Assembly (NCBI GenBank): GCA_024639785.1
Contig: JAHEGI010000022.1
Location: forward strand, 1-64,000
From: Cryomorphaceae bacterium
GTDB lineage: Bacteria > Bacteroidota > Bacteroidia > Flavobacteriales > Schleiferiaceae
Reading direction: 5' to 3'
Length of the DNA stretch: 64,000 bases
A program made the translations under genes and the position numbers. Shown in pieces: positions 1 through 64,000 of the stretch. Position 1 is the first letter of the stretch. Every line of letters begins with the position of its first letter. The notes beneath the pieces are model-generated. The model made no database searches. It was not told the origin of the DNA and saw nothing but the letters and a program-made list of their open reading frames with translations.

Positions 1-10
1 CTGAGCACCC

Positions 11-18
11 TACCTTTA
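11..18 (+). promoter_or_regulatory. Putative -7 promoter element of the sialidase-like gene
   Basis: TACCTTTA matches the Bacteroidota -7 element TAnnTTTG at seven of eight positions. It ends only 4 nt before the ATG, so the transcript would have almost no leader. The -33 region lies outside the window. Confidence 0.45.
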
Positions 19-22
19 GGGA

Positions 23-1348
23 ATGCGTCGCTACACCCTCCTCATAGCCAGCTTGTTGTCTTTTATGGCAGGCGCCCAGCAGTCCCTGCATTGGTTGCCC
101 AAGGAAACACTTTCTACTTCTATGGCGGCCAACCGTCCTCGGGTTACTTCGAACGCCTACGACATGCCGGTGGTTATTTGGGGGGAGGGCTCTAACCTTG
201 TTGCAGGTGTTGGGACTCAATTCTTTTTTGACCGAGTGGACACCCTTAACCTTCCGGGCCAAATGGTCTCCATCTCCTACTGGCATGGGCCCGAATTGGC
301 CGGAACAGGTGACACACTGTATGCCGTGTACAAAGAGGCTCCTGAGACGGATACCTCGCACCACATATACTGCGTGGCTACGTTTGACGGCGGTCTAAAC
401 TGGATGGCTCCCCGACGGGTGGATTTTATTGGAAACCACATGGGGCGCCTGCCGACGGTGGCGAAGGGTCCCGGAGGCCATCCGGTCGTGGCCTTCATGC
501 ATTCCGACCTAAACTACATGGAGCCTCAATGGGTGATTGCGACGAGTTCGGACTATGGCCAAACCTTCAGTGCGCCCGTTCAAGTAAGTGGCGACAACGG
601 CCCCACAGCGGAAGCATGCGACTGCTGCCCGGCGGCGCTGGCGGTCACGGGGTCGATGGTGCATTTGGCCTACCGAGACAACCTGTCCAATGTGCGGAAT
701 ATTCGAGTCGCCAGTGGCCTGTGGCAGGACAGCGTTTATACCTCGATGAACGTGGATCCTCAAATATGGACCGTCAATGCCTGTCCCGCCTCGGGTCCAG
801 ACATGGCTGCCCTCGGGGACAGCCTCTATGCCACTTTTTTGAACGCCTCCCAATCGGATGACGTCTTCCTCTCGCGCTGGCAGCATGGAGACAGTGCCGT
901 AACTGTGCACCAAATTTCTCCGTCCTCAGTCGCCCAGAATTACCCGCGCATCGACGCGCAGCTATGGAATGACGGCAGCTTTACACGTAGTTCAGTCTGG
1001 AAAAGTGGTGCGGGCACTCAAGCAAAAATCCAGGCCAAAATTGAACACTGGGGCCTGCCTTTCTCGGTGGATTTGGATACCGGCACGGTCAATGTGCCCG
1101 ACGTCGCGGTAAGCGGTCAGGGGGTTTACTTTGTCTGGCACGAAGTGCTCCAAAAGCGCATCTACCTCCAGCGCGCCTACTTCCAAGGTATCGGCGTGGA
1201 CGAGGTTCCTTCTTTAACGGACCGAATGCTCACCCACATTTTCGACCTCCAAGGCCGGCAGGTGTCCCCCGGCCGTCTCCCCGCTGGCGTCTATGTTTTC
1301 TGGTACTCGGACGGGTCGTTTGAGAAAAGGCTCATCCGAGAGAAGTAA
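23..1348 (+). CDS. Secreted Asp-box (BNR/sialidase-like) protein with T9SS-type C-terminal tail
   Basis: A 441-residue protein beginning with a signal peptide (MRRYTLLIASLLSFMAGAQ). Two Asp-box repeats of the sialidase superfamily are visible, TFDGGLNW near residue 124 and SSDYGQTF near residue 175, so the middle probably folds as a beta-propeller. An unusual CDCCP cluster follows near residue 200. The last 40 or so residues (IFDLQGRQV ... AGVYVFW ... KRLI) look like a type A T9SS sorting domain, although the usual SPNP start is not obvious. Seen: signal, Asp boxes, tail. Known: Asp-box proteins include sialidases and many non-enzymatic propellers. Inferred: surface or secreted protein exported by T9SS. 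True sialidase activity is not supported, because I see no clear RIP motif or arginine triad. Confidence 0.72.
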   Translation: MRRYTLLIASLLSFMAGAQQSLHWLPKETLSTSMAANRPRVTSNAYDMPVVIWGEGSNLVAGVGTQFFFDRVDTLNLPGQMVSISYWHGPELAGTGDTLYAVYKEAPETDTSHHIYCVATFDGGLNWMAPRRVDFIGNHMGRLPTVAKGPGGHPVVAFMHSDLNYMEPQWVIATSSDYGQTFSAPVQVSGDNGPTAEACDCCPAALAVTGSMVHLAYRDNLSNVRNIRVASGLWQDSVYTSMNVDPQIWTVNACPASGPDMAALGDSLYATFLNASQSDDVFLSRWQHGDSAVTVHQISPSSVAQNYPRIDAQLWNDGSFTRSSVWKSGAGTQAKIQAKIEHWGLPFSVDLDTGTVNVPDVAVSGQGVYFVWHEVLQKRIYLQRAYFQGIGVDEVPSLTDRMLTHIFDLQGRQVSPGRLPAGVYVFWYSDGSFEKRLIREK

Positions 1349-1421
1349 TGCCTTACACCATTTCATAGAGCCGGAATGCCTCGCTGCGCTCGGCGGACCG
1401 GTGGGGGAGGCTTTACTAGGC

Positions 1422-1452
1422 AAGCCCTCCCGCTGCGCGGCATGGGCTTTTT
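1422..1452 (+). terminator. Probable intrinsic terminator after the sialidase-like gene
   Basis: A nested hairpin: AAGCCC pairs with GGGCTT and inside it CCGC pairs with GCGG, followed by a short T run. It lies 74 nt downstream of the stop codon. The rest of the stretch from the stop to about 1490 is GC-rich and holds no gene that I can support. Confidence 0.45.
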
Positions 1453-1490
1453 CTATTCCCCCTTTCGCTCATGCGCGCATGGCTTATGGG

Positions 1491-1523
1491 AAATAAAAAA
1501 AGCCCAGGTCTTTGACCTGGGCT
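1491..1523 (-). terminator. Intrinsic terminator of the initiator tRNA gene
   Basis: On the minus strand AAGCCCAGGTC and GACCTGGGCTT form a perfect stem of at least 10 bp with a 3-nt loop, followed by a run of seven T and TATTT. It starts 7 nt beyond the tRNA 3' end. Confidence 0.85.
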
Positions 1524-1530
1524 TGCCTAG

Positions 1531-1603
1531 TAGCGGGGGCCGGACTCGAACCGACGGCCTTCGGGTTATGAGCCCGACGAGCTACCAACTGCTCCACCCC
1601 GCG
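1531..1603 (-). tRNA. Initiator tRNA-fMet (CAT)
   Basis: Reads CGCGGGGTGGAGCAG at the 5' end, with anticodon CAT in an anticodon stem that carries the three consecutive G-C pairs (GGG/CCC) diagnostic of initiators. The first base C1 faces U72, so the acceptor end has the unpaired 1:72 position required for formylation. Length is 73 nt; CCA is not encoded. The closest standard is the E. coli initiator, from which it differs mainly by a D-loop one base shorter and U72 instead of A72. It is a single-gene unit with its own promoter and terminator. Confidence 0.95.
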
Positions 1604-1613
1604 ATGTGGACGA

Positions 1614-1621
1614 CAAAAGTA
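1614..1621 (-). promoter_or_regulatory. -7 promoter element of tRNA-fMet
   Basis: TACTTTTG on the minus strand, a perfect TAnnTTTG, ending 10 nt upstream of the mature tRNA 5' end. Because a tRNA must be transcribed from upstream of this end, it calibrates the start-site distance to less than 10 nt after the element. Confidence 0.7.
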
Positions 1622-1691
1622 CAACATTTCATCCAAACGCCCTCTATCAACCGCTGTGTCTGAGAAAATGCGTTGAACTACCTTCAAGCCC

Positions 1692-2171
1692 GTGAATGAC
1701 AAGGAGATATACGATTTTTCTGCCTCGATAGAGCGACTGCCGGGGGATTGGGCTTGGGATTTCGTGGAGGTTCCGGCGGAGATTTTAGCGGAAATCCGGA
1801 CCAAAAAGTGGAAACGGCTATGTGTTTCTATTCACGACATGCCCGAATACTCCTGTGCTTTGCTCCCCTTGTCGGGAGGGAGGCGCGGGATCATGCTCAG
1901 TCAGGCTCGGCAAAAAGAACTCGGCCTATTTCTTGGCGCGTGGGTCCAGCTTCGGATGTGGGAAGACCGATCTAAGTATGGAATGCCGGTGCCCGAGGAG
2001 CTCGCGGAGCTTTTTGAATTTGATCCGGCCATTGAAACCGCCTTTGAGAAATTACTTCCCGGGCGCCGGAGAAACTACCTCCACCACATCGCTTCGGCGA
2101 AAACGGAAGCCACTCGGACCAAACGCGTCTTAAAGCTCCTAAAAGATTTGGGCATAGAAAGCGTGGGTTAA
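1692..2171 (+). CDS. YdeI/OmpD-associated family protein (DUF1905 plus OmdA-type C-terminus)
   Basis: 159 residues. The N-terminal half has the DUF1905 beta-barrel pattern (FSASIERLPGDWAWDFVEVP). The C-terminal half carries the OmdA/YdeI hallmark PGRRRNYLHHIASAKTEATR followed by a basic helix. The biochemical function of this family is not established. The start is a GTG; no ATG in frame lies upstream, and a candidate -7 element TACCTTCA (1679-1686) ends 5 nt before it. It stands alone between the tRNA and era, and its 3' end is 35 nt from the era start codon. Confidence 0.8.
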   Translation: MNDKEIYDFSASIERLPGDWAWDFVEVPAEILAEIRTKKWKRLCVSIHDMPEYSCALLPLSGGRRGIMLSQARQKELGLFLGAWVQLRMWEDRSKYGMPVPEELAELFEFDPAIETAFEKLLPGRRRNYLHHIASAKTEATRTKRVLKLLKDLGIESVG

Positions 2172-2194
2172 GCGTTTAGGCGGATAAAAACCCC

Positions 2195-2202
2195 GACCTT
2201 TG
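2195..2202 (+). promoter_or_regulatory. Putative -7 element for era-der
   Basis: GACCTTTG (one mismatch to TAnnTTTG), ending 4 nt before the era ATG, which implies a leaderless message. Confidence 0.5.
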
Positions 2203-2206
2203 CCCC

Positions 2207-3103
2207 ATGGAAAAAGCCCACAAAGCCGGTTTTGTCAACCTCATTGGACATCCCAATGTGGGCAAGTCGACCTTAACCAATGCTTTGGTCGGGGAGCGCC
2301 TAAACATCATCACGCCAAAAGCGCAAACGACACGCCACCGCATTTTTGGCATCTTGAATGGGGAAACCCCAGCATTTGATTACCAGCTTGTATTTAGTGA
2401 TACCCCGGGGGTTTTAGATCCCGCCTATGCCCTGCAGGAAACGATGCTGACGGCGGTCAAGACGGCATTTGATGATGCGGACATCTTTCTGTACGTGGTA
2501 GAGTTGGGTGAAGGCCCTTTAAAGAATGAACAGTTTTTTAAGGCGCTCCAAGAGTCCCAACTCCCAGTTCTCCTGCTCTTAAACAAGGTAGACCTGCACG
2601 ATCAAGAAAGATTGGAGCGCGAGACAGCGCTTTGGACGACCTGGATGCCCAAAGCGGAGATAATCCCGATTTCGGCTTTGACAAAATTCAATTTGGACTA
2701 CGTGCTGAATCGGATTCTGCAGCTACTTCCGGAGAGTCCCGCATACTTCGAAAAAGGACAGTTAACCGATCGTTCTGAGCGCTTTGTAACCTCGGAAATC
2801 ATTCGCGAACAGGTGCTTATGAATTATTCCAAAGAGATCCCTTACTCGGTGGAAGTAGGGATTGATACCTTTGTCGAAGAAGATAAAATCATTAAGATTC
2901 GTGCAGTCCTTTATGTAGCACGAGACTCTCAAAAAGGAATTTTAATAGGTCATAAGGGTTCTGCGTTGAAACGAGTGGGCATTGGTGCTCGCAAGCGGAT
3001 GCAAGACTTTTTTCAAAAACATGTGCACTTGGAGCTTTATGTGAAGGTGCAAGCAGACTGGCGGAATGACCGCAGCAAACTCAAACGCTTCGGATACGAA
3101 TGA
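2207..3103 (+). CDS. era: GTPase Era
   Basis: 298 residues, normal length for Era. Residues 14-21 form the P-loop GHPNVGKS, the G3 motif is DTPG near residue 66, and NKVD near 124 is the G4 motif. The C-terminal third holds the KH RNA-binding domain (IGHKGSALKRVG). Era binds the 3' end of 16S rRNA and helps mature the 30S subunit in the cytoplasm. Its stop overlaps the start of der by 4 nt (ATGA), so the two GTPases are translationally coupled and share a promoter just upstream. Confidence 0.97.
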   Translation: MEKAHKAGFVNLIGHPNVGKSTLTNALVGERLNIITPKAQTTRHRIFGILNGETPAFDYQLVFSDTPGVLDPAYALQETMLTAVKTAFDDADIFLYVVELGEGPLKNEQFFKALQESQLPVLLLLNKVDLHDQERLERETALWTTWMPKAEIIPISALTKFNLDYVLNRILQLLPESPAYFEKGQLTDRSERFVTSEIIREQVLMNYSKEIPYSVEVGIDTFVEEDKIIKIRAVLYVARDSQKGILIGHKGSALKRVGIGARKRMQDFFQKHVHLELYVKVQADWRNDRSKLKRFGYE

Positions 3104-4419
3104 AATCGCTTGTAGCTATTGTCGGACGCCCCAATGTGGGCAAATCGACTTTTTTTAACCGTTTAGTTCAACGTCGTGACGCCATTGTCGATGCGATTGC
3201 CGGGGTAACCCGAGATCGCCACTATGGCCATAGCGAATGGGTAGGAAAGCACTTTAATATTGTGGACACAGGCGGTTACGTCGAAGGTTCTGATGACATT
3301 TTTGAGGGTCAAATTCGCAAGCAAGTGGAGGCGGCCTTGATGGAGTGTGATGCAATCCTTTTCCTAGTGGATGTGGAGGATGGAATCACCCATGACGACA
3401 AAGAAATTGCGGCGATGCTTCGTCGCCAAGACAAGCCTGTAGTTTTGGTGGCTAATAAGGTTGACAATCATCAGCGCGCCGCCGATGCAGCGGAGTTCTA
3501 CTCCTTGGGTCTTGGCGAGCCCATTTGCATGTCCAGTATAAATGGGAGTGGAACCGGTGAAGTGCTCGATGCCCTAATGCACCACATCCCGGAAACTCAG
3601 GAAGGAGAAAGCACAGATGATCCTTGGGACGGCTTGCCAAAATTGGCCATCGTTGGTCGTCCAAATGTGGGCAAGTCTAGCTTGACCAATGCCTTGTTCG
3701 AAGAGGAAAAAAGCATTGTGACGGACATAGCCGGCACCACCAGGGATACTGTAAATGCGCATTTCAATAAGTTCGGTTTAGAATTCCTTTTGCTGGATAC
3801 CGCAGGCCTCCGGAAGAAAGGAAAGGTGAACCAGGACTTGGAATTCTACAGCAACATGCGAAGCATTCGTACGATCGAAGAATCGGATGTTTGCATTCTC
3901 GTCATTGATGCCACGCAAGGGTTCGAAGCCCAAGATCTGTCCATCCTCAACGTTATTGAGAAAAACAATAAGGGCTTGGTCATTTTGGTGAACAAATGGG
4001 ACTTGGTCGAAAAGGACCACAAGTCCATGGATGAATACAAGAAAATCATCTTGGAGCGCACCAAACCTTTTGTCGACATTCCGGTCATCTTCACCTCGGC
4101 TATTACCAAACAGCGGGTGCTAAAAGGCATCGAAGAGGCGATGGAAGTATACAAACGCCGCAGTAGCCGAATCACGACTTCGAAGCTCAATGATGAGATG
4201 CTGCCAATTGTCAAGCACATGCCGCCGCCCATCTACAAGGGCAAGGAGGTGAAGATCAAATACATAACTCAGCTCCCAACGCATTATCCTCAATTCGTCT
4301 ACTTCTGCAACTTGCCCCAATATGTGAAAGAGCCGTACCAGCGGTATGTCGAAAATCAAATGCGGAAACATTATGACTTTTCGGGCGTGCCGATTGTTAT
4401 CTACTTCAGAAAGAAATAA
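3100..4419 (+). CDS. der: GTPase Der (EngA), double-domain ribosome assembly factor
   Basis: 439 residues with two tandem G domains, each with GRPNVGKS (residues 9-16 and about 185-192), followed by the KH-like C-terminal domain (PPPIYKGKEVKIKYITQ). The DTGG and DTAG G3 motifs and two NK[VW]D G4 motifs are intact. Der acts in 50S subunit maturation. It follows era in a two-gene operon. Its stop lies only 8 nt from the stop of the convergent gldA, leaving no room for a separate terminator. Confidence 0.97.
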   Translation: MKSLVAIVGRPNVGKSTFFNRLVQRRDAIVDAIAGVTRDRHYGHSEWVGKHFNIVDTGGYVEGSDDIFEGQIRKQVEAALMECDAILFLVDVEDGITHDDKEIAAMLRRQDKPVVLVANKVDNHQRAADAAEFYSLGLGEPICMSSINGSGTGEVLDALMHHIPETQEGESTDDPWDGLPKLAIVGRPNVGKSSLTNALFEEEKSIVTDIAGTTRDTVNAHFNKFGLEFLLLDTAGLRKKGKVNQDLEFYSNMRSIRTIEESDVCILVIDATQGFEAQDLSILNVIEKNNKGLVILVNKWDLVEKDHKSMDEYKKIILERTKPFVDIPVIFTSAITKQRVLKGIEEAMEVYKRRSSRITTSKLNDEMLPIVKHMPPPIYKGKEVKIKYITQLPTHYPQFVYFCNLPQYVKEPYQRYVENQMRKHYDFSGVPIVIYFRKK

Positions 4420-4427
4420 GGAAATTT

Positions 4428-5126
4428 TTACGCAGTAGCAAGACGGAACGCCGCTTCCAAATTTTCGCTTCCCTGAGGGGCGAATTCTTGAATGCTTGCT
4501 TCGCGCACAATTTTGCCTTGGCGAATAAAAATCACTCGATCGCAGAGGGCCTCGACCTCTTGCATGATATGTGTGGAAAGCAAGACGGTTTTGTTGGCTC
4601 CTACCCGGCGAATTAATTTTCGAATTTCGACCAATTGGTTTGGATCCAAGCCGGTGGTGGGCTCGTCTAGAATCAGCACCTCGGGGTCATGCACAAGGGC
4701 AGCAGCAAGACCGACTCGCTGGCGATATCCTTTAGAAAGCTGTTTTATCTGCTTGTGCCTTTCGGGTTCTAAGCCAACTTCAAGGATACGTGCCTCTACG
4801 GAGGATTTATCCGCTCCGTATAGTTCGGCAACGAATTCCAAAAACTCCGTAACAAACATATCCTGGTACAGGGGATTGTGCTCGGGTAAGTAGCCCACTC
4901 TTTGACGAACTTCTAGGGACTCTTTGGCGCAATCCAATCCACATACGGTGGCGGAACCCTCACTTGCGGGTAGGTAGCCGGTCAAAATTTTCATCAGAGT
5001 GCTCTTCCCTGCACCATTCGGACCGAGCAGGCCAACGATCTGGCCATTGGCCAGATTCAAACTGACGCCATCCAGCGCTTTTTGGCTACCGTATGCTTTC
5101 CCTAGGCCGGTGGTTTGAATCGCCAT
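4428..5126 (-). CDS. gldA: GldA-like ABC transporter ATP-binding protein
   Basis: 232 residues with one complete ABC ATPase domain: Walker A GPNGAGKS (residues 34-41), signature LSKGYRQRV, Walker B VLILDEPTTGLDP and the switch histidine in STHIMQEVEA. The sequence from the P-loop through GYLPEHNPLY and the signature is very like GldA of gliding Bacteroidota, which with GldF and GldG forms an ABC transporter needed for gliding. GldA is usually nearly 300 residues; this copy lacks the C-terminal extension. gldFG are not in the window. The call is well supported at family level and likely at orthologue level. Confidence 0.82.
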   Translation of the reverse strand: MAIQTTGLGKAYGSQKALDGVSLNLANGQIVGLLGPNGAGKSTLMKILTGYLPASEGSATVCGLDCAKESLEVRQRVGYLPEHNPLYQDMFVTEFLEFVAELYGADKSSVEARILEVGLEPERHKQIKQLSKGYRQRVGLAAALVHDPEVLILDEPTTGLDPNQLVEIRKLIRRVGANKTVLLSTHIMQEVEALCDRVIFIRQGKIVREASIQEFAPQGSENLEAAFRLATA

Positions 5127-5128
5127 AA

Positions 5129-5623
5129 TTATTTGTCTCTAAGAAGGATTAACCAGGTAGCCCAGCCCCCTGCAGCTTGCAAAGCGGCATGTGTTTTGGC
5201 TCGATAGCTATAGCATTCCAAGTATACCGGATCAGAAAATAGCCCTTTATTCGTGCTCAAAAGCATGACGCGCTGGTCCCTCATGGGATGGTACGTTTTA
5301 AGCAGATCATACACGACGGTGACCGGGCCAAAAAAGACTCCGCCGAAGAAATTATGCCATTCTCGGCCGCGCAATCGTGCATCATTGTAAGCGCGCAGAC
5401 AAGCGTCGACGTCGTCCAAAGCAGGAGCGTCTTCGTCATACCCAAGGTGGCTCACATCCTTCAAAGGGATGCGATAACGCTGACCTTGGACTTCAAAAAC
5501 GACATGTCGAGGCTGCAGTTTGAGCAGCTGTCCTTCAAAAATTTGACCTGTTTGCAAGGCAATCAAGTCTTTGGCCCCTAGCGCAAGAGGTAAAAAGGCC
5601 AAAAGGAGTAGAAACTTTTTCAT
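5129..5623 (-). CDS. Conserved secreted hypothetical protein
   Basis: 164 residues from the ATG chosen here, which gives a clean signal peptide (MKKFLLLLAFLPLALGAKD); an in-frame ATG 15 nt upstream is less likely. The N-terminal part (residues 20-60: TGQIFEGQLLKLQ, RIPLKDVSHLGYD) resembles a short beta-rich domain seen in periplasmic proteins of this phylum. A hydrophobic stretch (NFFGGVFFGPVTVVYDLL) and another near the C-terminus may be membrane-associated. Its stop is 2 nt from the gldA start, so the two are probably cotranscribed. I do not recognise a function. Confidence 0.6.
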   Translation of the reverse strand: MKKFLLLLAFLPLALGAKDLIALQTGQIFEGQLLKLQPRHVVFEVQGQRYRIPLKDVSHLGYDEDAPALDDVDACLRAYNDARLRGREWHNFFGGVFFGPVTVVYDLLKTYHPMRDQRVMLLSTNKGLFSDPVYLECYSYRAKTHAALQAAGGWATWLILLRDK

Positions 5624-5653
5624 ATTCATAACGCCCACCGAAAGTAAGGCAGA

Positions 5654-5661
5654 TATCTTTG
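5654..5661 (+). promoter_or_regulatory. -7 promoter element of rsgA-dtd-mazG
   Basis: TATCTTTG, a perfect TAnnTTTG, ending 7 nt before the rsgA ATG. An ATG at 5664 is followed at once by a stop in its frame and is not used. The divergent secreted-protein gene starts 30 nt to the left. Confidence 0.65.
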
Positions 5662-5668
5662 GAATGAA

Positions 5669-6616
5669 ATGACAGGCAGGGTAATCAAATCAACAGGAAG
5701 CTGGTACCGCGTGCAATTGCATGATGGGCCGTCCGTGGATGCACGACTTCGAGGCTCAATGCGTCTGCAAGGCAGCCGTGCGACGAATCCTGTGGCCGTT
5801 GGTGACTTTGTCGAATTAGAGCCCGAATCAGAAGGCCGCTATGCGATTTCGAATGTTTTGGAGCGCAAAAATCACCTGATCCGCCGTTCGGTCAACTTGT
5901 CCAAAAAAACCCAGGTGATTGCCGCAAATATCGATCAAGCCATACTGATTTGTACGATTGCGGAACCCAAAACACTGCTCGGATTCATGGACCGATTTCT
6001 AGCCAGCGCGGAAGCCTACGGCATTCCGGCGCTTCTAGTATTCAATAAAATGGATGTCTACGGCCCAAGCGAAATGGAAGAACTCAGCTATCGAGAAGTA
6101 GCTTACCAGCGTGCTGGCTATCCATGCATGCGAATTTCTGCCGTTAGCGGGGAGGGCATGGACGCCCTTCGCGCCGTGTTGAAGGACAAGGTGACCCTAT
6201 TTTCTGGACATTCTGGCGTAGGGAAGAGTACCCTTGCCAATGCACTGCAGAGTGGATTAGATTTGAGAACAGGTGAGATTTCCAGCGCCCACGGCCAGGG
6301 ACAGCATACAACGACATTTGCCGAAATGCATCCCCTGGATTTTGGAGGCTACTTGATTGATACCCCAGGGATTCGAGGATTTGGGCTAGTCAATATGGAA
6401 AAGGATCAAGTGAGCCACTATTTCCCAGAAATATTCGCCTTGAGCGAGGGGTGTAAATACCATAATTGCACGCATGTAGATGAACCGCAATGCGCCGTAA
6501 TCCATGCCTACGAACAACACCAAATCGCCCCGAGCCGCTATGAAAACTATGTGCACATGTTGAATGGCGATGAGGGAGATGATCCGTATCGACATTCAGA
6601 ATCAAAAGGGGAGTGA
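5669..6616 (+). CDS. rsgA: Ribosome small subunit-dependent GTPase A (RsgA/YjeQ)
   Basis: 315 residues with the circularly permuted GTPase order: G4 (NKMD, about residue 127) precedes G1 (GHSGVGKST, about 180) and G3 (DTPG, about 231). An N-terminal OB fold (residues 1-65) and a C-terminal zinc knuckle with cysteines and histidine (CKYHNCTH, PQC) complete the family architecture. It releases assembly factors from the maturing 30S subunit. Its stop lies 1 nt before the dtd start, so rsgA, dtd and the MazG-like gene form an operon. Confidence 0.96.
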   Translation: MTGRVIKSTGSWYRVQLHDGPSVDARLRGSMRLQGSRATNPVAVGDFVELEPESEGRYAISNVLERKNHLIRRSVNLSKKTQVIAANIDQAILICTIAEPKTLLGFMDRFLASAEAYGIPALLVFNKMDVYGPSEMEELSYREVAYQRAGYPCMRISAVSGEGMDALRAVLKDKVTLFSGHSGVGKSTLANALQSGLDLRTGEISSAHGQGQHTTTFAEMHPLDFGGYLIDTPGIRGFGLVNMEKDQVSHYFPEIFALSEGCKYHNCTHVDEPQCAVIHAYEQHQIAPSRYENYVHMLNGDEGDDPYRHSESKGE

Positions 6617-6617
6617 A

Positions 6618-7070
6618 ATGCGCGTGGTGATTCAAAAAGTCCAAGAGGCCTCCGTTCGAATAGATGGAAAAGTACATGCTGCTATTGGGCCAGGCTTGCT
6701 GATTTTTGCGGGCTGGGAAGCGGAGGACAGCCAAGAAGACAATACGTGGATGGCTCAAAAAATCACAAAAATGAGATTGTTCGAAGACCTAGAGGGCGTC
6801 ATGAACCGCTCCGTGATGGAAGCTGCGGGACAACTATTGGTCATCTCCCAATTCACCTTGCACGCAACCACCAAAAAGGGCAACCGGCCTAGTTATTTCC
6901 GAGCGGCACACCCCCGGATTTCAAAACCGCTGTATGAGGACTTTTTGGACCAACTTTGGAATGCGTCCGATCTCTCCGTGAAGTCGGGAGAATTCGGGGC
7001 GGATATGAAAGTAGCCCTCGTCAATGACGGTCCCGTGACCATCACCATGGACAGCAAAAACAAAGAATAA
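6618..7070 (+). CDS. dtd: D-aminoacyl-tRNA deacylase
   Basis: 150 residues. Starts MRVVIQKVQEASV, the usual beginning of the family, so the ATG at 6618 is preferred to one further upstream inside rsgA. The two active-site motifs SQFTL and GPVT (Gly-cis-Pro) are present. The enzyme removes D-amino acids and glycine from mischarged tRNAs in the cytoplasm. It lies between rsgA and the MazG-like gene with gaps of 1 nt on each side. Confidence 0.96.
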   Translation: MRVVIQKVQEASVRIDGKVHAAIGPGLLIFAGWEAEDSQEDNTWMAQKITKMRLFEDLEGVMNRSVMEAAGQLLVISQFTLHATTKKGNRPSYFRAAHPRISKPLYEDFLDQLWNASDLSVKSGEFGADMKVALVNDGPVTITMDSKNKE

Positions 7071-7071
7071 T

Positions 7072-7404
7072 ATGGAAGCAGCGATTCAATCCTTGCAAAA
7101 AGAAGTAGACACCTGGATTCAAGATTTTGGGGTGCGCTATTTCAATGAACTCACCAATATGGCTCAGCTGACTGAGGAAGTAGGCGAAGTGGCTCGCATC
7201 ATTGCGCGCCGCTACGGGGAGCAATCGGAGAAAGAAAGTGACCGCTCAAAAGATCTTGGGGAAGAGTTGGCCGATGTGCTCTTCGTCACCTTCTGTCTGG
7301 CGAATCAAACAGGCACAGATTTGCAAGCGGCCTTTGACCGAAGAATGGCTGCCAAAGGTGCGCGGGATAAAGAACGTCACGCCAGTAATCCAAAGCTTCG
7401 TTAA
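7072..7404 (+). CDS. MazG-like nucleotide pyrophosphohydrolase
   Basis: 110 residues, a single all-alpha NTP-PPase domain. The metal-binding pattern is complete: EEVGEVAR, then about 25 residues later GEELADVLF. Members hydrolyse nucleoside triphosphates to monophosphates, often as house-cleaning enzymes, but the substrate of this short form is unknown. The ATG lies 1 nt after the dtd stop. Together with dtd it gives the operon a quality-control flavour (inference). Confidence 0.85.
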   Translation: MEAAIQSLQKEVDTWIQDFGVRYFNELTNMAQLTEEVGEVARIIARRYGEQSEKESDRSKDLGEELADVLFVTFCLANQTGTDLQAAFDRRMAAKGARDKERHASNPKLR

Positions 7405-7427
7405 ACAAAGCGAAAAGCCCTCTGCCG

Positions 7428-7435
7428 TACCTTTG
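7428..7435 (+). promoter_or_regulatory. -7 promoter element of the glutaryl-CoA dehydrogenase gene
   Basis: TACCTTTG, a perfect TAnnTTTG, ending 19 nt before the ATG; it gives this gene its own promoter downstream of the MazG-like gene. Confidence 0.65.
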
Positions 7436-7454
7436 CACTCACAATCCTATCGTT

Positions 7455-8633
7455 ATGCGTCCTGACCTTTTTGAACACCCTGATTACTACCTCCTCGATG
7501 AACTGTTGACGGATGAGCACAAGCTCGTACGAGACGCTACTCGTGATTGGGTAAAAAGGGATGTCAGCCCCATTATTGAGGAGTATGCTCAAAACGCGGA
7601 ATTTCCTCAGCAAATTGTCAAAGGTCTCGCAGAAATTGGGGCTTTTGGTCCGTATATCCCTTCAGAATATGGAGGTGCCGGCTTAGACCAAATCAGCTAC
7701 GGTCTGATGATGCAGGAGATTGAGCGTGGCGATAGTGGCGTTCGTTCCACCTGTTCTGTGCAGTCTTCGCTGGTGATGTATCCCATTTACGCTTATGGCA
7801 ATGAGGAGCAACGCATGAAGTATCTGCCCAAATTGGCGAGTGGTGAGTGGCTCGGGAGCTTTGGCTTGACCGAACCAAACTTTGGCTCAAACCCCGGTGG
7901 TATGGTGACCAATTTCAAGGACATGGGCGACCATTACCTGTTGAACGGCGCCAAAATGTGGATTTCTAACGCGCCCTTCTGCCACGTTGCGGTGGTTTGG
8001 GCTAAAAACGAAGAGGGCCGAATCCATGGCCTCATTGTGGAGCGCGGAATGGAAGGTTTCACGACCCCTGAAACGCATAATAAATGGTCCCTCCGAGCCT
8101 CAGCCACGGGTGAGCTGGTCTTTGACAACGTGAAAGTGCCCAAAGAAAATCTCCTTCCCAACAAATCAGGCTTAGGTGCCCCCTTGGGTTGTCTTGATTC
8201 TGCGCGTTTTGGAATCGCTTGGGGCGCCATCGGTGCAGCCATGGATTGCTACGATACGGCTCTTCGGTATTCCAAGGAGCGCATCCAATTTGACAAGCCC
8301 ATCGGCGCGTTTCAGCTCCAGCAGAAAAAACTGGCTGAGATGATCACTGAAATCACCAAGGCGCAATTGCTCACTTTCCGTTTGGGTCAACTTAAGAATG
8401 AAGGGCGCGCTACAACCGCTCAAATTTCTATGGCGAAGCGCAACAATGTGGACATGGCCTTAACCATTGCCCGGGATGCACGTCAAATGCTGGGCGGCAT
8501 GGGCATCACGGGAGACTACCCCATCATGCGACACATGATGAACTTGGAGTCTGTAGTGACCTATGAAGGCACCCATGACATTCACTTGCTCATTACAGGC
8601 ATGGATGTGACGGGAATCCCAGCGTTTAAGTAA
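7455..8633 (+). CDS. gcdH: Acyl-CoA dehydrogenase, glutaryl-CoA dehydrogenase type
   Basis: 392 residues, full length for the family. The FAD-binding segment GSFGLTEPNFGSNPGGM and the C-terminal catalytic-base motif TYEGTHDIH (glutamate) are typical of glutaryl-CoA dehydrogenase, which oxidises and decarboxylates glutaryl-CoA to crotonyl-CoA in lysine and tryptophan breakdown. The substrate call rests on overall resemblance; another acyl-CoA of similar size cannot be excluded from sequence alone. It stands alone with its own promoter and converges on hflX. Confidence 0.88.
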   Translation: MRPDLFEHPDYYLLDELLTDEHKLVRDATRDWVKRDVSPIIEEYAQNAEFPQQIVKGLAEIGAFGPYIPSEYGGAGLDQISYGLMMQEIERGDSGVRSTCSVQSSLVMYPIYAYGNEEQRMKYLPKLASGEWLGSFGLTEPNFGSNPGGMVTNFKDMGDHYLLNGAKMWISNAPFCHVAVVWAKNEEGRIHGLIVERGMEGFTTPETHNKWSLRASATGELVFDNVKVPKENLLPNKSGLGAPLGCLDSARFGIAWGAIGAAMDCYDTALRYSKERIQFDKPIGAFQLQQKKLAEMITEITKAQLLTFRLGQLKNEGRATTAQISMAKRNNVDMALTIARDARQMLGGMGITGDYPIMRHMMNLESVVTYEGTHDIHLLITGMDVTGIPAFK

Positions 8634-8670
8634 AAGGCGTACGGATGCGGGCTTCTCCCAAGCTTTGCAG

Positions 8671-8767
8671 GTTCGTTTGTTGGTTCGTTCGCTCGTTTGA
8701 TGGCGTGATTTGAGTATCACACGTGAGCCTACATGTCGCATTCTGACGAACGCACCAACGAACAGAC
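8671..8767. repeat. Imperfect inverted repeat between convergent gcdH and hflX
   Basis: Arms 8671-8691 and 8747-8767 pair at 17 of 21 positions (GTTCG...GTTGG...GTTCG type sequence) and a small GTGAT/ATCAC hairpin sits in the middle. It lies in the 152-nt gap between two converging genes, so a bidirectional transcription stop is the simplest explanation, but there is no T run. Confidence 0.4.
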
Positions 8768-8785
8768 TGACGGCGAGAAGAGCCT

Positions 8786-9961
8786 CTAGTACAAGAAGGT
8801 ATCAAAGGGGAACCGCGCCGCGTGCAGCGTGGCTACGGCGCGATAAATCGACTCCCGCAAGGAGTCAAAGTTGTCTTTATTCGTTGCGGAAATAAAGACG
8901 CATTGGCCGCCAAGTTCCTTGATCCATCGGTTTTGGACATCTTCAATCCGTCCTAAATGGCCGTCCTCATCCTTTTCGGGCATCCAAGCATCGACTTTGT
9001 TGAAGATGACCAAGATGGGCTTCTCGTGCGCGCCCAGCTCAGTTAAAATCTGGTTTACAGAAGCCATGTGATCCTCATAAGATTCATGAGCGATATCGAC
9101 CACATGAAAGAGAATGTCGGATTCGCGAACCTCATCTAGCGTTGATTTGAAAGACTCAACAAGTTGCGTGGGAAGCTTGCGAATGAAACCAACTGTATCG
9201 GTGAGCAGAAAAGGCAAGTTCCCGATTACGATTTTGCGCACCGTGGTATCCAAGGTGGCGAAGAGTTTATTCTCTGCGAGGACTTCAGTTTTCCCTAAAG
9301 CATTCATTAAGGTGGACTTGCCCACATTCGTGTAGCCTACCAGGGAAGCACGAATAAGCGTACCGCGGTTGCCTCGTTGGGTCGCCATTTGGCGGTCAAT
9401 TTTGACCAACTTTTCGCGAAGTAGCGCTATTTTTTGCTTAATGATCCGGCGGTCGGTTTCGATCTGCGTTTCCCCGGGCCCGCGCATGCCGATGCCTCCT
9501 TTTTGGCGCTCAAGGTGTGTCCACATGCGAGTCAATCGCGGCAGGAGGTATTCGTATTGAGCCAATTCAACCTGCGTACGTGCATAGGAAGTTTGGGCGC
9601 GCGCTGCGAAAATGTCAAGGATCAAATTGGTCCGATCCATGACCTTTATTTCTAACAAGCGCTCGATGTTCTTTAGTTGTGAGGGGGAGAGTTCATCGTC
9701 GAAGATGGCGAGATCAATGCGCTCATCTTCGATGTATGCTTTGATTTCCTCCATCTTTCCGCTCCCTAAAAAGGTGCTCGAATCTGGACGATCCAATTTT
9801 TGGGTAAATACCGCCAAAGTTTCTGCCCCCGCCGTAAAGGCTAGGAAACGTAGCTCTTCTAAATATTCTTCGCTTTTAGCCTCCGGCTGCTCTCGGGTGA
9901 TGGCACCAATTAAAATACATCGCTCGGCTTGGCTCGGACGAGCGGAATCTCTTTCTAGCAT
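8786..9961 (-). CDS. hflX: GTPase HflX
   Basis: 391 residues. The N-terminal HflX domain carries FLGSGKMEEI and the glycine-rich linker GGIGMRGPGETQIETDRR (about residues 165-182). The GTPase domain follows with GYTNVGKST, DTVGF and NKVD. HflX splits 70S ribosomes, particularly stalled ones after stress. The start lies 9 nt after the stop of the small membrane protein gene, so the two are probably cotranscribed. Confidence 0.96.
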   Translation of the reverse strand: MLERDSARPSQAERCILIGAITREQPEAKSEEYLEELRFLAFTAGAETLAVFTQKLDRPDSSTFLGSGKMEEIKAYIEDERIDLAIFDDELSPSQLKNIERLLEIKVMDRTNLILDIFAARAQTSYARTQVELAQYEYLLPRLTRMWTHLERQKGGIGMRGPGETQIETDRRIIKQKIALLREKLVKIDRQMATQRGNRGTLIRASLVGYTNVGKSTLMNALGKTEVLAENKLFATLDTTVRKIVIGNLPFLLTDTVGFIRKLPTQLVESFKSTLDEVRESDILFHVVDIAHESYEDHMASVNQILTELGAHEKPILVIFNKVDAWMPEKDEDGHLGRIEDVQNRWIKELGGQCVFISATNKDNFDSLRESIYRAVATLHAARFPFDTFLY

Positions 9962-9970
9962 CGGAACTGC

Positions 9971-10408
9971 TTAGAAGAGACGCTCCCAAGGAATGCGCGA
10001 AAGGATGAGGAGCAAGCCAAGGCCAAAGAAAACGAGTACGGCTTTGTCCTCCGAGGCGCTCGAAGTGGCTTTTTTGAATTTACTGTTGCCAATCGTAATC
10101 AAAACAATACCGGCAATGTTGGCGGAAATATGCTCCACCGCAAACCAACGGAGATCCGCATTTTTCATGACCTCGGCCGTGTTGCTGGTCAACTGCTCAA
10201 ACCAAGGGCCCACAAAGTAGAGACCAAGGCCAATGAGAAGTTGCGTGTGCCCGGCAATGAGGCTTAATTTGGACATAAATGTCATCCAAGTACCGTGCTG
10301 GTCTTTTCCAGAAAGACGGCGGTATAGAGCAAGTAGCACAAGGCCTAAGGTGCCTAACAAAAAGAGGTAAGCAACGAGTCTGTGGGTGTGAAGTAATCCT
10401 GTATACAC
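9971..10408 (-). CDS. Four-helix membrane protein of the Bacteroidota 'cytochrome B' family
   Basis: 145 residues from a GTG start, chosen because a perfect -7 element ends 25 nt upstream and longer in-frame starts would cross it. Four hydrophobic segments are visible (residues about 8-28, 45-65, 82-102 and 122-140), with HTHR near the first, GHTQLLIGLGLYF in the second and EHISANIAGIVLITIG in the third; the conserved histidines could bind haem, but no cofactor can be shown. It matches a family commonly annotated 'cytochrome B' in this phylum without biochemical evidence. It precedes hflX by 9 nt. Confidence 0.7.
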   Translation of the reverse strand: MYTGLLHTHRLVAYLFLLGTLGLVLLALYRRLSGKDQHGTWMTFMSKLSLIAGHTQLLIGLGLYFVGPWFEQLTSNTAEVMKNADLRWFAVEHISANIAGIVLITIGNSKFKKATSSASEDKAVLVFFGLGLLLILSRIPWERLF

Positions 10409-10433
10409 GATTAAAATGCGTTTAGTCCGAATC

Positions 10434-10441
10434 CAAAGGTA
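10434..10441 (-). promoter_or_regulatory. -7 promoter element of the membrane protein-hflX operon
   Basis: TACCTTTG on the minus strand. It is back to back with the maeB promoter about 20 nt away, so the divergent genes may share control. Confidence 0.6.
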
Positions 10442-10461
10442 GTTCAATAAAAAATCGTCCC

Positions 10462-10469
10462 CACCTTTG
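10462..10469 (+). promoter_or_regulatory. -7 promoter element of maeB
   Basis: CACCTTTG, one mismatch to TAnnTTTG, ending 21 nt before the maeB ATG. Confidence 0.5.
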
Positions 10470-10490
10470 TGATTGATAAAGCAGTATCCC

Positions 10491-12779
10491 ATGGCGAAGA
10501 AAAATGCCCCCATACGCAAGCGCGACATCTTAGAGTACCACGAAGGAACCCGTCCTGGAAAGGTGGAGGTCATACCGACCAAACCATCGAATTCACAGCG
10601 CGATCTGAGTATTGCGTATTCACCCGGAGTGGCAGAGCCCTGCTTGGAAATTGCAGCAAACCCATCCGATGCCTACCGGTACACGGCGAAGGGAAATTTG
10701 GTGGCGGTGATTACCAATGGTACCGCCGTTTTAGGCCTTGGAGATATTGGTCCTTTGGCTTCGAAGCCGGTCATGGAGGGCAAGGGTGTACTCTTCAAAA
10801 TCTTTGCTGACATCGATGTTTTTGACCTAGAATTGGATACGAAGGATCCCGAAAAGTTCATCGAAACGGTCAAAATTCTTGCGCCAACTTTTGGAGGAAT
10901 TAACCTCGAAGATATTAGTGCGCCTGAGTGCTTTGAAATTGAGCAACGCCTACGTGAAGAGCTGGATATCCCCATCATGCATGATGATCAGCATGGAACG
11001 GCCATTATCACCGGTGCAGCGTTGTTAAATGCCCTGGAAATTGTCGGAAAGGACATTTCAAAAGTGAACGTAGTATTCAATGGTGCGGGAGCGAGCGCTA
11101 TTTCCTGTGCTACACTGTACTTAGCCTTAGGGGTTCTGCCAGAAAATCTCTTGATGTGCGACTCTAAAGGGGTCATTCATTCAGAACGAACGGGTTTAAC
11201 CCATGAAAAATTGGGCTTTGCTCGACAGACCCCTTTGCGTGAGTTATCGGAGGCGATCGCTGGAGCAGATGTCTTTGTGGGTCTTTCTAAAGGGAACATT
11301 TTGACTCCTGAAATGATCTTGACGATGGCCAAAGACCCTGTGGTTTTTGCCCTAGCAAATCCAGACCCGGAAATTCAATACGAACTGGCCAAATCTACCC
11401 GGGAGGACTTGATTATGGCAACGGGTCGGAGCGATAATCCGAATCAGGTGAATAACGTACTTGGATTCCCTTACATCTTCCGCGGTGCGCTGGATGTCCA
11501 CGCGACCCAGATCAATGAGGCAATGAAGTTGGCTGCCGTTCGCGCCATTGCGGAATTGGCCAAAGAGCCCGTTCCAGAAATTGTCAACCTCGCTTACGGC
11601 AGCAGAAACCTGACTTTTGGGGCGGATTACATCATTCCTAAGCCCTTTGATCCGCGCTTGATCTACACGGTATCCTCAGCAGTCGCCAAGGCGGCCATGG
11701 AATCGGGCGTCGCAAAGACCTCGATTGCCAATTGGGATGCCTACGAAGAAGAACTCCGCAGCCGTCTAGGTCGGGATGACAAATTCATCCGATTGGTCAT
11801 GGAAAAAGCCAAGACCAACCCAAAGCGTGTGGTTTTCAATGAAGCAGACAATTACAAAGTGCTTAAAGCCGCCCAAATCGTGTTGGAAGAGGGGATTGCA
11901 GAACCAATTCTCTTGGGAGATGCGACACGCATTCAAGCCCTAAATGAAGAATATTCCTTGGGACTAGAGGACGTGCAAGTCATCGACGTAAAATCCTTCC
12001 ACGTGCCACGCATTGCGGAATATGCCGATGTGTATTACAAATGGCGTCAGCGCAAAGGGGTTGGAGTGGATGAAGCTCGCCGAAATATGCGCAACCGTGA
12101 TTACTATGGCCCTATGATGGTCCGCATGGGCGATGCCGACGCGTATCTCACGGGTTCCATGGTCAAATACCCTCGTGCGGTCAAGCCCGTCCTCGAAATT
12201 CTTGGCCCCAAGGATCACTCCAGAACGGTAGCCGGAGTCTATGTGATGCTCACAAAGCGCGGGCCGCGCTTCTTTGCGGATACCACGATGAATCAGGATC
12301 CCTCGGCGGAGCGTGTGGCACAAATTGCCTGCGAAGCCGCCGCCATGGTCCGACGTATGAACCTTGAGCCGCGGGTTGCTCTGCTGAGTTATTCCAACTT
12401 TGGATCATCTGCGGAAGGCAAGACGCCGCGCAAAATGCGTGAAGCGCTTAAGCTCATTCGCGAGCGCGAGCCGGGCCTCATTGCGGATGGGGAAATGCAG
12501 GCCAATTTTGCCGTGGACAATAGCTTGTTGAATGAGCAATTCCCCTTTAGTGATCTGGTTGGAAAAGAGCCGAACATCTTTGTTTTCCCCGGATTGAGCT
12601 CTGCCAATATTTCCTATAAACTCCTCCAATCCATGGGTAGCATGGAAGCGGTGGGGCCCTTGCTCATCGGATTAAGCTATCCTGCCCACGTGCTCCAACT
12701 AGGATCCAGCGTTCGTGAGATAGTCAATGCGGCTGCTATGGCTGTGATCGATGCACAGTCGCGGGAGGTAGTTGACTAA
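10491..12779 (+). CDS. maeB: NADP-dependent malic enzyme with phosphotransacetylase-like domain
   Basis: 762 residues in the MaeB two-part layout. Residues about 20-165 are the malic domain (YSPGVAEPC, AVLGLGDIGP, HDDQHGTA), about 165-420 the NAD(P)-binding domain (VFNGAGASA), and about 430-762 a phosphate acetyl/butyryltransferase-like domain (VVFNEADNYKVLKAA). It decarboxylates malate to pyruvate with reduction of NADP+; the second domain is thought to be regulatory in homologues. The ATG at 10491 (MAKKNAPIRK) is preferred to one 18 nt upstream because of promoter spacing. The last 44 nt overlap the end of the convergent MFS gene. Confidence 0.95.
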   Translation: MAKKNAPIRKRDILEYHEGTRPGKVEVIPTKPSNSQRDLSIAYSPGVAEPCLEIAANPSDAYRYTAKGNLVAVITNGTAVLGLGDIGPLASKPVMEGKGVLFKIFADIDVFDLELDTKDPEKFIETVKILAPTFGGINLEDISAPECFEIEQRLREELDIPIMHDDQHGTAIITGAALLNALEIVGKDISKVNVVFNGAGASAISCATLYLALGVLPENLLMCDSKGVIHSERTGLTHEKLGFARQTPLRELSEAIAGADVFVGLSKGNILTPEMILTMAKDPVVFALANPDPEIQYELAKSTREDLIMATGRSDNPNQVNNVLGFPYIFRGALDVHATQINEAMKLAAVRAIAELAKEPVPEIVNLAYGSRNLTFGADYIIPKPFDPRLIYTVSSAVAKAAMESGVAKTSIANWDAYEEELRSRLGRDDKFIRLVMEKAKTNPKRVVFNEADNYKVLKAAQIVLEEGIAEPILLGDATRIQALNEEYSLGLEDVQVIDVKSFHVPRIAEYADVYYKWRQRKGVGVDEARRNMRNRDYYGPMMVRMGDADAYLTGSMVKYPRAVKPVLEILGPKDHSRTVAGVYVMLTKRGPRFFADTTMNQDPSAERVAQIACEAAAMVRRMNLEPRVALLSYSNFGSSAEGKTPRKMREALKLIREREPGLIADGEMQANFAVDNSLLNEQFPFSDLVGKEPNIFVFPGLSSANISYKLLQSMGSMEAVGPLLIGLSYPAHVLQLGSSVREIVNAAAMAVIDAQSREVVD

Positions 12780-13953
12780 ATCCAATCGCTGCGACCAAGG
12801 CGATTCCGACACATAGCCACCAAAGCGCTGGGAATCCCTCGCTGGCAATCATTTTCGTGCCAATAATCGGGGCGAGGATGTGACCCAGGGCATAGGTAGC
12901 AGCATACATGCCCAGATAGCGGCCACGGGAGGCGTCTCCCGCGCGCAAGGTGATCCATGAGATCATAAACGGCATAGCCAAGATCTCGGCAATGCTCAAA
13001 ATCCCCATGGAGAGAAATAGATTTGGCAGGCCATCCAAAAGATTAAGACTGGCAAAAGAGAGGGCTAATATCACACAGCCCAAGGCAATGGCGAAGCGGG
13101 GTTTGATGCGGTTTTGGGCCCAGTTCACGAAGACCATTTCACATCCCACCACAAGGACGCCATTCGCGCCTAGTAAGAGGCCAATCATTTCTTCTGACAA
13201 ATAGTATTCGTTCCGATAGTACAGAGGGAGAGAGGCGACTAACTGGAAAAAAACAATGGCAAAGAGTAACACGAGGGCCGAAAAGGCTAAGGCGCTCCGA
13301 TCTCGAAACGGAGAATTCCCCTTGGGTTTTGCTTCTCGCGCCTGACGGGGTTGTCGCTTGCGGAAATAGGCTGTAAACAGAATACCTGCACCAAAACAGG
13401 TTAAAGCATCCGCCCAAAAGAGACCTTGATAATTCAATGCAGCGATTAAACCTGCCGCAGCTGGGCCTAAAGAAAAGCCCAAATTGATGGCCATCCGATT
13501 CAAGCTAAAGGCCTTGGTGACATTCTCAGGTTTGGCATATTCAAATACGGCTGCGGAATTAGCCGGGCGGACCATATCGGCAACGGCCGTCAACAAGAAC
13601 ACGCCTAAGCAAAGTAGCCAGAAGGATGAGATGAATGAGAGCCCCAGGAATAGGATGCTCCCCCCGAACAAGGCAAAACTCTGAACGCGATAACTTCCAA
13701 TGCGGTCCGTCCAATACCCTCCGTTGAAGGCGCCGAGCATGGACCCTGCGCCAAAGCAAGCCATCACATAGCCCGTATCTTCCAAGGTGAACCCCAGCCC
13801 TTCAGTCAAATACAAACTAAGGAAGGGGAGGACCATGGTGCCAGCCCGATTAATCAACATGACCGTGGCCAAAATCCAGGCCTCGGGAGAAAGTCCACTA
13901 AAGGCTGCTTTGTACCCGCGCAAGGCGGCATGAATGGGGTTCTGGATGGGCAT
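12736..13953 (-). CDS. MFS transporter (drug/sugar efflux type, substrate unknown)
   Basis: 405 residues with about twelve hydrophobic segments. The first loop carries GGYWTDRIGSYRV, a variant of the MFS motif GxxxDrxGrr between helices 2 and 3. It resembles MFS family efflux proteins but the substrate cannot be inferred. The ATG at 13953 was chosen because a perfect -7 element lies 7 nt upstream. Its 3' end runs 44 nt into the convergent maeB. Confidence 0.85.
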   Translation of the reverse strand: MPIQNPIHAALRGYKAAFSGLSPEAWILATVMLINRAGTMVLPFLSLYLTEGLGFTLEDTGYVMACFGAGSMLGAFNGGYWTDRIGSYRVQSFALFGGSILFLGLSFISSFWLLCLGVFLLTAVADMVRPANSAAVFEYAKPENVTKAFSLNRMAINLGFSLGPAAAGLIAALNYQGLFWADALTCFGAGILFTAYFRKRQPRQAREAKPKGNSPFRDRSALAFSALVLLFAIVFFQLVASLPLYYRNEYYLSEEMIGLLLGANGVLVVGCEMVFVNWAQNRIKPRFAIALGCVILALSFASLNLLDGLPNLFLSMGILSIAEILAMPFMISWITLRAGDASRGRYLGMYAATYALGHILAPIIGTKMIASEGFPALWWLCVGIALVAAIGFSQLPPATVHRSQP

Positions 13954-13960
13954 GTGTTCG

Positions 13961-13968
13961 CAAAGGTA
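13961..13968 (-). promoter_or_regulatory. -7 promoter element of the MFS gene
   Basis: TACCTTTG on the minus strand, ending 7 nt before the ATG; the message would be nearly leaderless. Confidence 0.6.
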
Positions 13969-14007
13969 TCTACGAAAAGCCATGGAGCTTTCCCTATCTT
14001 CACGCCT

Positions 14008-14562
14008 ATGAAGCGCTTTCTCTCTATTCTGCTGCTAGGCCTTGGCTTTACTGCTTTTGGGCAGAATGATCCGGAGTTTTTGCAAGGTTTTGGGTACGAT
14101 TATTCTATTGGCGTCCCTCGAAATGCCTCCGGTCAATTGTTCATCGGAAATGGGATTGGCTATGTGCCCCGCTATGTCAAGCCCTTCAGTGAAAACATGA
14201 GTTACGGCCTATCCTTGCCTGTCGGAGCCACCTTTGTACAATCCATGGTTTCTGGTGCGGGGGCTTTAGGAGTGAACTACGCCTTGTGCGCAGAAATTCA
14301 TGCAGGGATGGGGTCGACGCGAAGGAGCACGAAGCTTCTTGGTGCATTCTTTGGACTGGGAGTGGGAAGCTATGACCTCTATTACTTTGATGTCAATGGA
14401 ACCTTCAGAGATAGCCATTATGGACCCTATGTTCAGGCAGGATTCCGGCTTCCTTATTATGGCCAAGATTTAACGGTCGTAATTTCAAATTGGCGGGGCA
14501 TGAATCCGTCCAATGGAAAAACGCAAGTATTTTCCCTTAAGTTGATTTACGAGTTCTTCTAG
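14008..14562 (+). CDS. Outer-membrane-type hypothetical protein
   Basis: 184 residues with a signal peptide (MKRFLSILLLGLGFTAFGQ). The mature part has alternating aromatic and glycine-rich strands (YGLSLPVGATFVQ, FFGLGVGSYDLYYF, GPYVQAGFRLPYYG) and ends in an aromatic residue (LIYEFF), as expected for a small eight-stranded outer-membrane barrel. I do not recognise a specific family. The start at 14008 fits a TATCTTCA element at 13995-14002. Its TAG stop interleaves with that of yqeY on the other strand in a shared CTAG. Confidence 0.65.
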   Translation: MKRFLSILLLGLGFTAFGQNDPEFLQGFGYDYSIGVPRNASGQLFIGNGIGYVPRYVKPFSENMSYGLSLPVGATFVQSMVSGAGALGVNYALCAEIHAGMGSTRRSTKLLGAFFGLGVGSYDLYYFDVNGTFRDSHYGPYVQAGFRLPYYGQDLTVVISNWRGMNPSNGKTQVFSLKLIYEFF

Positions 14563-15020
14563 CTATTCAATAGCTTTTTAACCGCTTCAGCCACTGCTTT
14601 GCCTTCCGCTTTTCCTGCCATGGCTTTGCTACAGATTCCCATGGCTTTTCCAAAATCACCAGGGCCACTGGCACCTACTTGGGCGATCAATGGACGCAAT
14701 GCGTCCTCTAGCGCCTGACCCTCGAGCATTTCTGGGAGATAGCTTGCGATGACGGCGAGCTGCTCTTCCTCTACACCCGCCAAATCTCCACGATTCTGCT
14801 GGTGGTATATGTCAGCTGACTCCTGCCGCTGCTTTTTGAGGCGCTGCAATACCGCAACCACTTGGGCATCGGTCAAACTTCCGTGATTGCCTGCATTGGA
14901 CTTTTCCATGGTCAATGCGGTTCGGATGGAACGAATAGCTTCCAAACGAATGGTGGCTTTCGCGCGCATGGCCTCTTTGAGGTCATGGCTGAGTTGCTGG
15001 TCTAAAGCGTCAATCGACAT
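14559..15020 (-). CDS. yqeY: GatB/YqeY domain protein
   Basis: 153 residues, the full YqeY length ([21 protein letters not shown] ... KKLLNS). The all-helical YqeY fold resembles the tRNA-binding tail of GatB, and a role in tRNA-dependent amidation or tRNA binding has been suggested but not proven. It overlaps the 3' end of ftsZ by 11 nt, which is the usual position in the Bacteroidota dcw cluster and implies coupled translation. Confidence 0.93.
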   Translation of the reverse strand: MSIDALDQQLSHDLKEAMRAKATIRLEAIRSIRTALTMEKSNAGNHGSLTDAQVVAVLQRLKKQRQESADIYHQQNRGDLAGVEEEQLAVIASYLPEMLEGQALEDALRPLIAQVGASGPGDFGKAMGICSKAMAGKAEGKAVAEAVKKLLNS

Positions 15021-17601
15021 TGTCGTGGAGGAATGAATTGTGAGATCGGAACTCGATGTCTTTCTTTTCACCACTGATTCCTGTTTGGCCCAAATTGGAC
15101 TCTTTGGAATAGGCTTTGGGCGCGACATCAATGCCTTTGCGTTCATAGCTGGGGCTGTCCCATTCTTGTTCGGTGACCATCGCTTGGACCGTATTCTGGA
15201 AACTGTGGTTGTAATTCTGCAAGTAGGCACGACGCTCCGCGGAGAGGCGTTGCAGCTGTTCGCGGCTGATCGGATCATTCTCTGGATCCAACTGCACGGG
15301 CCCGCGCGGAGTGGCGGGGACCACTTTCAGCTCAAATCCAGTGTCATCGGGTTGGCTTGCAGTCGAAGTCGCTGGGCTAGCCTCGTGGAAGGGACTCGCA
15401 TTAGGAAGGGCCTCTTCAGGGTCTAAGGCCTGCACCGGACTTGCACTTGTTTTAAGGATGACTTCCTCTTGGATGTCTTCTTGAGCGTATGGTTCAGCTG
15501 GTGCTGAAGTCATCTCAGGGGCTACCTCAAGCGTATGCTCCGGTGTAGTGGGTTGGTCGCTCGCAAGCAAGGACGCTTCTAAAGCGCGTAAATCTTCGAG
15601 ATTGAAGCTAGATACTTCGCGTCGTTGTGGGTGTTCGACTTCATTGATCACCGCAGGTTCGTCCTCTTTCTGGGCTACTTCCTCGTCGGATACAAGAGCA
15701 CTGATGGGTTCATCTTCTACCTCGAATTTAGGGAGTTCGCTGACTTCCAGTTCAGGAGCATCGTTGAGCTCAGGACCCAATGGAGCATCTGCTTCCATGG
15801 TCAAGTGGTCAACGGTCTCATCAGAAGGCAAGTCGAGCACAGGAAGGGCCTCTGGGATAATTTCATCTTCCGGGGCATCCAGGCTGAATGCATCGAATTT
15901 ATCCTCAAGTTCTAAGACAAAACCCGCATCTTCGTCCTCATCCAGGGCAAAAACCGTGGGCTCACCTTCCTCTTCCATAGCGGCGCCCGAAAGGGGTTTT
16001 TCAAAATCCCATTCGACGTCGTGACTCAAATCAAATGCGGGAGCTTCATATGCAGCCTCTTCGATTTCGTCCGCTTCGATTACGTTTGCTGGAACTTCGT
16101 CCATTTGGAATTCTTCCGCTACCAAACTGGGCTCTTCAAGTAAGGGCTCTTGAAAGGGCTCTTGCATCGAAACGCTTGCCCATGGCTCTTCAGCAACCTC
16201 AGCAGCAGGAGTCTCTTCCAAAGACCAAACATCTACCGCATCCTCATGGGCCTCGGTGGAGATTTCCAGCGCTGCCTCGGGGGTGGATTCGTTTGCATCT
16301 TCCACGATGGTTTCGGCTTGTGCCTCGGGTGTTTCCTCCGCATCGAGCTGGTGAACCACAGGACTTCCAGACTCTTCCCGGTCGGCCATGGATTCTAGGG
16401 GTTGCTCCGCGGCAAGCGGAACGAATCCTCCGGGACGGGTCGCCGATTTGGGATCGTCGGGGAGCGGTTGATTCTCGATGGCGTCAAACAGATCGATTTG
16501 GGCATTCGGTGCGGCAGGGCTCACCTTGGCTGCCGGAGCCTTGGGTACCTCATTCAACGGTTTGTCCTCGTCTAAGTCGTAAACAATGGTTTCAGGCACC
16601 GCGGGAGCAATCGCACCTACTGGATTGCTGGCACTAAACCCGGTCGCAATGACTGTGACTTGCACGGCGTCATCAAGATGTTCATCTTCCCCGATACCCA
16701 TGATGATGTCGACTTGACGGCCTGCTTGATCCTGGATGTAATCATTGATTTCTCCAATCTCGTCGAAGGTTATTTCATGTTGACCACTGCCAGATACGAT
16801 CAGTAAGAGTACATGACGCGCCCCATGAATGTGGTTGTCGTTCAACAAGGGGGAGTCCAAAGCATCTTGAACCGCCGCCATGGCCCGCGCTGGTCCACTC
16901 GCCTTCGCAGAGCCCATGATGGCCGTCCCCGAATTGTGAAGAACCGTGCGCGCATCGCGCAAGTCAATGTTGACGTTGTAGTGGTGGGTAATGACTTCGG
17001 CAATGCCTTTTGCCGCGGTGGCTAAGACTTCATCTGCTTTGTTGAATCCCGCTTTAAATCCAAGATTGCCGTAGACTTCGCGGAGTTTGTTGTTGTTGAT
17101 GACGATCAAGGAGTCTACATTCTCCTTGAGTTTCTCTACGCCGGCTTCAGCTTGTCGTTGACGGAGCCCTCCTTCAAAAGCGAACGGCGCCGTCACGATT
17201 CCTACGGTTAAAATGCCCATTTCCCGGGCAGCTTTGGCGATAATGGGGGCTGCACCCGTTCCGGTACCACCGCCCATCCCTGCGGTGATGAAAACCATCT
17301 TGGTTTGGCTTTGAAGCGCCGCTTGAATCACTTCATAACTCTCCAAAGCAGCTTTTTCGCCGACCTCGGGGTTCGCACCTGCGCCGAGGCCCTCCGTGAG
17401 GTCAGCGCCCAATTGGATTTTGGTCTCCACAGGGCTGTGGGCCAAGGCTTGCGCATCCGTATTGCAGACGATAAAGTCTACCCCCCGGATACCTTGGAGT
17501 TTCATGTAGTTAACGGCATTCGAACCACCGCCACCCACTCCGATCACCTTGATGACGGAAGAGCGATGTTTGGGTAGGTCGAAATCTAAAATATCAGACA
17601 T
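15010..17601 (-). CDS. ftsZ: Cell division protein FtsZ with very long acidic linker
   Basis: 863 residues. Residues 1-324 are the tubulin-like GTPase core with [10 protein letters not shown] (21-30), the GTP-binding signature GGGTGTGA (110-117) and the T7 loop region [13 protein letters not shown]. From about 325 to 776 there is a low-complexity linker rich in Glu, Ala, Pro and Asp. Residues 777-863 ([19 protein letters not shown] ... [14 protein letters not shown]) match the conserved C-terminal segment of Bacteroidota FtsZ, which binds FtsA and other partners. FtsZ polymerises into the Z ring at midcell. Bacteroidota FtsZ proteins are usually well under 700 residues, so the linker is unusually long. 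It is the penultimate gene of the cluster, 15 nt after ftsA. Confidence 0.97.
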
Positions 17602-17616
17602 AGTATAGGGAAAGGA

Positions 17617-19062
17617 TCATTCGTCAATCATGTCAATAAACTTGTCGGCCCATCGTTTAAACCAATTTCCTTGGTTTGGGCTCTGAGCAACGGGTGCGGA
17701 ACTAGACTTCTCAGCTTCTACAGATTCCAGCTCCTGCGTTTCGTCTTGGGGTTGCTCGCCGTCCAAAAGGGAATCAAATGAAGCCTCGTGGTGTGCCTCC
17801 TCTTGGGCTTGCTCCTCCAAAGTGGTGCTTTCTCCTGCCAACAATTCCGTCACGACCGGAGCCGCATCTTCCATGGACTCTACAAAGTCCACTTCCTTTC
17901 GGCTGTTCAAACCTTGCATAAGCAATCCTACAGCAGTGGCGTAGATGGGGGAGTTGAGCGGGTTGCTGGCGTCGAGTGAGGCCAGATGCTCATTGGGATA
18001 CCCTACACGGGTGTCCAATCCAGTCAAATACTCGACTAATTGCTTGATGTGTTTGAGTTGACTACCACCCCCCGTAATGACAACCCCTGCGATGAGCTTT
18101 TTAGAAGGTTGATCATATCCATAGTTCTTGATTTCCGTGAACACGGCATGGATAATTTCGGAGCAGCGCGCGTGGATGATGCGGCTCAGGTTTTTGAGGC
18201 TGATTTCCTTGGGGTCACGACCACGCAAACCAGGGATAGCTACAATTTCATTCTCTTTGTTTTCGCCGGGCCAGGCACTTCCAAAGCGAACTTTTAGGGT
18301 CTCGGCTTGCTTTTCGATAATGGCGCATCCTTCTTTGATGTCGCTGGTGATGATATTTCCTCCATGAGGAATTACCGCCGTGTGGCGAATGATGCCGTCC
18401 TTGAAAATAGCCACATCCGTTGTCCCGCCACCGATATCCACGAGCACTACCCCAGCTTCCTTTTCTTCCTGACTAAGCACGGCATCCGCGCTAGCAAGTG
18501 GTTCGAGATTCACCGTATGAAGGTCCAGATCGGCACTCTTCACGCAGCGTGCGATATTCTTGATACTCGTCAACTGCCCAACGACAATATGGAATGAAGC
18601 CTCCAGTCTGCCGCCGTACATGCCACGGGGTTCTTTGATGTCCCCTTGGCCATCGACTTTGTACTCTTGAGGTAGGACATGGATAATTTCCTCCCCTGGC
18701 ATCATGGCTAGCTTGTGTACGTTTTCAGTCAATCGGTCCAAATCCGCATCCTCAATCACTTCCTCCGCATCCTCTCGGGTGATGTAGTCACTATGCTGAA
18801 GGCTGCGTATATGCTGTCCGGCAATGCCAACTGCGACGGATTTGATGTTCAGCCCGGAACTTTGTTGAGCCAGCTCCACAGCCTTTTCGATGGATTCGAT
18901 GGTCTGGGTGATATTGACCACCACGCCGCGCTGAACGCCTAGGCTTGGGGCGGTACCATGTCCGATAATCTCAATCTTGCCAAATTCATTGTGGCGTCCA
19001 ATTAAAGCCACGATTTTGGTGGTTCCAATGTCTAAGCCGACGGCAATGCGATGGGTCTTCAT
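17617..19062 (-). CDS. ftsA: Cell division protein FtsA
   Basis: 481 residues, an actin-like ATPase. The phosphate-1 motif AVGLDIGTTKI (residues 7-17), phosphate-2 VDIGGGTTDVAIF and the adenosine motif GGGSQLKHI are intact. The region after residue 400 is an acidic linker, and the C-terminus NWFKRWADKFIDMI is an amphipathic helix that tethers FtsA to the membrane. It anchors FtsZ. It starts 3 nt after ftsQ ends. Confidence 0.97.
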   Translation of the reverse strand: MKTHRIAVGLDIGTTKIVALIGRHNEFGKIEIIGHGTAPSLGVQRGVVVNITQTIESIEKAVELAQQSSGLNIKSVAVGIAGQHIRSLQHSDYITREDAEEVIEDADLDRLTENVHKLAMMPGEEIIHVLPQEYKVDGQGDIKEPRGMYGGRLEASFHIVVGQLTSIKNIARCVKSADLDLHTVNLEPLASADAVLSQEEKEAGVVLVDIGGGTTDVAIFKDGIIRHTAVIPHGGNIITSDIKEGCAIIEKQAETLKVRFGSAWPGENKENEIVAIPGLRGRDPKEISLKNLSRIIHARCSEIIHAVFTEIKNYGYDQPSKKLIAGVVITGGGSQLKHIKQLVEYLTGLDTRVGYPNEHLASLDASNPLNSPIYATAVGLLMQGLNSRKEVDFVESMEDAAPVVTELLAGESTTLEEQAQEEAHHEASFDSLLDGEQPQDETQELESVEAEKSSSAPVAQSPNQGNWFKRWADKFIDMIDE

Positions 19063-19065
19063 AGG

Positions 19066-19803
19066 TCAATCGATAAATTCATAAACAACTTGGCCGGCAA
19101 AACGCACGTCCATCCAGGCGAGGCTATCCAAGGAATTCGCTTGGAGCAATTGGGCATAGAGGGCGTGGGCCTTGTGGGCTTTTTCATCAAAACGTTGGGC
19201 ATGCCCCCATCGAATGGAGTGGCCATGCCAATCAGGATAGGCAGTAAAGCGCCCTTGGGCATCGCGATCAAGCGCTGCCCACCCCCCTGGAAAAGCAGGA
19301 TGCGCTGAAGCCCGGGCTAATAAATCCAAAGCTTTTACCCGGTGCGTTGAGTCTGAGAGGCCAGTGAGCAGAGGTAAACGGGACGTAGCATGCGCAGACA
19401 GCGGGAAAGTCCCTCCATCTTCATCGACATACATCATCTCTAAACCGTTGGTCATGCGTGCTTTAGCTTCTTTTTGGACAATCTCCACATGGAGTACTCC
19501 TTCCCACGTTGAAAATACCTCCGCGCCCAGCACTAGTGGGTGTTTGCGCAAGTTTTCTTCTAACAATGGGATGTTCATTTCTGCGCGAGACACAGAATCC
19601 CACGGAGCGCCAGCTTGTTGCAATATTTCTTTCAAATCCTCTTCGATCAAAAAGGTTTGATTTTCAGGGCATTGAATGTGAATTTCATACGAGATCAGCG
19701 GACGTGATTCGCGTAGGCTTTGACTGCTTATGAGGGCAAAACTGCCTCCAATGAGCACAAGAGCCCATGTCAAGAGGATGGCAATACGTTTGATCCAAGT
19801 CAT
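19066..19803 (-). CDS. ftsQ: Cell division protein FtsQ
   Basis: 245 residues: short cytoplasmic tail, one transmembrane helix (residues about 7-28), then a POTRA-like region (YEIHIQCPENQTFLIEEDLKEILQ) and the FtsQ/DivIB domain. Sequence conservation is low, and the call depends partly on the position between murC and ftsA, where ftsQ always lies in this phylum. It scaffolds the divisome in the periplasm. Its ATG overlaps the murC stop by 4 nt. Confidence 0.88.
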   Translation of the reverse strand: MTWIKRIAILLTWALVLIGGSFALISSQSLRESRPLISYEIHIQCPENQTFLIEEDLKEILQQAGAPWDSVSRAEMNIPLLEENLRKHPLVLGAEVFSTWEGVLHVEIVQKEAKARMTNGLEMMYVDEDGGTFPLSAHATSRLPLLTGLSDSTHRVKALDLLARASAHPAFPGGWAALDRDAQGRFTAYPDWHGHSIRWGHAQRFDEKAHKAHALYAQLLQANSLDSLAWMDVRFAGQVVYEFID

Positions 19804-21116
19804 ACTTGAGCAGTTTTGAGCTGTTCAACAACCCGTCCTACGAGACGGTCAATATCCCCTGCGCCCACGGTGAGCTTGACTTCGCACGCTTGATGCACGA
19901 GCCATTGGACGCCCTCCTCCGGACTCAAAACCTCCGAATGTGGGATGCGTTGGGCAAGGGCTTCTGAGTCGATCCCTGGAATAGCTTCTTCGCGAGCCGG
20001 GTAAATGGGAAGCAAGGCTACTTTGTCCGCCGCGCCAAGCGCATGAGCAAAGCCCTCCATGAAATCCCTTGTTCGACTGAACAAATGAGGCTGAAAAAGG
20101 AGTGCCACCCGCTTTCCGGGATACAAACTGTGGACCGCATCGAGTAAGCGAGTAATCTCGGTGGGGTGATGGGCATAATCATCGACATAGGCCCCTTCCG
20201 CCGTACTCCATCGGACATCGAATCGACGTCGAACGCCTTGGAAAGTCGAAATTCCTCGCGCAATTTCCTCGATATTCAGACCCACCTGATGAGCCAAACA
20301 GGCAGCGGCTACGGCGTTTTCGATATTGTGTAAACCGGGGAGGCCCGCCTGCACATCCTCCAAAGATTCTGCGCCTAAGACCAAGCGAAAATGCTGTCGC
20401 CCATGCTCCACGCGGATATTTTCTGCGCGGTAGGGTTCGCCGTTCAAGCCATAAAGTGCGCCATCAATTCCTTGCGTAGAGGCGCTGCGGTAGACTTTTT
20501 GGCATTGGTTCGCAAACTGCCCAAAGGCGTCATGCACATGGGTTGCATCTCCATAAATATCCAAGTGGTCCGCATCCGTCGAGGTGATCGCCGCGGCGGT
20601 AGGGCGCAAATGAAGAAACGAACGATCAAATTCATCTGCCTCAACCACCGTGATGTCCGCGGGACCCGCGAGAAAATTGCTGTTCAAATTGCTCGCTATG
20701 CCTCCTAAAAAGGCTTGAACAGGGCGCCCCGATTGATAGATAATCCACGCGAGCATGCAGGAAGTGGTCGTTTTACCGTGGGTTCCAGCCACTGCCAAAC
20801 ACGTGCCCGCATTCGCCAATTGGCCCAAGAACTCCGCCCGTTTCATGACGCGTTGACCTCGCGCTTTGGCCGCCATGAGTTGAGGATGGGAGGCTGGAAT
20901 CGCAGGGGTGTAGATCACCCATGTCGTCATGTCCGTCTGCCCATCTTCCGCTCGATCTGAAAAACGCACTTCGGCACCTTCCTGAATTAACGCCTCGGTC
21001 AAGGGCGTAGGAGTTTTGTCATATCCCGTCACCTGCATGCCTTGCGCCAAAGCCCAACGGGCCAAAGCAGACATACCAATCCCTCCGATGCCCAAGAAGT
21101 CGATTGAACGGGGCAT
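19800..21116 (-). CDS. murC: UDP-N-acetylmuramate--L-alanine ligase
   Basis: 438 residues. The N-terminal motif GIGGIGMSALARWAL binds UDP-MurNAc, and GTHGKTTTSCMLAW (about residue 110) is the ATP-binding loop. DYAHHPTEI begins the third domain. It adds the first amino acid of the peptidoglycan stem peptide. The ATG at 21116 lies in a TAATG overlap with murG. Confidence 0.96.
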   Translation of the reverse strand: MPRSIDFLGIGGIGMSALARWALAQGMQVTGYDKTPTPLTEALIQEGAEVRFSDRAEDGQTDMTTWVIYTPAIPASHPQLMAAKARGQRVMKRAEFLGQLANAGTCLAVAGTHGKTTTSCMLAWIIYQSGRPVQAFLGGIASNLNSNFLAGPADITVVEADEFDRSFLHLRPTAAAITSTDADHLDIYGDATHVHDAFGQFANQCQKVYRSASTQGIDGALYGLNGEPYRAENIRVEHGRQHFRLVLGAESLEDVQAGLPGLHNIENAVAAACLAHQVGLNIEEIARGISTFQGVRRRFDVRWSTAEGAYVDDYAHHPTEITRLLDAVHSLYPGKRVALLFQPHLFSRTRDFMEGFAHALGAADKVALLPIYPAREEAIPGIDSEALAQRIPHSEVLSPEEGVQWLVHQACEVKLTVGAGDIDRLVGRVVEQLKTAQV

Positions 21117-22237
21117 TACGCGTTCCATGACCAATGCATTTCAAGTTGATCGACGATTTCTTGCGCCGCATGTGGCTGGGCTAACGCCCGGGCTCCCGCC
21201 CGGAGGCCCTCCAATTTTTCGGCATCCCCCAAATAATCCAGAACCAAACGGCCAACTTGGTCGGCCTGAGTTTCGGGGAGGTGGAGGGCCGCGCCGCGGT
21301 CATGCAGACTCAAAGCGTTGTGTGTTTGATGATCTTCGGCCACGTTAGGAGAGGGGATTAGGATGGCCGCGGCGCTTGCGCAGCAGAGCTCTGATAGGGT
21401 TCCGGCGCCGGCGCGAGAAACCACCAAATCTGCAGCGCGGTAGGCCATGACCATATCATCCATAAAGGCGGCGATCTGGCGGTCGGTGCTGCTTCCGAGA
21501 CGCTCGTTCAAATCGGTGAAATAGAACTTACCGCATTGCCATAGAAGTTGATGGCCTGCATCGAGCCATGAGGTTTGCGCATGCTCCACGGCCTGATTGA
21601 TAGCACGTGCCCCTTGACTTCCGCCCAGGATGAGAATGAGCTTTCTATTCGGGTCAAAGCCGAGCGCAGTCTTTGCCGAAGCCCGATCGGCGGCACTTGG
21701 CATGCCTTCGGCCATGGCCGCTATGTCTGGACGTACGGGATTGCCCGTTTGGATCGTTTGCGCTGGGGGGAAAACGGATTCCATGTTGGGGTACGCGGTG
21801 CAAATCGCTTTGGCCTGACGGCTCACCAGGCGGTTGGTCCATCCAGCAAAGCCATTTTGCTCCTGAATGAGGGTAGGTATTCCTAAACGCTGGGCCATGA
21901 ATAGGGTAGGTCCGCTAACATACCCACCGGTGCCTATGACCGCATGGGGCTTGGTGCGTTGAAGCAATTGGCGAACGAGGCTCAGGCTGCGAAGTATTTT
22001 CAAGGGCAGTCCGAGATTCTTGTGCAGGGCCTTGCGCTGAAATCCCGCAATGGGAATGCCCGTGATGGGATAACCGGCGGCGGGAATGCGTTCCATCTCC
22101 ATGCGTCCCAGCGCGCCCACAAATTGCAGCTCTGCATGGGGATAGCGGGCCTTGATTTCATGGGCAATGCTTACCGCAGGGAAAATATGGCCCCCGGTTC
22201 CGCCGCCGCTGAGTATGATGCGCAAGGGATTAGGCAT
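21116..22237 (-). CDS. murG: UDP-GlcNAc:lipid I GlcNAc transferase MurG
   Basis: 373 residues. The start at 22237 gives MPNPLRIILSGGGTGGHIFPA, the glycine-rich donor-acceptor loop at its usual place. GGSQGARAIN and the third G loop near SRAGAGTLSEL are present. It adds GlcNAc to lipid I on the inner face of the cytoplasmic membrane, making lipid II. The 5' end overlaps ftsW by 8 nt. Confidence 0.96.
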   Translation of the reverse strand: MPNPLRIILSGGGTGGHIFPAVSIAHEIKARYPHAELQFVGALGRMEMERIPAAGYPITGIPIAGFQRKALHKNLGLPLKILRSLSLVRQLLQRTKPHAVIGTGGYVSGPTLFMAQRLGIPTLIQEQNGFAGWTNRLVSRQAKAICTAYPNMESVFPPAQTIQTGNPVRPDIAAMAEGMPSAADRASAKTALGFDPNRKLILILGGSQGARAINQAVEHAQTSWLDAGHQLLWQCGKFYFTDLNERLGSSTDRQIAAFMDDMVMAYRAADLVVSRAGAGTLSELCCASAAAILIPSPNVAEDHQTHNALSLHDRGAALHLPETQADQVGRLVLDYLGDAEKLEGLRAGARALAQPHAAQEIVDQLEMHWSWNA

Positions 22238-23402
22238 CTTCGAGCGAATTGAGGGATTCAAGTTCAGCGGAATTGGCAGCCTCCATGTCGGCATCCATGG
22301 TTTCACCATCGCCTCGACCGCGACTGACGGCCAGGATGATTCCGATCGCCAAGCAGGTCATCCAAATGGACGAACCTCCGGCACTCACTAGGGGGAGCGT
22401 TTGGCCCGTGACTGGAAATAGATTGACGGCCACGGCCATGTTGATCATGGCTTGCATGGAGATAGCAAAGCTGAGCCCGATCACGACGAGGCGGCCAAAG
22501 AGGTCATGGGCACGTCGGGCAACGCGGACCGAAGCGAGCATGAACCAGAGGTACATCAGTAGGACGGCAGTTCCGCCTACGAGGCCATATTCTTCCACGA
22601 TGGTGGCGTAAATGAAATCGGAATTGTTTTGTGGCAAGAAGTGCTTGTGCAGTCCACGGCCCGGCCCCATGCCTTTGACGCCTCCTTCGGCGATGGCGGT
22701 CATGGCGAGCGTGGTTTGGTAGGTTTCATCTTCATCCCCGCCGCCCGTGAAGGTGTCAATACGTGCCATCCAGGTATCGACACGATTCGGCATCGCTTCG
22801 GGAAAAGCCTTGGCGATGAGGATGAATAGGGCTAAGAAAAGAACTCCGGCGCCTACAATTTTTCCGACATGTCGCATGGGATAGCCTCCTACGGCGAGTA
22901 GAATCATGCTATTCACGAAAATCAACGCCGTCGTAGAAAAGTTGGCGGGCAGTACCAAGGCACAGACCGCGAAGATGGGCCACAAGAGGCGCTTGATGGA
23001 GGCTTTGAATTCCCAGGGCCCCTCGTGTTTGGAGAGTTTACGCGCAAGGAAAACGAGTAAGGTGACCGAAGCTAGGGCGCTGGGCTGAAATGACAGTCCC
23101 CAAACATAAATCCATCGCGAGGAATTGGCACCCCCAATCGTTTGCCCTTGGGCGATGGTAAACGCAAGCAATCCAAGGGAAATCCAGAGAAACAAGGTGG
23201 ATAGAGGTCCGAAGAAGCGGTAAGGAACTCGATGCACCCCTTGGGCAATGACTAGACCCAACGTGATGTGGGCCATGTGCATGTAGACGCTCGTACTCGC
23301 GCTAAAAACGGGTAGGAACGAGAACACCGCCAACAGCAGCGTGATCATCCAGATCTGGGTGCTGCCTTGAAAGTAGGTGGTGAAACGTTCCATGGGGTTC
23401 AT
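22230..23402 (-). CDS. ftsW: Lipid II polymerase/cell division protein FtsW (SEDS family)
   Basis: 390 residues with about ten membrane helices. SEDS landmarks are visible: NSSRWIYVWGLSFQPSA, GMGPGRGLHKHFLPQNNSDFIYATIVEEYG and, near the end, VTGQTLPLVSAGGSS. It polymerises septal glycan strands together with FtsI. It sits between murD and murG as in other dcw clusters; an acidic cytoplasmic tail follows the last helix. Confidence 0.95.
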   Translation of the reverse strand: MNPMERFTTYFQGSTQIWMITLLLAVFSFLPVFSASTSVYMHMAHITLGLVIAQGVHRVPYRFFGPLSTLFLWISLGLLAFTIAQGQTIGGANSSRWIYVWGLSFQPSALASVTLLVFLARKLSKHEGPWEFKASIKRLLWPIFAVCALVLPANFSTTALIFVNSMILLAVGGYPMRHVGKIVGAGVLFLALFILIAKAFPEAMPNRVDTWMARIDTFTGGGDEDETYQTTLAMTAIAEGGVKGMGPGRGLHKHFLPQNNSDFIYATIVEEYGLVGGTAVLLMYLWFMLASVRVARRAHDLFGRLVVIGLSFAISMQAMINMAVAVNLFPVTGQTLPLVSAGGSSIWMTCLAIGIILAVSRGRGDGETMDADMEAANSAELESLNSLEDA

Positions 23403-23417
23403 GCCGGTAGGAAGGGA

Positions 23418-24764
23418 TTAGAGTTTGCGCACGGCGGCTTTAAACTGCTGCCCGCGGTCTTGATAATTTTGGAATAAATCAAAGCTGGCACAGCAAGGGG
23501 AGAGTAGGACGGTTTCTCCTTTGGTGGCATGTAGGTAACTACTGCGCACGGCGGCATCCATGCTGGAGACTTCCTCATAGATTTCGACGCGGTCGCCGAA
23601 GGCTGCGCGAATTTTGGCCACATCAGCGCCCAGGGCGATGACCGCCTTGACCTTTTTGTCCACCAAGGAATAGAGCTCCGAATAGTCATTCCCTTTGTCC
23701 ACTCCGCCAAGAATCCAAACCACGGGGGTCTTCATGCTTTCGAGGGCATAATAGGTCGAATTGACGTTGGTTGCTTTGGAGTCGTTGATAAAGTGGATGC
23801 CGTGCACATGGCCCACGGACTCCATACGGTGTTCAAGGCCTTCAAAATGTGCAAGAGATTCGCGCACCATTTCACTGCGTACTTGCAATAGACGGGCGGA
23901 GAGCCCGGCAGCTAATGCATTGTAGCTGTTGTGTTTGCCTTGTAGGGCGAGTTCCTCGATAGTCATAGCTTCTTCTGGATGAGGGATGATGGTATAGTGT
24001 TTGGCTTCGGGAAAAGCACCAACCTGGGGCTTCTTCCGGGGTTCTGTGGTGTAAATGGGATATCGTTTCGCTTGAACGCGCTCGAGGCGCTCGAGGGTAA
24101 CGGGATCTTCCGCATAATAGAGGAAGGCGTCTTCTGGACCTTGATGCGCGGTTATCTGAAACTTGGCTTCGGCATAGTTTTCTAGGTTGCCGTAGCGATC
24201 CAAATGATCCGGGGTAATGTTGGTCAATACGGCTACATGAGGACGAAAACTGGGGCAAAACTCGAGCTGGTAGCTACTGACTTCGAGCACATAAATATCT
24301 GCGGCAGGGCCAAGCAATAAGCGTCCGGCACCGACACCAATATTCCCGCCGACGCGCACATTTGCCCCGCTCTGTTCCATAATGTGGCCGAGCCAAGCGG
24401 TCGTGGTGGTTTTGCCGTTCGATCCCGTGATCGCGGCCACTTTGGCCTGAGCGGGCTTACACCGGTAGAACCATTCAATGTCACTCCAAATCTCCTTGCC
24501 TTGGGCCAAAAGAGCGGCCATAATGGGGGTCGTGGAAGGAATGCCTGGGCTTTTGATGATCACCTCACACGTGAGCAGTCGCTCGAGGTCATGACGGCCT
24601 TCTTCAAAGGGAATCCCCGCCGACTCAAGCTCCGCACGATGCGCCTCACCAAGGGTTTTACCCTCGGATAAAAAGCATGGAATTCCCATGTGCATGGCGA
24701 GCAATGCTGCGCCAATGCCACTTTCGCCACCGCCCAAAATACCTATGGATGTTGGCTGACTCAT
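23418..24764 (-). CDS. murD: UDP-N-acetylmuramoylalanine--D-glutamate ligase
   Basis: 448 residues. GILGGGESGIGAALLA is the N-terminal nucleotide-sugar site, GSNGKTTTTAWLGH the ATP loop, and HRMESVG/INDSKATNVNST the conserved C-terminal motifs. It adds D-glutamate to UDP-MurNAc-L-Ala. The ATG overlaps the mraY stop (TAATG), which fixes the start at 24764. Confidence 0.96.
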   Translation of the reverse strand: MSQPTSIGILGGGESGIGAALLAMHMGIPCFLSEGKTLGEAHRAELESAGIPFEEGRHDLERLLTCEVIIKSPGIPSTTPIMAALLAQGKEIWSDIEWFYRCKPAQAKVAAITGSNGKTTTTAWLGHIMEQSGANVRVGGNIGVGAGRLLLGPAADIYVLEVSSYQLEFCPSFRPHVAVLTNITPDHLDRYGNLENYAEAKFQITAHQGPEDAFLYYAEDPVTLERLERVQAKRYPIYTTEPRKKPQVGAFPEAKHYTIIPHPEEAMTIEELALQGKHNSYNALAAGLSARLLQVRSEMVRESLAHFEGLEHRMESVGHVHGIHFINDSKATNVNSTYYALESMKTPVVWILGGVDKGNDYSELYSLVDKKVKAVIALGADVAKIRAAFGDRVEIYEEVSSMDAAVRSSYLHATKGETVLLSPCCASFDLFQNYQDRGQQFKAAVRKL

Positions 24765-25987
24765 TAGCGAAGCTTCAGGGTGATTAGGGTGAAAATGGCC
24801 AAAAAGATGCCGGTAATCCAAAAGCGGGTAACGATTTTGGACTCATGCAATCCCTTCTTTTGGAAGTGGTGATGGAGGGGGGACATTAGGAAGATGCGTC
24901 GACCTTCTCCATATTTTTTCTTCGTGTACTTGAAGTAACTGACCTGAAGGATGACGCTTAGGTTTTCGACCAAGAAAATTCCTGCCAAAATGGGGATCAA
25001 CAGTTCTTTTCGGACGGCAATAGCGAACACCGCGATGATGGCACCAATCGAGAGGCTACCTGTATCCCCCATAAAGACTTGGGCAGGATAGGTATTATAC
25101 CATAGGAACCCGATGCAGGCGCCCAAAAACGCGGCCGCAAAAACGACCAATTCCCCAGAGTTTGGGATGTACATGATGTCGAGGTAGCTCGCAAAAACCA
25201 CTGAGCCGCTCACGTAAGCCAAAATTGCCAGGGTAAAGGCGATAATCGCGGAGGTGCCCCCAGCCAAGCCGTCAAGTCCGTCGGTGAGATTCGCCCCATT
25301 GCTCACGGCCGTGATAATGAAAATCACAATCAAGATGAAGCCAATCCATGCCCACTCGCTGCCCATCCAATCCATCACACTGTGATAATCAAACGTGGCA
25401 TCCTTCAAGAAGGGGATAGTCGTTTTTAGGCTGTGTTCAGCTTGGCCAAACACCGGGGCTTGCTGAACCCCTTCGCCATATAAATTGGTCTGCCGGGCAA
25501 TGGGCACCTCTTCTTTCATGGTGACGTCGGGGTGGAACGCTAATACGGCCCCGACAATCACCCCAAGGGTAACTTGGCCGATCACCTTGAACAACCCACG
25601 TAAGCCCTCTTTATTCTTTTGAAATACCTTGATGTAATCGTCAGCAAAGCCAATGGCCCCCATCCAAACCGTGGTTAAGAGGAGTAGCTGGATATAGATG
25701 TTCCCCAAATCGGCAAAGAGTAAAACCGGAAAGATGATGGCTGCCAGAATGATGAGTCCCCCCATGGTGGGTGTCCCTTTTTTTGCCATCTGTCCTTCTA
25801 GACCTAAATCCCGAATGGTTTCTCCAATTTGTTGAGCACGTAAGCGCTCAATCAGCTGTCGTCCAAAGAGTAGGCTGATCGTCAGGGCTCCCAAAATGGC
25901 CATGGCGGCGCGAAAGGTCAAAAACTGGAAGAGGCCGGCACCGGGCACATCCAAGTGATCTAGGTAGGTGAAGAGTTCGTAGAGCAT
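24764..25987 (-). CDS. mraY: Phospho-N-acetylmuramoyl-pentapeptide transferase
   Basis: 407 residues with ten predicted helices. [10 protein letters not shown], the catalytic [15 protein letters not shown] loop and MGDTGSL are typical of MraY, and [12 protein letters not shown] is the conserved loop E. It makes lipid I from undecaprenyl phosphate. An insertion of about 60 residues between helices 4 and 5 (after [11 protein letters not shown]) is commonly seen in this phylum. Confidence 0.96.
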
Positions 25988-25990
25988 AGC

Positions 25991-27454
25991 TTAGGCGTGG
26001 ACGTCTTTAAGGGTTGATTTCAGTACGGCAACGTCATCAAAGGGATGCTTTACCCCCTGAATCTCTTGATATTTCTCGTGCCCTTTTCCGGCGACAAGAA
26101 TGATGTCCCCTGGTTGAGCGTGCTGGCAGGCCAGCTTGATACCTTGGGCGCGGTCTTCGACGGTGATGCAGCGTCGTTTTTGAACAGGATCTAGCCCGGC
26201 TTCCATGTCTCGGAGAATATCGCTTTGCGTTTCACTCCGAGGGTTGTCGCTGGTCAGAATTACGTAATCACTGAGATCTGCAGCAATCTGGGCCATTTGA
26301 GGGCGCTTGCCCTTGTCGCGGTCGCCGCCACATCCGACTACAGTGAGAATGCGTTGCGAACCTTGGCGGAAGGCCTGGAGCGTTTGAAGTACGTTTTCCA
26401 GGGCATCGGGGGTATGGGCATAATCCACGATGCCCACGAGGTCTTTGGGGCCCTGGACGCGTTGAAAGCGGCCATCGACCGACTGTAATGCAGAAATGCC
26501 CTGCAAAGCTTCATCGGCAGGCATGCCTAAAGCCGTGGCGGCACCATAAATGGCGGCCGCATTGTACGCATTGAATTCTCCGATGAGATGCATCCAGCAT
26601 TCCCGTTGATTCATGCTAATTAGGGTGCCGTTCAAATGGCTCTCCAAGACGCGCACCTTGATATCGGCAGCCCGACGAAGGGCATATGTGATAGGTTTTG
26701 CGGCGCAATCGAGTAACATGGTCTCCCCATGCTTATCGTCGCTATTGACCAAGGCAAAGGCCTTGCTGGACAGGCCGTCAAAAAGCAACTTCTTTGCAGC
26801 GACATAGGCATCCATGGTTTCATGGTAATCCAAATGATCGCGGCTGATATTTGAGAAAATTGCTCCTGCGAAAGGAATGCCAGCCACGCGATGTTGGATT
26901 AAGCCATGTGAGCTGACCTCCATGAAGACCACTTTGCAACCCGCCGCAGCCATTTCGGCTAAGTGTTTTTGCAAGATCCATGCATCTGGGGTGGTATGCG
27001 TAGCTGGAATTTCTTTCTGGTGAATAACGATGCGAACGGTCGATATCAAACCCGCCTTCACCCCGCGGTGTGCGTAGAGTTGGTAGAGTAGGGTAGCCGT
27101 TGTAGTTTTTCCATTGGTGCCGGTCACGCCAACCACCTGCATGTGATCTGCGGGTCGACCGTGCCAGTTGGCGGCCAGTAGCGCATAGGCTTGATGGCTA
27201 TTTGGCACTTGGATATACGTGACATGTTCCGAAATCTGCTCCGGAAGTACCTCACAGACAATTGCGCAGGCCCCAGCTTTGACCGCCCCTTCGATGTATT
27301 GATGGCCATCACTCGCCGTGCCTCGAATCGCCACAAATAGGAAGTCTTTGCGCACAGCGCGTGAGTCGCTCGTGACGGCATCCACGGCCATTTGAGTGGA
27401 TCCTAGGACTTCTTGAAGTCGCAAACCGAATAGGATGTCTTTGAGCAATTTCAT
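25991..27454 (-). CDS. murE: UDP-MurNAc-tripeptide synthetase, meso-diaminopimelate type
   Basis: 487 residues. GVTGTNGKTTTATLLYQ is the ATP loop. The DNPR motif in TSDNPRSE is the determinant for meso-diaminopimelate rather than lysine, so the cell wall should be of the DAP type. It overlaps ftsI by 4 nt upstream and lies 3 nt before mraY. Confidence 0.96.
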   Translation of the reverse strand: MKLLKDILFGLRLQEVLGSTQMAVDAVTSDSRAVRKDFLFVAIRGTASDGHQYIEGAVKAGACAIVCEVLPEQISEHVTYIQVPNSHQAYALLAANWHGRPADHMQVVGVTGTNGKTTTATLLYQLYAHRGVKAGLISTVRIVIHQKEIPATHTTPDAWILQKHLAEMAAAGCKVVFMEVSSHGLIQHRVAGIPFAGAIFSNISRDHLDYHETMDAYVAAKKLLFDGLSSKAFALVNSDDKHGETMLLDCAAKPITYALRRAADIKVRVLESHLNGTLISMNQRECWMHLIGEFNAYNAAAIYGAATALGMPADEALQGISALQSVDGRFQRVQGPKDLVGIVDYAHTPDALENVLQTLQAFRQGSQRILTVVGCGGDRDKGKRPQMAQIAADLSDYVILTSDNPRSETQSDILRDMEAGLDPVQKRRCITVEDRAQGIKLACQHAQPGDIILVAGKGHEKYQEIQGVKHPFDDVAVLKSTLKDVHA

Positions 27455-29439
27455 CCGAGCTGAAGTTCAATGGTTTTGTCTTGGCGGATCGCTCGAAGCA
27501 CGCGTCCATGTCCACGCAACTTGATCGCATAGCCATGCTCTTCCAGGAGGGCAATGGCATCGGCGGCGGCCCATCCGGCTAGATTTGGCATTTGCCCTGA
27601 TTCTAGCGCCTGAAGTGCGGCATCGCGCTGTTGTTTGAGCAAGCGGTCATGGCGCTCTTGCCCTTTTTTAATGCCATCGGCCCAATAGCCTGCCGCAGGG
27701 CTCGCCTGCTGGGGGGTCATGCGGTAGACAGCCATAGCCAAATCCCGGAAGACCGGGGCGGCGACAATGTTGGCATAGTACCCCACAGAAATCCTGGGGC
27801 GATTGATCACTACAATGCAGGAGTACATGGGATCCTCTGCAGGGAAATATCCCGCAAAAGAGGCTTGATAGCCACGGCTCTCAGGATCCCAGTAATTCAG
27901 CTGACAGGTTCCTGTTTTACCCGCCATGCTGAGGGAATCCGTGTAAATGTTTTTGGCCGTGCCCCGAATGACAATCTTTTCCAAGAGATCTTGGATTTGA
28001 TGAATATTCCCTTTGGAGGCGATGGCTGGGTGTAGGACGTGCGTTTCGTACTGATCAATCACAATTCCGCGATCTCGGGTAGCCTCCCATAAGGAGGGGG
28101 CCACCATGGTACCCTCATTGGCGATCGCATTGTAAAAAGTGAGTGTTTGCAATGGGGTGGAGAGCACACCGTAGCCAAAAAACATCCAGGGAAGGGTTGT
28201 GCCATACCAGTCCTTTTCACCGGGCTTTGGGATGTGGGGGAGGCTCTCCCCTTTGATCTGAATGCCCGATCGGTCCGCTAAGCCAAGTTGGTACATCCGA
28301 TCGATGAACGCCTCTGGATTTTTGGCGTACTTGGGGTAAAGCGCTTTGACAATTCCCGTGTTAGATGAAAGCTCCAAGGCGCGACCCAACGAGATACGCC
28401 CGTAGCCACCCCGATGCGAATCGTTCACATTGCGTCCGTAGATCGTGTACACCCCGGGCGAGGTGTCAATGATGTCGGCGGTGTCCACCGTGCCATCTTC
28501 CAAGCCGATCAATAAACTCGCCACTTTAAAGGTTGAGCCTGGCTCTGTTTTTTCCCACACCGCATAATTCCGAAGCTCACTATAGACCGTGTCTCCAGCG
28601 AGTTTTCCAAGGTTGGCCATCGCTCGAATCTTACCGGTCTTCACCTCCATGAGCACGACACAGCCATGATCGGCGCCGTATTTCTTGAGCGTGTGGAGTA
28701 GTGCGCGGTGGGCGGCATCCTGCATCCGAGCGTCCAAGGTGGTAATAATGTCCTGGCCATTCTCTGGATCCTCGGTATATGAGCTCTCCATGGGCTTCCA
28801 CTGGTTGCCCCCCAAATTTTGCATCCAACGTCGGCCGTCGTGCCCGCGCAGGGTCTCGTGAAAAGAAGCCTCGAGACCGGCGGTCGCATCCGGGCGTTGA
28901 TATCCAATGGTTCGCTCAGCCAGTCCGCCGAGTGGCATCAATCGCGTGAACCGCTCCTCGGCAATCAAGCCTGACTTGTATTTATTCCCTGAAAAAAGAG
29001 CTGTTTGGGCCACCTTGCGGTAGTGCGAATAGCTTAGGTTTTTGGCAATCAGGGCATAGCGACGCTTCCCATTGAATTGTTGTCTCAAGTAACTCGCCCA
29101 TTCGGTTGCCGTGCGCTCAGGAAGTAGTTGAGCGAGGGCTTTCGCTGTTTCACTCAAGTGGGAGGTCATTCGTTCATCCGTCACGACAGCGGCATCCCAT
29201 CGGATTTCATACACGGGCATAGAAGTGGCCAGCAATTGGCCATCTGAGGAATAAATGTTGCCCCGGCTGGCCGACACTTGACGCTCTTGGATCACCTTTT
29301 CACGTGCGGCAGCAACGAGGTCTGGACCCAGGGTCAAGGACACATAATACAATCGAGCCAAGATGCTCAAAGTGAGGAAGGAAATGAACAGCACAAGCCC
29401 TGCCAGCCATCGGGTGCTGCGTGGATCAAAATCACTCAT
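27451..29439 (-). CDS. ftsI: Septal peptidoglycan transpeptidase FtsI/PBP3 with C-terminal PASTA domain
   Basis: 662 residues: one N-terminal transmembrane helix (about 13-32), the PBP dimerisation domain, and a transpeptidase domain with the catalytic STFK (in EPGSTFK), SSN and KTGT motifs. The last 60 residues (MPNLAGWAAADAIALLEEHGY) form one PASTA repeat, as in Spo VD-like and Bacteroidota FtsI proteins. It cross-links septal peptidoglycan with FtsW. It follows ftsL with an 8-nt overlap. Confidence 0.95.
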   Translation of the reverse strand: MSDFDPRSTRWLAGLVLFISFLTLSILARLYYVSLTLGPDLVAAAREKVIQERQVSASRGNIYSSDGQLLATSMPVYEIRWDAAVVTDERMTSHLSETAKALAQLLPERTATEWASYLRQQFNGKRRYALIAKNLSYSHYRKVAQTALFSGNKYKSGLIAEERFTRLMPLGGLAERTIGYQRPDATAGLEASFHETLRGHDGRRWMQNLGGNQWKPMESSYTEDPENGQDIITTLDARMQDAAHRALLHTLKKYGADHGCVVLMEVKTGKIRAMANLGKLAGDTVYSELRNYAVWEKTEPGSTFKVASLLIGLEDGTVDTADIIDTSPGVYTIYGRNVNDSHRGGYGRISLGRALELSSNTGIVKALYPKYAKNPEAFIDRMYQLGLADRSGIQIKGESLPHIPKPGEKDWYGTTLPWMFFGYGVLSTPLQTLTFYNAIANEGTMVAPSLWEATRDRGIVIDQYETHVLHPAIASKGNIHQIQDLLEKIVIRGTAKNIYTDSLSMAGKTGTCQLNYWDPESRGYQASFAGYFPAEDPMYSCIVVINRPRISVGYYANIVAAPVFRDLAMAVYRMTPQQASPAAGYWADGIKKGQERHDRLLKQQRDAALQALESGQMPNLAGWAAADAIALLEEHGYAIKLRGHGRVLRAIRQDKTIELQLG

Positions 29440-29785
29440 CGCCCGGAGATTCTATGCGCGCAGGGGCGCGGTGAGACGGGACGAGACCGAGCGCTTGGCT
29501 CCGTTGGCGCACAGAAGATTCTGTGCCCATTTTCATCAGATTGGATTTAGCTTCGAGGTACTCACTTTCAAGCTCATTGAGCAGAACGACTTTTTTCGAA
29601 ATTTCTTTGACCCTGGATTCGGCGCGATGCGCTCCCCAAATAGCGAGAAGGCTGAGCCCCGTGACATAGAGGGCAAAGGGGAGGTTGCGAATAATCACGG
29701 GATGACCAATAAAACTGCCGCGCAAAACTTCACGGACCGCGTAGCCCGATTTTTGAATGCGTTTTTTGGAGAGTTTTACCGTCAT
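29432..29785 (-). CDS. ftsL: FtsL-like small division protein
   Basis: 117 residues with one transmembrane helix (about residues 36-55) followed by a coiled-coil stretch (EISKKVVLLNELESEYLEAKSNLMKM). FtsL proteins are poorly conserved; the call relies on this topology and on the position between rsmH and ftsI. It would recruit FtsQ and FtsI partners at the septum. The ATG overlaps the rsmH stop by 4 nt. Confidence 0.8.
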   Translation of the reverse strand: MTVKLSKKRIQKSGYAVREVLRGSFIGHPVIIRNLPFALYVTGLSLLAIWGAHRAESRVKEISKKVVLLNELESEYLEAKSNLMKMGTESSVRQRSQALGLVPSHRAPARIESPGDE

Positions 29786-30684
29786 GCCTGCGCTAGTTTT
29801 TCGGCGGCACGCAACTTGGCACTGCGCGCACGCGGATTGACTTGCACCTCATCCGCGCTTGGCACTTGGGCCTTGCGCGTAATCAATTTGAACGGCACCA
29901 AACGGTTCCCAAAGGCGTCTCGGGGTGCTTCGCCTTCCAACTGTCCTTCGCGGAAGTACAGTTTGACACGGCGATCCTCAAGGCTGTGGTAGGAGATGAC
30001 GACAAAACGGCCTCCTTCGACGAGTACTTCGCGGCCACTTTCAAGCAGTTGTTCCAAGACCTCCATCTCGCGGTTGACAGCAATGCGAAATGCCTGAAAT
30101 ACTTTGGCAAAGAGTTTTTCCCCTCGCGTACCCAGAGGCTCCAAAACATCGAGCAGTTCTTGGGTGCGCGTCATGGGTTGGGCGGCATGGGCTGCCAAGA
30201 TGGCTTGAGCCACGCGTTTTGGGCGATCAACTTCGCCATAGACCGCTAAAGTTCGAACCAGGGTCAATTCATCGACTTCATTCAACCACTCTGCAGCGGA
30301 TTGTCCGATTCGCGGGTTCATGCGCATATCCAAGGGTCCATCGCCACGGATGCTGAAGCCGCGATCAAACACATCAAATTGATGCGAGCTCACCCCTAAA
30401 TCCGCTAAAATCCCGTCAACTTGAGGCGCCTTATGCAGTTTCAAGAAACGTCGTAGGTGCTCAAAATTGTGTGGGATCAACGTAAAGCGTGGATCATCAA
30501 TTGCATTCGCAGCCGCATCGGGATCTTGGTCAAAAGCCAATAGCCTTCCTGATGGTCCTAATCTTTCTAAAATTGCGCGACTGTGACCCCCGCCGCCAAA
30601 GGTGACGTCGACATAGGTGCCATCAGGGCGAAGGTTAAGTAAATCGAGGGATTCGTGGAGAAGGACCGGGTTATGGTAGGTCAT
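29782..30684 (-). CDS. rsmH: 16S rRNA (cytosine1402-N4)-methyltransferase
   Basis: 300 residues from the ATG at 30684 (MTYHNPVLLHESLDLL), which is the standard N-terminus. The SAM-binding motif VDVTFGGGGHSRAIL lies at residues 25-39, and DLGVSSHQFD and YHSLEDRRVK are conserved. It methylates C1402 in the decoding centre. It overlaps the mraZ end by 14 nt. Confidence 0.96.
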   Translation of the reverse strand: MTYHNPVLLHESLDLLNLRPDGTYVDVTFGGGGHSRAILERLGPSGRLLAFDQDPDAAANAIDDPRFTLIPHNFEHLRRFLKLHKAPQVDGILADLGVSSHQFDVFDRGFSIRGDGPLDMRMNPRIGQSAAEWLNEVDELTLVRTLAVYGEVDRPKRVAQAILAAHAAQPMTRTQELLDVLEPLGTRGEKLFAKVFQAFRIAVNREMEVLEQLLESGREVLVEGGRFVVISYHSLEDRRVKLYFREGQLEGEAPRDAFGNRLVPFKLITRKAQVPSADEVQVNPRARSAKLRAAEKLAQA

Positions 30685-31141
30685 GCTGTTCGGATTGATC
30701 GCCCATAACCTCTTCTGCCAGGGCAGCAAAATCCAGGTCAGCTGGATTCACTGCGTTTTCATAATCTGCTTGGTTCCAAATTTCCAGACCGAAGGGCGTC
30801 GCACTGAACACCACGGTGCCCTCTAGGCGCGCAAAAGCTATCAGGTCTTTGGAAATGAGTAAGCGCCCGGCTGCGTCCATTTCCACTTGCTTCACGCCAG
30901 CGTGAAAAATGCGAATGAACTCAGCGTTTTTCTTCACAAAGCGGTTCAGCTTGCTTATCGATGCGGTCACCTTGGCCCACTCGGCCTGGCTGTGCAGCTC
31001 CAAACAGGGGCTAAAAACGCTGCGCTTGAGAATAAATCCACCCACGCCCAGCTCCGCCAGCTGCTTCTTAATGCCAGCAGGGACGGTGACGCGGCCTTTC
31101 GCGTCAATTTTGCATTCATAAACACCAATTAATGGGGCCAT
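30671..31141 (-). CDS. mraZ: Transcriptional regulator MraZ
   Basis: 156 residues containing two AbrB-like half-domains: DAKGRVTVPAGIKKQL near residue 13 and DAAGRLLISKDLI near residue 89. MraZ binds a repeated TGGGN box upstream of its own gene and controls the division cluster. Three such boxes with 10-bp period lie just upstream here. It is the first gene of the cluster. Confidence 0.95.
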   Translation of the reverse strand: MAPLIGVYECKIDAKGRVTVPAGIKKQLAELGVGGFILKRSVFSPCLELHSQAEWAKVTASISKLNRFVKKNAEFIRIFHAGVKQVEMDAAGRLLISKDLIAFARLEGTVVFSATPFGLEIWNQADYENAVNPADLDFAALAEEVMGDQSEQHDLP

Positions 31142-31159
31142 AGCGGGGATTTATATCTT

Positions 31160-31167
31160 CAAAAATA
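31160..31167 (-). promoter_or_regulatory. -7 promoter element of the dcw cluster
   Basis: TATTTTTG on the minus strand, a perfect TAnnTTTG, 18 nt upstream of the mraZ ATG and immediately downstream of the MraZ boxes. Confidence 0.65.
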
Positions 31168-31170
31168 CCG

Positions 31171-31200
31171 ATTTCTCCCACTTTCTCCCACAAATACCCA
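31171..31200 (-). promoter_or_regulatory. MraZ operator: three TGGGN boxes at 10-bp spacing
   Basis: On the minus strand the sequence contains TGGGT, TGGGA and TGGGA, each separated by exactly 5 nt, the arrangement known for MraZ of E. coli. The boxes lie 3-4 nt upstream of the -7 element and would cover the -33 region, so bound MraZ should block RNA polymerase. Confidence 0.85.
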
Positions 31201-31287
31201 CAATAGTTGATAACTTTTGATTTTTGAGCGTAACACGCTAGATATTAGCTTACTAGTCAAAATATCATGGAAGCCTATCGTAATGCG

Positions 31288-31295
31288 TATCTTTG
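31288..31295 (+). promoter_or_regulatory. -7 promoter element of the alpha/beta hydrolase-engB pair
   Basis: TATCTTTG, a perfect TAnnTTTG, ending 19 nt before the ATG. Confidence 0.6.
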
Positions 31296-31314
31296 AGCCT
31301 TTAAAATCACCCCT

Positions 31315-32082
31315 ATGGCCGAGTTTATCCAGGAAAAAGAGTTTGACTATCTCCAAGCAGGAGAAGGCCATCCAGTAATTTTCCTCCACGGATTGATGGG
31401 AACCTTGAGCAACTTCCAATCCCAGATTGATCATTTCAGTGCGATTGGCTACCAAGTAACCGTACCTCAGCTCCCCCTCTACACGATGCCCTTGGCCACC
31501 ACGTCGGTTAAGAGTCTCACGAAGTTTTTAAAGTCGTTTGTGGATTTTAAAGGCTATGAAAAAGTAGTCCTTGTGGGAAACTCTTTAGGAGGGCACATCG
31601 CCCTGATGTTCCAAAAAATGTACCCAGAACGAGTGACCGGATTGGTATTGGCTGGATCCTCTGGTCTCTACGAATCTGCCATGGGCAATACCTATCCTCG
31701 TCGTGGGGATCGGAATTACATTGCCGAGCGCGTTCGGGATGTATTCCATGTTAAGGAGGTTGCTACGGATGAGCTCATTGACAATGTATTTGATACCGTC
31801 AGCGATCGCAATAAAGCGATCCGCACCTTGGCGATTTCAAAATCGGCCATACGTCACAATATGGCGGAAGATCTCCCCGGTTTTAATGTTCCCGTCTGTG
31901 TGATTTGGGGTCGTCAGGATGCGGTAACCCCGCCTGAAGTAGCCGATAAATTCAATGAATTGCTACCCCAGTCCGAACTGCATTGGTTGGATGAATGTGG
32001 CCACGCTGCCATGATGGAGCGCCCCACAGAATTTAATCAAATTGTCGCAGAATGGCTGGATCGGACGCTCCCAAAAGCCTAA
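31315..32082 (+). CDS. Alpha/beta hydrolase
   Basis: 255 residues with the whole catalytic set: oxyanion segment HGLMG, nucleophile elbow GNSLGGH (serine about residue 90), aspartate in GRQDAVTPP and histidine in CGHAAMME. There is no signal peptide, so it is cytoplasmic. The substrate is not evident; relatives include esterases and meta-cleavage hydrolases. Its 3' end overlaps engB by 31 nt, an arrangement often found in this phylum. Confidence 0.85.
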   Translation: MAEFIQEKEFDYLQAGEGHPVIFLHGLMGTLSNFQSQIDHFSAIGYQVTVPQLPLYTMPLATTSVKSLTKFLKSFVDFKGYEKVVLVGNSLGGHIALMFQKMYPERVTGLVLAGSSGLYESAMGNTYPRRGDRNYIAERVRDVFHVKEVATDELIDNVFDTVSDRNKAIRTLAISKSAIRHNMAEDLPGFNVPVCVIWGRQDAVTPPEVADKFNELLPQSELHWLDECGHAAMMERPTEFNQIVAEWLDRTLPKA

Positions 32083-32699
32083 TTCACGTTAAGGCGGAAT
32101 TTCTTCAGTCCGCCTCTCGGACGGAAGAATGCCCGGAACTCAAAGTTCCAGAGTATGCCTTCATTGGCCGTTCCAACGTAGGCAAATCATCCCTGATCAA
32201 CATGTTGGCCAACCATCAAGGTTTGGCTAAAACATCAGGCAAACCGGGCAAGACGCAATTGATCAACCTGTTCAAGATGGATGAGGGCGCCTGGTCCTTG
32301 GTAGACTTACCTGGATATGGGTACGCCCGGGTCAGTAAAGTTCAGCGTGAGAGTTTTTCCAAAATGATTAGCCACTATTTGCGCAATCGTAAAAACCTCG
32401 TCAATGTCTTCGTTCTGATTGATGGACGCCATGAGCCGCAGGAAATCGATTTGGACTTTTTGCGCAGTCTGGGTCAATGGGGTATTCCATTTAGCTTGGT
32501 GTTCACCAAGCTGGACAAGTTGAGTTCTTCGGCTTTTGGTAAAAACCAGGCCGCCATGAAACGCAAGCTGCTCAAGGAATGGGAAAATCTGCCTCCTATG
32601 TTCTTGTCGAGTGCGACCTCGGGATTAGGTCGGAGTGACATCATCCGGTACATTCAAGAACTCAACGAGGAGCTGAGTACTTCGATTGCCGAACTCTAG
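32052..32699 (+). CDS. engB: Ribosome biogenesis GTPase EngB (YsxC/YihA)
   Basis: 215 residues. GRSNVGKSS is the P-loop, DLPGYG the G3 motif and TKLDK the G4 motif. It is needed for 50S assembly. Family homology begins near residue 12 (HVKAEFLQSA), but the only usual start codon in frame is the ATG at 32052 inside the hydrolase gene, so the first ten or so residues may be an extension, or initiation may occur at a rare codon. It converges on gldC with a 12-nt gap. Confidence 0.94.
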   Translation: MAGSDAPKSLIHVKAEFLQSASRTEECPELKVPEYAFIGRSNVGKSSLINMLANHQGLAKTSGKPGKTQLINLFKMDEGAWSLVDLPGYGYARVSKVQRESFSKMISHYLRNRKNLVNVFVLIDGRHEPQEIDLDFLRSLGQWGIPFSLVFTKLDKLSSSAFGKNQAAMKRKLLKEWENLPPMFLSSATSGLGRSDIIRYIQELNEELSTSIAEL

Positions 32700-32711
32700 G
32701 CAACGCCTGGA

Positions 32712-33035
32712 CTACCCAATCAACTTCTGCTTTTCCGCAAAATAGCGAGCGAAATCACGCATGTCTTCGGCCATGGAATCTTCACTCGTGGCGCGCTGAA
32801 AACCGTCCGCCATGGCGAGTAAGGTTTGGTGGTAAAATTTCTTCATGTCGTCCACCAACATGTCCTTAGTCCATAAATCAATCCGCAAAGCTTCTTTCCC
32901 TTTGCCATCCCAAACGGTAAGCATAAAGGCATCGGCCACCGCTTGGTCCACCCCGCCTTCGGGAGCCTTCCAGGTGATTTGTTCTGGGACGCGATTATCA
33001 TCGAGGGCGATGTTCAGGGTAATGGTAGAATCCAT
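32712..33035 (-). CDS. gldC: Gliding motility protein GldC
   Basis: 107 residues. The pattern LNIALDDNRVPEQITWKAPEGG ... LRIDLWTKDMLVDDMKKFYHQT closely matches GldC of Flavobacterium, a small cytoplasmic protein that improves gliding. It lacks any signal. It starts 10 nt after gldB ends, the usual gldB-gldC pair. Confidence 0.92.
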   Translation of the reverse strand: MDSTITLNIALDDNRVPEQITWKAPEGGVDQAVADAFMLTVWDGKGKEALRIDLWTKDMLVDDMKKFYHQTLLAMADGFQRATSEDSMAEDMRDFARYFAEKQKLIG

Positions 33036-33045
33036 GAAAAGAAAA

Positions 33046-34068
33046 TTAGGGGCGATACCCCGATTGTTGAAAGAGCGACTGGGCATTTTCGTTGGCCATT
33101 ATCTCCCGAAGGGTAGCCTCAGGGTGTTGCCGCCAGTAAGATTGTAAAATTTGCCAGCCGAACCACACGCCCGCTTTGCCGGGAATTTCGCGGTCCTTCG
33201 GGGTGCCAAATTTGCTAAATGGGGCGGGTAAAATGAGTTTGCGTTTGAGATCTACATCATCCTCAAAAAGCCAGCGCTGACTGACAAAGATGCCCCATAA
33301 ATCTGCTTCATTCTCTTCCATAAAGGATTGATCTCCCATAGAATAGTTCAAGGCCCGGCGCGCGGCCTCCTCTCCCAAGGTAGCTTGAATAAAGAGGACT
33401 GTTTTCGCTTCGGAGAGCATGCCGGACAGGAGGGTATAGTCGCTTGTTAATCCTTCCGGGTAGTGCCAAGAAGCGATGGCCTTAAAGATCTCGACGACGG
33501 CATTTTCGGGCTGATGCTGTTGAACCATGTAGGCGCTTTCATGGGCGTAGGCCGGGTGGTTAGCACCTAGATAGCGGTCCAGGGGCAAGAAAATAACCTC
33601 CGGGGCAATGAGCACCATGGGCTCCTCGTTCCGGCTTACATAGGTGTAGAGCCTTTTCGCAGGGTAACGGTCGGATGCGCGGGGTCCCATGTGCGCTTGG
33701 TAGTGATCCAGCCCGGCTTGAACCATCGCAATCAACTCGGAATTTTGAAGCGCGGGCTCCTCGGACTGCACGGTCTGTACATCCTGGTACAGCGCTTTCA
33801 CTTCAGGGTCCGTCAAGTAGGGCAAGAGGTCGTCGCGCCAGTCGCCGTCTTGGACACTTGGAATAAAAAGTTCGGGGTATTTGGGGGCCAAATGCTCTAG
33901 CGCGGGCAGTAGGGAAGCCGAATCTAGTGGCAACACGGAGTCCGCAAAAGCCACAAATTCAATGGCTTCTGATGCTACGGGAGCCACATCCCAAGGATCA
34001 TTTTGACAGCTGCTGAAAGCTGTCCCTATCCCGAGTAGGAGTAGTAAATTTGAACCGATACGTTTCAT
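33046..34068 (-). CDS. gldB: Gliding motility lipoprotein GldB
   Basis: 340 residues from MKRIGSNLLLLLG. A lipobox (AFSSC) places the lipidated cysteine near residue 21. The middle contains HESAYMVQQ and the C-terminal half GDQSFMEENEADLWG and GKAGVWFGWQIL, typical of GldB, a lipoprotein needed for gliding in Flavobacterium and related to a peptidase-like DUF2268 fold. The chosen start is supported by the -7 element ending 8 nt upstream. Confidence 0.9.
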   Translation of the reverse strand: MKRIGSNLLLLLGIGTAFSSCQNDPWDVAPVASEAIEFVAFADSVLPLDSASLLPALEHLAPKYPELFIPSVQDGDWRDDLLPYLTDPEVKALYQDVQTVQSEEPALQNSELIAMVQAGLDHYQAHMGPRASDRYPAKRLYTYVSRNEEPMVLIAPEVIFLPLDRYLGANHPAYAHESAYMVQQHQPENAVVEIFKAIASWHYPEGLTSDYTLLSGMLSEAKTVLFIQATLGEEAARRALNYSMGDQSFMEENEADLWGIFVSQRWLFEDDVDLKRKLILPAPFSKFGTPKDREIPGKAGVWFGWQILQSYWRQHPEATLREIMANENAQSLFQQSGYRP

Positions 34069-34076
34069 TTGCGTTC

Positions 34077-34084
34077 CAAAAGTA
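34077..34084 (-). promoter_or_regulatory. -7 promoter element of gldBC
   Basis: TACTTTTG on the minus strand, a perfect TAnnTTTG, ending 8 nt before the gldB ATG. It overlaps the short region used by the divergent nadE. Confidence 0.6.
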
Positions 34085-34095
34085 CTCCGCAACCC

Positions 34096-34923
34096 ATGAA
34101 TGCTTCCACTATCACCTCGCACATTGTTGAATGGATGAAATCCTATGCCCTCGAAGCGCGGGCTAAGGGTTTTGTGGTGGGTGTTTCGGGGGGGATTGAT
34201 TCGGCGGTCACCTCGGCGCTAGCGGCCCGTACGGGCCTCGCGGTGCACCTCTTAGAAATGCCCATTTATCAGCCCGAAAGCCATGTGACACGTGCTTGGG
34301 AACACATGGATCTTCTGGCGAATCAATTTGAACATGTCTACAAGCGCCGGGTGGACTTGAGTCCGGTCTACGAAGCGCATATAAAGGCGCTGGACCTGGA
34401 TGAGTCGGAAAGTCAATTCCTGGCACTCGCAAACACCCGCGCTCGTCTGCGCATGGCGACCCTTTACGCAGAGGCGCAAAACCATGGGCTCCTTGTTGCT
34501 GGTACGGGCAATAAGGTAGAAGATTTTGGCGTCGGATTTTACACGAAATACGGCGATGGCGGCGTGGACCTCAGCCCCATTGCCGACCTGATGAAAACCG
34601 AAGTCTATGCTTTGGGCGCTTCCTTGGGCGTTCCCAAAGCCATCCTAAAGGCCGCCCCAACGGATGGACTTTGGGCAGACGACCGAAACGACGAAGACCA
34701 ATTAGGTGCGACCTACCCAGAGCTAGAATGGGCCATGGAATTTGCCGAAAGTATGGGCTGGGATGCCACCACGCCAAAAGAAGCCGATGGGCGTTTCTTA
34801 GCCGGCCGTGGACTCACGGTGCGCCAAGGGGAAATCTTCCAGATTTTTGCGCGTTTTCACCGGGCGAACCGGCATAAAATGCAGCCGATACCCGTCTGTA
34901 TCATTCCCAAAAGCCTGAAATAA
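34096..34923 (+). CDS. nadE: NAD+ synthase, ammonia-dependent
   Basis: 275 residues. The PP-loop GVSGGIDSAVTSALAA (about residues 30-45) activates deamido-NAD with ATP, and GTGNKVEDFGVGFYTKYGDGGVD is the second signature region in split form. There is no N-terminal glutaminase domain, so ammonia is the direct nitrogen donor. The ATG at 34096 gives the usual start; one 27 nt upstream lies in the gldB promoter. It ends 6 nt from the stop of the convergent phosphatase gene. Confidence 0.94.
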   Translation: MNASTITSHIVEWMKSYALEARAKGFVVGVSGGIDSAVTSALAARTGLAVHLLEMPIYQPESHVTRAWEHMDLLANQFEHVYKRRVDLSPVYEAHIKALDLDESESQFLALANTRARLRMATLYAEAQNHGLLVAGTGNKVEDFGVGFYTKYGDGGVDLSPIADLMKTEVYALGASLGVPKAILKAAPTDGLWADDRNDEDQLGATYPELEWAMEFAESMGWDATTPKEADGRFLAGRGLTVRQGEIFQIFARFHRANRHKMQPIPVCIIPKSLK

Positions 34924-34929
34924 GGCTAT

Positions 34930-36549
34930 TTAGTCGGCCCAGCCTGCATCCACCCAAAGGGGATTTCCGGTGCAGGCACTAGGGAAGGCGATATCTAAGA
35001 TTTTGCACAGCGTTGGCGCAATGTCCTTGATACCGATGCGCTCGTTGTGGCGCGAACGGGGATTGAAGCCGTTGCCCATAAAGACCACAGGGACATGCGT
35101 GTCATAGGCGTAACCTGAGCCGTGGGTGGTACCGTCGTCGCTGTAAGAGAGGTGGCCAGGGTGCAGAGCAAAGTAGACTTGGCCTCCGCGCTTGTCCGTG
35201 CCGTTTCGACGCAACATGGCAAAGGGATCCGGCGAAACCCGAATTTCCTCCATCGTCCATGCCTCCGCGATAGCGGGGTGCTTCAAGAGCGCGTCGCGCG
35301 TTGCTTCCATCCAATCATCCGCCTCGGCATCGCCCAAAAGGGTCATGTCCAAATGCACTTGCTCGTTGCTAAAGTTTAACACGGCTTCCAAAGGAACGCC
35401 CTCGGCGGCAATCAAGCTGCGCAGCTCGGCCTCCAGATCCGCGGGGTACCAGTTGGCCGTCGGCATAGCATCCTCAACCAAGCGGGGGTTTTGGGCCGCA
35501 CCATGGTCCGCCGTGAGTACCACGATGTAGGAACCAGCACCCACCATTTCGTCTAAGCCCTTGAAAAGTTCGCCAAGCTGGGCATCCAAGCGCAGATACA
35601 TGTCCATGGTCTCATGGGAACGAACGCCGGTCGCATGGCCGATGTAGTCCGTGGCGGAAAAGCTAATCCCCAGAACATCCGTGGCCCCCGAGGGATTTTG
35701 GCCCAATTTCTCGGCCTTCACAACGGTTAAAGCGACGTCCACTAATATTTGATTGCCCGCAGGGGTAGCCTTCAATGCTTCTATCCCTCCCGCCTTATAG
35801 AGTGCAGCAAGGTCATAGGGGAAATCCGAAGAAGCCGCTCCCTTGGGCGCGCGCTCGTAGGCGTTGGTATACGTAGTCGGGTAAAGGCTGCGGTCGTGCG
35901 AATAGTCCCAGCTGCCCTTCATGTAGGATTCGGGGCTGTATTTCTTGTTGAAGCGCTGCATCCAAACGGGCAGTTCCTCCATGTAGGCGGTCGACGTGAT
36001 GAATCCAGAGGCGTCCAGCCAAAAGGCACCATCCCCAAAGTGCCCAGCGGCGGTAATGGCCCCACGGTCCTTCAAGGAGAAGCCGTAGACTTTGGAAGCG
36101 CCATCGCTGGCCAGTTCCAATTCATCCGTCCACGTGCTGCTTTTGATATTCTTCGGGCCGCGCTTTCCCTGAGTGGCAGTCGGGTCCAAACCCACCCCAA
36201 CGGCCCACACGTCTGTATCTTCCACACAGTACATGAAGTTGCGAAATTCAGGTTGGTACCAGTCATTGGCGATAATGCCGTGGTAGCGGGGATCCGTACC
36301 TGTGTAGATCGAAGAATGACCAGGACCAGTGTACGTCGGAGCGTAGGTGTAGTGGGCGTTATAAAAGACTTCGCCGTTGGTCAAAAGCGTCGCAAATCCG
36401 CCTTCATAGTGGTCTGCCCAGCGGGTCAAATAGTCTGCCCGCATCTGATCCACGACGATGGAAACGACCAACTTTGGCTTTTGGGCCTGTACGCCAAGAG
36501 CCAGAACGATACCGAACGCGAGGCTCAGTTGCTTTAAAATTCGCTTCAT
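34930..36549 (-). CDS. pafA: PafA-type alkaline phosphatase
   Basis: 539 residues from MKRILKQLSLAF with a signal peptide ending at VQAQ. VVDQMRADYL carries the first metal aspartate, PTYTGPGHSSIYTG holds the nucleophilic threonine, NDWY and SLKDR match the substrate-binding asparagine, lysine and arginine of PafA, and TADHG and THVPVVFMG near the end complete the metal sites. Family members are periplasmic phosphate monoesterases that release phosphate from many organic phosphates. A TAACTTTA element (36555-36562) ends 5 nt before the ATG. Confidence 0.9.
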   Translation of the reverse strand: MKRILKQLSLAFGIVLALGVQAQKPKLVVSIVVDQMRADYLTRWADHYEGGFATLLTNGEVFYNAHYTYAPTYTGPGHSSIYTGTDPRYHGIIANDWYQPEFRNFMYCVEDTDVWAVGVGLDPTATQGKRGPKNIKSSTWTDELELASDGASKVYGFSLKDRGAITAAGHFGDGAFWLDASGFITSTAYMEELPVWMQRFNKKYSPESYMKGSWDYSHDRSLYPTTYTNAYERAPKGAASSDFPYDLAALYKAGGIEALKATPAGNQILVDVALTVVKAEKLGQNPSGATDVLGISFSATDYIGHATGVRSHETMDMYLRLDAQLGELFKGLDEMVGAGSYIVVLTADHGAAQNPRLVEDAMPTANWYPADLEAELRSLIAAEGVPLEAVLNFSNEQVHLDMTLLGDAEADDWMEATRDALLKHPAIAEAWTMEEIRVSPDPFAMLRRNGTDKRGGQVYFALHPGHLSYSDDGTTHGSGYAYDTHVPVVFMGNGFNPRSRHNERIGIKDIAPTLCKILDIAFPSACTGNPLWVDAGWAD

Positions 36550-36559
36550 GCGAGTAAAG

Positions 36560-38533
36560 TTAGGGCGCAATCGCGTCCCAAGCCTGCTGGCAGCTGCTGA
36601 GTTGCGCTGTAGCCTTCTCCCACGTCTCAAAGGCGGCTTCAGAGCTCCTTTGCAAGCCCTCATAGCGATGGTAAAAATCTGGCTCCGAAGACACTTTTTT
36701 AAATTCCACTGGGTTGGCCATCAATTGATCCACGGCATCTAATGCGGCATGCGCGTGTTCAAATGCTTCCTGCGCTTTTTTCTCCTCGCGTTCAGCCTGG
36801 CGTAGATTTTTCTCCGCCTCCTTTACCTCTTCACGGCTTGCCGATTGGGGTGCCTTTGATTTGGCGGCAGCCTCTGCTTTTTGCTGTTTTTTTGCATCTT
36901 GCTGAAGTTCCACCTCGCGCATAGATTGCATTTTACGCTGCTCCAAGAAGTACTCAATACCGCCCAAATATTGTTTGATTTTCCCCTCCTTGAATTCGTA
37001 GGTCAAATTGGCTAGTCCATCGAGAAACTCTCGGTCGTGTGATACCACCACCAAAGTGCCCTCATAAGACTCGAGGGACTGTTTGAGGACATCCTTAGCT
37101 TGCATGTCCAAGTGGTTCGTTGGCTCGTCCAAAATCAATAAGTTGATCGGGTGAAGCATCAACTGACATAGGGCAAGCCGTCCGCGCTCACCCCCAGATA
37201 GGACACTCACCTTTTTCTCTACATCATCCCCTGCGAACATGAAGTTGCCGAGTAGCTTGCGTGCAGATTTCCGCAGCTCCTCTGGAGCTGCTTCCTCAAT
37301 CGTGGCGAGAACCGTTTTGCTTCCATCGAGGGCCTCCGCTTGGTTCTGAGCGTAGTATCCCAATTGCACTTGGTGCCCCCACTCAAGTTTTCCTTCATGT
37401 ACGAGTTTTTCTGCCAAGATTTTAACCAACGTCGATTTTCCTTGGCCGTTTTGACCCACAAACGCTACTTTTTGGCCTCGCACCAGCTCCATATCTAAAC
37501 CACGGAGCACGTGTTTTTCATCGTAGTGCTTGTGAATGCCCTCCATGCGCACCATCACCTTCCCGGAGTGAGGGGCCGGTGGGAATTTGAAGCGCATACT
37601 CCGAGTATCCTCATCATCCACCTCAATGATGTCGACCTTATCTAATTTTTTGATCAAGCTCTGCGCAAAAGAGGCTTTAGACGCTTTGTATCGGAAGCGT
37701 TCGATCAACTGCTCCGTTTGCTTGATTTCTTTTTCTTGGTTGGCTTTGGCTTGTCTTTGCTTTTCGCGGATCTCTGCGCGAAGGCTGAGATACTTGTAAT
37801 ACGGACATGGGAAGTCATAGCTCTTTCCCAAAACGATTTCGATGGTTCGCGTAGTAGCGTTATTCAAGAAAGTTCGGTCGTGCGACACAAGAATCACCGC
37901 TTGTGGACTGTCGCTCAAAAATTGCTCCAACCAGAGAATACTCTCGATGTCCAAGTGGTTCGTAGGCTCGTCCAACAGCAGTAAGTCGTTGTTCTGCATG
38001 AGGATTTTGGCCAGCTCCACGCGCATCTGCCAGCCCCCACTAAAGGTGCTCAATGGCTTTTGAAAGTCCTCCGATTTAAAACCTAAGCCCATCAATACGC
38101 GCTCCATGTCCGCTTGGTAGGTATAGCCACCGTGCAGCATGTATTCCTCTTGGGCATGCGTCAAATCCTCAATCAGCTTCATATAGCTGTCCGATTCATA
38201 ATCCATGCGAGTAGCGAGCTGCTCGTTGTAGTATTCCATGTCGGCCTCGAGCTGCTTGATTTCTTTAAAACTCGAAGCGGCCTCCTCCCACACCGACGTG
38301 CTGGGTTTTGGCGGAATGTCCTGCGTTAAAAATCCAATTTTGAAGCCACTCGGAGTAGAAATCTTCCCCGTATCAGCCGCATAATGGCCGGCAATGAGCT
38401 TTAGTAAGGTCGACTTTCCCGCGCCGTTTCGGCCCACGAGGCCAATTCGTTCTCCCGGATTAACCAGAAAGGAAATGTCTTTGAAAAGGTCTGTGCCGCC
38501 GAAGGCCAGACCCACTTGATGTACACTTAGCAT
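36560..38533 (-). CDS. ABC-F family ATPase (translation-associated, no membrane domain)
   Basis: 657 residues with two ABC ATPase domains in one chain: GRNGAGKSTLLKL/LDEPTNHLD in the first half and GQNGQGKSTLVKI/LSGGERGRLALC/LDEPTNHLD in the second. Between them is the helical P-site tRNA interaction linker rich in Lys and Glu (residues about 240-300), and the C-terminus is a charged coiled coil. ABC-F proteins act on ribosomes, relieving stalling or giving antibiotic resistance; the subtype (Uup-like or other) is not certain. The divergent DUF983 gene lies 83 nt away. Confidence 0.92.
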   Translation of the reverse strand: MLSVHQVGLAFGGTDLFKDISFLVNPGERIGLVGRNGAGKSTLLKLIAGHYAADTGKISTPSGFKIGFLTQDIPPKPSTSVWEEAASSFKEIKQLEADMEYYNEQLATRMDYESDSYMKLIEDLTHAQEEYMLHGGYTYQADMERVLMGLGFKSEDFQKPLSTFSGGWQMRVELAKILMQNNDLLLLDEPTNHLDIESILWLEQFLSDSPQAVILVSHDRTFLNNATTRTIEIVLGKSYDFPCPYYKYLSLRAEIREKQRQAKANQEKEIKQTEQLIERFRYKASKASFAQSLIKKLDKVDIIEVDDEDTRSMRFKFPPAPHSGKVMVRMEGIHKHYDEKHVLRGLDMELVRGQKVAFVGQNGQGKSTLVKILAEKLVHEGKLEWGHQVQLGYYAQNQAEALDGSKTVLATIEEAAPEELRKSARKLLGNFMFAGDDVEKKVSVLSGGERGRLALCQLMLHPINLLILDEPTNHLDMQAKDVLKQSLESYEGTLVVVSHDREFLDGLANLTYEFKEGKIKQYLGGIEYFLEQRKMQSMREVELQQDAKKQQKAEAAAKSKAPQSASREEVKEAEKNLRQAEREEKKAQEAFEHAHAALDAVDQLMANPVEFKKVSSEPDFYHRYEGLQRSSEAAFETWEKATAQLSSCQQAWDAIAP

Positions 38534-38541
38534 TTGGGTGA

Positions 38542-38549
38542 CAAAAGTA
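38542..38549 (-). promoter_or_regulatory. -7 promoter element of the ABC-F gene
   Basis: TACTTTTG on the minus strand, ending 8 nt before the ATG. Confidence 0.6.
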
Positions 38550-38573
38550 ACATTCCCCCGCGAGGCAGCATCC

Positions 38574-38581
38574 TACATTTG
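38574..38581 (+). promoter_or_regulatory. -7 promoter element of the DUF983 gene
   Basis: TACATTTG, a perfect TAnnTTTG, 35 nt before the ATG. Confidence 0.55.
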
Positions 38582-38616
38582 TGAAGAACTTACAGAAGAA
38601 ACCTAATTAGACTAAC

Positions 38617-39003
38617 ATGGTTGGCAAAGGCACAAAGCTTTACTCGATTTTGCATAGCAAATGTCCAAAATGTCAGGAGGGAGATCTTTTCTTAGATCCA
38701 AATCCGTATCATTTGAAGAACATGGACAAAATGCATGTCAATTGCCCGGTTTGTGCCGAACCTTCTGAGCCAGAGCCAAATTTTTACTACGGGGCGATGT
38801 ATGTTTCGTATGCCTACACCGTCGCATTATTTGTAGCGACGTATGTGATTTCTGCGCTGATCATGGGGCTCGCCATGTGGTCAACCATCGGCCTTCTGAC
38901 CGCCCTCTTGGTTATTTTAGGCCCTTATCTATTCCGATTGAGCCGTGTCACGTACTTAAACTTTTTTGTGCGCTACGATAAAGATGCGGCCCCTAAGGCA
39001 TAA
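38617..39003 (+). CDS. DUF983 membrane protein
   Basis: 128 residues. Two CPxC pairs in the N-terminal half (SKCPKCQEG and VNCPVCAEP) could bind zinc, and two membrane helices follow (about residues 58-82 and 88-108). FYYGAMYVSYAY is the family signature. The function of DUF983 is unknown. The 3' end overlaps the convergent oxidoreductase by 11 nt. Confidence 0.88.
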   Translation: MVGKGTKLYSILHSKCPKCQEGDLFLDPNPYHLKNMDKMHVNCPVCAEPSEPEPNFYYGAMYVSYAYTVALFVATYVISALIMGLAMWSTIGLLTALLVILGPYLFRLSRVTYLNFFVRYDKDAAPKA

Positions 39004-39985
39004 GGTCAGCCAGGAGCTTCTGGCTCAAAAGTGGCGATGTCAATGCTCCACGCGACCCGAGCCCATTTAAGAATCCCATTCGGTGATGCTGTGGATGCCA
39101 AGCCCAGCGTGCTTGACGATCTTGCATTGTAGGTCGAATGCCTTTCCATTGATCCAAAACTTCGACCGGCTGATCAAACCATGTGCGAAGCTTTTGAAGG
39201 ATATCTTCTCTTGCCTCTGCGGTCACTGGGCCCTCCAAAGCATCCCAAGCATAGGTAGATCCTGCTTGGTAGCTACCATCTCCTTCCGGCAATAAAAACA
39301 CATTCTTGTGGAGTGCATCCACTATGGGTGCGCCTTCCCATGCAATTCTGAGTCCCTCCCCACGTGTGGCGGCAAAAGGAAGGGGGCCAAAAAAGGCTTG
39401 CGTCCATTTCCCCGGATACCCTTCAGCCAGCAGCAGGGCATCCACCGTGCAGGAGGTATTGAGTTCAAACTGGCCATTCTTCAGGACCTCGATGGATTCA
39501 ACGTTTAACGCTTCAAGGTGATGGTGCTGCGAAAAGAAAGCACGTGACTCAGTTAAATAGCGTGTGACGCGCAATCGTGCACTCCCTCGCACTTCCGCTT
39601 GCTTGTGACCCACAAGTTGGGAATGATGGAGGGGCTTGGCCGGGCCGATGAAGGCATCAAAAGAGGGAGACAAGGCCAATTCATCCCATGTTTTCTCCGC
39701 GGTGATGTCGGGTAGCACCTCATGTATGCTCCCAGGATAGAATAATTCCAACCCCAGCGTCTTTTCTACGAGCGCATAAAAGTCCTGCATGCAAGCGAGA
39801 TGGTCTGCAGCGCCTTGCACTAAACGTTTCCTTTTTAATACCAAAGGGTTAATCAAACCAGCTGCCACCCAGGAGGCACTCAGATGGAGGCCTCGGTCAA
39901 ATAGCCGCACCTCATGGCCAGCCCAATGCGTTTGCCAAGCGAGGGCGGTCCCTGCGAGTCCTTGTCCAATGATTCCTATGGTCAT
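38993..39985 (-). CDS. FAD-dependent oxidoreductase (D-amino acid oxidase/MnmC-like fold)
   Basis: 330 residues. The Rossmann dinucleotide motif GIIGQGLAGTALAWQ stands at residues 4-18, followed by VRLFDRG with the acidic ribose-binding residue position. SASWVAAGLINPLVLKR is conserved in DAO-family members of Bacteroidota. The C-terminal GIRPTMQDRQ ... GLGSRGALTSP resembles glycine oxidase and the MnmC oxidase domain. The substrate is unknown. Start at 39985 because the Rossmann motif should be N-terminal; upstream codons fall in the gldN terminator. Confidence 0.82.
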   Translation of the reverse strand: MTIGIIGQGLAGTALAWQTHWAGHEVRLFDRGLHLSASWVAAGLINPLVLKRKRLVQGAADHLACMQDFYALVEKTLGLELFYPGSIHEVLPDITAEKTWDELALSPSFDAFIGPAKPLHHSQLVGHKQAEVRGSARLRVTRYLTESRAFFSQHHHLEALNVESIEVLKNGQFELNTSCTVDALLLAEGYPGKWTQAFFGPLPFAATRGEGLRIAWEGAPIVDALHKNVFLLPEGDGSYQAGSTYAWDALEGPVTAEAREDILQKLRTWFDQPVEVLDQWKGIRPTMQDRQARWAWHPQHHRMGFLNGLGSRGALTSPLLSQKLLADLMP

Positions 39986-39995
39986 GTGGTGAAAT

Positions 39996-40021
39996 AAAAA
40001 AGGCCGCAAATGCGGCCTTTT
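39996..40021 (-). terminator. Intrinsic terminator of the porP-gldKLMN operon
   Basis: AAAAGGCCGCA and TGCGGCCTTTT form a perfect 11-bp stem with a 2-nt loop, and the minus strand continues with further T residues. It lies 17 nt beyond the gldN stop and is symmetrical, so it could also work on the other strand. Confidence 0.88.
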
Positions 40022-40038
40022 GAGTACTATCATTCAGT

Positions 40039-40863
40039 TTAAAACTGCCACAGTGTATGCTCATAATCGCGAAGCTCTTCGCGGAGGCGACGAGACTCGA
40101 GCAACTGCTCCATTGGGCGGTTTTGCTTGTAATCTTTGATCATACGATCATAGACGTTGTCTTCCTTATACACTACGGAGTTGAAGTAGCGCATTTGTAA
40201 AATTTGATCGAAAGTCAAACGACGCGTATTGTTCTCAGGATTGTACGCAATATTCGTAGACAATGCTTGACGTGCGTCTGGGAACCAAATCCAGAAGATG
40301 TTGTAAATCTCAGAGGTTTGAGGGTCCTTCACGACAGGAGAAAGGCCAATGATGCGGCTCTTCATTTCGCCACGTTGCTTGTCGAAGTACCAGTCAGATT
40401 TAATCTCCCAAGCAATGACGTTCGGAGCCTTCAATTCAATTGAGTCTACTGCAAGAATAACGCTGGGATCATCAGGGTCGCGCAGTGTGTCGACACGGAT
40501 AAGAATTTGAGCGACTTCTTGAGGAGTCAAGTACATTTCGAATAAGTCGTCTCGGTATACCTCACGAATGCTGCCTTCCGTCATGATGGCGTCCTTAAGG
40601 ACATCAAACATAGACTTGCGGTCTGGTAAGGGGACTACAGGGTAGTAGAGTGGGTGATTCAACTTCTCCTGAACGTGTATACGCTCCCAATGGCGCGTAG
40701 ACCACATCATGTCGTCCTGACGCAAGAATGGGTAGGGAACAACTCGGGTATTGGCAAAGTGAATGTCGCTACGGGGAATCAAGCCATCGTCCTCTGGGGT
40801 GATGACTTGCCCGAATGCAGCCACAGAAATGGCGAAAGCGACGAGGCTAAGAAACTTTTTCAT
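40039..40863 (-). CDS. gldN: Type IX secretion/gliding motor protein GldN
   Basis: 274 residues with a signal peptide ending near AAFGQ. YLTPQEVAQILIRVDT and IIGLSPVVKDPQTSE are characteristic of GldN/PorN, a periplasmic protein that forms a ring with GldK beneath the outer membrane. It is the last gene of the operon, 2 nt after gldM, and is followed by a strong terminator. Confidence 0.95.
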   Translation of the reverse strand: MKKFLSLVAFAISVAAFGQVITPEDDGLIPRSDIHFANTRVVPYPFLRQDDMMWSTRHWERIHVQEKLNHPLYYPVVPLPDRKSMFDVLKDAIMTEGSIREVYRDDLFEMYLTPQEVAQILIRVDTLRDPDDPSVILAVDSIELKAPNVIAWEIKSDWYFDKQRGEMKSRIIGLSPVVKDPQTSEIYNIFWIWFPDARQALSTNIAYNPENNTRRLTFDQILQMRYFNSVVYKEDNVYDRMIKDYKQNRPMEQLLESRRLREELRDYEHTLWQF

Positions 40864-40865
40864 AA

Positions 40866-42389
40866 TTACTGAACGTCAATTGAGATGATACCCACATTGG
40901 AAACACGTTGGCCCTTAGGCGTAGTGGCTACAATTTTACGGATACTCACAGTGCTACCTGGACGTAGACGTGTGATAAGTTCACGAGCGGTGCTAGGAAT
41001 GGAACTACCTTGAACCTGAATAGGGGGTTGACCATCCATCTTCAATTCAAAAGCAACAACTTTCAGCGGCAAGTCAAATGGGAAGTCTTGGTATTCGGCT
41101 TCCACAGTGGCCTTACTTAAAAGGCTCGCAGACATAATGCCTTCAGACTTCTTGTAAACCATACCAACCGCTTGGGGTAAGCCTTTGATACGGAATTCTT
41201 TCGATCCTGCATTTCGAGTCTTGCCATCGGGCTCCTTAACACGAACGTTGATGACGACTTCTCTACCAGAAATCTTCGTGACATCCGCTGTATAGTTGCC
41301 ATTGCTGCCACTCACACCTGGACCACTAACGATAAGGTCTTTCGGAGCTACACCGGGAACAGAAATCTCAAGTGGATTGTCTACGTTGCGGTATAGCACG
41401 TTCATCTTAGATGGTGAAATAACGACCATAGGAGGAGCTACGGTGTAGACCACGTCATAGGTATAGACGGTCTCACTGCCTGGAAGCTGCATGGTACCCG
41501 TCAATTTCTTTTCTCCAACCCCGGAGGCAGGGAGTTTAAGTTTACCCACGCCGTTTGCAATTTCAGAAGGCGTGATTCCAGCAAACTCAGGATTATTTCC
41601 ACTGTTGTAGGCCGCTAAAAAGACATCAGCTTCGTAGGTGCCGCCCTGGGTAACAAAAGTTCCGTTAGTTGGCATAACCACCGCACGAACACCGTCAAAT
41701 TTGATGGTAGCCGCATCAATCGTCGCATAGAGGTGCTCTACAGATTTAGCTTCCATTCGACGAACACGAGATTGGAGGTCTGTGATGAAAGGAATAAGTC
41801 CGGCAAGAGGTAATTCAGAGAAGGTGGCCATTTCCCAGGTCATCTTCTTGCCTTCTTGTTGGACATCTGAAAAATCAAAAGCTTGATTCAATTCGTTTTT
41901 CAGGTTTTCATCTTCACCGGCTACGGAAAGCAAGTAATCACGATAGATCGTTAACTGGGCTTTGATTTCTTTAGCGGCACCTTGACCTCCGATGCTCTTG
42001 TCGTTCAACAAGTAGTTCTCTGGAATGTCACGGTTATCGGCGCCATTCAGGCGACCGTCCTCTTCTTCGTCAATTCCTCCCGTAAGTTCGATTAAGTCAT
42101 TCCGTGTCTTCTCCAATAGACCGAAAGCAATGCCCGTTTGGTTGCGCACTTCTTTGGCCACTTCCCAAGGTGCTGCAGCACGGGGGTTGTCTTGAAGTTG
42201 CGCTTCAAAAGATCGGTAAATATTCTCCGTACCCTTTGCCACGGTATTCACCGTTTCAGTCATGCCTTTGTCGAGCTTATGAAGAACCAAAAGAATGTCC
42301 TTGGAGACGTTGAGCGCTAGCATCGCGGTCAACACCAAGTACATCATGTTGATCATTTTTTGACGGGGAGACAGATTACCTGAAGCCAT
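40866..42389 (-). CDS. gldM: Type IX secretion/gliding motor protein GldM
   Basis: 507 residues. An N-terminal SPRQKMINMMYLVLTAMLALN segment gives the single membrane helix that passes through the GldL ring. The remainder is periplasmic, a helical domain followed by beta-rich domains (residues about 225-505, including VAPPMVVISPSKMNVLYRNVDNPL). GldL and GldM are the proton-driven rotary motor that powers secretion and gliding. It starts 51 nt after gldL. Confidence 0.96.
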   Translation of the reverse strand: MASGNLSPRQKMINMMYLVLTAMLALNVSKDILLVLHKLDKGMTETVNTVAKGTENIYRSFEAQLQDNPRAAAPWEVAKEVRNQTGIAFGLLEKTRNDLIELTGGIDEEEDGRLNGADNRDIPENYLLNDKSIGGQGAAKEIKAQLTIYRDYLLSVAGEDENLKNELNQAFDFSDVQQEGKKMTWEMATFSELPLAGLIPFITDLQSRVRRMEAKSVEHLYATIDAATIKFDGVRAVVMPTNGTFVTQGGTYEADVFLAAYNSGNNPEFAGITPSEIANGVGKLKLPASGVGEKKLTGTMQLPGSETVYTYDVVYTVAPPMVVISPSKMNVLYRNVDNPLEISVPGVAPKDLIVSGPGVSGSNGNYTADVTKISGREVVINVRVKEPDGKTRNAGSKEFRIKGLPQAVGMVYKKSEGIMSASLLSKATVEAEYQDFPFDLPLKVVAFELKMDGQPPIQVQGSSIPSTARELITRLRPGSTVSIRKIVATTPKGQRVSNVGIISIDVQ

Positions 42390-42440
42390 GGAGGGTAGTT
42401 ATTCGTTGGGAGGGTTGTGATTCAGTAGGTAAGGACTGGT

Positions 42441-43097
42441 TTAAGAGCGATTTCCGCCCATCGCAGCCAACATGTTGCCGTATACTCCATTGAGTTGGCC
42501 CAAGTTGCTCGCAAGCTTAGTCACTTCTTCATTCAAGTTCTCCGAGGTAGCCATGGAGGAGCCAAGCTTCTCCATTAAGTTGTTCTGAACCTCCACTTGG
42601 TTGGTTGTATTCTCAAGTTGCACTGCATACAAGGCATTCAATGCTTCCATGTTCTTAGCGGCCGAATTCAATTGATCTGAGTACGCTGCCGTAGCGCCAG
42701 CGGCATCCACTGCAGAGTTCAAAGAAGCGGCTGTATCGCTCAAGCGACGCATGCCATCACCGAGGCTAGCTAATAATTCTGGGCCAATTTTGGCTTCTTC
42801 CATCATGCGGTCCATCTCCTGAGTCAATGTGCCTTTGCGGCCACCTTTGCCAGAAGCTTCGCCTCCTTCAAATTCAGGGTAAACAAGAGACCAATCATAC
42901 TCTTTGACTGGGGCTTCGAAAGCAGAGATAGCAAAAATGACAGCCTCCGTAGTAAGACCTACGATAAGCATCAAATCGGCGAAAGGCAAGTGCAAAATTT
43001 TGAACAATGCACCCATGATTACGACAGCTGCTCCCAAACCATAAAGTTTGGTCATGAAATTCTTGAAGCGCTTACCGTTTACGTCAATTAAAGCCAT
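42441..43097 (-). CDS. gldL: Type IX secretion/gliding motor protein GldL
   Basis: 218 residues with two N-terminal membrane helices (about 18-34 and 39-58). The second holds a glutamate (residue 51, in GLTTEAVIF) at the place of the proton-carrying glutamate of Flavobacterium GldL, and Lys33 and His36 follow the first helix. The rest is a cytoplasmic coiled-coil region. Spacing to gldK is 45 nt. Confidence 0.96.
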   Translation of the reverse strand: MALIDVNGKRFKNFMTKLYGLGAAVVIMGALFKILHLPFADLMLIVGLTTEAVIFAISAFEAPVKEYDWSLVYPEFEGGEASGKGGRKGTLTQEMDRMMEEAKIGPELLASLGDGMRRLSDTAASLNSAVDAAGATAAYSDQLNSAAKNMEALNALYAVQLENTTNQVEVQNNLMEKLGSSMATSENLNEEVTKLASNLGQLNGVYGNMLAAMGGNRS

Positions 43098-43142
43098 GTG
43101 AGAGAAGGATTAGAGTTGAGAATGAGTGAGGGTTGATGTTTT

Positions 43143-44573
43143 TTAAAAGTCACGTGCATCGCGACCCAAGAAGCTCTGTACCGTGCGGAAGCCGATATAG
43201 GACTTATTTGTGTCTTGATATTCGTAATCGCGCGCTCCAACCTGCATGTATGAAGCAATGTCTTTCCAAGATCCACCGCGAATCACCTTGCGCTTGAGCG
43301 TTTCGGGATCACCGCTTTGGGCATTGTATTTGAAGTCAGGGTTAAAGTCAGCGACATAATAGTAGCTGGCTTCGTCCCAAGCAGTACTTGTCCATTCGGC
43401 TACGTTACCAGCCATACAGTATAAACCATATCCATTGGGTTCGTAGGAAGTTACTTTCACGGGGTGGAAACCACCATCGGCAGTTAGGTTACCGCGTGAA
43501 GGTTTGAAGTTGGCCAAGAAACAGCCCTGGCTGTTGGTTGTGTATGGGCCACCCCATGGGTAGGTCGTCAACTCAAAACCACCGCGTGCTGCGTATTCCC
43601 ACTCTGATTCTGTGGGCAGACGAAACTCGTTTTCTTGGAAATCACGATTGTCCTTTAAGTACTCGTTGCGGTAACGTGTGCGCCAGTTACAAAAGGCCAT
43701 GGCTTGCTTCCAGTTGATGCCAACTACAGGGTAATTGTCATAGGCTGGATGCCAGAAATAGTTATCGTGCATCTGCTCGTTGAACGAGTAGGTAAAGTCG
43801 GCCAACCACACCAACGTGTCGGGGTAGATGTTCACGATTTCGCTTTCAAAGAAGCTAGAGCGATCAGAGATCGCCTTACCATCTTTGATGTAATCCTTGT
43901 AGGAGAAGGTGCGGCCATCGCCATCGGCATCGTTGAAGTCGTATTGGACACGATTAGATTTCTTGGCTGCTTTCTGCTTGTCAATCCAGAAGTACAAGTA
44001 GTTTAATTGACGAGCATCCAACATGCGGCCGCCGAGATAACGCTCTTCGGGCGCGAGGTACATTGATTCGATGACTTCCGTGTATTCGATAGAAGGGTAA
44101 CGGCGGGTATCCCAAACCAATTTGCGGCTCCAATCGAGGTGTGTTTGCATCGAATCGGGATACTCCAAACCAACATACTCCTCGAAGTACGTAGGGTTGT
44201 TCATGTCCGCATAACTGATATAATCGTAATCCTCAACCAACCCTTCGGCCAAGCGATAGCGCAAGATGGAATCGCGCACCCACTGGATGAATTGACGGTA
44301 TTCATTGTTTGTAATCTCCGTTTCATCCATATAGAAAGAAGAAACACTCACCGTTTTGGTTGGAGCGGTTAGTGTGGAGGGGACATCAATGTCAGAGTTA
44401 CCCATATTGAAAGAGCCTTGGGGAACGTAAACCATTCCGTAGGGATCTGATGGGTAAAAATCCGGACGGTTTTGGACGCCGACGAGTTCGCCGTGGTCCG
44501 AACCAGAACACGCCGCCAAAAGGGCGACGCCAGCCAAGGAGGCCAACCGGAAGAAGATGTTTGAGTTCTTCAT
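43143..44573 (-). CDS. gldK: Type IX secretion/gliding lipoprotein GldK
   Basis: 476 residues. The lipobox ALLAAC gives lipidation at Cys22. Most of the protein is an FGE-sulfatase (formylglycine-generating enzyme) fold: YVPQGSFNMG, DETEITNNEYRQF, NWKQAMAFCNWR and RGGSWKD. In GldK/PorK this fold is structural and forms the periplasmic ring with GldN. It lies 33 nt after porP in the usual order. Confidence 0.96.
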   Translation of the reverse strand: MKNSNIFFRLASLAGVALLAACSGSDHGELVGVQNRPDFYPSDPYGMVYVPQGSFNMGNSDIDVPSTLTAPTKTVSVSSFYMDETEITNNEYRQFIQWVRDSILRYRLAEGLVEDYDYISYADMNNPTYFEEYVGLEYPDSMQTHLDWSRKLVWDTRRYPSIEYTEVIESMYLAPEERYLGGRMLDARQLNYLYFWIDKQKAAKKSNRVQYDFNDADGDGRTFSYKDYIKDGKAISDRSSFFESEIVNIYPDTLVWLADFTYSFNEQMHDNYFWHPAYDNYPVVGINWKQAMAFCNWRTRYRNEYLKDNRDFQENEFRLPTESEWEYAARGGFELTTYPWGGPYTTNSQGCFLANFKPSRGNLTADGGFHPVKVTSYEPNGYGLYCMAGNVAEWTSTAWDEASYYYVADFNPDFKYNAQSGDPETLKRKVIRGGSWKDIASYMQVGARDYEYQDTNKSYIGFRTVQSFLGRDARDF

Positions 44574-44606
44574 AGGTACTTGCTTAACGCATATAAGGGT
44601 GCGATA

Positions 44607-45551
44607 TTACAAAAATCTTACGTTTCTATAGCTTCCAGGGATCGGTTCAGGGATCTCAATGTTGAAGCAATAGTTGAGGAAAATCTCATGACTACCTGCA
44701 CTGTAACCACTCAAAGCGGAGGTCGTAATGTCGTAGGAGTAGGCCAAACGCAATGATGGAAGTATCTGATATCCAGCCATTAAGCTGATTGCATCCTGAT
44801 TCCGATACCCAAGTCCACCGTATATTTTATCCTGCAACAACGCATTGACATTTAGGTCAACAGAGACATTAGAATTTAAATCAGATTTTAATAAAATAGT
44901 TGGCGTCAAAACCAACTGATAGTCCGGAATGGACAAATGATAACCTCCTGTGAGGTAATAATGCATCTTGCTCTTGTAGCGAGCAGCGCCTCCAAAATTG
45001 GCTTCACTCTGCAGTAATCGACTCGTTGAAAGACCGGCATACCATAGGTCCGTATTGTAGTATGCGCCAAAATTTAATTCTGGCGTCATGGCCGTCATCC
45101 CGCCGCGAAGGACACTTGGATCGCTTGAGCCCGCAGTTCCGTCGGGATAAATCCATTGCGCGGTCTTCACATTTTTATTGCGGAAATCCACAGATAAACC
45201 AAGACCAAGCGTACCAGGGCCTAAATCTAGCTGGTAAGCATAGCCAATCGCGGCAGAAATGTCCTGAAAGAAGCCGATTTGGTCGTTGACAATGTTCAGC
45301 AAAAGACCTCCGTGGAGAACTGAAAGAGGAATGTCGGCATTGATGTTCTGCGTCGTTGGCGCATTGTCAAAACCTACCCACTGAGACCGATGGCCAACAT
45401 TCAAGCAAATCGCATCGTTGCTTCCAGCTACGCCAGGGTTAAAACCAATAGTGTTGTGGTAGTACTGCGTGAACTGTACGTCCTGCTGTGCCATAGCCAC
45501 ACCGGAAAGACCAGTTAAAAGGGCGGTTGAAAGGAATATGCGTAGAGTCAT
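44607..45551 (-). CDS. porP: PorP/SprF-family outer membrane protein
   Basis: 314 residues with a signal peptide ending at VAMAQQ. QDVQFTQYYHN and NPGVAGSND begin the PorP/SprF domain, an outer-membrane beta-barrel. PorP anchors T9SS components to the outer membrane or helps to secrete certain cargo. It is the first gene of the operon porP-gldK-gldL-gldM-gldN. Confidence 0.93.
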   Translation of the reverse strand: MTLRIFLSTALLTGLSGVAMAQQDVQFTQYYHNTIGFNPGVAGSNDAICLNVGHRSQWVGFDNAPTTQNINADIPLSVLHGGLLLNIVNDQIGFFQDISAAIGYAYQLDLGPGTLGLGLSVDFRNKNVKTAQWIYPDGTAGSSDPSVLRGGMTAMTPELNFGAYYNTDLWYAGLSTSRLLQSEANFGGAARYKSKMHYYLTGGYHLSIPDYQLVLTPTILLKSDLNSNVSVDLNVNALLQDKIYGGLGYRNQDAISLMAGYQILPSLRLAYSYDITTSALSGYSAGSHEIFLNYCFNIEIPEPIPGSYRNVRFL

Positions 45552-45569
45552 GCAGGGGAGTTTGAGGCC

Positions 45570-45577
45570 TAAAAATA
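45570..45577 (-). promoter_or_regulatory. Putative -7 element of the porP-gldKLMN operon
   Basis: TATTTTTA on the minus strand, one mismatch to TAnnTTTG, 18 nt before the porP ATG, in the 64-nt gap after the arginase-fold gene. Confidence 0.45.
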
Positions 45578-45615
45578 GAAATAATCCGCCACCCTTTTGC
45601 GAAATGGCTAAAAAT

Positions 45616-46770
45616 TTAGAGGGCTTTATGCACGGCTTTCCACCAACGGTCCGGGATTTCCCCTTGTTGGGCGGCCTCGTAATCTCGTGAGGAACAGGGC
45701 ATCAAGTGCTGCCTAGCATCCTGTCCTGGGTGGGAAGGAACTTCCATCCACCATCGCCCGCTGAAAGGAGATTTGTAAAAAATGAGCTCTTGACTTTGCG
45801 ATTCGAGCAAAACCGTGAACCGTGTGTAGTCCGTTTTACTTCGCATGGGGTAGTCCCCCTTCCGCCATTGAACACCTTCCAAAAAGTACCAAAATGCCTG
45901 GGCAATCAACCGGGCGTTTTGGCCAGTCGGATCCAGCTGCGGGTTGTAATCGAAGTAGCCGATAGCGGTTAATTTATCGCTCATTCCGGCGTAGCGAAGC
46001 ATAGCACAGAGTTCTTCGGCGGTCAAACCATTGGGCGATGGATGGGATTGCCCTGGGCCATCTGCCATGCGCAGGACATGATTGTTCACCAAAAGCAAGT
46101 CGGCATCGCGCACCAGGGGCTCGATTTCTTGGACTTGACCACGAATTTCTCCCAATCGATGGGCATGAAAATGCATGCGTTCAAAGAGGTCCAAAACTTC
46201 TGGGGCCACATAGTAAGCCTGATGGCCAATGTGCGAGAGATTATAAAGGGAATAGGGCTTGGCCGTCAACATGTGGCTGAGCACATTTTGATCGGATAAG
46301 GGATCGCTATCCTGGCCCAAAGCTATTCGGCTGTGCGCTACCGCGACATTGACCATTTGCTCCAAGTGAGAATAGGCGCGATAAATGGCCAAGCTCAAAT
46401 CGGAACTCCCGCCGAGTACAAAGGGAATACACTGACACTTTAAGACTTCAACACAAAGTTCTTCCAAGGCCGTCATGCTGTCGATGGTGTCGCGACCAGG
46501 GAGGATGTCACCGAGATCGGCGACTTTGAAATCCCAAGAGCCCGGAAACAACGCATATAATTCTTTGCGGACGGCGCGTGAAGCATCGCGAACGCCACGC
46601 TGCTCCGAACTGCCACGGTCTTCTGGGACGCCAATGAAGGCTATGCGAACCTCTCTTAAATCCGGAAACCCTCGTTCTTCCGTATGGACGATGAGACTTT
46701 GACCCAAGGTGCCGGGGAGGGCGTCTTCAAGCCAAGTGTTTGGGATAGGTTGGAGGGCATTTTCCCACAT
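45616..46770 (-). CDS. Arginase-fold (formimidoylglutamase-like) protein without metal ligands
   Basis: 384 residues of the ureohydrolase fold: VAFIGVPEDRG-like opening (RIAFIGVPEDRGS), then FVLGGSSDLSLAIYRAY where arginases have GGxHS, NVAVAHSRIALG where they have DAHxD, and LLLVNNHVLRMAD where they have SxDxD. Only one histidine remains, so the binuclear manganese site cannot form. Similar genes sit beside topA and the gld genes in many Bacteroidota and are annotated formimidoylglutamase. It starts 3 nt after topA and is therefore probably cotranscribed with it. I infer a non-enzymatic role; function unknown. Confidence 0.8.
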   Translation of the reverse strand: MWENALQPIPNTWLEDALPGTLGQSLIVHTEERGFPDLREVRIAFIGVPEDRGSSEQRGVRDASRAVRKELYALFPGSWDFKVADLGDILPGRDTIDSMTALEELCVEVLKCQCIPFVLGGSSDLSLAIYRAYSHLEQMVNVAVAHSRIALGQDSDPLSDQNVLSHMLTAKPYSLYNLSHIGHQAYYVAPEVLDLFERMHFHAHRLGEIRGQVQEIEPLVRDADLLLVNNHVLRMADGPGQSHPSPNGLTAEELCAMLRYAGMSDKLTAIGYFDYNPQLDPTGQNARLIAQAFWYFLEGVQWRKGDYPMRSKTDYTRFTVLLESQSQELIFYKSPFSGRWWMEVPSHPGQDARQHLMPCSSRDYEAAQQGEIPDRWWKAVHKAL

Positions 46771-46773
46771 GGT

Positions 46774-49122
46774 TTAGCTCTTTTTAGCCTTGCCTTTGCT
46801 GGTTGCTGGTTTGCGTCCTGCAGCCTTGCGTCCACGCCCTGAGGGTTTGCGATCACCGGCGGCGGCGATCAGTTCCAAAGCGGATTCAGCCGTCAAGCTA
46901 GAGGCCTCGGTGGTTTTAGGGATGGGGTAGTTGGCGCCATTGTACTTCATGTAGGGACCATAGCGGCCTTGAGTGACCACAATGGGTCCTTCGGGCCCCT
47001 CAAAAGTGGCTAATTGTGCAGCGGCGGTCGCTGCTGCCTTGGCTTGAATCAACGCAATGGCCTCAGCTTCTGTGACGGAATAGGGGCTGAGCTCCTCGGG
47101 CAGACTGACAAAGGTCTTTCCTACCTGTACGTATGGACCGAAACGCCCAATGCTCGTCTTTAAAGGTTGTCCTTCGTAGGTGCCTAGGGTCCGTGGTAAA
47201 CTGAGGAGGGGGAGCGCTTCTTCCAAAGTGATGGTTTCGACGGACATGCCCTCGGGAATGCCTGCAAAACGCGGCTTCTCCTCATCGGTGGTTTCACCGA
47301 CTTGCACGACTGCGCCAAAGCGGGCTATGCGCGCGTAGACAGGCTTTCCAGTTTTTGGCTCTTCGCCCAAGAGACGTTGACCACTGGCCCGGTTCGCATC
47401 AGCTGATTTGGCAATCAACCCGTTGAAGCCTTGGTAGAAGTCGGCTAAAACCTCAGTCCAGGGCACTTTGCCATCGGCTACGAGGTCAAAATCACTTTCC
47501 ATTTTGGCGGTAAACTGGTAGTCCATGACCGTCGTGAAATGCTCGTTTAAAAAGTCCGTCACAATGTTCCCCATATCCGTGGGAATCATGCGGCCCTTAT
47601 CTGAACCAGTTTTTTCGGTTTTATCCTCCCACACCCATTGACCCGCGCTAAAAGTGCCCACGGCATAGGCCCGCTCAACGCCTTCATTGATTCCTTTTTG
47701 GACATATCCGCGCTTTTGAACCGTGGTAATCGTCGGCGCATAGGTGGATGGGCGGCCAATTCCAAGTTCCTCAAGTGCTTTGACCAGGGTGGCTTCTGTA
47801 AATCGGCCTGGTGGGCGGGTGAAACGTTGCTGAGCTGTCGCGCGAAGCAAAGCCACGGGATCGCCCTGCACGAGGGTGGGCAGCAAGCCAGCGTCTTCCT
47901 CTTCTTCATCGACGCCTTCGCGGTAAACTTTGAGGAATCCGTCAAAAGCAATCATTTCTCCTTTAGCGACAAAGCGCAAACCGGCTGAATTTTCCAATTG
48001 AGCGGTGGTTCGCTCCAATTTGGCATCGGCCATTTGGGATGCCATGGTGCGCTTCCAAATGAGTTCGTAAAGTTTCTTTTGACCTGGGTCCAAACCTGCA
48101 GTGGCCAAATGCAGATTGGTTGGGCGAATCGCTTCGTGGGCTTCTTGTGCGCCTTTGGCTTTGGTACTGTATCGGCGCATCTGAACATAGTTCGCGCCGT
48201 AATTGGTTGTGATGCTGTCTTGGGCTGCTGCGAGGGCGTCTTCACTCAAATTGACTGAATCTGTTCGCATATACGTGATCAAACCATTTTCATACAGGCC
48301 TTGCGCTAAGGACATGGTTCGGTTTACTGAGTAGCCCAATTTTCGCGAGGCTTCTTGTTGTAATGTAGACGTGGTAAACGGGGCTGCAGGCCGGCGACTC
48401 GCTGCTTTCTTTTCCAAACTTGCGACGTGGAAAGGCGCGTTCCCAAGGCTAGCCAATGTTTTCTCTACCTCGTTCCGCTCGCCAATGCCCTGAGGCATTT
48501 CAGCCGCAAAGGCGGCGCCGGCCGGATTGGCAAATTGGCCTTGAATTCGGAAGTCGCTCTGCGCTTCAAAGGCTTGAATTTCACGTTCGCGCTCCACGAT
48601 GAGTCGCACGGCGACGGATTGCACACGACCGGCACTCAAGCCACGCTTGACCTTTTTCCACAATACAGGGGATAGCTCAAATCCAACAATGCGATCTAAA
48701 ACTCGGCGGGCCTGCTGAGCGTTGACCAGATCCATGTCGATGCGGCGGGGCTCATCGATGGCCTTTAAAATGGCCGTTTTAGTGATTTCGTGAAAGACAA
48801 TCCGGTTGGTCTTCAGGGCGTCGAGCTCTAATGCTTCCGCTAGGTGCCAAGCAATGGCTTCCCCTTCGCGGTCCTCATCGGATGCGAGCCAAACCGTTTC
48901 AGATTCTTTGGCGAGCTTCTTTAATTTTTTGACCACATCCTTTTTGTCGGCACTTACGGCATAGTTCGGAGCGAAGTCTTTCTCTAGATCGACGCCGAGA
49001 TCTCTGGAGGGTAAGTCCCGGATATGGCCAAAGCTGGATTCTACTTTAAAGTCCGGTCCTAAGAACTTTTCAATCGTCTTAGCTTTTGCAGGGGACTCAA
49101 CGATAACCAGATTTTTTGCCAT
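46774..49122 (-). CDS. topA: DNA topoisomerase I
   Basis: 782 residues from MAKNLVIVESPAKAKTIEK, the standard type IA N-terminal Toprim segment. The catalytic tyrosine lies in GLITYMRTDSVNLS (about residue 298). The C-terminal part has two repeats of the PRxLGTYEG/GRFGPYVQVGKTF type instead of zinc fingers, and ends in a Lys/Gly/Arg-rich tail (residues about 750-782). It relaxes negative supercoils. It is the first gene before the arginase-fold gene. Confidence 0.95.
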   Translation of the reverse strand: MAKNLVIVESPAKAKTIEKFLGPDFKVESSFGHIRDLPSRDLGVDLEKDFAPNYAVSADKKDVVKKLKKLAKESETVWLASDEDREGEAIAWHLAEALELDALKTNRIVFHEITKTAILKAIDEPRRIDMDLVNAQQARRVLDRIVGFELSPVLWKKVKRGLSAGRVQSVAVRLIVEREREIQAFEAQSDFRIQGQFANPAGAAFAAEMPQGIGERNEVEKTLASLGNAPFHVASLEKKAASRRPAAPFTTSTLQQEASRKLGYSVNRTMSLAQGLYENGLITYMRTDSVNLSEDALAAAQDSITTNYGANYVQMRRYSTKAKGAQEAHEAIRPTNLHLATAGLDPGQKKLYELIWKRTMASQMADAKLERTTAQLENSAGLRFVAKGEMIAFDGFLKVYREGVDEEEEDAGLLPTLVQGDPVALLRATAQQRFTRPPGRFTEATLVKALEELGIGRPSTYAPTITTVQKRGYVQKGINEGVERAYAVGTFSAGQWVWEDKTEKTGSDKGRMIPTDMGNIVTDFLNEHFTTVMDYQFTAKMESDFDLVADGKVPWTEVLADFYQGFNGLIAKSADANRASGQRLLGEEPKTGKPVYARIARFGAVVQVGETTDEEKPRFAGIPEGMSVETITLEEALPLLSLPRTLGTYEGQPLKTSIGRFGPYVQVGKTFVSLPEELSPYSVTEAEAIALIQAKAAATAAAQLATFEGPEGPIVVTQGRYGPYMKYNGANYPIPKTTEASSLTAESALELIAAAGDRKPSGRGRKAAGRKPATSKGKAKKS

Positions 49123-49141
49123 GGGATGGATTTTAAGGCCA

Positions 49142-49149
49142 CAAAGTAA
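49142..49149 (-). promoter_or_regulatory. Putative promoter element of topA
   Basis: TTACTTTG on the minus strand, 19 nt upstream of the topA ATG, resembles the -7 element with one change. Confidence 0.35.
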
Positions 49150-49186
49150 AGGCCACATTTTTATACAATCGGCAGAAATCGTTTAC

Positions 49187-49199
49187 TGACATTTTGTCA
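49187..49199. promoter_or_regulatory. Palindrome TGACA-N3-TGTCA in the topA/miaB intergenic region
   Basis: A perfect 5-bp inverted repeat with a 3-nt centre, 32 nt before the miaB ATG. It looks like a binding site for a dimeric regulator; the regulator is not known. Confidence 0.4.
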
Positions 49200-49206
49200 T
49201 AAACTT

Positions 49207-49219
49207 CGGACGTAGTCCG
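49207..49219. promoter_or_regulatory. Palindrome CGGAC-N3-GTCCG immediately upstream of the miaB promoter
   Basis: A second perfect 5-bp inverted repeat, directly before the probable miaB -7 element TAATTTCG (49220-49227), which ends 4 nt from the ATG. It could be an operator or a small hairpin. Confidence 0.35.
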
Positions 49220-49231
49220 TAATTTCGCATT

Positions 49232-50686
49232 ATGGAAAAGAACGGCGTAGAGCGCGAATTGTTGGAAGAGTCCCGTCAAGGCGAAGCCTTGGTGCTAGAA
49301 GGCATAGGCACTGGCAAGAAATTATACATGGAGTCATATGGCTGCCAAATGAACTTTTCGGACAGTGAAATTGTGGCTTCAATCCTTCAAAAGGATGGCT
49401 ATGAGACCACAAATTCATTAGAGGAGGCAGATCTCATCTTGCTGAATACCTGTTCGATTCGTGAAAAAGCGGAGCAAACGGTTCGAACTCGTTTGGACCA
49501 GTTCAATACGTTAAAGAAAGAAAATCCCGAATTGAAAATTGGGGTGCTTGGCTGCATGGCCGAGCGAGTGAAAGAAAAATTTTTCCAGGAGGAAAAACTG
49601 GTGGATTTGGTCGTTGGCCCCGATGCCTACCGCGACTTGCCAAATCTCCTGGAAGAAATGGACGGTGGCCGCAAGGCGGTGAACGTCATCCTGTCGAAAG
49701 AAGAAACCTACCACGATATCGAGCCGGTACGGCTGGGAGGCAATGGGGTTACCGCCTTTGTTTCGATTACCCGTGGCTGTGATAACATGTGCACGTTTTG
49801 TGTCGTTCCGTTCACACGAGGTCGTGAGCGCAGTCGAAATCCGCAGACCATCATCGATGAATGCATTCAGTTGGGTGCCGAAGGGTACAAAGAAATCACC
49901 TTACTCGGCCAAAACGTGGACAGTTATCTCTGGTATGGCGGCGGCTTGAAGAAAGACTTTACGAAAGCAAGCCCAATGGCGCAGTCCACCGCGGTGCATT
50001 TTGCTGACCTGCTGCACATGGTGGCCAAAGCGGTGCCTTCGATGCGGATTCGCTTTTCGACCTCAAATCCACAGGATATGAAGGACGATGTACTGCATGC
50101 GATTGCCGCCCATGAAAATATCTGTAAGTACATCCACCTGCCGGTCCAAAGCGGCAGTTCGCGCATCCTGAAAGAAATGAATCGGGGCCATAATCGAGAA
50201 GAATACATCGCCCTGATTGACCGCATTCGGAAGATCATTCCAGGCTGTGCCATATCGCATGATATGATTTCTGGATTTCCAACCGAAACAGAAGAGGATC
50301 ACGCCGAAACGTTGAGCTTGATGGACTATGTCAAGTATGAGTTTGGCTATATGTTCTTTTATTCGGAGCGCCCAAACACGTATGCAGCGCGCAAGATGGA
50401 AGATGATATTCCGTTAGAGGTTAAAAAACGACGTTTGGCCGAAATCATTTCTAGACAACAGGTGCACAGTGCGGAGCGCACGGCGAGCTATGTGGGCCGC
50501 ACTTTGGAGGTACTCGTCGAGGGCCGCTCCAAAAAATCGGAAGCCGACCTCTACGGGCGAACTACCTATAATACCGTGGTAGTCTTCCCGCGAGAGGACT
50601 ACAAACCGGGCGATTTAGTGCAAGTAGAAATAGAGCGCGCAACACCGGCTACACTCATTGGCAAAGCAAAAGGGTACGCATCATGA
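49232..50686 (+). CDS. miaB: tRNA-2-methylthio-N6-dimethylallyladenosine synthase MiaB
   Basis: 484 residues. The N-terminal UPF0004 domain has GCQMNFSDSE, NTCSIREKAE and GCMAER, which supply three cysteines for the auxiliary cluster. The radical-SAM motif CDNMCTFC (cysteines spaced 3 and 2) lies near residue 185. The C-terminal TRAM domain is present. It adds the methylthio group at A37 of tRNAs reading UNN codons. It is the first gene of a six-gene operon and overlaps the next gene by 4 nt. Confidence 0.96.
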   Translation: MEKNGVERELLEESRQGEALVLEGIGTGKKLYMESYGCQMNFSDSEIVASILQKDGYETTNSLEEADLILLNTCSIREKAEQTVRTRLDQFNTLKKENPELKIGVLGCMAERVKEKFFQEEKLVDLVVGPDAYRDLPNLLEEMDGGRKAVNVILSKEETYHDIEPVRLGGNGVTAFVSITRGCDNMCTFCVVPFTRGRERSRNPQTIIDECIQLGAEGYKEITLLGQNVDSYLWYGGGLKKDFTKASPMAQSTAVHFADLLHMVAKAVPSMRIRFSTSNPQDMKDDVLHAIAAHENICKYIHLPVQSGSSRILKEMNRGHNREEYIALIDRIRKIIPGCAISHDMISGFPTETEEDHAETLSLMDYVKYEFGYMFFYSERPNTYAARKMEDDIPLEVKKRRLAEIISRQQVHSAERTASYVGRTLEVLVEGRSKKSEADLYGRTTYNTVVVFPREDYKPGDLVQVEIERATPATLIGKAKGYAS

Positions 50687-51096
50687 AACAGTTGTTAGTT
50701 CTATTCATCACTCTGTTGAGCTTCCAAGCCATGGGGCAAACCCGTCTCGCGAATGGCACTTGGGAGGACACGAGTTTGGAATTCGTTTTGATCTCGGAAA
50801 GCATTCAACAGGATGGCTCGCTTTCCTTGTGTATTGCCAAAGGGGATAATTGCATCGAAAATCTCACGGTGGGTTTCACGGTGCGGGTTTATGATGCCGC
50901 CGGTAAGGAAATTTGGAATTCGGTTTGGTCCGGCCGAAGTATGGATATTCAGTTCAAAAACCCCCTGGCTAAAGCAAATAAAGTGGTGGTAGAAGCGAGT
51001 GGCGATTTCGTGGTAAACACCCTGACGGCCAACCGCATTTCGACGCGTCAGCCTTTAAAGTTGACCTACTTGTTGAACGAAACTTCCGAAAGATGA
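50683..51096 (+). CDS. Secreted hypothetical protein
   Basis: 137 residues with a signal peptide ([19 protein letters not shown]). The mature part looks beta-rich and contains two cysteines ([13 protein letters not shown]) that could form a disulphide. No family recognised. It overlaps both neighbours by 4 nt (ATGA), so it is an integral member of the miaB-secG operon; a periplasmic or outer-membrane role would fit with lptE downstream, but that is inference. Confidence 0.65.
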
Positions 51097-52331
51097 GTAG
51101 CATTCAAGAAGTCAAGCAACGATTCGGCATTATTGGCAGCAATCCGGTATTGGATCGAGCCATTTTTAAGGCCATTCAAGTAGCCCCAACGGATATTTCC
51201 GTCCTCGTCACAGGTGAGAGTGGGGTAGGAAAAGAGGCTATCCCCAAGATCATTCACCACCTTTCGCACCGAAAGCATGCTCCCCTCATTGCCGTCAACT
51301 GTGGCGCCATCCCGGAGGGGACGATTGATAGTGAGCTCTTTGGTCATGAAAAAGGTGCCTTTACGGGCGCTGCGGGGGCCCGAAAAGGGTATTTCGAGGA
51401 GGCTGATAACGGCACGATCTTCATGGATGAAGTGGGCGAGCTTCCTCTAGGCACCCAAGTTCGATTGCTTCGCGTTCTCGAGTCCGGTGAGTTTATTCGT
51501 GTGGGCTCTTCAAAGAGTCAAAAAGTGAACGTTCGGGTGGTCGGAGCGACCAATGCGGACATGCTCGGAAGTGTGGAAAAAAATGAATTCCGAGAGGACT
51601 TGTATTACCGTCTGAACACGGTCGAAATCCACCTCCCTCCGTTACGTGAACGAAAGGGAGATATTCATTTGCTCTTCCGCAAATTCGCCCAAGATTTTTC
51701 TCAGAAGTATCGCATTCCTGCGGTTCGATTGAATGAGGAGGCAGTGCGCGTTCTGGAGTCATATCGGTGGCCAGGGAACATTCGCCAGCTTCGAAATTTA
51801 GTTGAGCAGCTCAGTGTGGTAGAAAGCGATCGAGAATTAGGCGCCGAAGTACTCCGCAGTTATATTCCTGAGATAGACCGTTCCAATCTTCCTGCACGCA
51901 GCGATAAAGCTGTTTCCTCTGCGGAGTTCAATACGGAACGCGAGATTTTGTACAAGGTCTTATTCGACATGCGGGCGGACATTGCCAACTTAAAGCAAGC
52001 GGTTCAATCCATGGCTTCGGGACACAGTCCAGATTTGAGTAGTCATCCGGCACCAAGCCAAACAGGCTTAGCCCGACTCGATGCGTTCAACCATCCTCCG
52101 GTGCCTGTCCGCGAAGAGTCTTACACGCCCGAGATTATGTCCGAAGAAGAGACATTAGATGTTGAATCGGCGGAGGAAGGCGCGGATCGACTGTCACTGC
52201 AAGACTTGGAGATCGACATGATTCGCAAGGCGATTGAGCGTCATCGCGGAAGACGAAAAGAAGCGGCCGAGGAGCTTGGGATTTCGGAGCGAACGCTGTA
52301 CCGAAAAATCAAACAATTCAAATTAGGATGA
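51093..52331 (+). CDS. Sigma-54-dependent transcriptional activator without receiver domain
   Basis: 412 residues. The AAA+ domain starts near residue 14 with Walker A GESGVGKE, the sigma-54 contact loop GAFTGA, Walker B FMDEVGEL and the arginine-finger region. A Fis-type helix-turn-helix closes the protein ([22 protein letters not shown]). There is no N-terminal response-regulator or ligand domain, so its activity must be set otherwise. It should activate RpoN promoters; targets unknown. It overlaps lptE by 4 nt. Confidence 0.92.
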
Positions 52332-52825
52332 GGATTCGCTGGATGTCATGCTTTCTCGTGTTGTTCTTGAGCGCTTGTTCTGGAGGATATTCCTTTACTG
52401 GCGGGGATGTGGGCGAGGCAAAAACGTTGAGTATCCAGCGTTTTGACAACAATGCGCCCCTCGTAAATCCCAAGCTTTCGCAGCAGTTCACCGAAACCCT
52501 GCAGCAGGTGATGGTCCGCCAGACCCCTCTTTCTTTGGTTCGGGTGGACGGAGATCTAGACTTTTCAGGCGCGATTACCAGCTATGAGGTGCGCTCCGAA
52601 GCTCCGAGTGCAAATGATCAGGTGGCACAAAGCCGATTATCTGTCACGGTCCGAGTGAATTATGTCAACCACCTGGATGACAGTAAAAATTTTGAACAGT
52701 CTTTTTCAGTGTATCGAAATTTCCCAGCCACGTCGGATTTGACTTCCGTGGAAGATGCATTAGTTGATGAAATTGTGCAGGAATTGGCGGAGAAAATTTT
52801 TAACCGTTCCTTGGTCAACTGGTAA
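52328..52825 (+). CDS. lptE: LPS assembly lipoprotein LptE
   Basis: 165 residues. The lipobox LSAC is followed by [11 protein letters not shown], then a two-layer alpha/beta region ([28 protein letters not shown]). LptE plugs the LptD barrel and delivers lipopolysaccharide to the surface. Sequence divergence is high in this phylum, and position between the sigma-54 activator and secG supports the call. The stop overlaps the next start (TAATG). Confidence 0.87.
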
Positions 52826-54144
52826 TGGCATTACGACGACAGGACATTCAGAATTATTTGCGCAAAGACGGGGCGTTGCCTCCCTCTGCGGAATTATTCG
52901 AGTTGGTTGAAAAGCATCCCTATTCCGCCATCTTACACTTTATCTATCTCCGAAGCCTTCAAGAAGAGGATAGTTATAAGTTTCCCGCCCAATTGCATCG
53001 GACAGCTGTGTCAACCATGAATCGGCATGCACTGTTGGATTGGGCCGAGGCGCCATTGATTCCGGTAGAAGTTCAAGCGGCCGCATGGAAGCAAAAGCAA
53101 GGTTCCGAATCATCCAAAGCCCGTGCAGAGGCTCCGGCAGAATTGCCTATTGAGCCTGTGAAGGCCTTGCCAGCTGAGGAAGACAAAGTACATGCGGAAG
53201 TAGTGCCCGCAGCGGCGCCGTCGCCGTCGCCAGCACCTGCATCATCACCGCCTACGCCTGCAGAACCCATCTCCTTCCCAAGTAAGCCTGCCTCAAGAAC
53301 GAAGCTTTCCGAGATTAATCTGGATGCGCTGCCCCCAGCTGTTCGGGAACAAGTCATGCGTAGTCGGGCCATTCAGGCGCAATATTCCAAGACTTCGGGG
53401 TCTGAAGCGATCCCTCAAGAGCCAAAACCCATCCCTGCGGTGGAGGCCAAGCCCGAGAGCAAGAAGGTTCCGGAGAAAGAGGATGCGCCGGCATCCACGA
53501 ACACGTCCTTGGAGCCCGCAGGGAAGCTGGAAAAGGAATCGACTCCAACGCCAGGGGGCCAGTCGGCTGCTCCGACAAGCAAGGAAGTTGCTTCAAAGCC
53601 CGTTCCTCCTGCGGCCTCAAAGCCCGTTCCAAAGCCTGCTTCGGAGTCCTCAATGAAGCCCGATTTGGAGCCTAGGGTAGCCAACGTAGCGCAGGCAAGC
53701 GTGAAAAAGCTTTCAGGTTCCAAGGAAAAGGCCAAAAAAGCGGAAAAGAAACCCGAGGCCAAAATGCCATCGGATCCAAGTCTTTCGCCATTTGCGAATT
53801 TCTTGATGGGTCTCCAGTCTTCAGTTACTGAAGACGCCCCTCCTGTGGTTCCCAAGAGTGAACGTGATCCGGCCATGGAGCGAGCAATTTTGGAGCAATT
53901 CCTTCAGGTAAACCCCAAAATCAAGCCCGTACGTGATGCGCCCATGGGGGAGAATTTGGCGCTAAAAACACCGAATGTGAGTGGGCTTGTCACTGAGACA
54001 TTGGCGAACCACTACTACGACCAAGGGATGACGGAAAAGGCCATCCAAGCATATGAGATTTTGAAATTGAAAGTTCCCGAGAAAAGTGCCATCTTTGCGG
54101 CCCGCATTTCAGAAATGCGTAAAACTCAATCTTCTACAAAATGA
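52825..54144 (+). CDS. Hypothetical protein with long Pro/Ala/Lys-rich linker and C-terminal TPR-like pair
   Basis: 439 residues. The N-terminal 80 residues look helical (NYLRKDGALPPSAELFELVEKHPYSAILHFIYLRSL-like), then about 250 residues are low complexity (short repeats of SKPVP, PAEP, EKEDAP), and the last 60 (ANHYYDQGMTEKAIQAYEILKL) form a TPR-like helix pair. No signal peptide. Similar genes occur between lptE and secG in related genomes, without known role. It overlaps secG by 4 nt. Confidence 0.7.
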   Translation: MALRRQDIQNYLRKDGALPPSAELFELVEKHPYSAILHFIYLRSLQEEDSYKFPAQLHRTAVSTMNRHALLDWAEAPLIPVEVQAAAWKQKQGSESSKARAEAPAELPIEPVKALPAEEDKVHAEVVPAAAPSPSPAPASSPPTPAEPISFPSKPASRTKLSEINLDALPPAVREQVMRSRAIQAQYSKTSGSEAIPQEPKPIPAVEAKPESKKVPEKEDAPASTNTSLEPAGKLEKESTPTPGGQSAAPTSKEVASKPVPPAASKPVPKPASESSMKPDLEPRVANVAQASVKKLSGSKEKAKKAEKKPEAKMPSDPSLSPFANFLMGLQSSVTEDAPPVVPKSERDPAMERAILEQFLQVNPKIKPVRDAPMGENLALKTPNVSGLVTETLANHYYDQGMTEKAIQAYEILKLKVPEKSAIFAARISEMRKTQSSTK

Positions 54145-54491
54145 CATACTTATTGATGTCGCTGATCGCCATCGTCAGCATCTTGTTGATCCTCGTCGTG
54201 TTGGTTCAAAACCCCAAAGGAGGCGGTTTGAGCGGCGCATTTGGCGGTTCTTCCGCTTCTATGATGGGCGGCGTAAAGCGCACGAACGACTTCCTAGAAA
54301 AGGCTACTTGGACGTTGGCCATTGCCTTGTTGGTCTTGGTTATTGCGGTCAATGTGATCAACCCCAACCAAGGTGCCGAGGCGCTGCCTGAATCGCAAGT
54401 CAACGATGAAATTGACAACGCAGCCCCTTCGTTCCAAACGCCGATTCAATCTTCGGCGCCAGCGACAGAACTACCTGCCTCTGCGGAGTAA
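54141..54491 (+). CDS. secG: Preprotein translocase subunit SecG
   Basis: 116 residues with two membrane helices (about 2-22 and 53-73) around the conserved loop [15 protein letters not shown]. The hydrophilic C-terminal extension is common in the phylum. SecG assists SecYEG in the inner membrane. It ends the operon; a strong terminator follows. Confidence 0.95.
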
Positions 54492-54515
54492 GCGGAAAAA
54501 TTGTCACTTCCTATA

Positions 54516-54547
54516 TGCCACCTTGTCATCAGGGTGGCATTTTTTTT
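54516..54547 (+). terminator. Intrinsic terminator after secG
   Basis: ATGCCACC and GGTGGCAT form an 8-bp stem with a 10-nt loop, followed by seven T residues, 25 nt beyond the secG stop. Confidence 0.88.
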
Positions 54548-54630
54548 GGTCAAAATGGGCTTGGCACAGCGTGTGCAATAGTCCACGCGGCATAACGCCT
54601 AAGTTTAATTTCAATCAAATCATTCATCAC

Positions 54631-54909
54631 ATGGCAAACTTGACCATCAAACCATTGGCTGACCGGGTCATCGTGGAACCCGCTGCGGCCGAGACCAAGA
54701 CGGCATCGGGACTCATTATCCCGGATACGGCCCAAGAAAAGCCCCAAAAAGGGACTGTCATGGCCGTAGGCAACGGTAAAAAAGATGAGCCCATGACGGT
54801 TTCCGTTGGCGATACGGTGCTTTACGGTAAATACGCCGGGACAGAGTTCAAATTCGAAGGATCAGATTATCTCATTATGCGTGAGTCGGACATCCTCGCT
54901 ATTATCTAA
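54631..54909 (+). CDS. groES: Co-chaperonin GroES
   Basis: 92 residues, beginning [17 protein letters not shown], the usual start; upstream in-frame ATGs belong to the terminator region. The mobile loop ([20 protein letters not shown]) that binds GroEL is intact. It lies 20 nt before groL. A possible -7 element TAAGTTTA at 54600-54607 gives a 23-nt leader. No CIRCE-type inverted repeat is visible upstream. Confidence 0.97.
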
Positions 54910-54913
54910 TTAG

Positions 54914-56560
<1,647 letters not shown>

Positions 56561-56603
56561 TTCCCCCGGGGTTCGCACAGCCCCGATTGAACTTCAAAGA
56601 AGG

Positions 56604-56637
56604 AAACCCGGCCCTCGAGAGAGGCGCCGGGTTTTTT
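56604..56637 (+). terminator. Intrinsic terminator after groL
   Basis: AAACCCGGC pairs with GCCGGGTTT (9 bp, 13-nt loop) followed by six T residues, 43 nt beyond the groL stop. Confidence 0.85.
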
Positions 56638-56663
56638 ATGCATTTGGAAAAAAAGGGTGAAGG

Positions 56664-57347
56664 CTAGAACAACGACTGGCTTTGGCTCGCATAGTAGAGC
56701 ATAGCGCCCCCAAGAGGTAAGAACAGATTGTCAAGGCCATAGGCCAAGTAGGCCTCGAGGATGGTTAGTAAGAGCAGACCTATCAAGAAAGTGAGGTGAA
56801 TAGGCAAACCAAAGAGCAGTCCTAGACCGATGCCAAGGAGGAAAAAGGTGAGGGAGCCCGCGAGTGATTTCCCTGCCATGCCGGGCCATTTGAGGGAGGG
56901 GATTTTACCTCCCCATTCGGCGCCCACATCGAGAAAGCCCAGGACTAACATGCCAAAAAAGTACCCTTCATCACCTTCGAAATTGGGCCCACCCCAGGTG
57001 TGGATGCCTACTTCCTCTGCTCGAAAGAAATAGACATAGCCCGTCACCAGGCTAATGCCCAATGGGAATACGACTTCCCCCCATGTTTTGCGCGGTACAT
57101 CGTGGATGCTGCTCAGAATCTTGAGGTATTTTGAAAGGGCCAGGGTGCCGGCAAAAAGGAGGCCCATGAGGCAAATTTCGACGGGGGAAATCAGGAAGGG
57201 AAGCACACAGGCCACGAGGGCCGACGCGATGTGCAGCATTTTGCGCGTGAGCACTGGGGAAACTCCTCCAAGACGTTTAACCGCTTCGGTGCCGCCAAAT
57301 AAGAGGAGGTACACTCCGGACAGTAGAAGGAAGTTTAAACTGATCAT
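56664..57347 (-). CDS. Phytol/dolichol-kinase-like membrane protein (CTP-dependent kinase/CdsA superfamily)
   Basis: 227 residues with about six or seven membrane helices. TRKMLHIASALV near residue 34, GEVVFPLGISLVTG near residue 90 and GKSLAGSLTFFLLG near residue 158 match the pattern shared by phytol kinases, dolichol kinases and relatives, which use CTP to phosphorylate long-chain alcohols; DNLFLPLGGA near the end matches the D-N-x3-P segment. Annotation pipelines usually call it phosphatidate cytidylyltransferase. It is the last gene of the five-gene operon, overlapping the GNAT-like gene by 4 nt (ATGA). Confidence 0.78.
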   Translation of the reverse strand: MISLNFLLLSGVYLLLFGGTEAVKRLGGVSPVLTRKMLHIASALVACVLPFLISPVEICLMGLLFAGTLALSKYLKILSSIHDVPRKTWGEVVFPLGISLVTGYVYFFRAEEVGIHTWGGPNFEGDEGYFFGMLVLGFLDVGAEWGGKIPSLKWPGMAGKSLAGSLTFFLLGIGLGLLFGLPIHLTFLIGLLLLTILEAYLAYGLDNLFLPLGGAMLYYASQSQSLF

Positions 57348-58309
57348 TCGGCTAAAGCTTCAAATTCATAGGAGGCGTAGGTTCGGAAAACGGTTATGTC
57401 TGGATCGGGCATTCGATTGACCCGATTTTCGGATTGCACGAGGGCATAAATACAGCGTTTGGCTCCTGCTTCCTGTGCGCGCACATGCAAGGCACCCGCG
57501 ACGGCGTTTCCAATTTTTTTGGCTTGGAATTCAGGGAGCAAGCCGATGGTTTTGAAAATCAACGTTCCATCGTCCAGATAAAACAAATAGGCAAAGCCGA
57601 CGCGGCGGTCATCAATTTGGACCCAATACAGCCAGGGTTGACCCCCATGGCTTTCGCCTAGAGACTTGGCCCAGCCTGTGAACTCATCGGGATTCAAGGT
57701 CTTGTAGCCCCAATTGCCCCGGAAAATCGCTTCAATCATGTAGTGCAAGGCGGTCCATTCTTCCTCGTGATCCATGCGAAAGGGAGTCAGGTTGAATCCT
57801 TCGGTATTCCAGTCTGTCAAGAAGGACTCGGAGATGGCAATAACCCCTTGATAGTCGGTTCTATAGGCGGATCGGTAGTGGGTAATTTTACTCGGATGTA
57901 ACTGCTCCATCCAAAGCCCATAGTGGGCTTGATTGCGCCATTCTCCGGGAAAAAGGGCTTGATCATCGCTCCACGTGATGAAGCGATACGGCAGGAAGGT
58001 TGAGCCTTGTAAAGGGCCAACCCAGCTACCTGGGAATGCCAATCTAAGCTCCGACCATTCGGATTGAAACGCCTCGAAATCTTGGCTTTTGCTTTCAAAA
58101 AAACCAAAGGCCCATTGGTCGTTTTCCATGCGGTACAGTCCGCAACAAAAGTGGCTGCCGTCATACCAGGTGCAGTCCGGTTGATTCAGGAAGAAGGACC
58201 AACATTGGCGCAAAACGGTTTCGTTTGGGTCGTAGTCCGTATAGTGTGCATAGAGCTGTTGACGCAAGACGAGGTAGTTGTCGGGTGGGTTCTGGTTAGG
58301 TCGCGTCAT
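57344..58309 (-). CDS. GNAT-like acyltransferase with N-terminal extra domain
   Basis: 321 residues. The C-terminal 150 hold a GNAT fold: FRMDHEEEWTALHYMIEAIF, a central strand VGFAYLFYLDDG and the acetyl-CoA-loop region IGLLPEFQAKKIGNAVAGAL. The first 170 residues (CWSFFLNQPDCTWYDG, FGFFESKSQDFEAFQ) may be a degenerate second GNAT domain. The acceptor is unknown. The ATG overlaps the upstream gene by 14 nt; an in-frame ATG 42 nt further up is possible. Confidence 0.7.
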   Translation of the reverse strand: MTRPNQNPPDNYLVLRQQLYAHYTDYDPNETVLRQCWSFFLNQPDCTWYDGSHFCCGLYRMENDQWAFGFFESKSQDFEAFQSEWSELRLAFPGSWVGPLQGSTFLPYRFITWSDDQALFPGEWRNQAHYGLWMEQLHPSKITHYRSAYRTDYQGVIAISESFLTDWNTEGFNLTPFRMDHEEEWTALHYMIEAIFRGNWGYKTLNPDEFTGWAKSLGESHGGQPWLYWVQIDDRRVGFAYLFYLDDGTLIFKTIGLLPEFQAKKIGNAVAGALHVRAQEAGAKRCIYALVQSENRVNRMPDPDITVFRTYASYEFEALAE

Positions 58310-60605
58310 GGGGAGCGGAGATTCGATGAATTTTTGATTGGGTCGCATCAAGGTAAATGGATTCGCCGCTGCGAAGCTGCTGTGTGATATCCGGCACGGC
58401 AATGAGGGTGGGAAGTCCCAACTCTCGGGCCACGATAGAAGCGTGGGAAAGGAGTCCGCCTTGCTCCACGATGAGCGCCTTCGCCTGTCCAATGACGATG
58501 CTCCAACCTGGGTCCGTATGTTTGGCGACCAAGATATCAAATGCCGGATAAGGCCCGGGTTGGAAGGTGGGCATCACTAAGACTCGGCCTTCCATCTGGC
58601 CTGGAACTACACATTGACCGCTCCAGTGGTCGCAGTGGGCGAGTTCGGGACGATGGATGGGGGCAGGATCCCCCGGCATGGCTGCAAAGGACCGAGGGTA
58701 GACGTCGTCGAGGTGTGCCTTGGCCTGCTCCTTTCGCTCGGCGATCAGGCGCTTCCAGCCGGGGTTCGCCCCCTGCTCCCATTCGGAAATCTGTAGCCAA
58801 AACACATCTTCAGGAGCATCCAACAGGTTGCCTTGTGCGTAGTGATGGCCAGATTCCAATAGAATTTTTCGCAACCACGCGAAGGCCGAAGAACGCAGGA
58901 GCCGGAGTCCTTCTCGTTGTTGGATGAATTGGCGAAGTTTGCGGATGCCCCAGGGGTAGCCTTTTTCTGAGGGCCAGCGCGGGGCTGGGAGGATGGGCTG
59001 CTGAGCGAGGGCTTCGAGGGTCTCTGCCAAGACGTCAAAGCGGTCGAGGGGGCTGGGGTCCTCTAGTCTTAATTCATTGGGGAAGCGACCACCAAATCGA
59101 TGGAGGTACTGGGTCCACCCTGCGCCGGCATCAGGTAGCTTCTTGAGGCCCTGTTCAAAGGCGAGGGAATCCCGTTGTTGTAGGGATTGTCGGAGGATGG
59201 GCTGCGCCCAAATTTGGTGTGCATGCGTTTGGAAGGCCCGAAGTTGTTGTCCACTGGGGGTATCCATCGTCAAATAGGTCCGCAGGGCATCTTCCGAAAA
59301 TTTCTTTTGCGCCCAACCCAAAAGGGTCATCAGGGCGGTGTCGTTTTCGACGGTGATGTACCATTTTCGGAGCCAATCATTTTCGAGACTTTTCCATAGT
59401 TGAATCAGGGTTTCCGGCTGATCGGCCCTCCAATCTCGTGCCCCGAGTCGTTCAAAATCGACTAGAATTTGGCGGGTAAAGCGCTCACGAACCCGACGAA
59501 AAGTGAGCAGTTTCCACAGAACGATGGGTCCGTAACAAAGCTTTAACCAGAGATTGGCCTGAAGAGATTCGGGGAGGAAAGGCTGGGCCTTTGTTTCGGC
59601 CGAAATCATGCGTTCCAAATTCTCTTTATTGCGCCCATAGCCGGGTAAAAATGCCATCATCGCATACCAATGGTTCATGACATAGTACATGCGTCCGTGG
59701 TAGGAGGACACGAGGTTTTCAAAGATGTTGGAATGCCGGGAGAGCTTTTGGCGAGAGACCCCTGAAGCCGCGAGGAGATCCTGGTAGACATGTTGGTAAA
59801 GACGCTGTGCTACGGACGCGGTCATTGGCCGAACGGTTCCCGCATAGGATTCTGCCAAATTGGAATTATCCAGCAGCCAGGGTTCCTGGTGCCATTCTCG
59901 CGTAACTGGGCGCGCTTGGAGAACGTAGAGCCGCCCGTTAGCATAGGACCACTCAAGGTCCATGGGGCGGCGGTAGGTATTTTGGACGCGTCGGTAGAGG
60001 TGGTGGAGGGCCTTCGCCAGGGCGGGCGTGAAGACACTGTGATCCACCCTGAATTCCTGGGTGCGGCCGTCGTGCCATCGCCAGCCGGTAAAGGCACTTG
60101 GTGCCTGACGGCGGTAGATTCTTCCGCTGGGATTGCAACCGAGTTCTTCGACGGGGAGGCCTTGGACTACGTATGCGCACAGGCCAGGGGCGAGATTGAG
60201 GAGGTAACGTTCATCATGGGTGAAGAGCACACCGGAAACACTGGGGTCGGCCAAGAAAGCTTGGACCACCACCCCATGATCCTCTTCTGTATCCGGCAGG
60301 CTTTGGGCCACGCGAAGACAGGCAGCGGGTAATTCCTCTAGCGTGACACCTAACAAGGTTAAGAATGCGCCGGCGGCGGCAGTTTCTTCGGTGTCTTCCG
60401 TGGCGGAAGAACTCCGAACGGCAAAGCGGTCTGGATGGCCTAGCTGGGAGGCGATGGCCTTGAGGTCAAGTTTCTGATCTACCAGAAGGTCCCGAGCATG
60501 CAGTGAGATAAACGGTAGTCCCGGAAACCCTGCATCCCGCAGCCGGGTGAGGCCTTTGGCCTTGTTGCCGATGGGAATGGTTAGAACCATAGCGCCATTT
60601 GACAT
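58296..60605 (-). CDS. PEP-synthase/rifampin-phosphotransferase-like phosphotransfer protein
   Basis: 769 residues. An N-terminal ATP-grasp domain (residues about 10-275) shows KAKGLTRLRDAGFPG, AVRSSSATEDT, VVQAFLADPSVSGVLFTHD and LQARPVTRE. The last 80 residues are the swivelling phosphohistidine domain with GGLLSHASIVARELGLPT, whose histidine would carry phosphate. The 400-residue middle is helical and lacks the PEP/pyruvate TIM barrel, as in rifampin phosphotransferases. Inferred reaction: ATP-driven transfer of a phosphoryl group through histidine to a small or lipid acceptor. It overlaps UbiA by 25 nt (alternative ATG at 60590 would give 10 nt). Confidence 0.82.
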   Translation of the reverse strand: MSNGAMVLTIPIGNKAKGLTRLRDAGFPGLPFISLHARDLLVDQKLDLKAIASQLGHPDRFAVRSSSATEDTEETAAAGAFLTLLGVTLEELPAACLRVAQSLPDTEEDHGVVVQAFLADPSVSGVLFTHDERYLLNLAPGLCAYVVQGLPVEELGCNPSGRIYRRQAPSAFTGWRWHDGRTQEFRVDHSVFTPALAKALHHLYRRVQNTYRRPMDLEWSYANGRLYVLQARPVTREWHQEPWLLDNSNLAESYAGTVRPMTASVAQRLYQHVYQDLLAASGVSRQKLSRHSNIFENLVSSYHGRMYYVMNHWYAMMAFLPGYGRNKENLERMISAETKAQPFLPESLQANLWLKLCYGPIVLWKLLTFRRVRERFTRQILVDFERLGARDWRADQPETLIQLWKSLENDWLRKWYITVENDTALMTLLGWAQKKFSEDALRTYLTMDTPSGQQLRAFQTHAHQIWAQPILRQSLQQRDSLAFEQGLKKLPDAGAGWTQYLHRFGGRFPNELRLEDPSPLDRFDVLAETLEALAQQPILPAPRWPSEKGYPWGIRKLRQFIQQREGLRLLRSSAFAWLRKILLESGHHYAQGNLLDAPEDVFWLQISEWEQGANPGWKRLIAERKEQAKAHLDDVYPRSFAAMPGDPAPIHRPELAHCDHWSGQCVVPGQMEGRVLVMPTFQPGPYPAFDILVAKHTDPGWSIVIGQAKALIVEQGGLLSHASIVARELGLPTLIAVPDITQQLRSGESIYLDATQSKIHRISAPHDAT

Positions 60606-61447
60606 AGGACGTAGGCCATCACGGCGGATAGTTGCAAAAGTTGGCTATGGCGCCGGATAGGGTTCTTTCCATAGAGAAATAGGCCCGCCAACAGCATACC
60701 TAAGGCGGCGGCGAGCAGGCCGCGATTGAGCGGCAACCCAGTGGAGTCAAAGGCAAAAAGAGCAGCTAGGGTGAGCAGAAATACGAGGACTGCCGAACCT
60801 TTTGGGCCAATCCGGGAAGAATAGCTGTCTCGGTAGCTGGTTTCTTCTTCGGGCGTTAGACATTTTCGAGCTACTTCGAGCTGGGCACTCAAAGCCAGAA
60901 TACCCCAGCCGTGGGACCAAATGGCATTTGGCCAGTCTACGCTCTGGGTGAGTGCTGCATAGGCTATCCATTGCAATAACACCATTTGGAAAAGCATGAC
61001 CAAATTGTAGAGCCAAAATCGCGGCTTGAGCCATGCCAACGGGCCAACTTCATAGCGAGCGATGATGGAATAAAGGAGTAAGCCTGCAGATAGCACCCCG
61101 GACAAAGGGTCCAAAGCCACATGAATACTGATGAAAATCCCTCCGTTGGCATAGCCCAGACGGTTGAGTTCCTGTACAGTGATGAGCCCACGTTGGAGTG
61201 GGCGTTCGGGATGATGGAGGTCATCAACTTCTTTGTCGCGCAATTCATCAATGATCCGGGTGTGTAACATGAAGGACAAGCCGGCAACTCCCAAAGCAGC
61301 ATATTTCCACCATGGGATTTCCGGATAGCCGAGACCTTGGAGCACTGCCGCGGTAGAAAGCAGGACGGCGGATGTGGTCACCAAAAGAATTCCCAGGGGG
61401 AAACGCTCTTTTTGGTATTGCCAAAATCTATGTGCAAATGAGCTCAT
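60581..61447 (-). CDS. UbiA-family prenyltransferase
   Basis: 288 residues with about eight membrane helices. The first Asp-rich motif is present in the variant RIIDELRDKEVDDLHHPERP, and the second motif in YRDSYSSRIG. Such enzymes move a polyprenyl group from its diphosphate to an aromatic or other acceptor within the membrane. The subgroup with a RIxDE...HPERxLQRG motif is not one with a known product as far as I can tell. Start overlaps the DUF3419 gene by 4 nt (ATGA). Confidence 0.85.
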   Translation of the reverse strand: MSSFAHRFWQYQKERFPLGILLVTTSAVLLSTAAVLQGLGYPEIPWWKYAALGVAGLSFMLHTRIIDELRDKEVDDLHHPERPLQRGLITVQELNRLGYANGGIFISIHVALDPLSGVLSAGLLLYSIIARYEVGPLAWLKPRFWLYNLVMLFQMVLLQWIAYAALTQSVDWPNAIWSHGWGILALSAQLEVARKCLTPEEETSYRDSYSSRIGPKGSAVLVFLLTLAALFAFDSTGLPLNRGLLAAALGMLLAGLFLYGKNPIRRHSQLLQLSAVMAYVLCQMALWF

Positions 61448-62397
61448 GGTCGGTGGTAGATATGATAGCGGTGATAAAATGGCACCCGATCCTGGAAAGG
61501 AGGTGCGATGCGGCACCAAGATTCAAGAAAAAATGCCGGGGGCGTCGTTTGAAAGCGATGATCCCAAAAAACCAAGGTAGAACCTGAGGTGGTGGATTGA
61601 TTTATGGTTCGAAAGAAGTCATCTATACCCTCGGAAGGGTAGCCCTCTAAAATATCTGAAGCATGGATAAATCGGGGTGCTGGAGGTAGTTTTTGGAGTG
61701 CCTGCTGCAAGCCCTCGGGATGGAGGAGGATCCTAGGTTGCACATCGTGCAGATCTCCTTTCAGGTAGGGGAGGTCCCCATGTGCATGACCACCAAACAA
61801 GAGGTAGTCTAAATAGGGATTGTCGGCCAGGCGGTGCGTGGCTAAACACTGCTCAAATTGGGTTAGGTAGTTGGGGGTAACCGCGGAACGACCTTGATTC
61901 TGGATCAATCCGGGATGGCGCGCTTTGGTATTGACGCGTTCGGGGGAGAAATAGCGTTGGGTGAACCATCGCCAACGCTTCGATTGCCACTGGGAACTAT
62001 GGTAAAAATCAAGTTGAGATGGAATATCCGTTGTTTCATAAAGCGCTTCTCTTGTTCTCCGAGAAACCAATACGGGGAGCAGCGTTCGGCTAAAGGTTCG
62101 CAAATAGCCTTCAAGTCGGCCGGCATGCAGCAATCCTCCTTTGAGCGCAAATGCACCTGCACCAAAGAGGCGATCCCGATGGGGGCTGTTCAGGGCAAGG
62201 ATTTTTTGCTCAATGTGATTCAATTGGGCGACTTCTGTGTCATAAACGTGAATCCTGGGAATGCCGCGGTGTAATAATTCCAGGGCGTGGTCTCCACCCG
62301 AGGCAATTAAGTGTACCTCATCGCAAGGGAAATCACTCCATGCTTTCCACAGAAGGCGAGGATCTTCCCAAGATTGGGCATAGTGGAGGGTGGCCAT
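61444..62397 (-). CDS. DUF3419/BtaA-like S-adenosylmethionine 3-amino-3-carboxypropyl transferase
   Basis: 317 residues. YAQSWEDPRLLWKAW near the start and HLIASGGDHALELL (SAM-binding loop) followed by VYDTEVAQLNHIEQKI match the DUF3419/BtaA family, whose characterised members transfer the aminocarboxypropyl group of S-adenosylmethionine to diacylglycerol, the first step to betaine lipid. FGGHAHGDLPY and SDILEGYPSEGID are conserved later. No BtaB N-methyltransferase is adjacent. The acceptor here is therefore open. It is the first gene of the operon. Confidence 0.78.
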   Translation of the reverse strand: MATLHYAQSWEDPRLLWKAWSDFPCDEVHLIASGGDHALELLHRGIPRIHVYDTEVAQLNHIEQKILALNSPHRDRLFGAGAFALKGGLLHAGRLEGYLRTFSRTLLPVLVSRRTREALYETTDIPSQLDFYHSSQWQSKRWRWFTQRYFSPERVNTKARHPGLIQNQGRSAVTPNYLTQFEQCLATHRLADNPYLDYLLFGGHAHGDLPYLKGDLHDVQPRILLHPEGLQQALQKLPPAPRFIHASDILEGYPSEGIDDFFRTINQSTTSGSTLVFWDHRFQTTPPAFFLESWCRIAPPFQDRVPFYHRYHIYHRP

Positions 62398-62402
62398 AGG
62401 AT

Positions 62403-62410
62403 TAAAGGTC
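62403..62410 (-). promoter_or_regulatory. Possible -7 element of the five-gene operon
   Basis: GACCTTTA on the minus strand, two mismatches to TAnnTTTG but similar to the era element, ending 5 nt before the first ATG. Confidence 0.35.
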
Positions 62411-62488
62411 TGCTTTTCTCCGTGGATAGTTTAGGGAAAAATTGTAAAAAGTGAATCGGGATTTAGGGCATTTCGCCATGGAGCGTTG

Positions 62489-62496
62489 TACATTTG
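62489..62496 (+). promoter_or_regulatory. -7 promoter element of tRNA-Leu
   Basis: TACATTTG, a perfect TAnnTTTG, ending 8 nt upstream of the mature tRNA 5' end. Confidence 0.7.
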
Positions 62497-62504
62497 CCCG
62501 CCCG

Positions 62505-62590
62505 GTCCGAGTGGTGAAATAGGTAGACACGAGGGACTTAAAATCCCTTCTTCAGTGATGGAGGTGCGGGTTCGATTCCCGCCTCGGGCA
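62505..62590 (+). tRNA. tRNA-Leu (TAA)
   Basis: 86 nt with a long variable arm, as expected for a class II tRNA. The acceptor stem GTCCGAG/CTCGGGC is 7 bp with one G-U pair, the anticodon loop is CTTAAAA with anticodon TAA, and the T-arm is GCGGGTTCGATTCCCGC. CCA is not encoded. An intrinsic terminator follows directly. Confidence 0.95.
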
Positions 62591-62594
62591 CATC

Positions 62595-62623
62595 AAACCT
62601 CAAGCAATGCTTGGGGTTTTTTT
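62595..62623 (+). terminator. Intrinsic terminator of tRNA-Leu
   Basis: AAACCTCAAGC and GCTTGGGGTTT form an 11-bp stem (one G-T pair) with a 3-nt loop and a run of T residues. Confidence 0.85.
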
Positions 62624-62722
62624 GTTTCTGAAAATCAAGTAATTAGGCGGGATTCTTCCTTTAGAGACTTATCCGATTAATTGAGTCAAATGTACAAATA
62701 GGATATCTAAAAGTGGATCCAG

Positions 62723-62766
62723 CTGGACTCGTTTCTGGACTCGTTTTGGGGGTTCTGGACTCTTTT
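62723..62766 (+). repeat. Short tandem repeat of CTGGACTCGTTT
   Basis: Two perfect adjacent copies (62723-62734 and 62735-62746) and a third with one change after an 8-nt gap (62755-62766). Confidence 0.75.
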
Positions 62767-63107
62767 TGCTGAAAAGTATTGCCACATGTGCATCCAAAAT
62801 GGGGGGCATACCTTTCTGAAACGGTTTCGGTTTGAAGGGCGTACTTGATGCCAACTGATATTATCTCGGTACTGCTTCCATTTCTATGTTTGCGCCATCT
62901 CGCACCAAACCATTATCGTGCGTTTCAAACTGGGCTTCTTTGTAAGAGAGTGCCCTTTTTGAATTCCATCTGAGACAAAGCTTTGTATTTGAGGGTATTT
63001 GTGATTAAAAATGATGTTGCAACTTAAATAAAGTAGGGATAATATTGTAGTGGTTTGGTGTGAGACTTTACTGCCCAATACAAACGTTTAGGTTGAGGGT
63101 CCCACTC

Positions 63108-63140
63108 AAAGGGAGGTGTCAGTAAGCGCCTCCCTTTTTT
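63108..63140 (+). terminator. Orphan intrinsic terminator
   Basis: AAAGGGAGGTG and CGCCTCCCTTT form an 11-bp stem (one G-T pair) with an 8-nt loop and six T residues. No protein gene precedes it within 500 nt, so it may end a small RNA. Confidence 0.75.
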
Positions 63141-63483
63141 ATTGCTTCAAATTGAAGTAGCTTCAAGGGAAAGAGTAACCGTAGGCGTATCAAACTGACC
63201 CAACAGTGTCGTTTTGGGTCGTTAGTGGAATGAAATATCGTCCCAATTGGCAATAAACAGTCGATGAACTCAGAGCAAACAAGAGAAAAACAATCAGCCT
63301 ATTAATTTATTAAAGAAGTGTTAGTCATTCACAATGTAAAACAATGTAGGCATATCATTTGGGTCTAATGGTCTCACTTCTAAGCCTCTCAGATACATCA
63401 AAGACACCTGAGCGAGCTATGACCCATAACCTGCTGAAGCTTCACCAAAGACCCCGACTTCTCATTAACTAGGAAGTGCGCTA

Positions 63484-63513
63484 AAGAAAAAGCCCCGCCA
63501 AAAGGCAGGGCTT
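63484..63513 (-). terminator. Intrinsic terminator of the T9SS cargo gene
   Basis: On the minus strand AAGCCCTGCC and GGCGGGGCTT form a 10-bp stem with one mismatch, loop TTTT, followed by TTTCTTT. It begins 17 nt after the stop codon at 63531. Confidence 0.82.
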
Positions 63514-63530
63514 AAGAAAATTCAATTTAT

Positions 63531-64000
63531 TTAAAGTTTTATAAACCTTTCTTTTAGTAAGGTTTCGCCTATTGAGGAAACGATTGAGTACGTCCCACTT
63601 TGTAGTGACGAAACATCAATAAGCTCATTCGCATATGTACTGCCAAACAGCAATTCTCTCCCGCTACAGTCAAATATGATGTAGTCTATAGGTTTTTCAA
63701 AGCTTCCCGCAAGCATAATCGTGCCAAAAGTGGGGTTCGGTGACAGCCTCACATTTGGGGCTAGATAATCCGCAGCATCAAGACTGTTATAAACAGCACA
63801 AATGCCCCATTTGTTACGAATTTGTCCGCTAGAGGTAAAGGAAACGGACCCGATAATATCCCCCTGTAGATTGAAGTAACTGTATTGATAGCTTGCAACA
63901 ACCGAGTTAGCATCCCAACTGTAGAAGCGATGCAGAGTATTTGAATATCGGGCACCATCAGCACCAGTAAAAATGCCGGCACCATCAAACCTCGCAGTAG
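63531..64000 (-). CDS. Secreted protein with T9SS type A sorting domain (5' end outside the window)
   Basis: The frame is open from the stop at 63531 to the window edge, giving at least 156 residues of the C-terminus. The part before the tail contains FTGADGARYSN, FYSWDANSVVASYQYSYF and QGDIIGSVSFTSSGQIR, probably a beta-rich exported domain. The last 73 residues are a type A sorting domain: RLSPNPTFGTIML, IDYIIFDCSGREL, GTYSIV and the basic end KERFIKL. Known: this domain directs secretion through T9SS and is cleaved. Catalytic or binding function of the cargo cannot be judged from this fragment. Confidence 0.85.
   Translation of the reverse strand, partial: TARFDGAGIFTGADGARYSNTLHRFYSWDANSVVASYQYSYFNLQGDIIGSVSFTSSGQIRNKWGICAVYNSLDAADYLAPNVRLSPNPTFGTIMLAGSFEKPIDYIIFDCSGRELLFGSTYANELIDVSSLQSGTYSIVSSIGETLLKERFIKL

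Follow-up and report, generated by a model that had tools for sequence, protein, structure and literature searches.

What might a Cryomorphaceae bacterium make with five overlapping genes that are flanked by tRNA-Leu and groEL? An earlier note on the window (the whole stretch of 64,000 nucleotides from contig JAHEGI010000022.1 analyzed here) described a leftward run of DUF3419, UbiA, PPS, GNAT, and KIN genes overlapping pairwise by 4 to 25 nt, and proposed that they act in lipid or isoprenoid modification. All five open reading frames are in the ORF list of the window, their order was verified in the sequence, and the overlaps read off from it agree with the claimed range (Table 1). DUF3419 and UbiA overlap by 4 nt (ATGA, 61444-61447), PPS and GNAT by 14 nt, and GNAT and KIN by 4 nt. 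The overlap of UbiA and PPS amounts to 25 nt with the PPS start codon at ATG 60605 and to 10 nt with ATG 60590; the latter is the probable start, judging from its better fit to the N-termini of relatives. A 398-amino-acid GNAT reading frame from TTG 58540 was rejected as an over-extension, the true start being ATG 58309. A scan for sigma-70 promoters found none, though a sigma-70 model says little for Bacteroidota.

Table 1. Genes of the operon and its boundaries in the window
Feature	Position	Strand	Family or source
DUF3419 (BtaA-like), putative SAM-dependent 3-amino-3-carboxypropyl transferase, 317 aa, operon gene 1	61444..62397	-	PF11899
UbiA-family membrane transferase, 288 aa	60581..61447	-	PF01040
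PPS, rifampin-phosphotransferase-type ATP-grasp/phosphohistidine dikinase homolog, 769 aa from ATG 60605	58296..60605	-	PPDK_N + PEP-utilizers
Tandem GNAT acyltransferase, 321 aa, start ATG 58309	57344..58309	-	PF00583
KIN, phytol/polyprenol-kinase-like integral membrane protein, 227 aa, last gene	56664..57347	-	KIN-DUF92 similarity
tRNA-Leu (TAA), divergent, upstream operon boundary	62505..62591	+	ARAGORN
groEL, convergent, downstream operon boundary	54929..56560	+	ORF

The earlier note had made co-occurrence of the five families in other genomes its own test, and this co-occurrence proved to be strong. Eight genus relatives and a sister genus carry the same protein families side by side, as do divergent loci in other families and classes, with protein identities of 31 to 75% to close relatives and 23 to 31% to distant Bacteroidota. 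In distant Bacteroidota, the usual form comprises seven genes, HMGR-UbiA-PPS-DUF3419-KIN-GNAT-acyl-CoA ligase, where HMGR denotes a homolog of HMG-CoA reductase. The complete seven-gene set was present in 41 of the 50 loci with full flanks, the gene joints in flanked loci have medians of -4 to +3 nt, and pairwise protein distances of cluster members correlate (r of 0.73 to 0.91). A chance neighborhood of unrelated genes, for which gene density and nothing further speaks, is next to inconceivable and was rejected because gene order and overlaps are kept across distant genomes. We show here that the five genes are co-linear and that the set is co-inherited in many Bacteroidota.

The window operon is a reduced version of the seven-gene set, without HMGR and ligase, so that the two forms may yield different products. 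groEL adjoins the operon, or operon debris, in genus relatives too; in three of them, only remnants with internal deletions are left beside groEL, implying that the operon is dispensable and is lost as a unit. Taken as a marker of the operon, the UbiA protein has 506 relatives, which corresponds to hundreds of Bacteroidota genomes, including those of culturable Dyadobacter and Sphingobacterium. Some clusters hold extra genes: CdsA and CDP-alcohol transferase homologs were found in 12 to 13 loci, an SRPBCC gene in 10 loci, and homologs of diacylglycerol kinase and a PS-decarboxylase paralog in some copies, and P450 genes adjoin five copies.

Four of the family labels proposed in the earlier note (DUF3419, UbiA, PEP-synthase/rifampin-phosphotransferase-like, and GNAT) were borne out by scores above the Pfam cut-offs. 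The window DUF3419 protein matched PF11899 with 63.3 bits (cut-off, 28.2), and a copy from a seven-gene cluster matched it with 225.7 bits; the motifs WED and S-x-GD are invariant in an alignment of the family and in 69/69 cluster copies. PPS matched PPDK_N with 69.6 bits (cut-off, 27) and PEP-utilizers with 68.9 bits (cut-off, 23.1). It combines an N-terminal ATP-grasp domain with a C-terminal phosphohistidine domain, in which the catalytic His within LLSHASIVARE is conserved, and is thus of the Rph His-swivel type. Its closest solved structures are of the rifampin phosphotransferase type (5hv1-3, 5fbs). However, the central substrate region of PPS does not align with Rph, and PPS scored 115.5 bits with the Rph NCBIfam equivalog, far below the cut-off of 999. 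Unlike PEP synthase, PPS lacks the C-terminal PEP/pyruvate-binding barrel and ends after the swivel domain (residues 690 to 756 of 769). The GNAT protein matched PF00583 with 25.1 bits (cut-off, 20.7), and the fold predicted by its AlphaFold model (pLDDT 84) matches tandem GNATs, such as MshD and proteins of the Orf14 type.

The UbiA homolog belongs to its family (PF01040, 57.1 bits; cut-off, 34.2) and keeps the first Asp motif, DELRDKEVD, but not both of the Asp-rich metal-binding motifs expected of UbiA prenyltransferases. The second is replaced by E-x2-RK-x3-P-x2-E, and [ED]-x2-RK takes its place in 100/100 copies with RK invariant. With this motif missing, ordinary prenyl-diphosphate chemistry is uncertain. 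As a Bacteroidota operon of several genes, one of which encodes a UbiA-family protein, the set recalls the ebo cluster, which includes the UbiA-like EboC and whose product is not established (PMC5133447, PMC9235831). Membership in this cluster was rejected, as the window UbiA scored 16.4 bits against an EboC cut-off of 250; the other ebo families (eboA/B/D/E) were not among the genes identified in the operon or its neighborhoods.

The phytol/dolichol-kinase label given to KIN held only in part. The window copy matched no Pfam family, CTP_transf_1 was not matched by any of 13 KIN members, and a search of the PDB with the KIN model returned no significant fold. However, the KIN profile matched the N-terminal half of KIN-DUF92 fusions in 7/7 proteins (E values of 2e-26 to 1e-14), while matching a CdsA-like set only weakly. 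Invariant KIN residues are RK, H, D-x2-A, K-x3-G, E, and G-x-DN. The homology to the fusions links KIN to phytol salvage by phytol kinase and phytyl-phosphate kinase (VTE5/VTE6, DUF92), but a DUF92 partner was not found in 15/16 operon carriers. Mutual exclusion of the operon and KIN-DUF92 fusions within the genus does not hold, as one genome (G044) carries both.

Altogether, the lipid or isoprenoid role put forward in the earlier note is well supported by the families themselves, by the lipid-gene homologs added in other copies (CdsA, CDP-alcohol transferase, PS-decarboxylase, diacylglycerol kinase, acyl-CoA ligase, and acyl-reductase), and by the homology of KIN to DUF92 fusions. Prenol salvage, aminocarboxypropyl transfer, and acylation by the operon enzymes, also proposed there, are putative. 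Retained catalytic signatures, co-linearity, and conservation and loss as a unit support our leading reading, to which we assign a probability of about 0.45, that the operon encodes enzymes building an unusual amino lipid with an alkyl or prenyl chain and an aminocarboxypropyl group; product and order of steps are deduced from the protein families. A long-chain or isoprenoid alcohol would be phosphorylated by KIN, as a putative member of the CTP-type polyprenol kinase family, and/or by PPS, which would convert ATP to AMP via phospho-histidine. In the seven-gene form, this alcohol might be made on site, with the AMP ligase turning a carboxylic acid into an acyl-CoA and the altered HMGR homolog reducing the latter, whereas the reduced form in the window genome would draw it from general metabolism or from outside. 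The UbiA homolog would then move the activated chain to an acceptor, the DUF3419 protein would add the 3-amino-3-carboxypropyl group from SAM, and the tandem GNAT would acylate the amine, although its target could be a different one. In some lineages, CdsA and the CDP-alcohol transferase may further convert the product to a CDP-activated phospholipid; in others, the PS-decarboxylase paralog may remove a carboxylate. It is tempting, if doubtful, to speculate about a new lipid class in several Bacteroidota classes, with chains supplied via repurposed HMGR, joining by a non-canonical UbiA transferase deprived of its second metal site, and an acylated or decarboxylated aminocarboxypropyl cap.

If the operon made a small, diffusible natural product resembling a meroterpenoid or alkaloid, and not a membrane-type lipid, this would agree with the patchy distribution and repeated losses of the operon, with the P450 genes next to five copies, and with the use of Rph-like and GNAT enzymes in antibiotic pathways. 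We consider such a product unlikely, given that the neighborhoods show no recurring gene with an obvious export or resistance function and that homologs of CdsA, CDP-alcohol transferase, PS decarboxylase, and diacylglycerol kinase indicate phospholipid chemistry. Quite unlikely is a variant of homoserine-lipid synthesis in which DUF3419 would act as BtaA on ordinary diacylglycerol, the GNAT would acylate the amine, and the remaining enzymes would supply or modify chains. The operon does share with the BtaA/BtaB (DGTS) pathway an enzyme of the BtaA/DUF3419 family, expected to transfer the aminocarboxypropyl group from SAM, and its GNAT occupies the place of the N-methyltransferase. However, no BtaB-type methyltransferase was detected among the recurrent neighbors of 80 loci, and the extra constant members UbiA, PPS, and KIN, which like GNAT set the operon apart from that pathway, are left unaccounted for.

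Three of the encoded proteins (HMGR, UbiA, and the phytol-kinase-like one) come from isoprenoid families, which speaks for isoprenoid supply or salvage: HMGR would provide mevalonate, prenols would be rescued to diphosphates through KIN and PPS, and a quinone-like compound would be formed by UbiA. This is improbable, as it gives no role to DUF3419 and GNAT and conflicts with the features of the cluster HMGR. In 74/74 copies, Glu occupies the position of human Ser684, which contacts HMG, while the catalytic Glu, Lys, Asp, and His are kept in nearly all of them. Mevalonate-PP decarboxylase is lacking in five carriers; the three of these that were examined have LytB, and the cluster copy is the only HMGR in these MEP-pathway carriers. 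A role as mevalonate supplier is thus disfavored, and the cluster HMGR probably reduces a thioester other than HMG-CoA. In two clusters, a fatty-acyl-reductase-type (NAD_binding_4) gene replaces HMGR. Archaeal-type ether lipid synthesis, with UbiA as digeranylgeranylglyceryl-phosphate (DGGGP) synthase, was suggested by the fact that this synthase is one of the few solved UbiA relatives and that some FCB-group bacteria, of the same superphylum as the operon carriers, have genes of such a pathway, GGGP and DGGGP synthase, the latter likewise a UbiA-family transferase (PMC7852524). However, the second Asp motif is gone, and no GGGP synthase (PcrB family, PF01884), which would make the acceptor, turned up in the window genome or the carriers G043, G058, G068, G572, and G517. 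Membership in this pathway was therefore rejected and is highly improbable.

No description of the operon, or of a pathway uniting its enzyme families, was found in the open (PMC) literature, in line with the earlier note, which knew of none. The operon offers DUF3419 proteins, Rph-like dikinases, phytol-kinase-like proteins, and UbiA homologs without the second Asp motif a common substrate to find, and it suggests that a core enzyme of the mevalonate pathway has apparently been recruited for a different thioester. The sampled carriers among hundreds of Bacteroidota genomes encode an enzyme set without an established product. Descriptions of Bacteroidota species list "unidentified aminolipids," and the amino lipid proposed here could explain some of them.

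The earlier note described five overlapping leftward genes, and we read five ORFs there, with overlaps, in operon order from DUF3419 to KIN, of 4, 10 or 25, 14, and 4 nt. Four of the five proteins reach Pfam cut-offs. Separately, positions 63531-63998 (-) of the window encode a protein C-terminal end whose 'LSPNPTFGTIML...' tail, as read from the sequence, resembles a type IX secretion sorting domain.

Operon genes and flanking features in the window (PPS, PEP-synthase/rifampin-phosphotransferase-like protein; KIN, phytol/polyprenol-kinase-like protein)
Feature	Position	Orientation	Remark
groEL	54929-56560	convergent	one flank of the five-ORF block
KIN	56664-57347	leftward	ORF, small membrane protein
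GNAT protein	57344-58309	leftward	ORF
PPS	58296-60605	leftward	ORF, probable start 60590
UbiA	60581-61447	leftward	ORF
DUF3419	61444-62397	leftward	ORF
tRNA-Leu	62505-62591	divergent	other flank of the five-ORF block

The five families co-occur in close relatives and at divergent loci. Among 88 same-family genomes, searched with the PPS protein and then by local tblastn, the set was found at 31-75% identity in eight genus relatives, some with the operon cut by contig ends, and in four sister-genus genomes. Other genera possess a highly divergent form (23-31% identity) ordered HMGR-UbiA-PPS-DUF3419-KIN-GNAT-acyl-CoA ligase, in which HMGR is an HMG-CoA reductase homologue missing from the window operon. 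A UbiA profile gave ten matches with E < 1e-25 among 395 genomes sampled across the phylum, and all nine genomes hit outside the window genome have the cluster, that of G458 without a recognised KIN. Scanning 84,980 species genomes for the motif [FLW][WYK]xYQxERFP yielded 506 UbiA relatives, the best 80 of which were examined. At the 50 loci with sufficient flank on both sides, the full seven-gene set was present in 41, and the individual genes in 49 (PPS), 48 (DUF3419), 47 (ligase), 46 (GNAT), 45 (HMGR), and 45 (KIN), with median joints of -4 to +3 nt. Distances of the five proteins correlate (r 0.73 to 0.91), as shared ancestry alone could also bring about. Among the carriers are Dyadobacter, Sphingobacterium, Parapedobacter, Crocinitomicaceae, Saprospiraceae, Botryobacter, and one Owenweeksia MAG.

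In at least three genus relatives (G039, G046, and G048; loci L199, L200, and L201), debris beside groEL replaces the operon: the C-terminal end of KIN in G039, part of DUF3419 joined directly to part of KIN in G046, and, in G048, DUF3419 1-68 joined directly to KIN 18-221. Thus, the operon was probably ancestral at this site; it is dispensable and is lost as a unit through internal deletion, as expected for genes meaningful only together. Genome G044 has the operon 3' end at a contig edge.

Cluster UbiA proteins retain the first Asp motif, DExxDxxxD; the second is replaced by [ED]-x2-R-K in 100/100 members. The enzyme is therefore a prenyltransferase whose diphosphate site is altered, or else it works on a chain activated in another way. 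In layout, PPS resembles rifampin phosphotransferase: it has ATP-grasp and the catalytic His but lacks a PEP/pyruvate barrel, which is compatible with hydroxyl phosphorylation. Genome G017 carries a second UbiA-PPS pair (L041:9773-13323 (-)) without DUF3419 or KIN, its UbiA having EVSRK in place of the second Asp motif, which suggests that the two form a functional pair.

In carriers with the mevalonate pathway, the cluster HMGR is a second copy. Mevalonate-diphosphate decarboxylase is missing in five carriers with HMGR in the cluster (G348, G572, G579, G517, and G561); in the three covered by the HMGR and LytB search (G348, G572, and G517), the cluster copy is the sole HMGR and LytB is present, indicating the MEP pathway. 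G458 and G643 have LytB and no HMGR, and their clusters hold a NAD_binding_4 (fatty-acyl-reductase-type) gene in its stead. The position of human Ser684, which contacts the HMG moiety in human structures, is Glu in 74/74 cluster HMGRs, and the equivalents of Glu559, Arg590, Lys691, Asp767, and His866 are kept in nearly all 74. Most simply, the homologue can be read as an enzyme that reduces a CoA thioester other than HMG-CoA to an alcohol, with the thioester provided by the neighbouring AMP ligase. About 13 kb from its operon, G080 encodes an HMGR homologue fused to an APH-type kinase domain, adjoining a fatty acid desaturase (L109:7011-9344 (-) and L109:9332-10264 (-)); the fusion also has Glu at the Ser684 position.

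The phytol/dolichol-kinase label given to KIN is reasonable, though not proved, because its profile matches the N-terminal half of ~500-aa proteins in which DUF92 forms the C-terminal half; this is the family of the plant phytyl-phosphate kinase VTE6, beside which a phytol-kinase-like partner is expected. KIN itself matched no Pfam model, and comparing a confident predicted model with PDB folds returned nothing significant. KIN-DUF92 fusions of ~465-500 aa occur in relatives within the genus and in one genome outside it (L192-L198; G044, G100, G040, G059, G057, G041, and G045) and are possible two-step prenol/prenyl-phosphate kinases. For the GNAT protein, structure prediction gives a tandem GNAT fold at good confidence.

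Some clusters contain further genes: a CdsA-type cytidylyltransferase and a CDP-alcohol phosphatidyltransferase (12-13 clusters, mostly between HMGR and UbiA), a PS-decarboxylase paralogue (two clusters, in both genomes as a second copy), a diacylglycerol-kinase homologue (one cluster), and a membrane-anchored SRPBCC gene (ten loci). Such extra genes suggest that the product resembles a phospholipid. A ~443-aa gene lies close downstream of the operon at five loci (L123, L130, L141, L153, and L161), three times adjoining the ligase gene; that of L123 is a p450 by Pfam.

From the observed families and their linkage we infer substrates, step order, and product, tentatively favouring a lipid-assembly pathway (probability about 0.45). 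The ligase and HMGR homologue, both missing in the window, would convert an acid via acyl-CoA to an alcohol, KIN and PPS would yield its phosphate or diphosphate, UbiA would transfer the chain, DUF3419 would add an aminocarboxypropyl group, and GNAT would N-acylate the product. That the genes instead make a diffusible natural product seems unlikely, and an N-acylated homoserine lipid built on diacylglycerol rather more so. Isoprenoid supply or salvage is doubtful still further, and archaeal-type ether lipids are highly improbable, since GGGP synthase was found neither in the window genome nor in five further carriers.

The nearest described systems include the ebo cluster (PMC5133447, PMC9235831), FCB archaeal-type lipids (PMC7852524), and isoprenoid-linked lipocone operons (PMC12419801). 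We found no account of this family combination in the open literature (PMC), from which the subscription literature may differ; all families are known, and the pathway itself is, as far as can be told, undescribed. In kind, the operon belongs to the lipid-biosynthesis operons, and its product may be a new lipid class.
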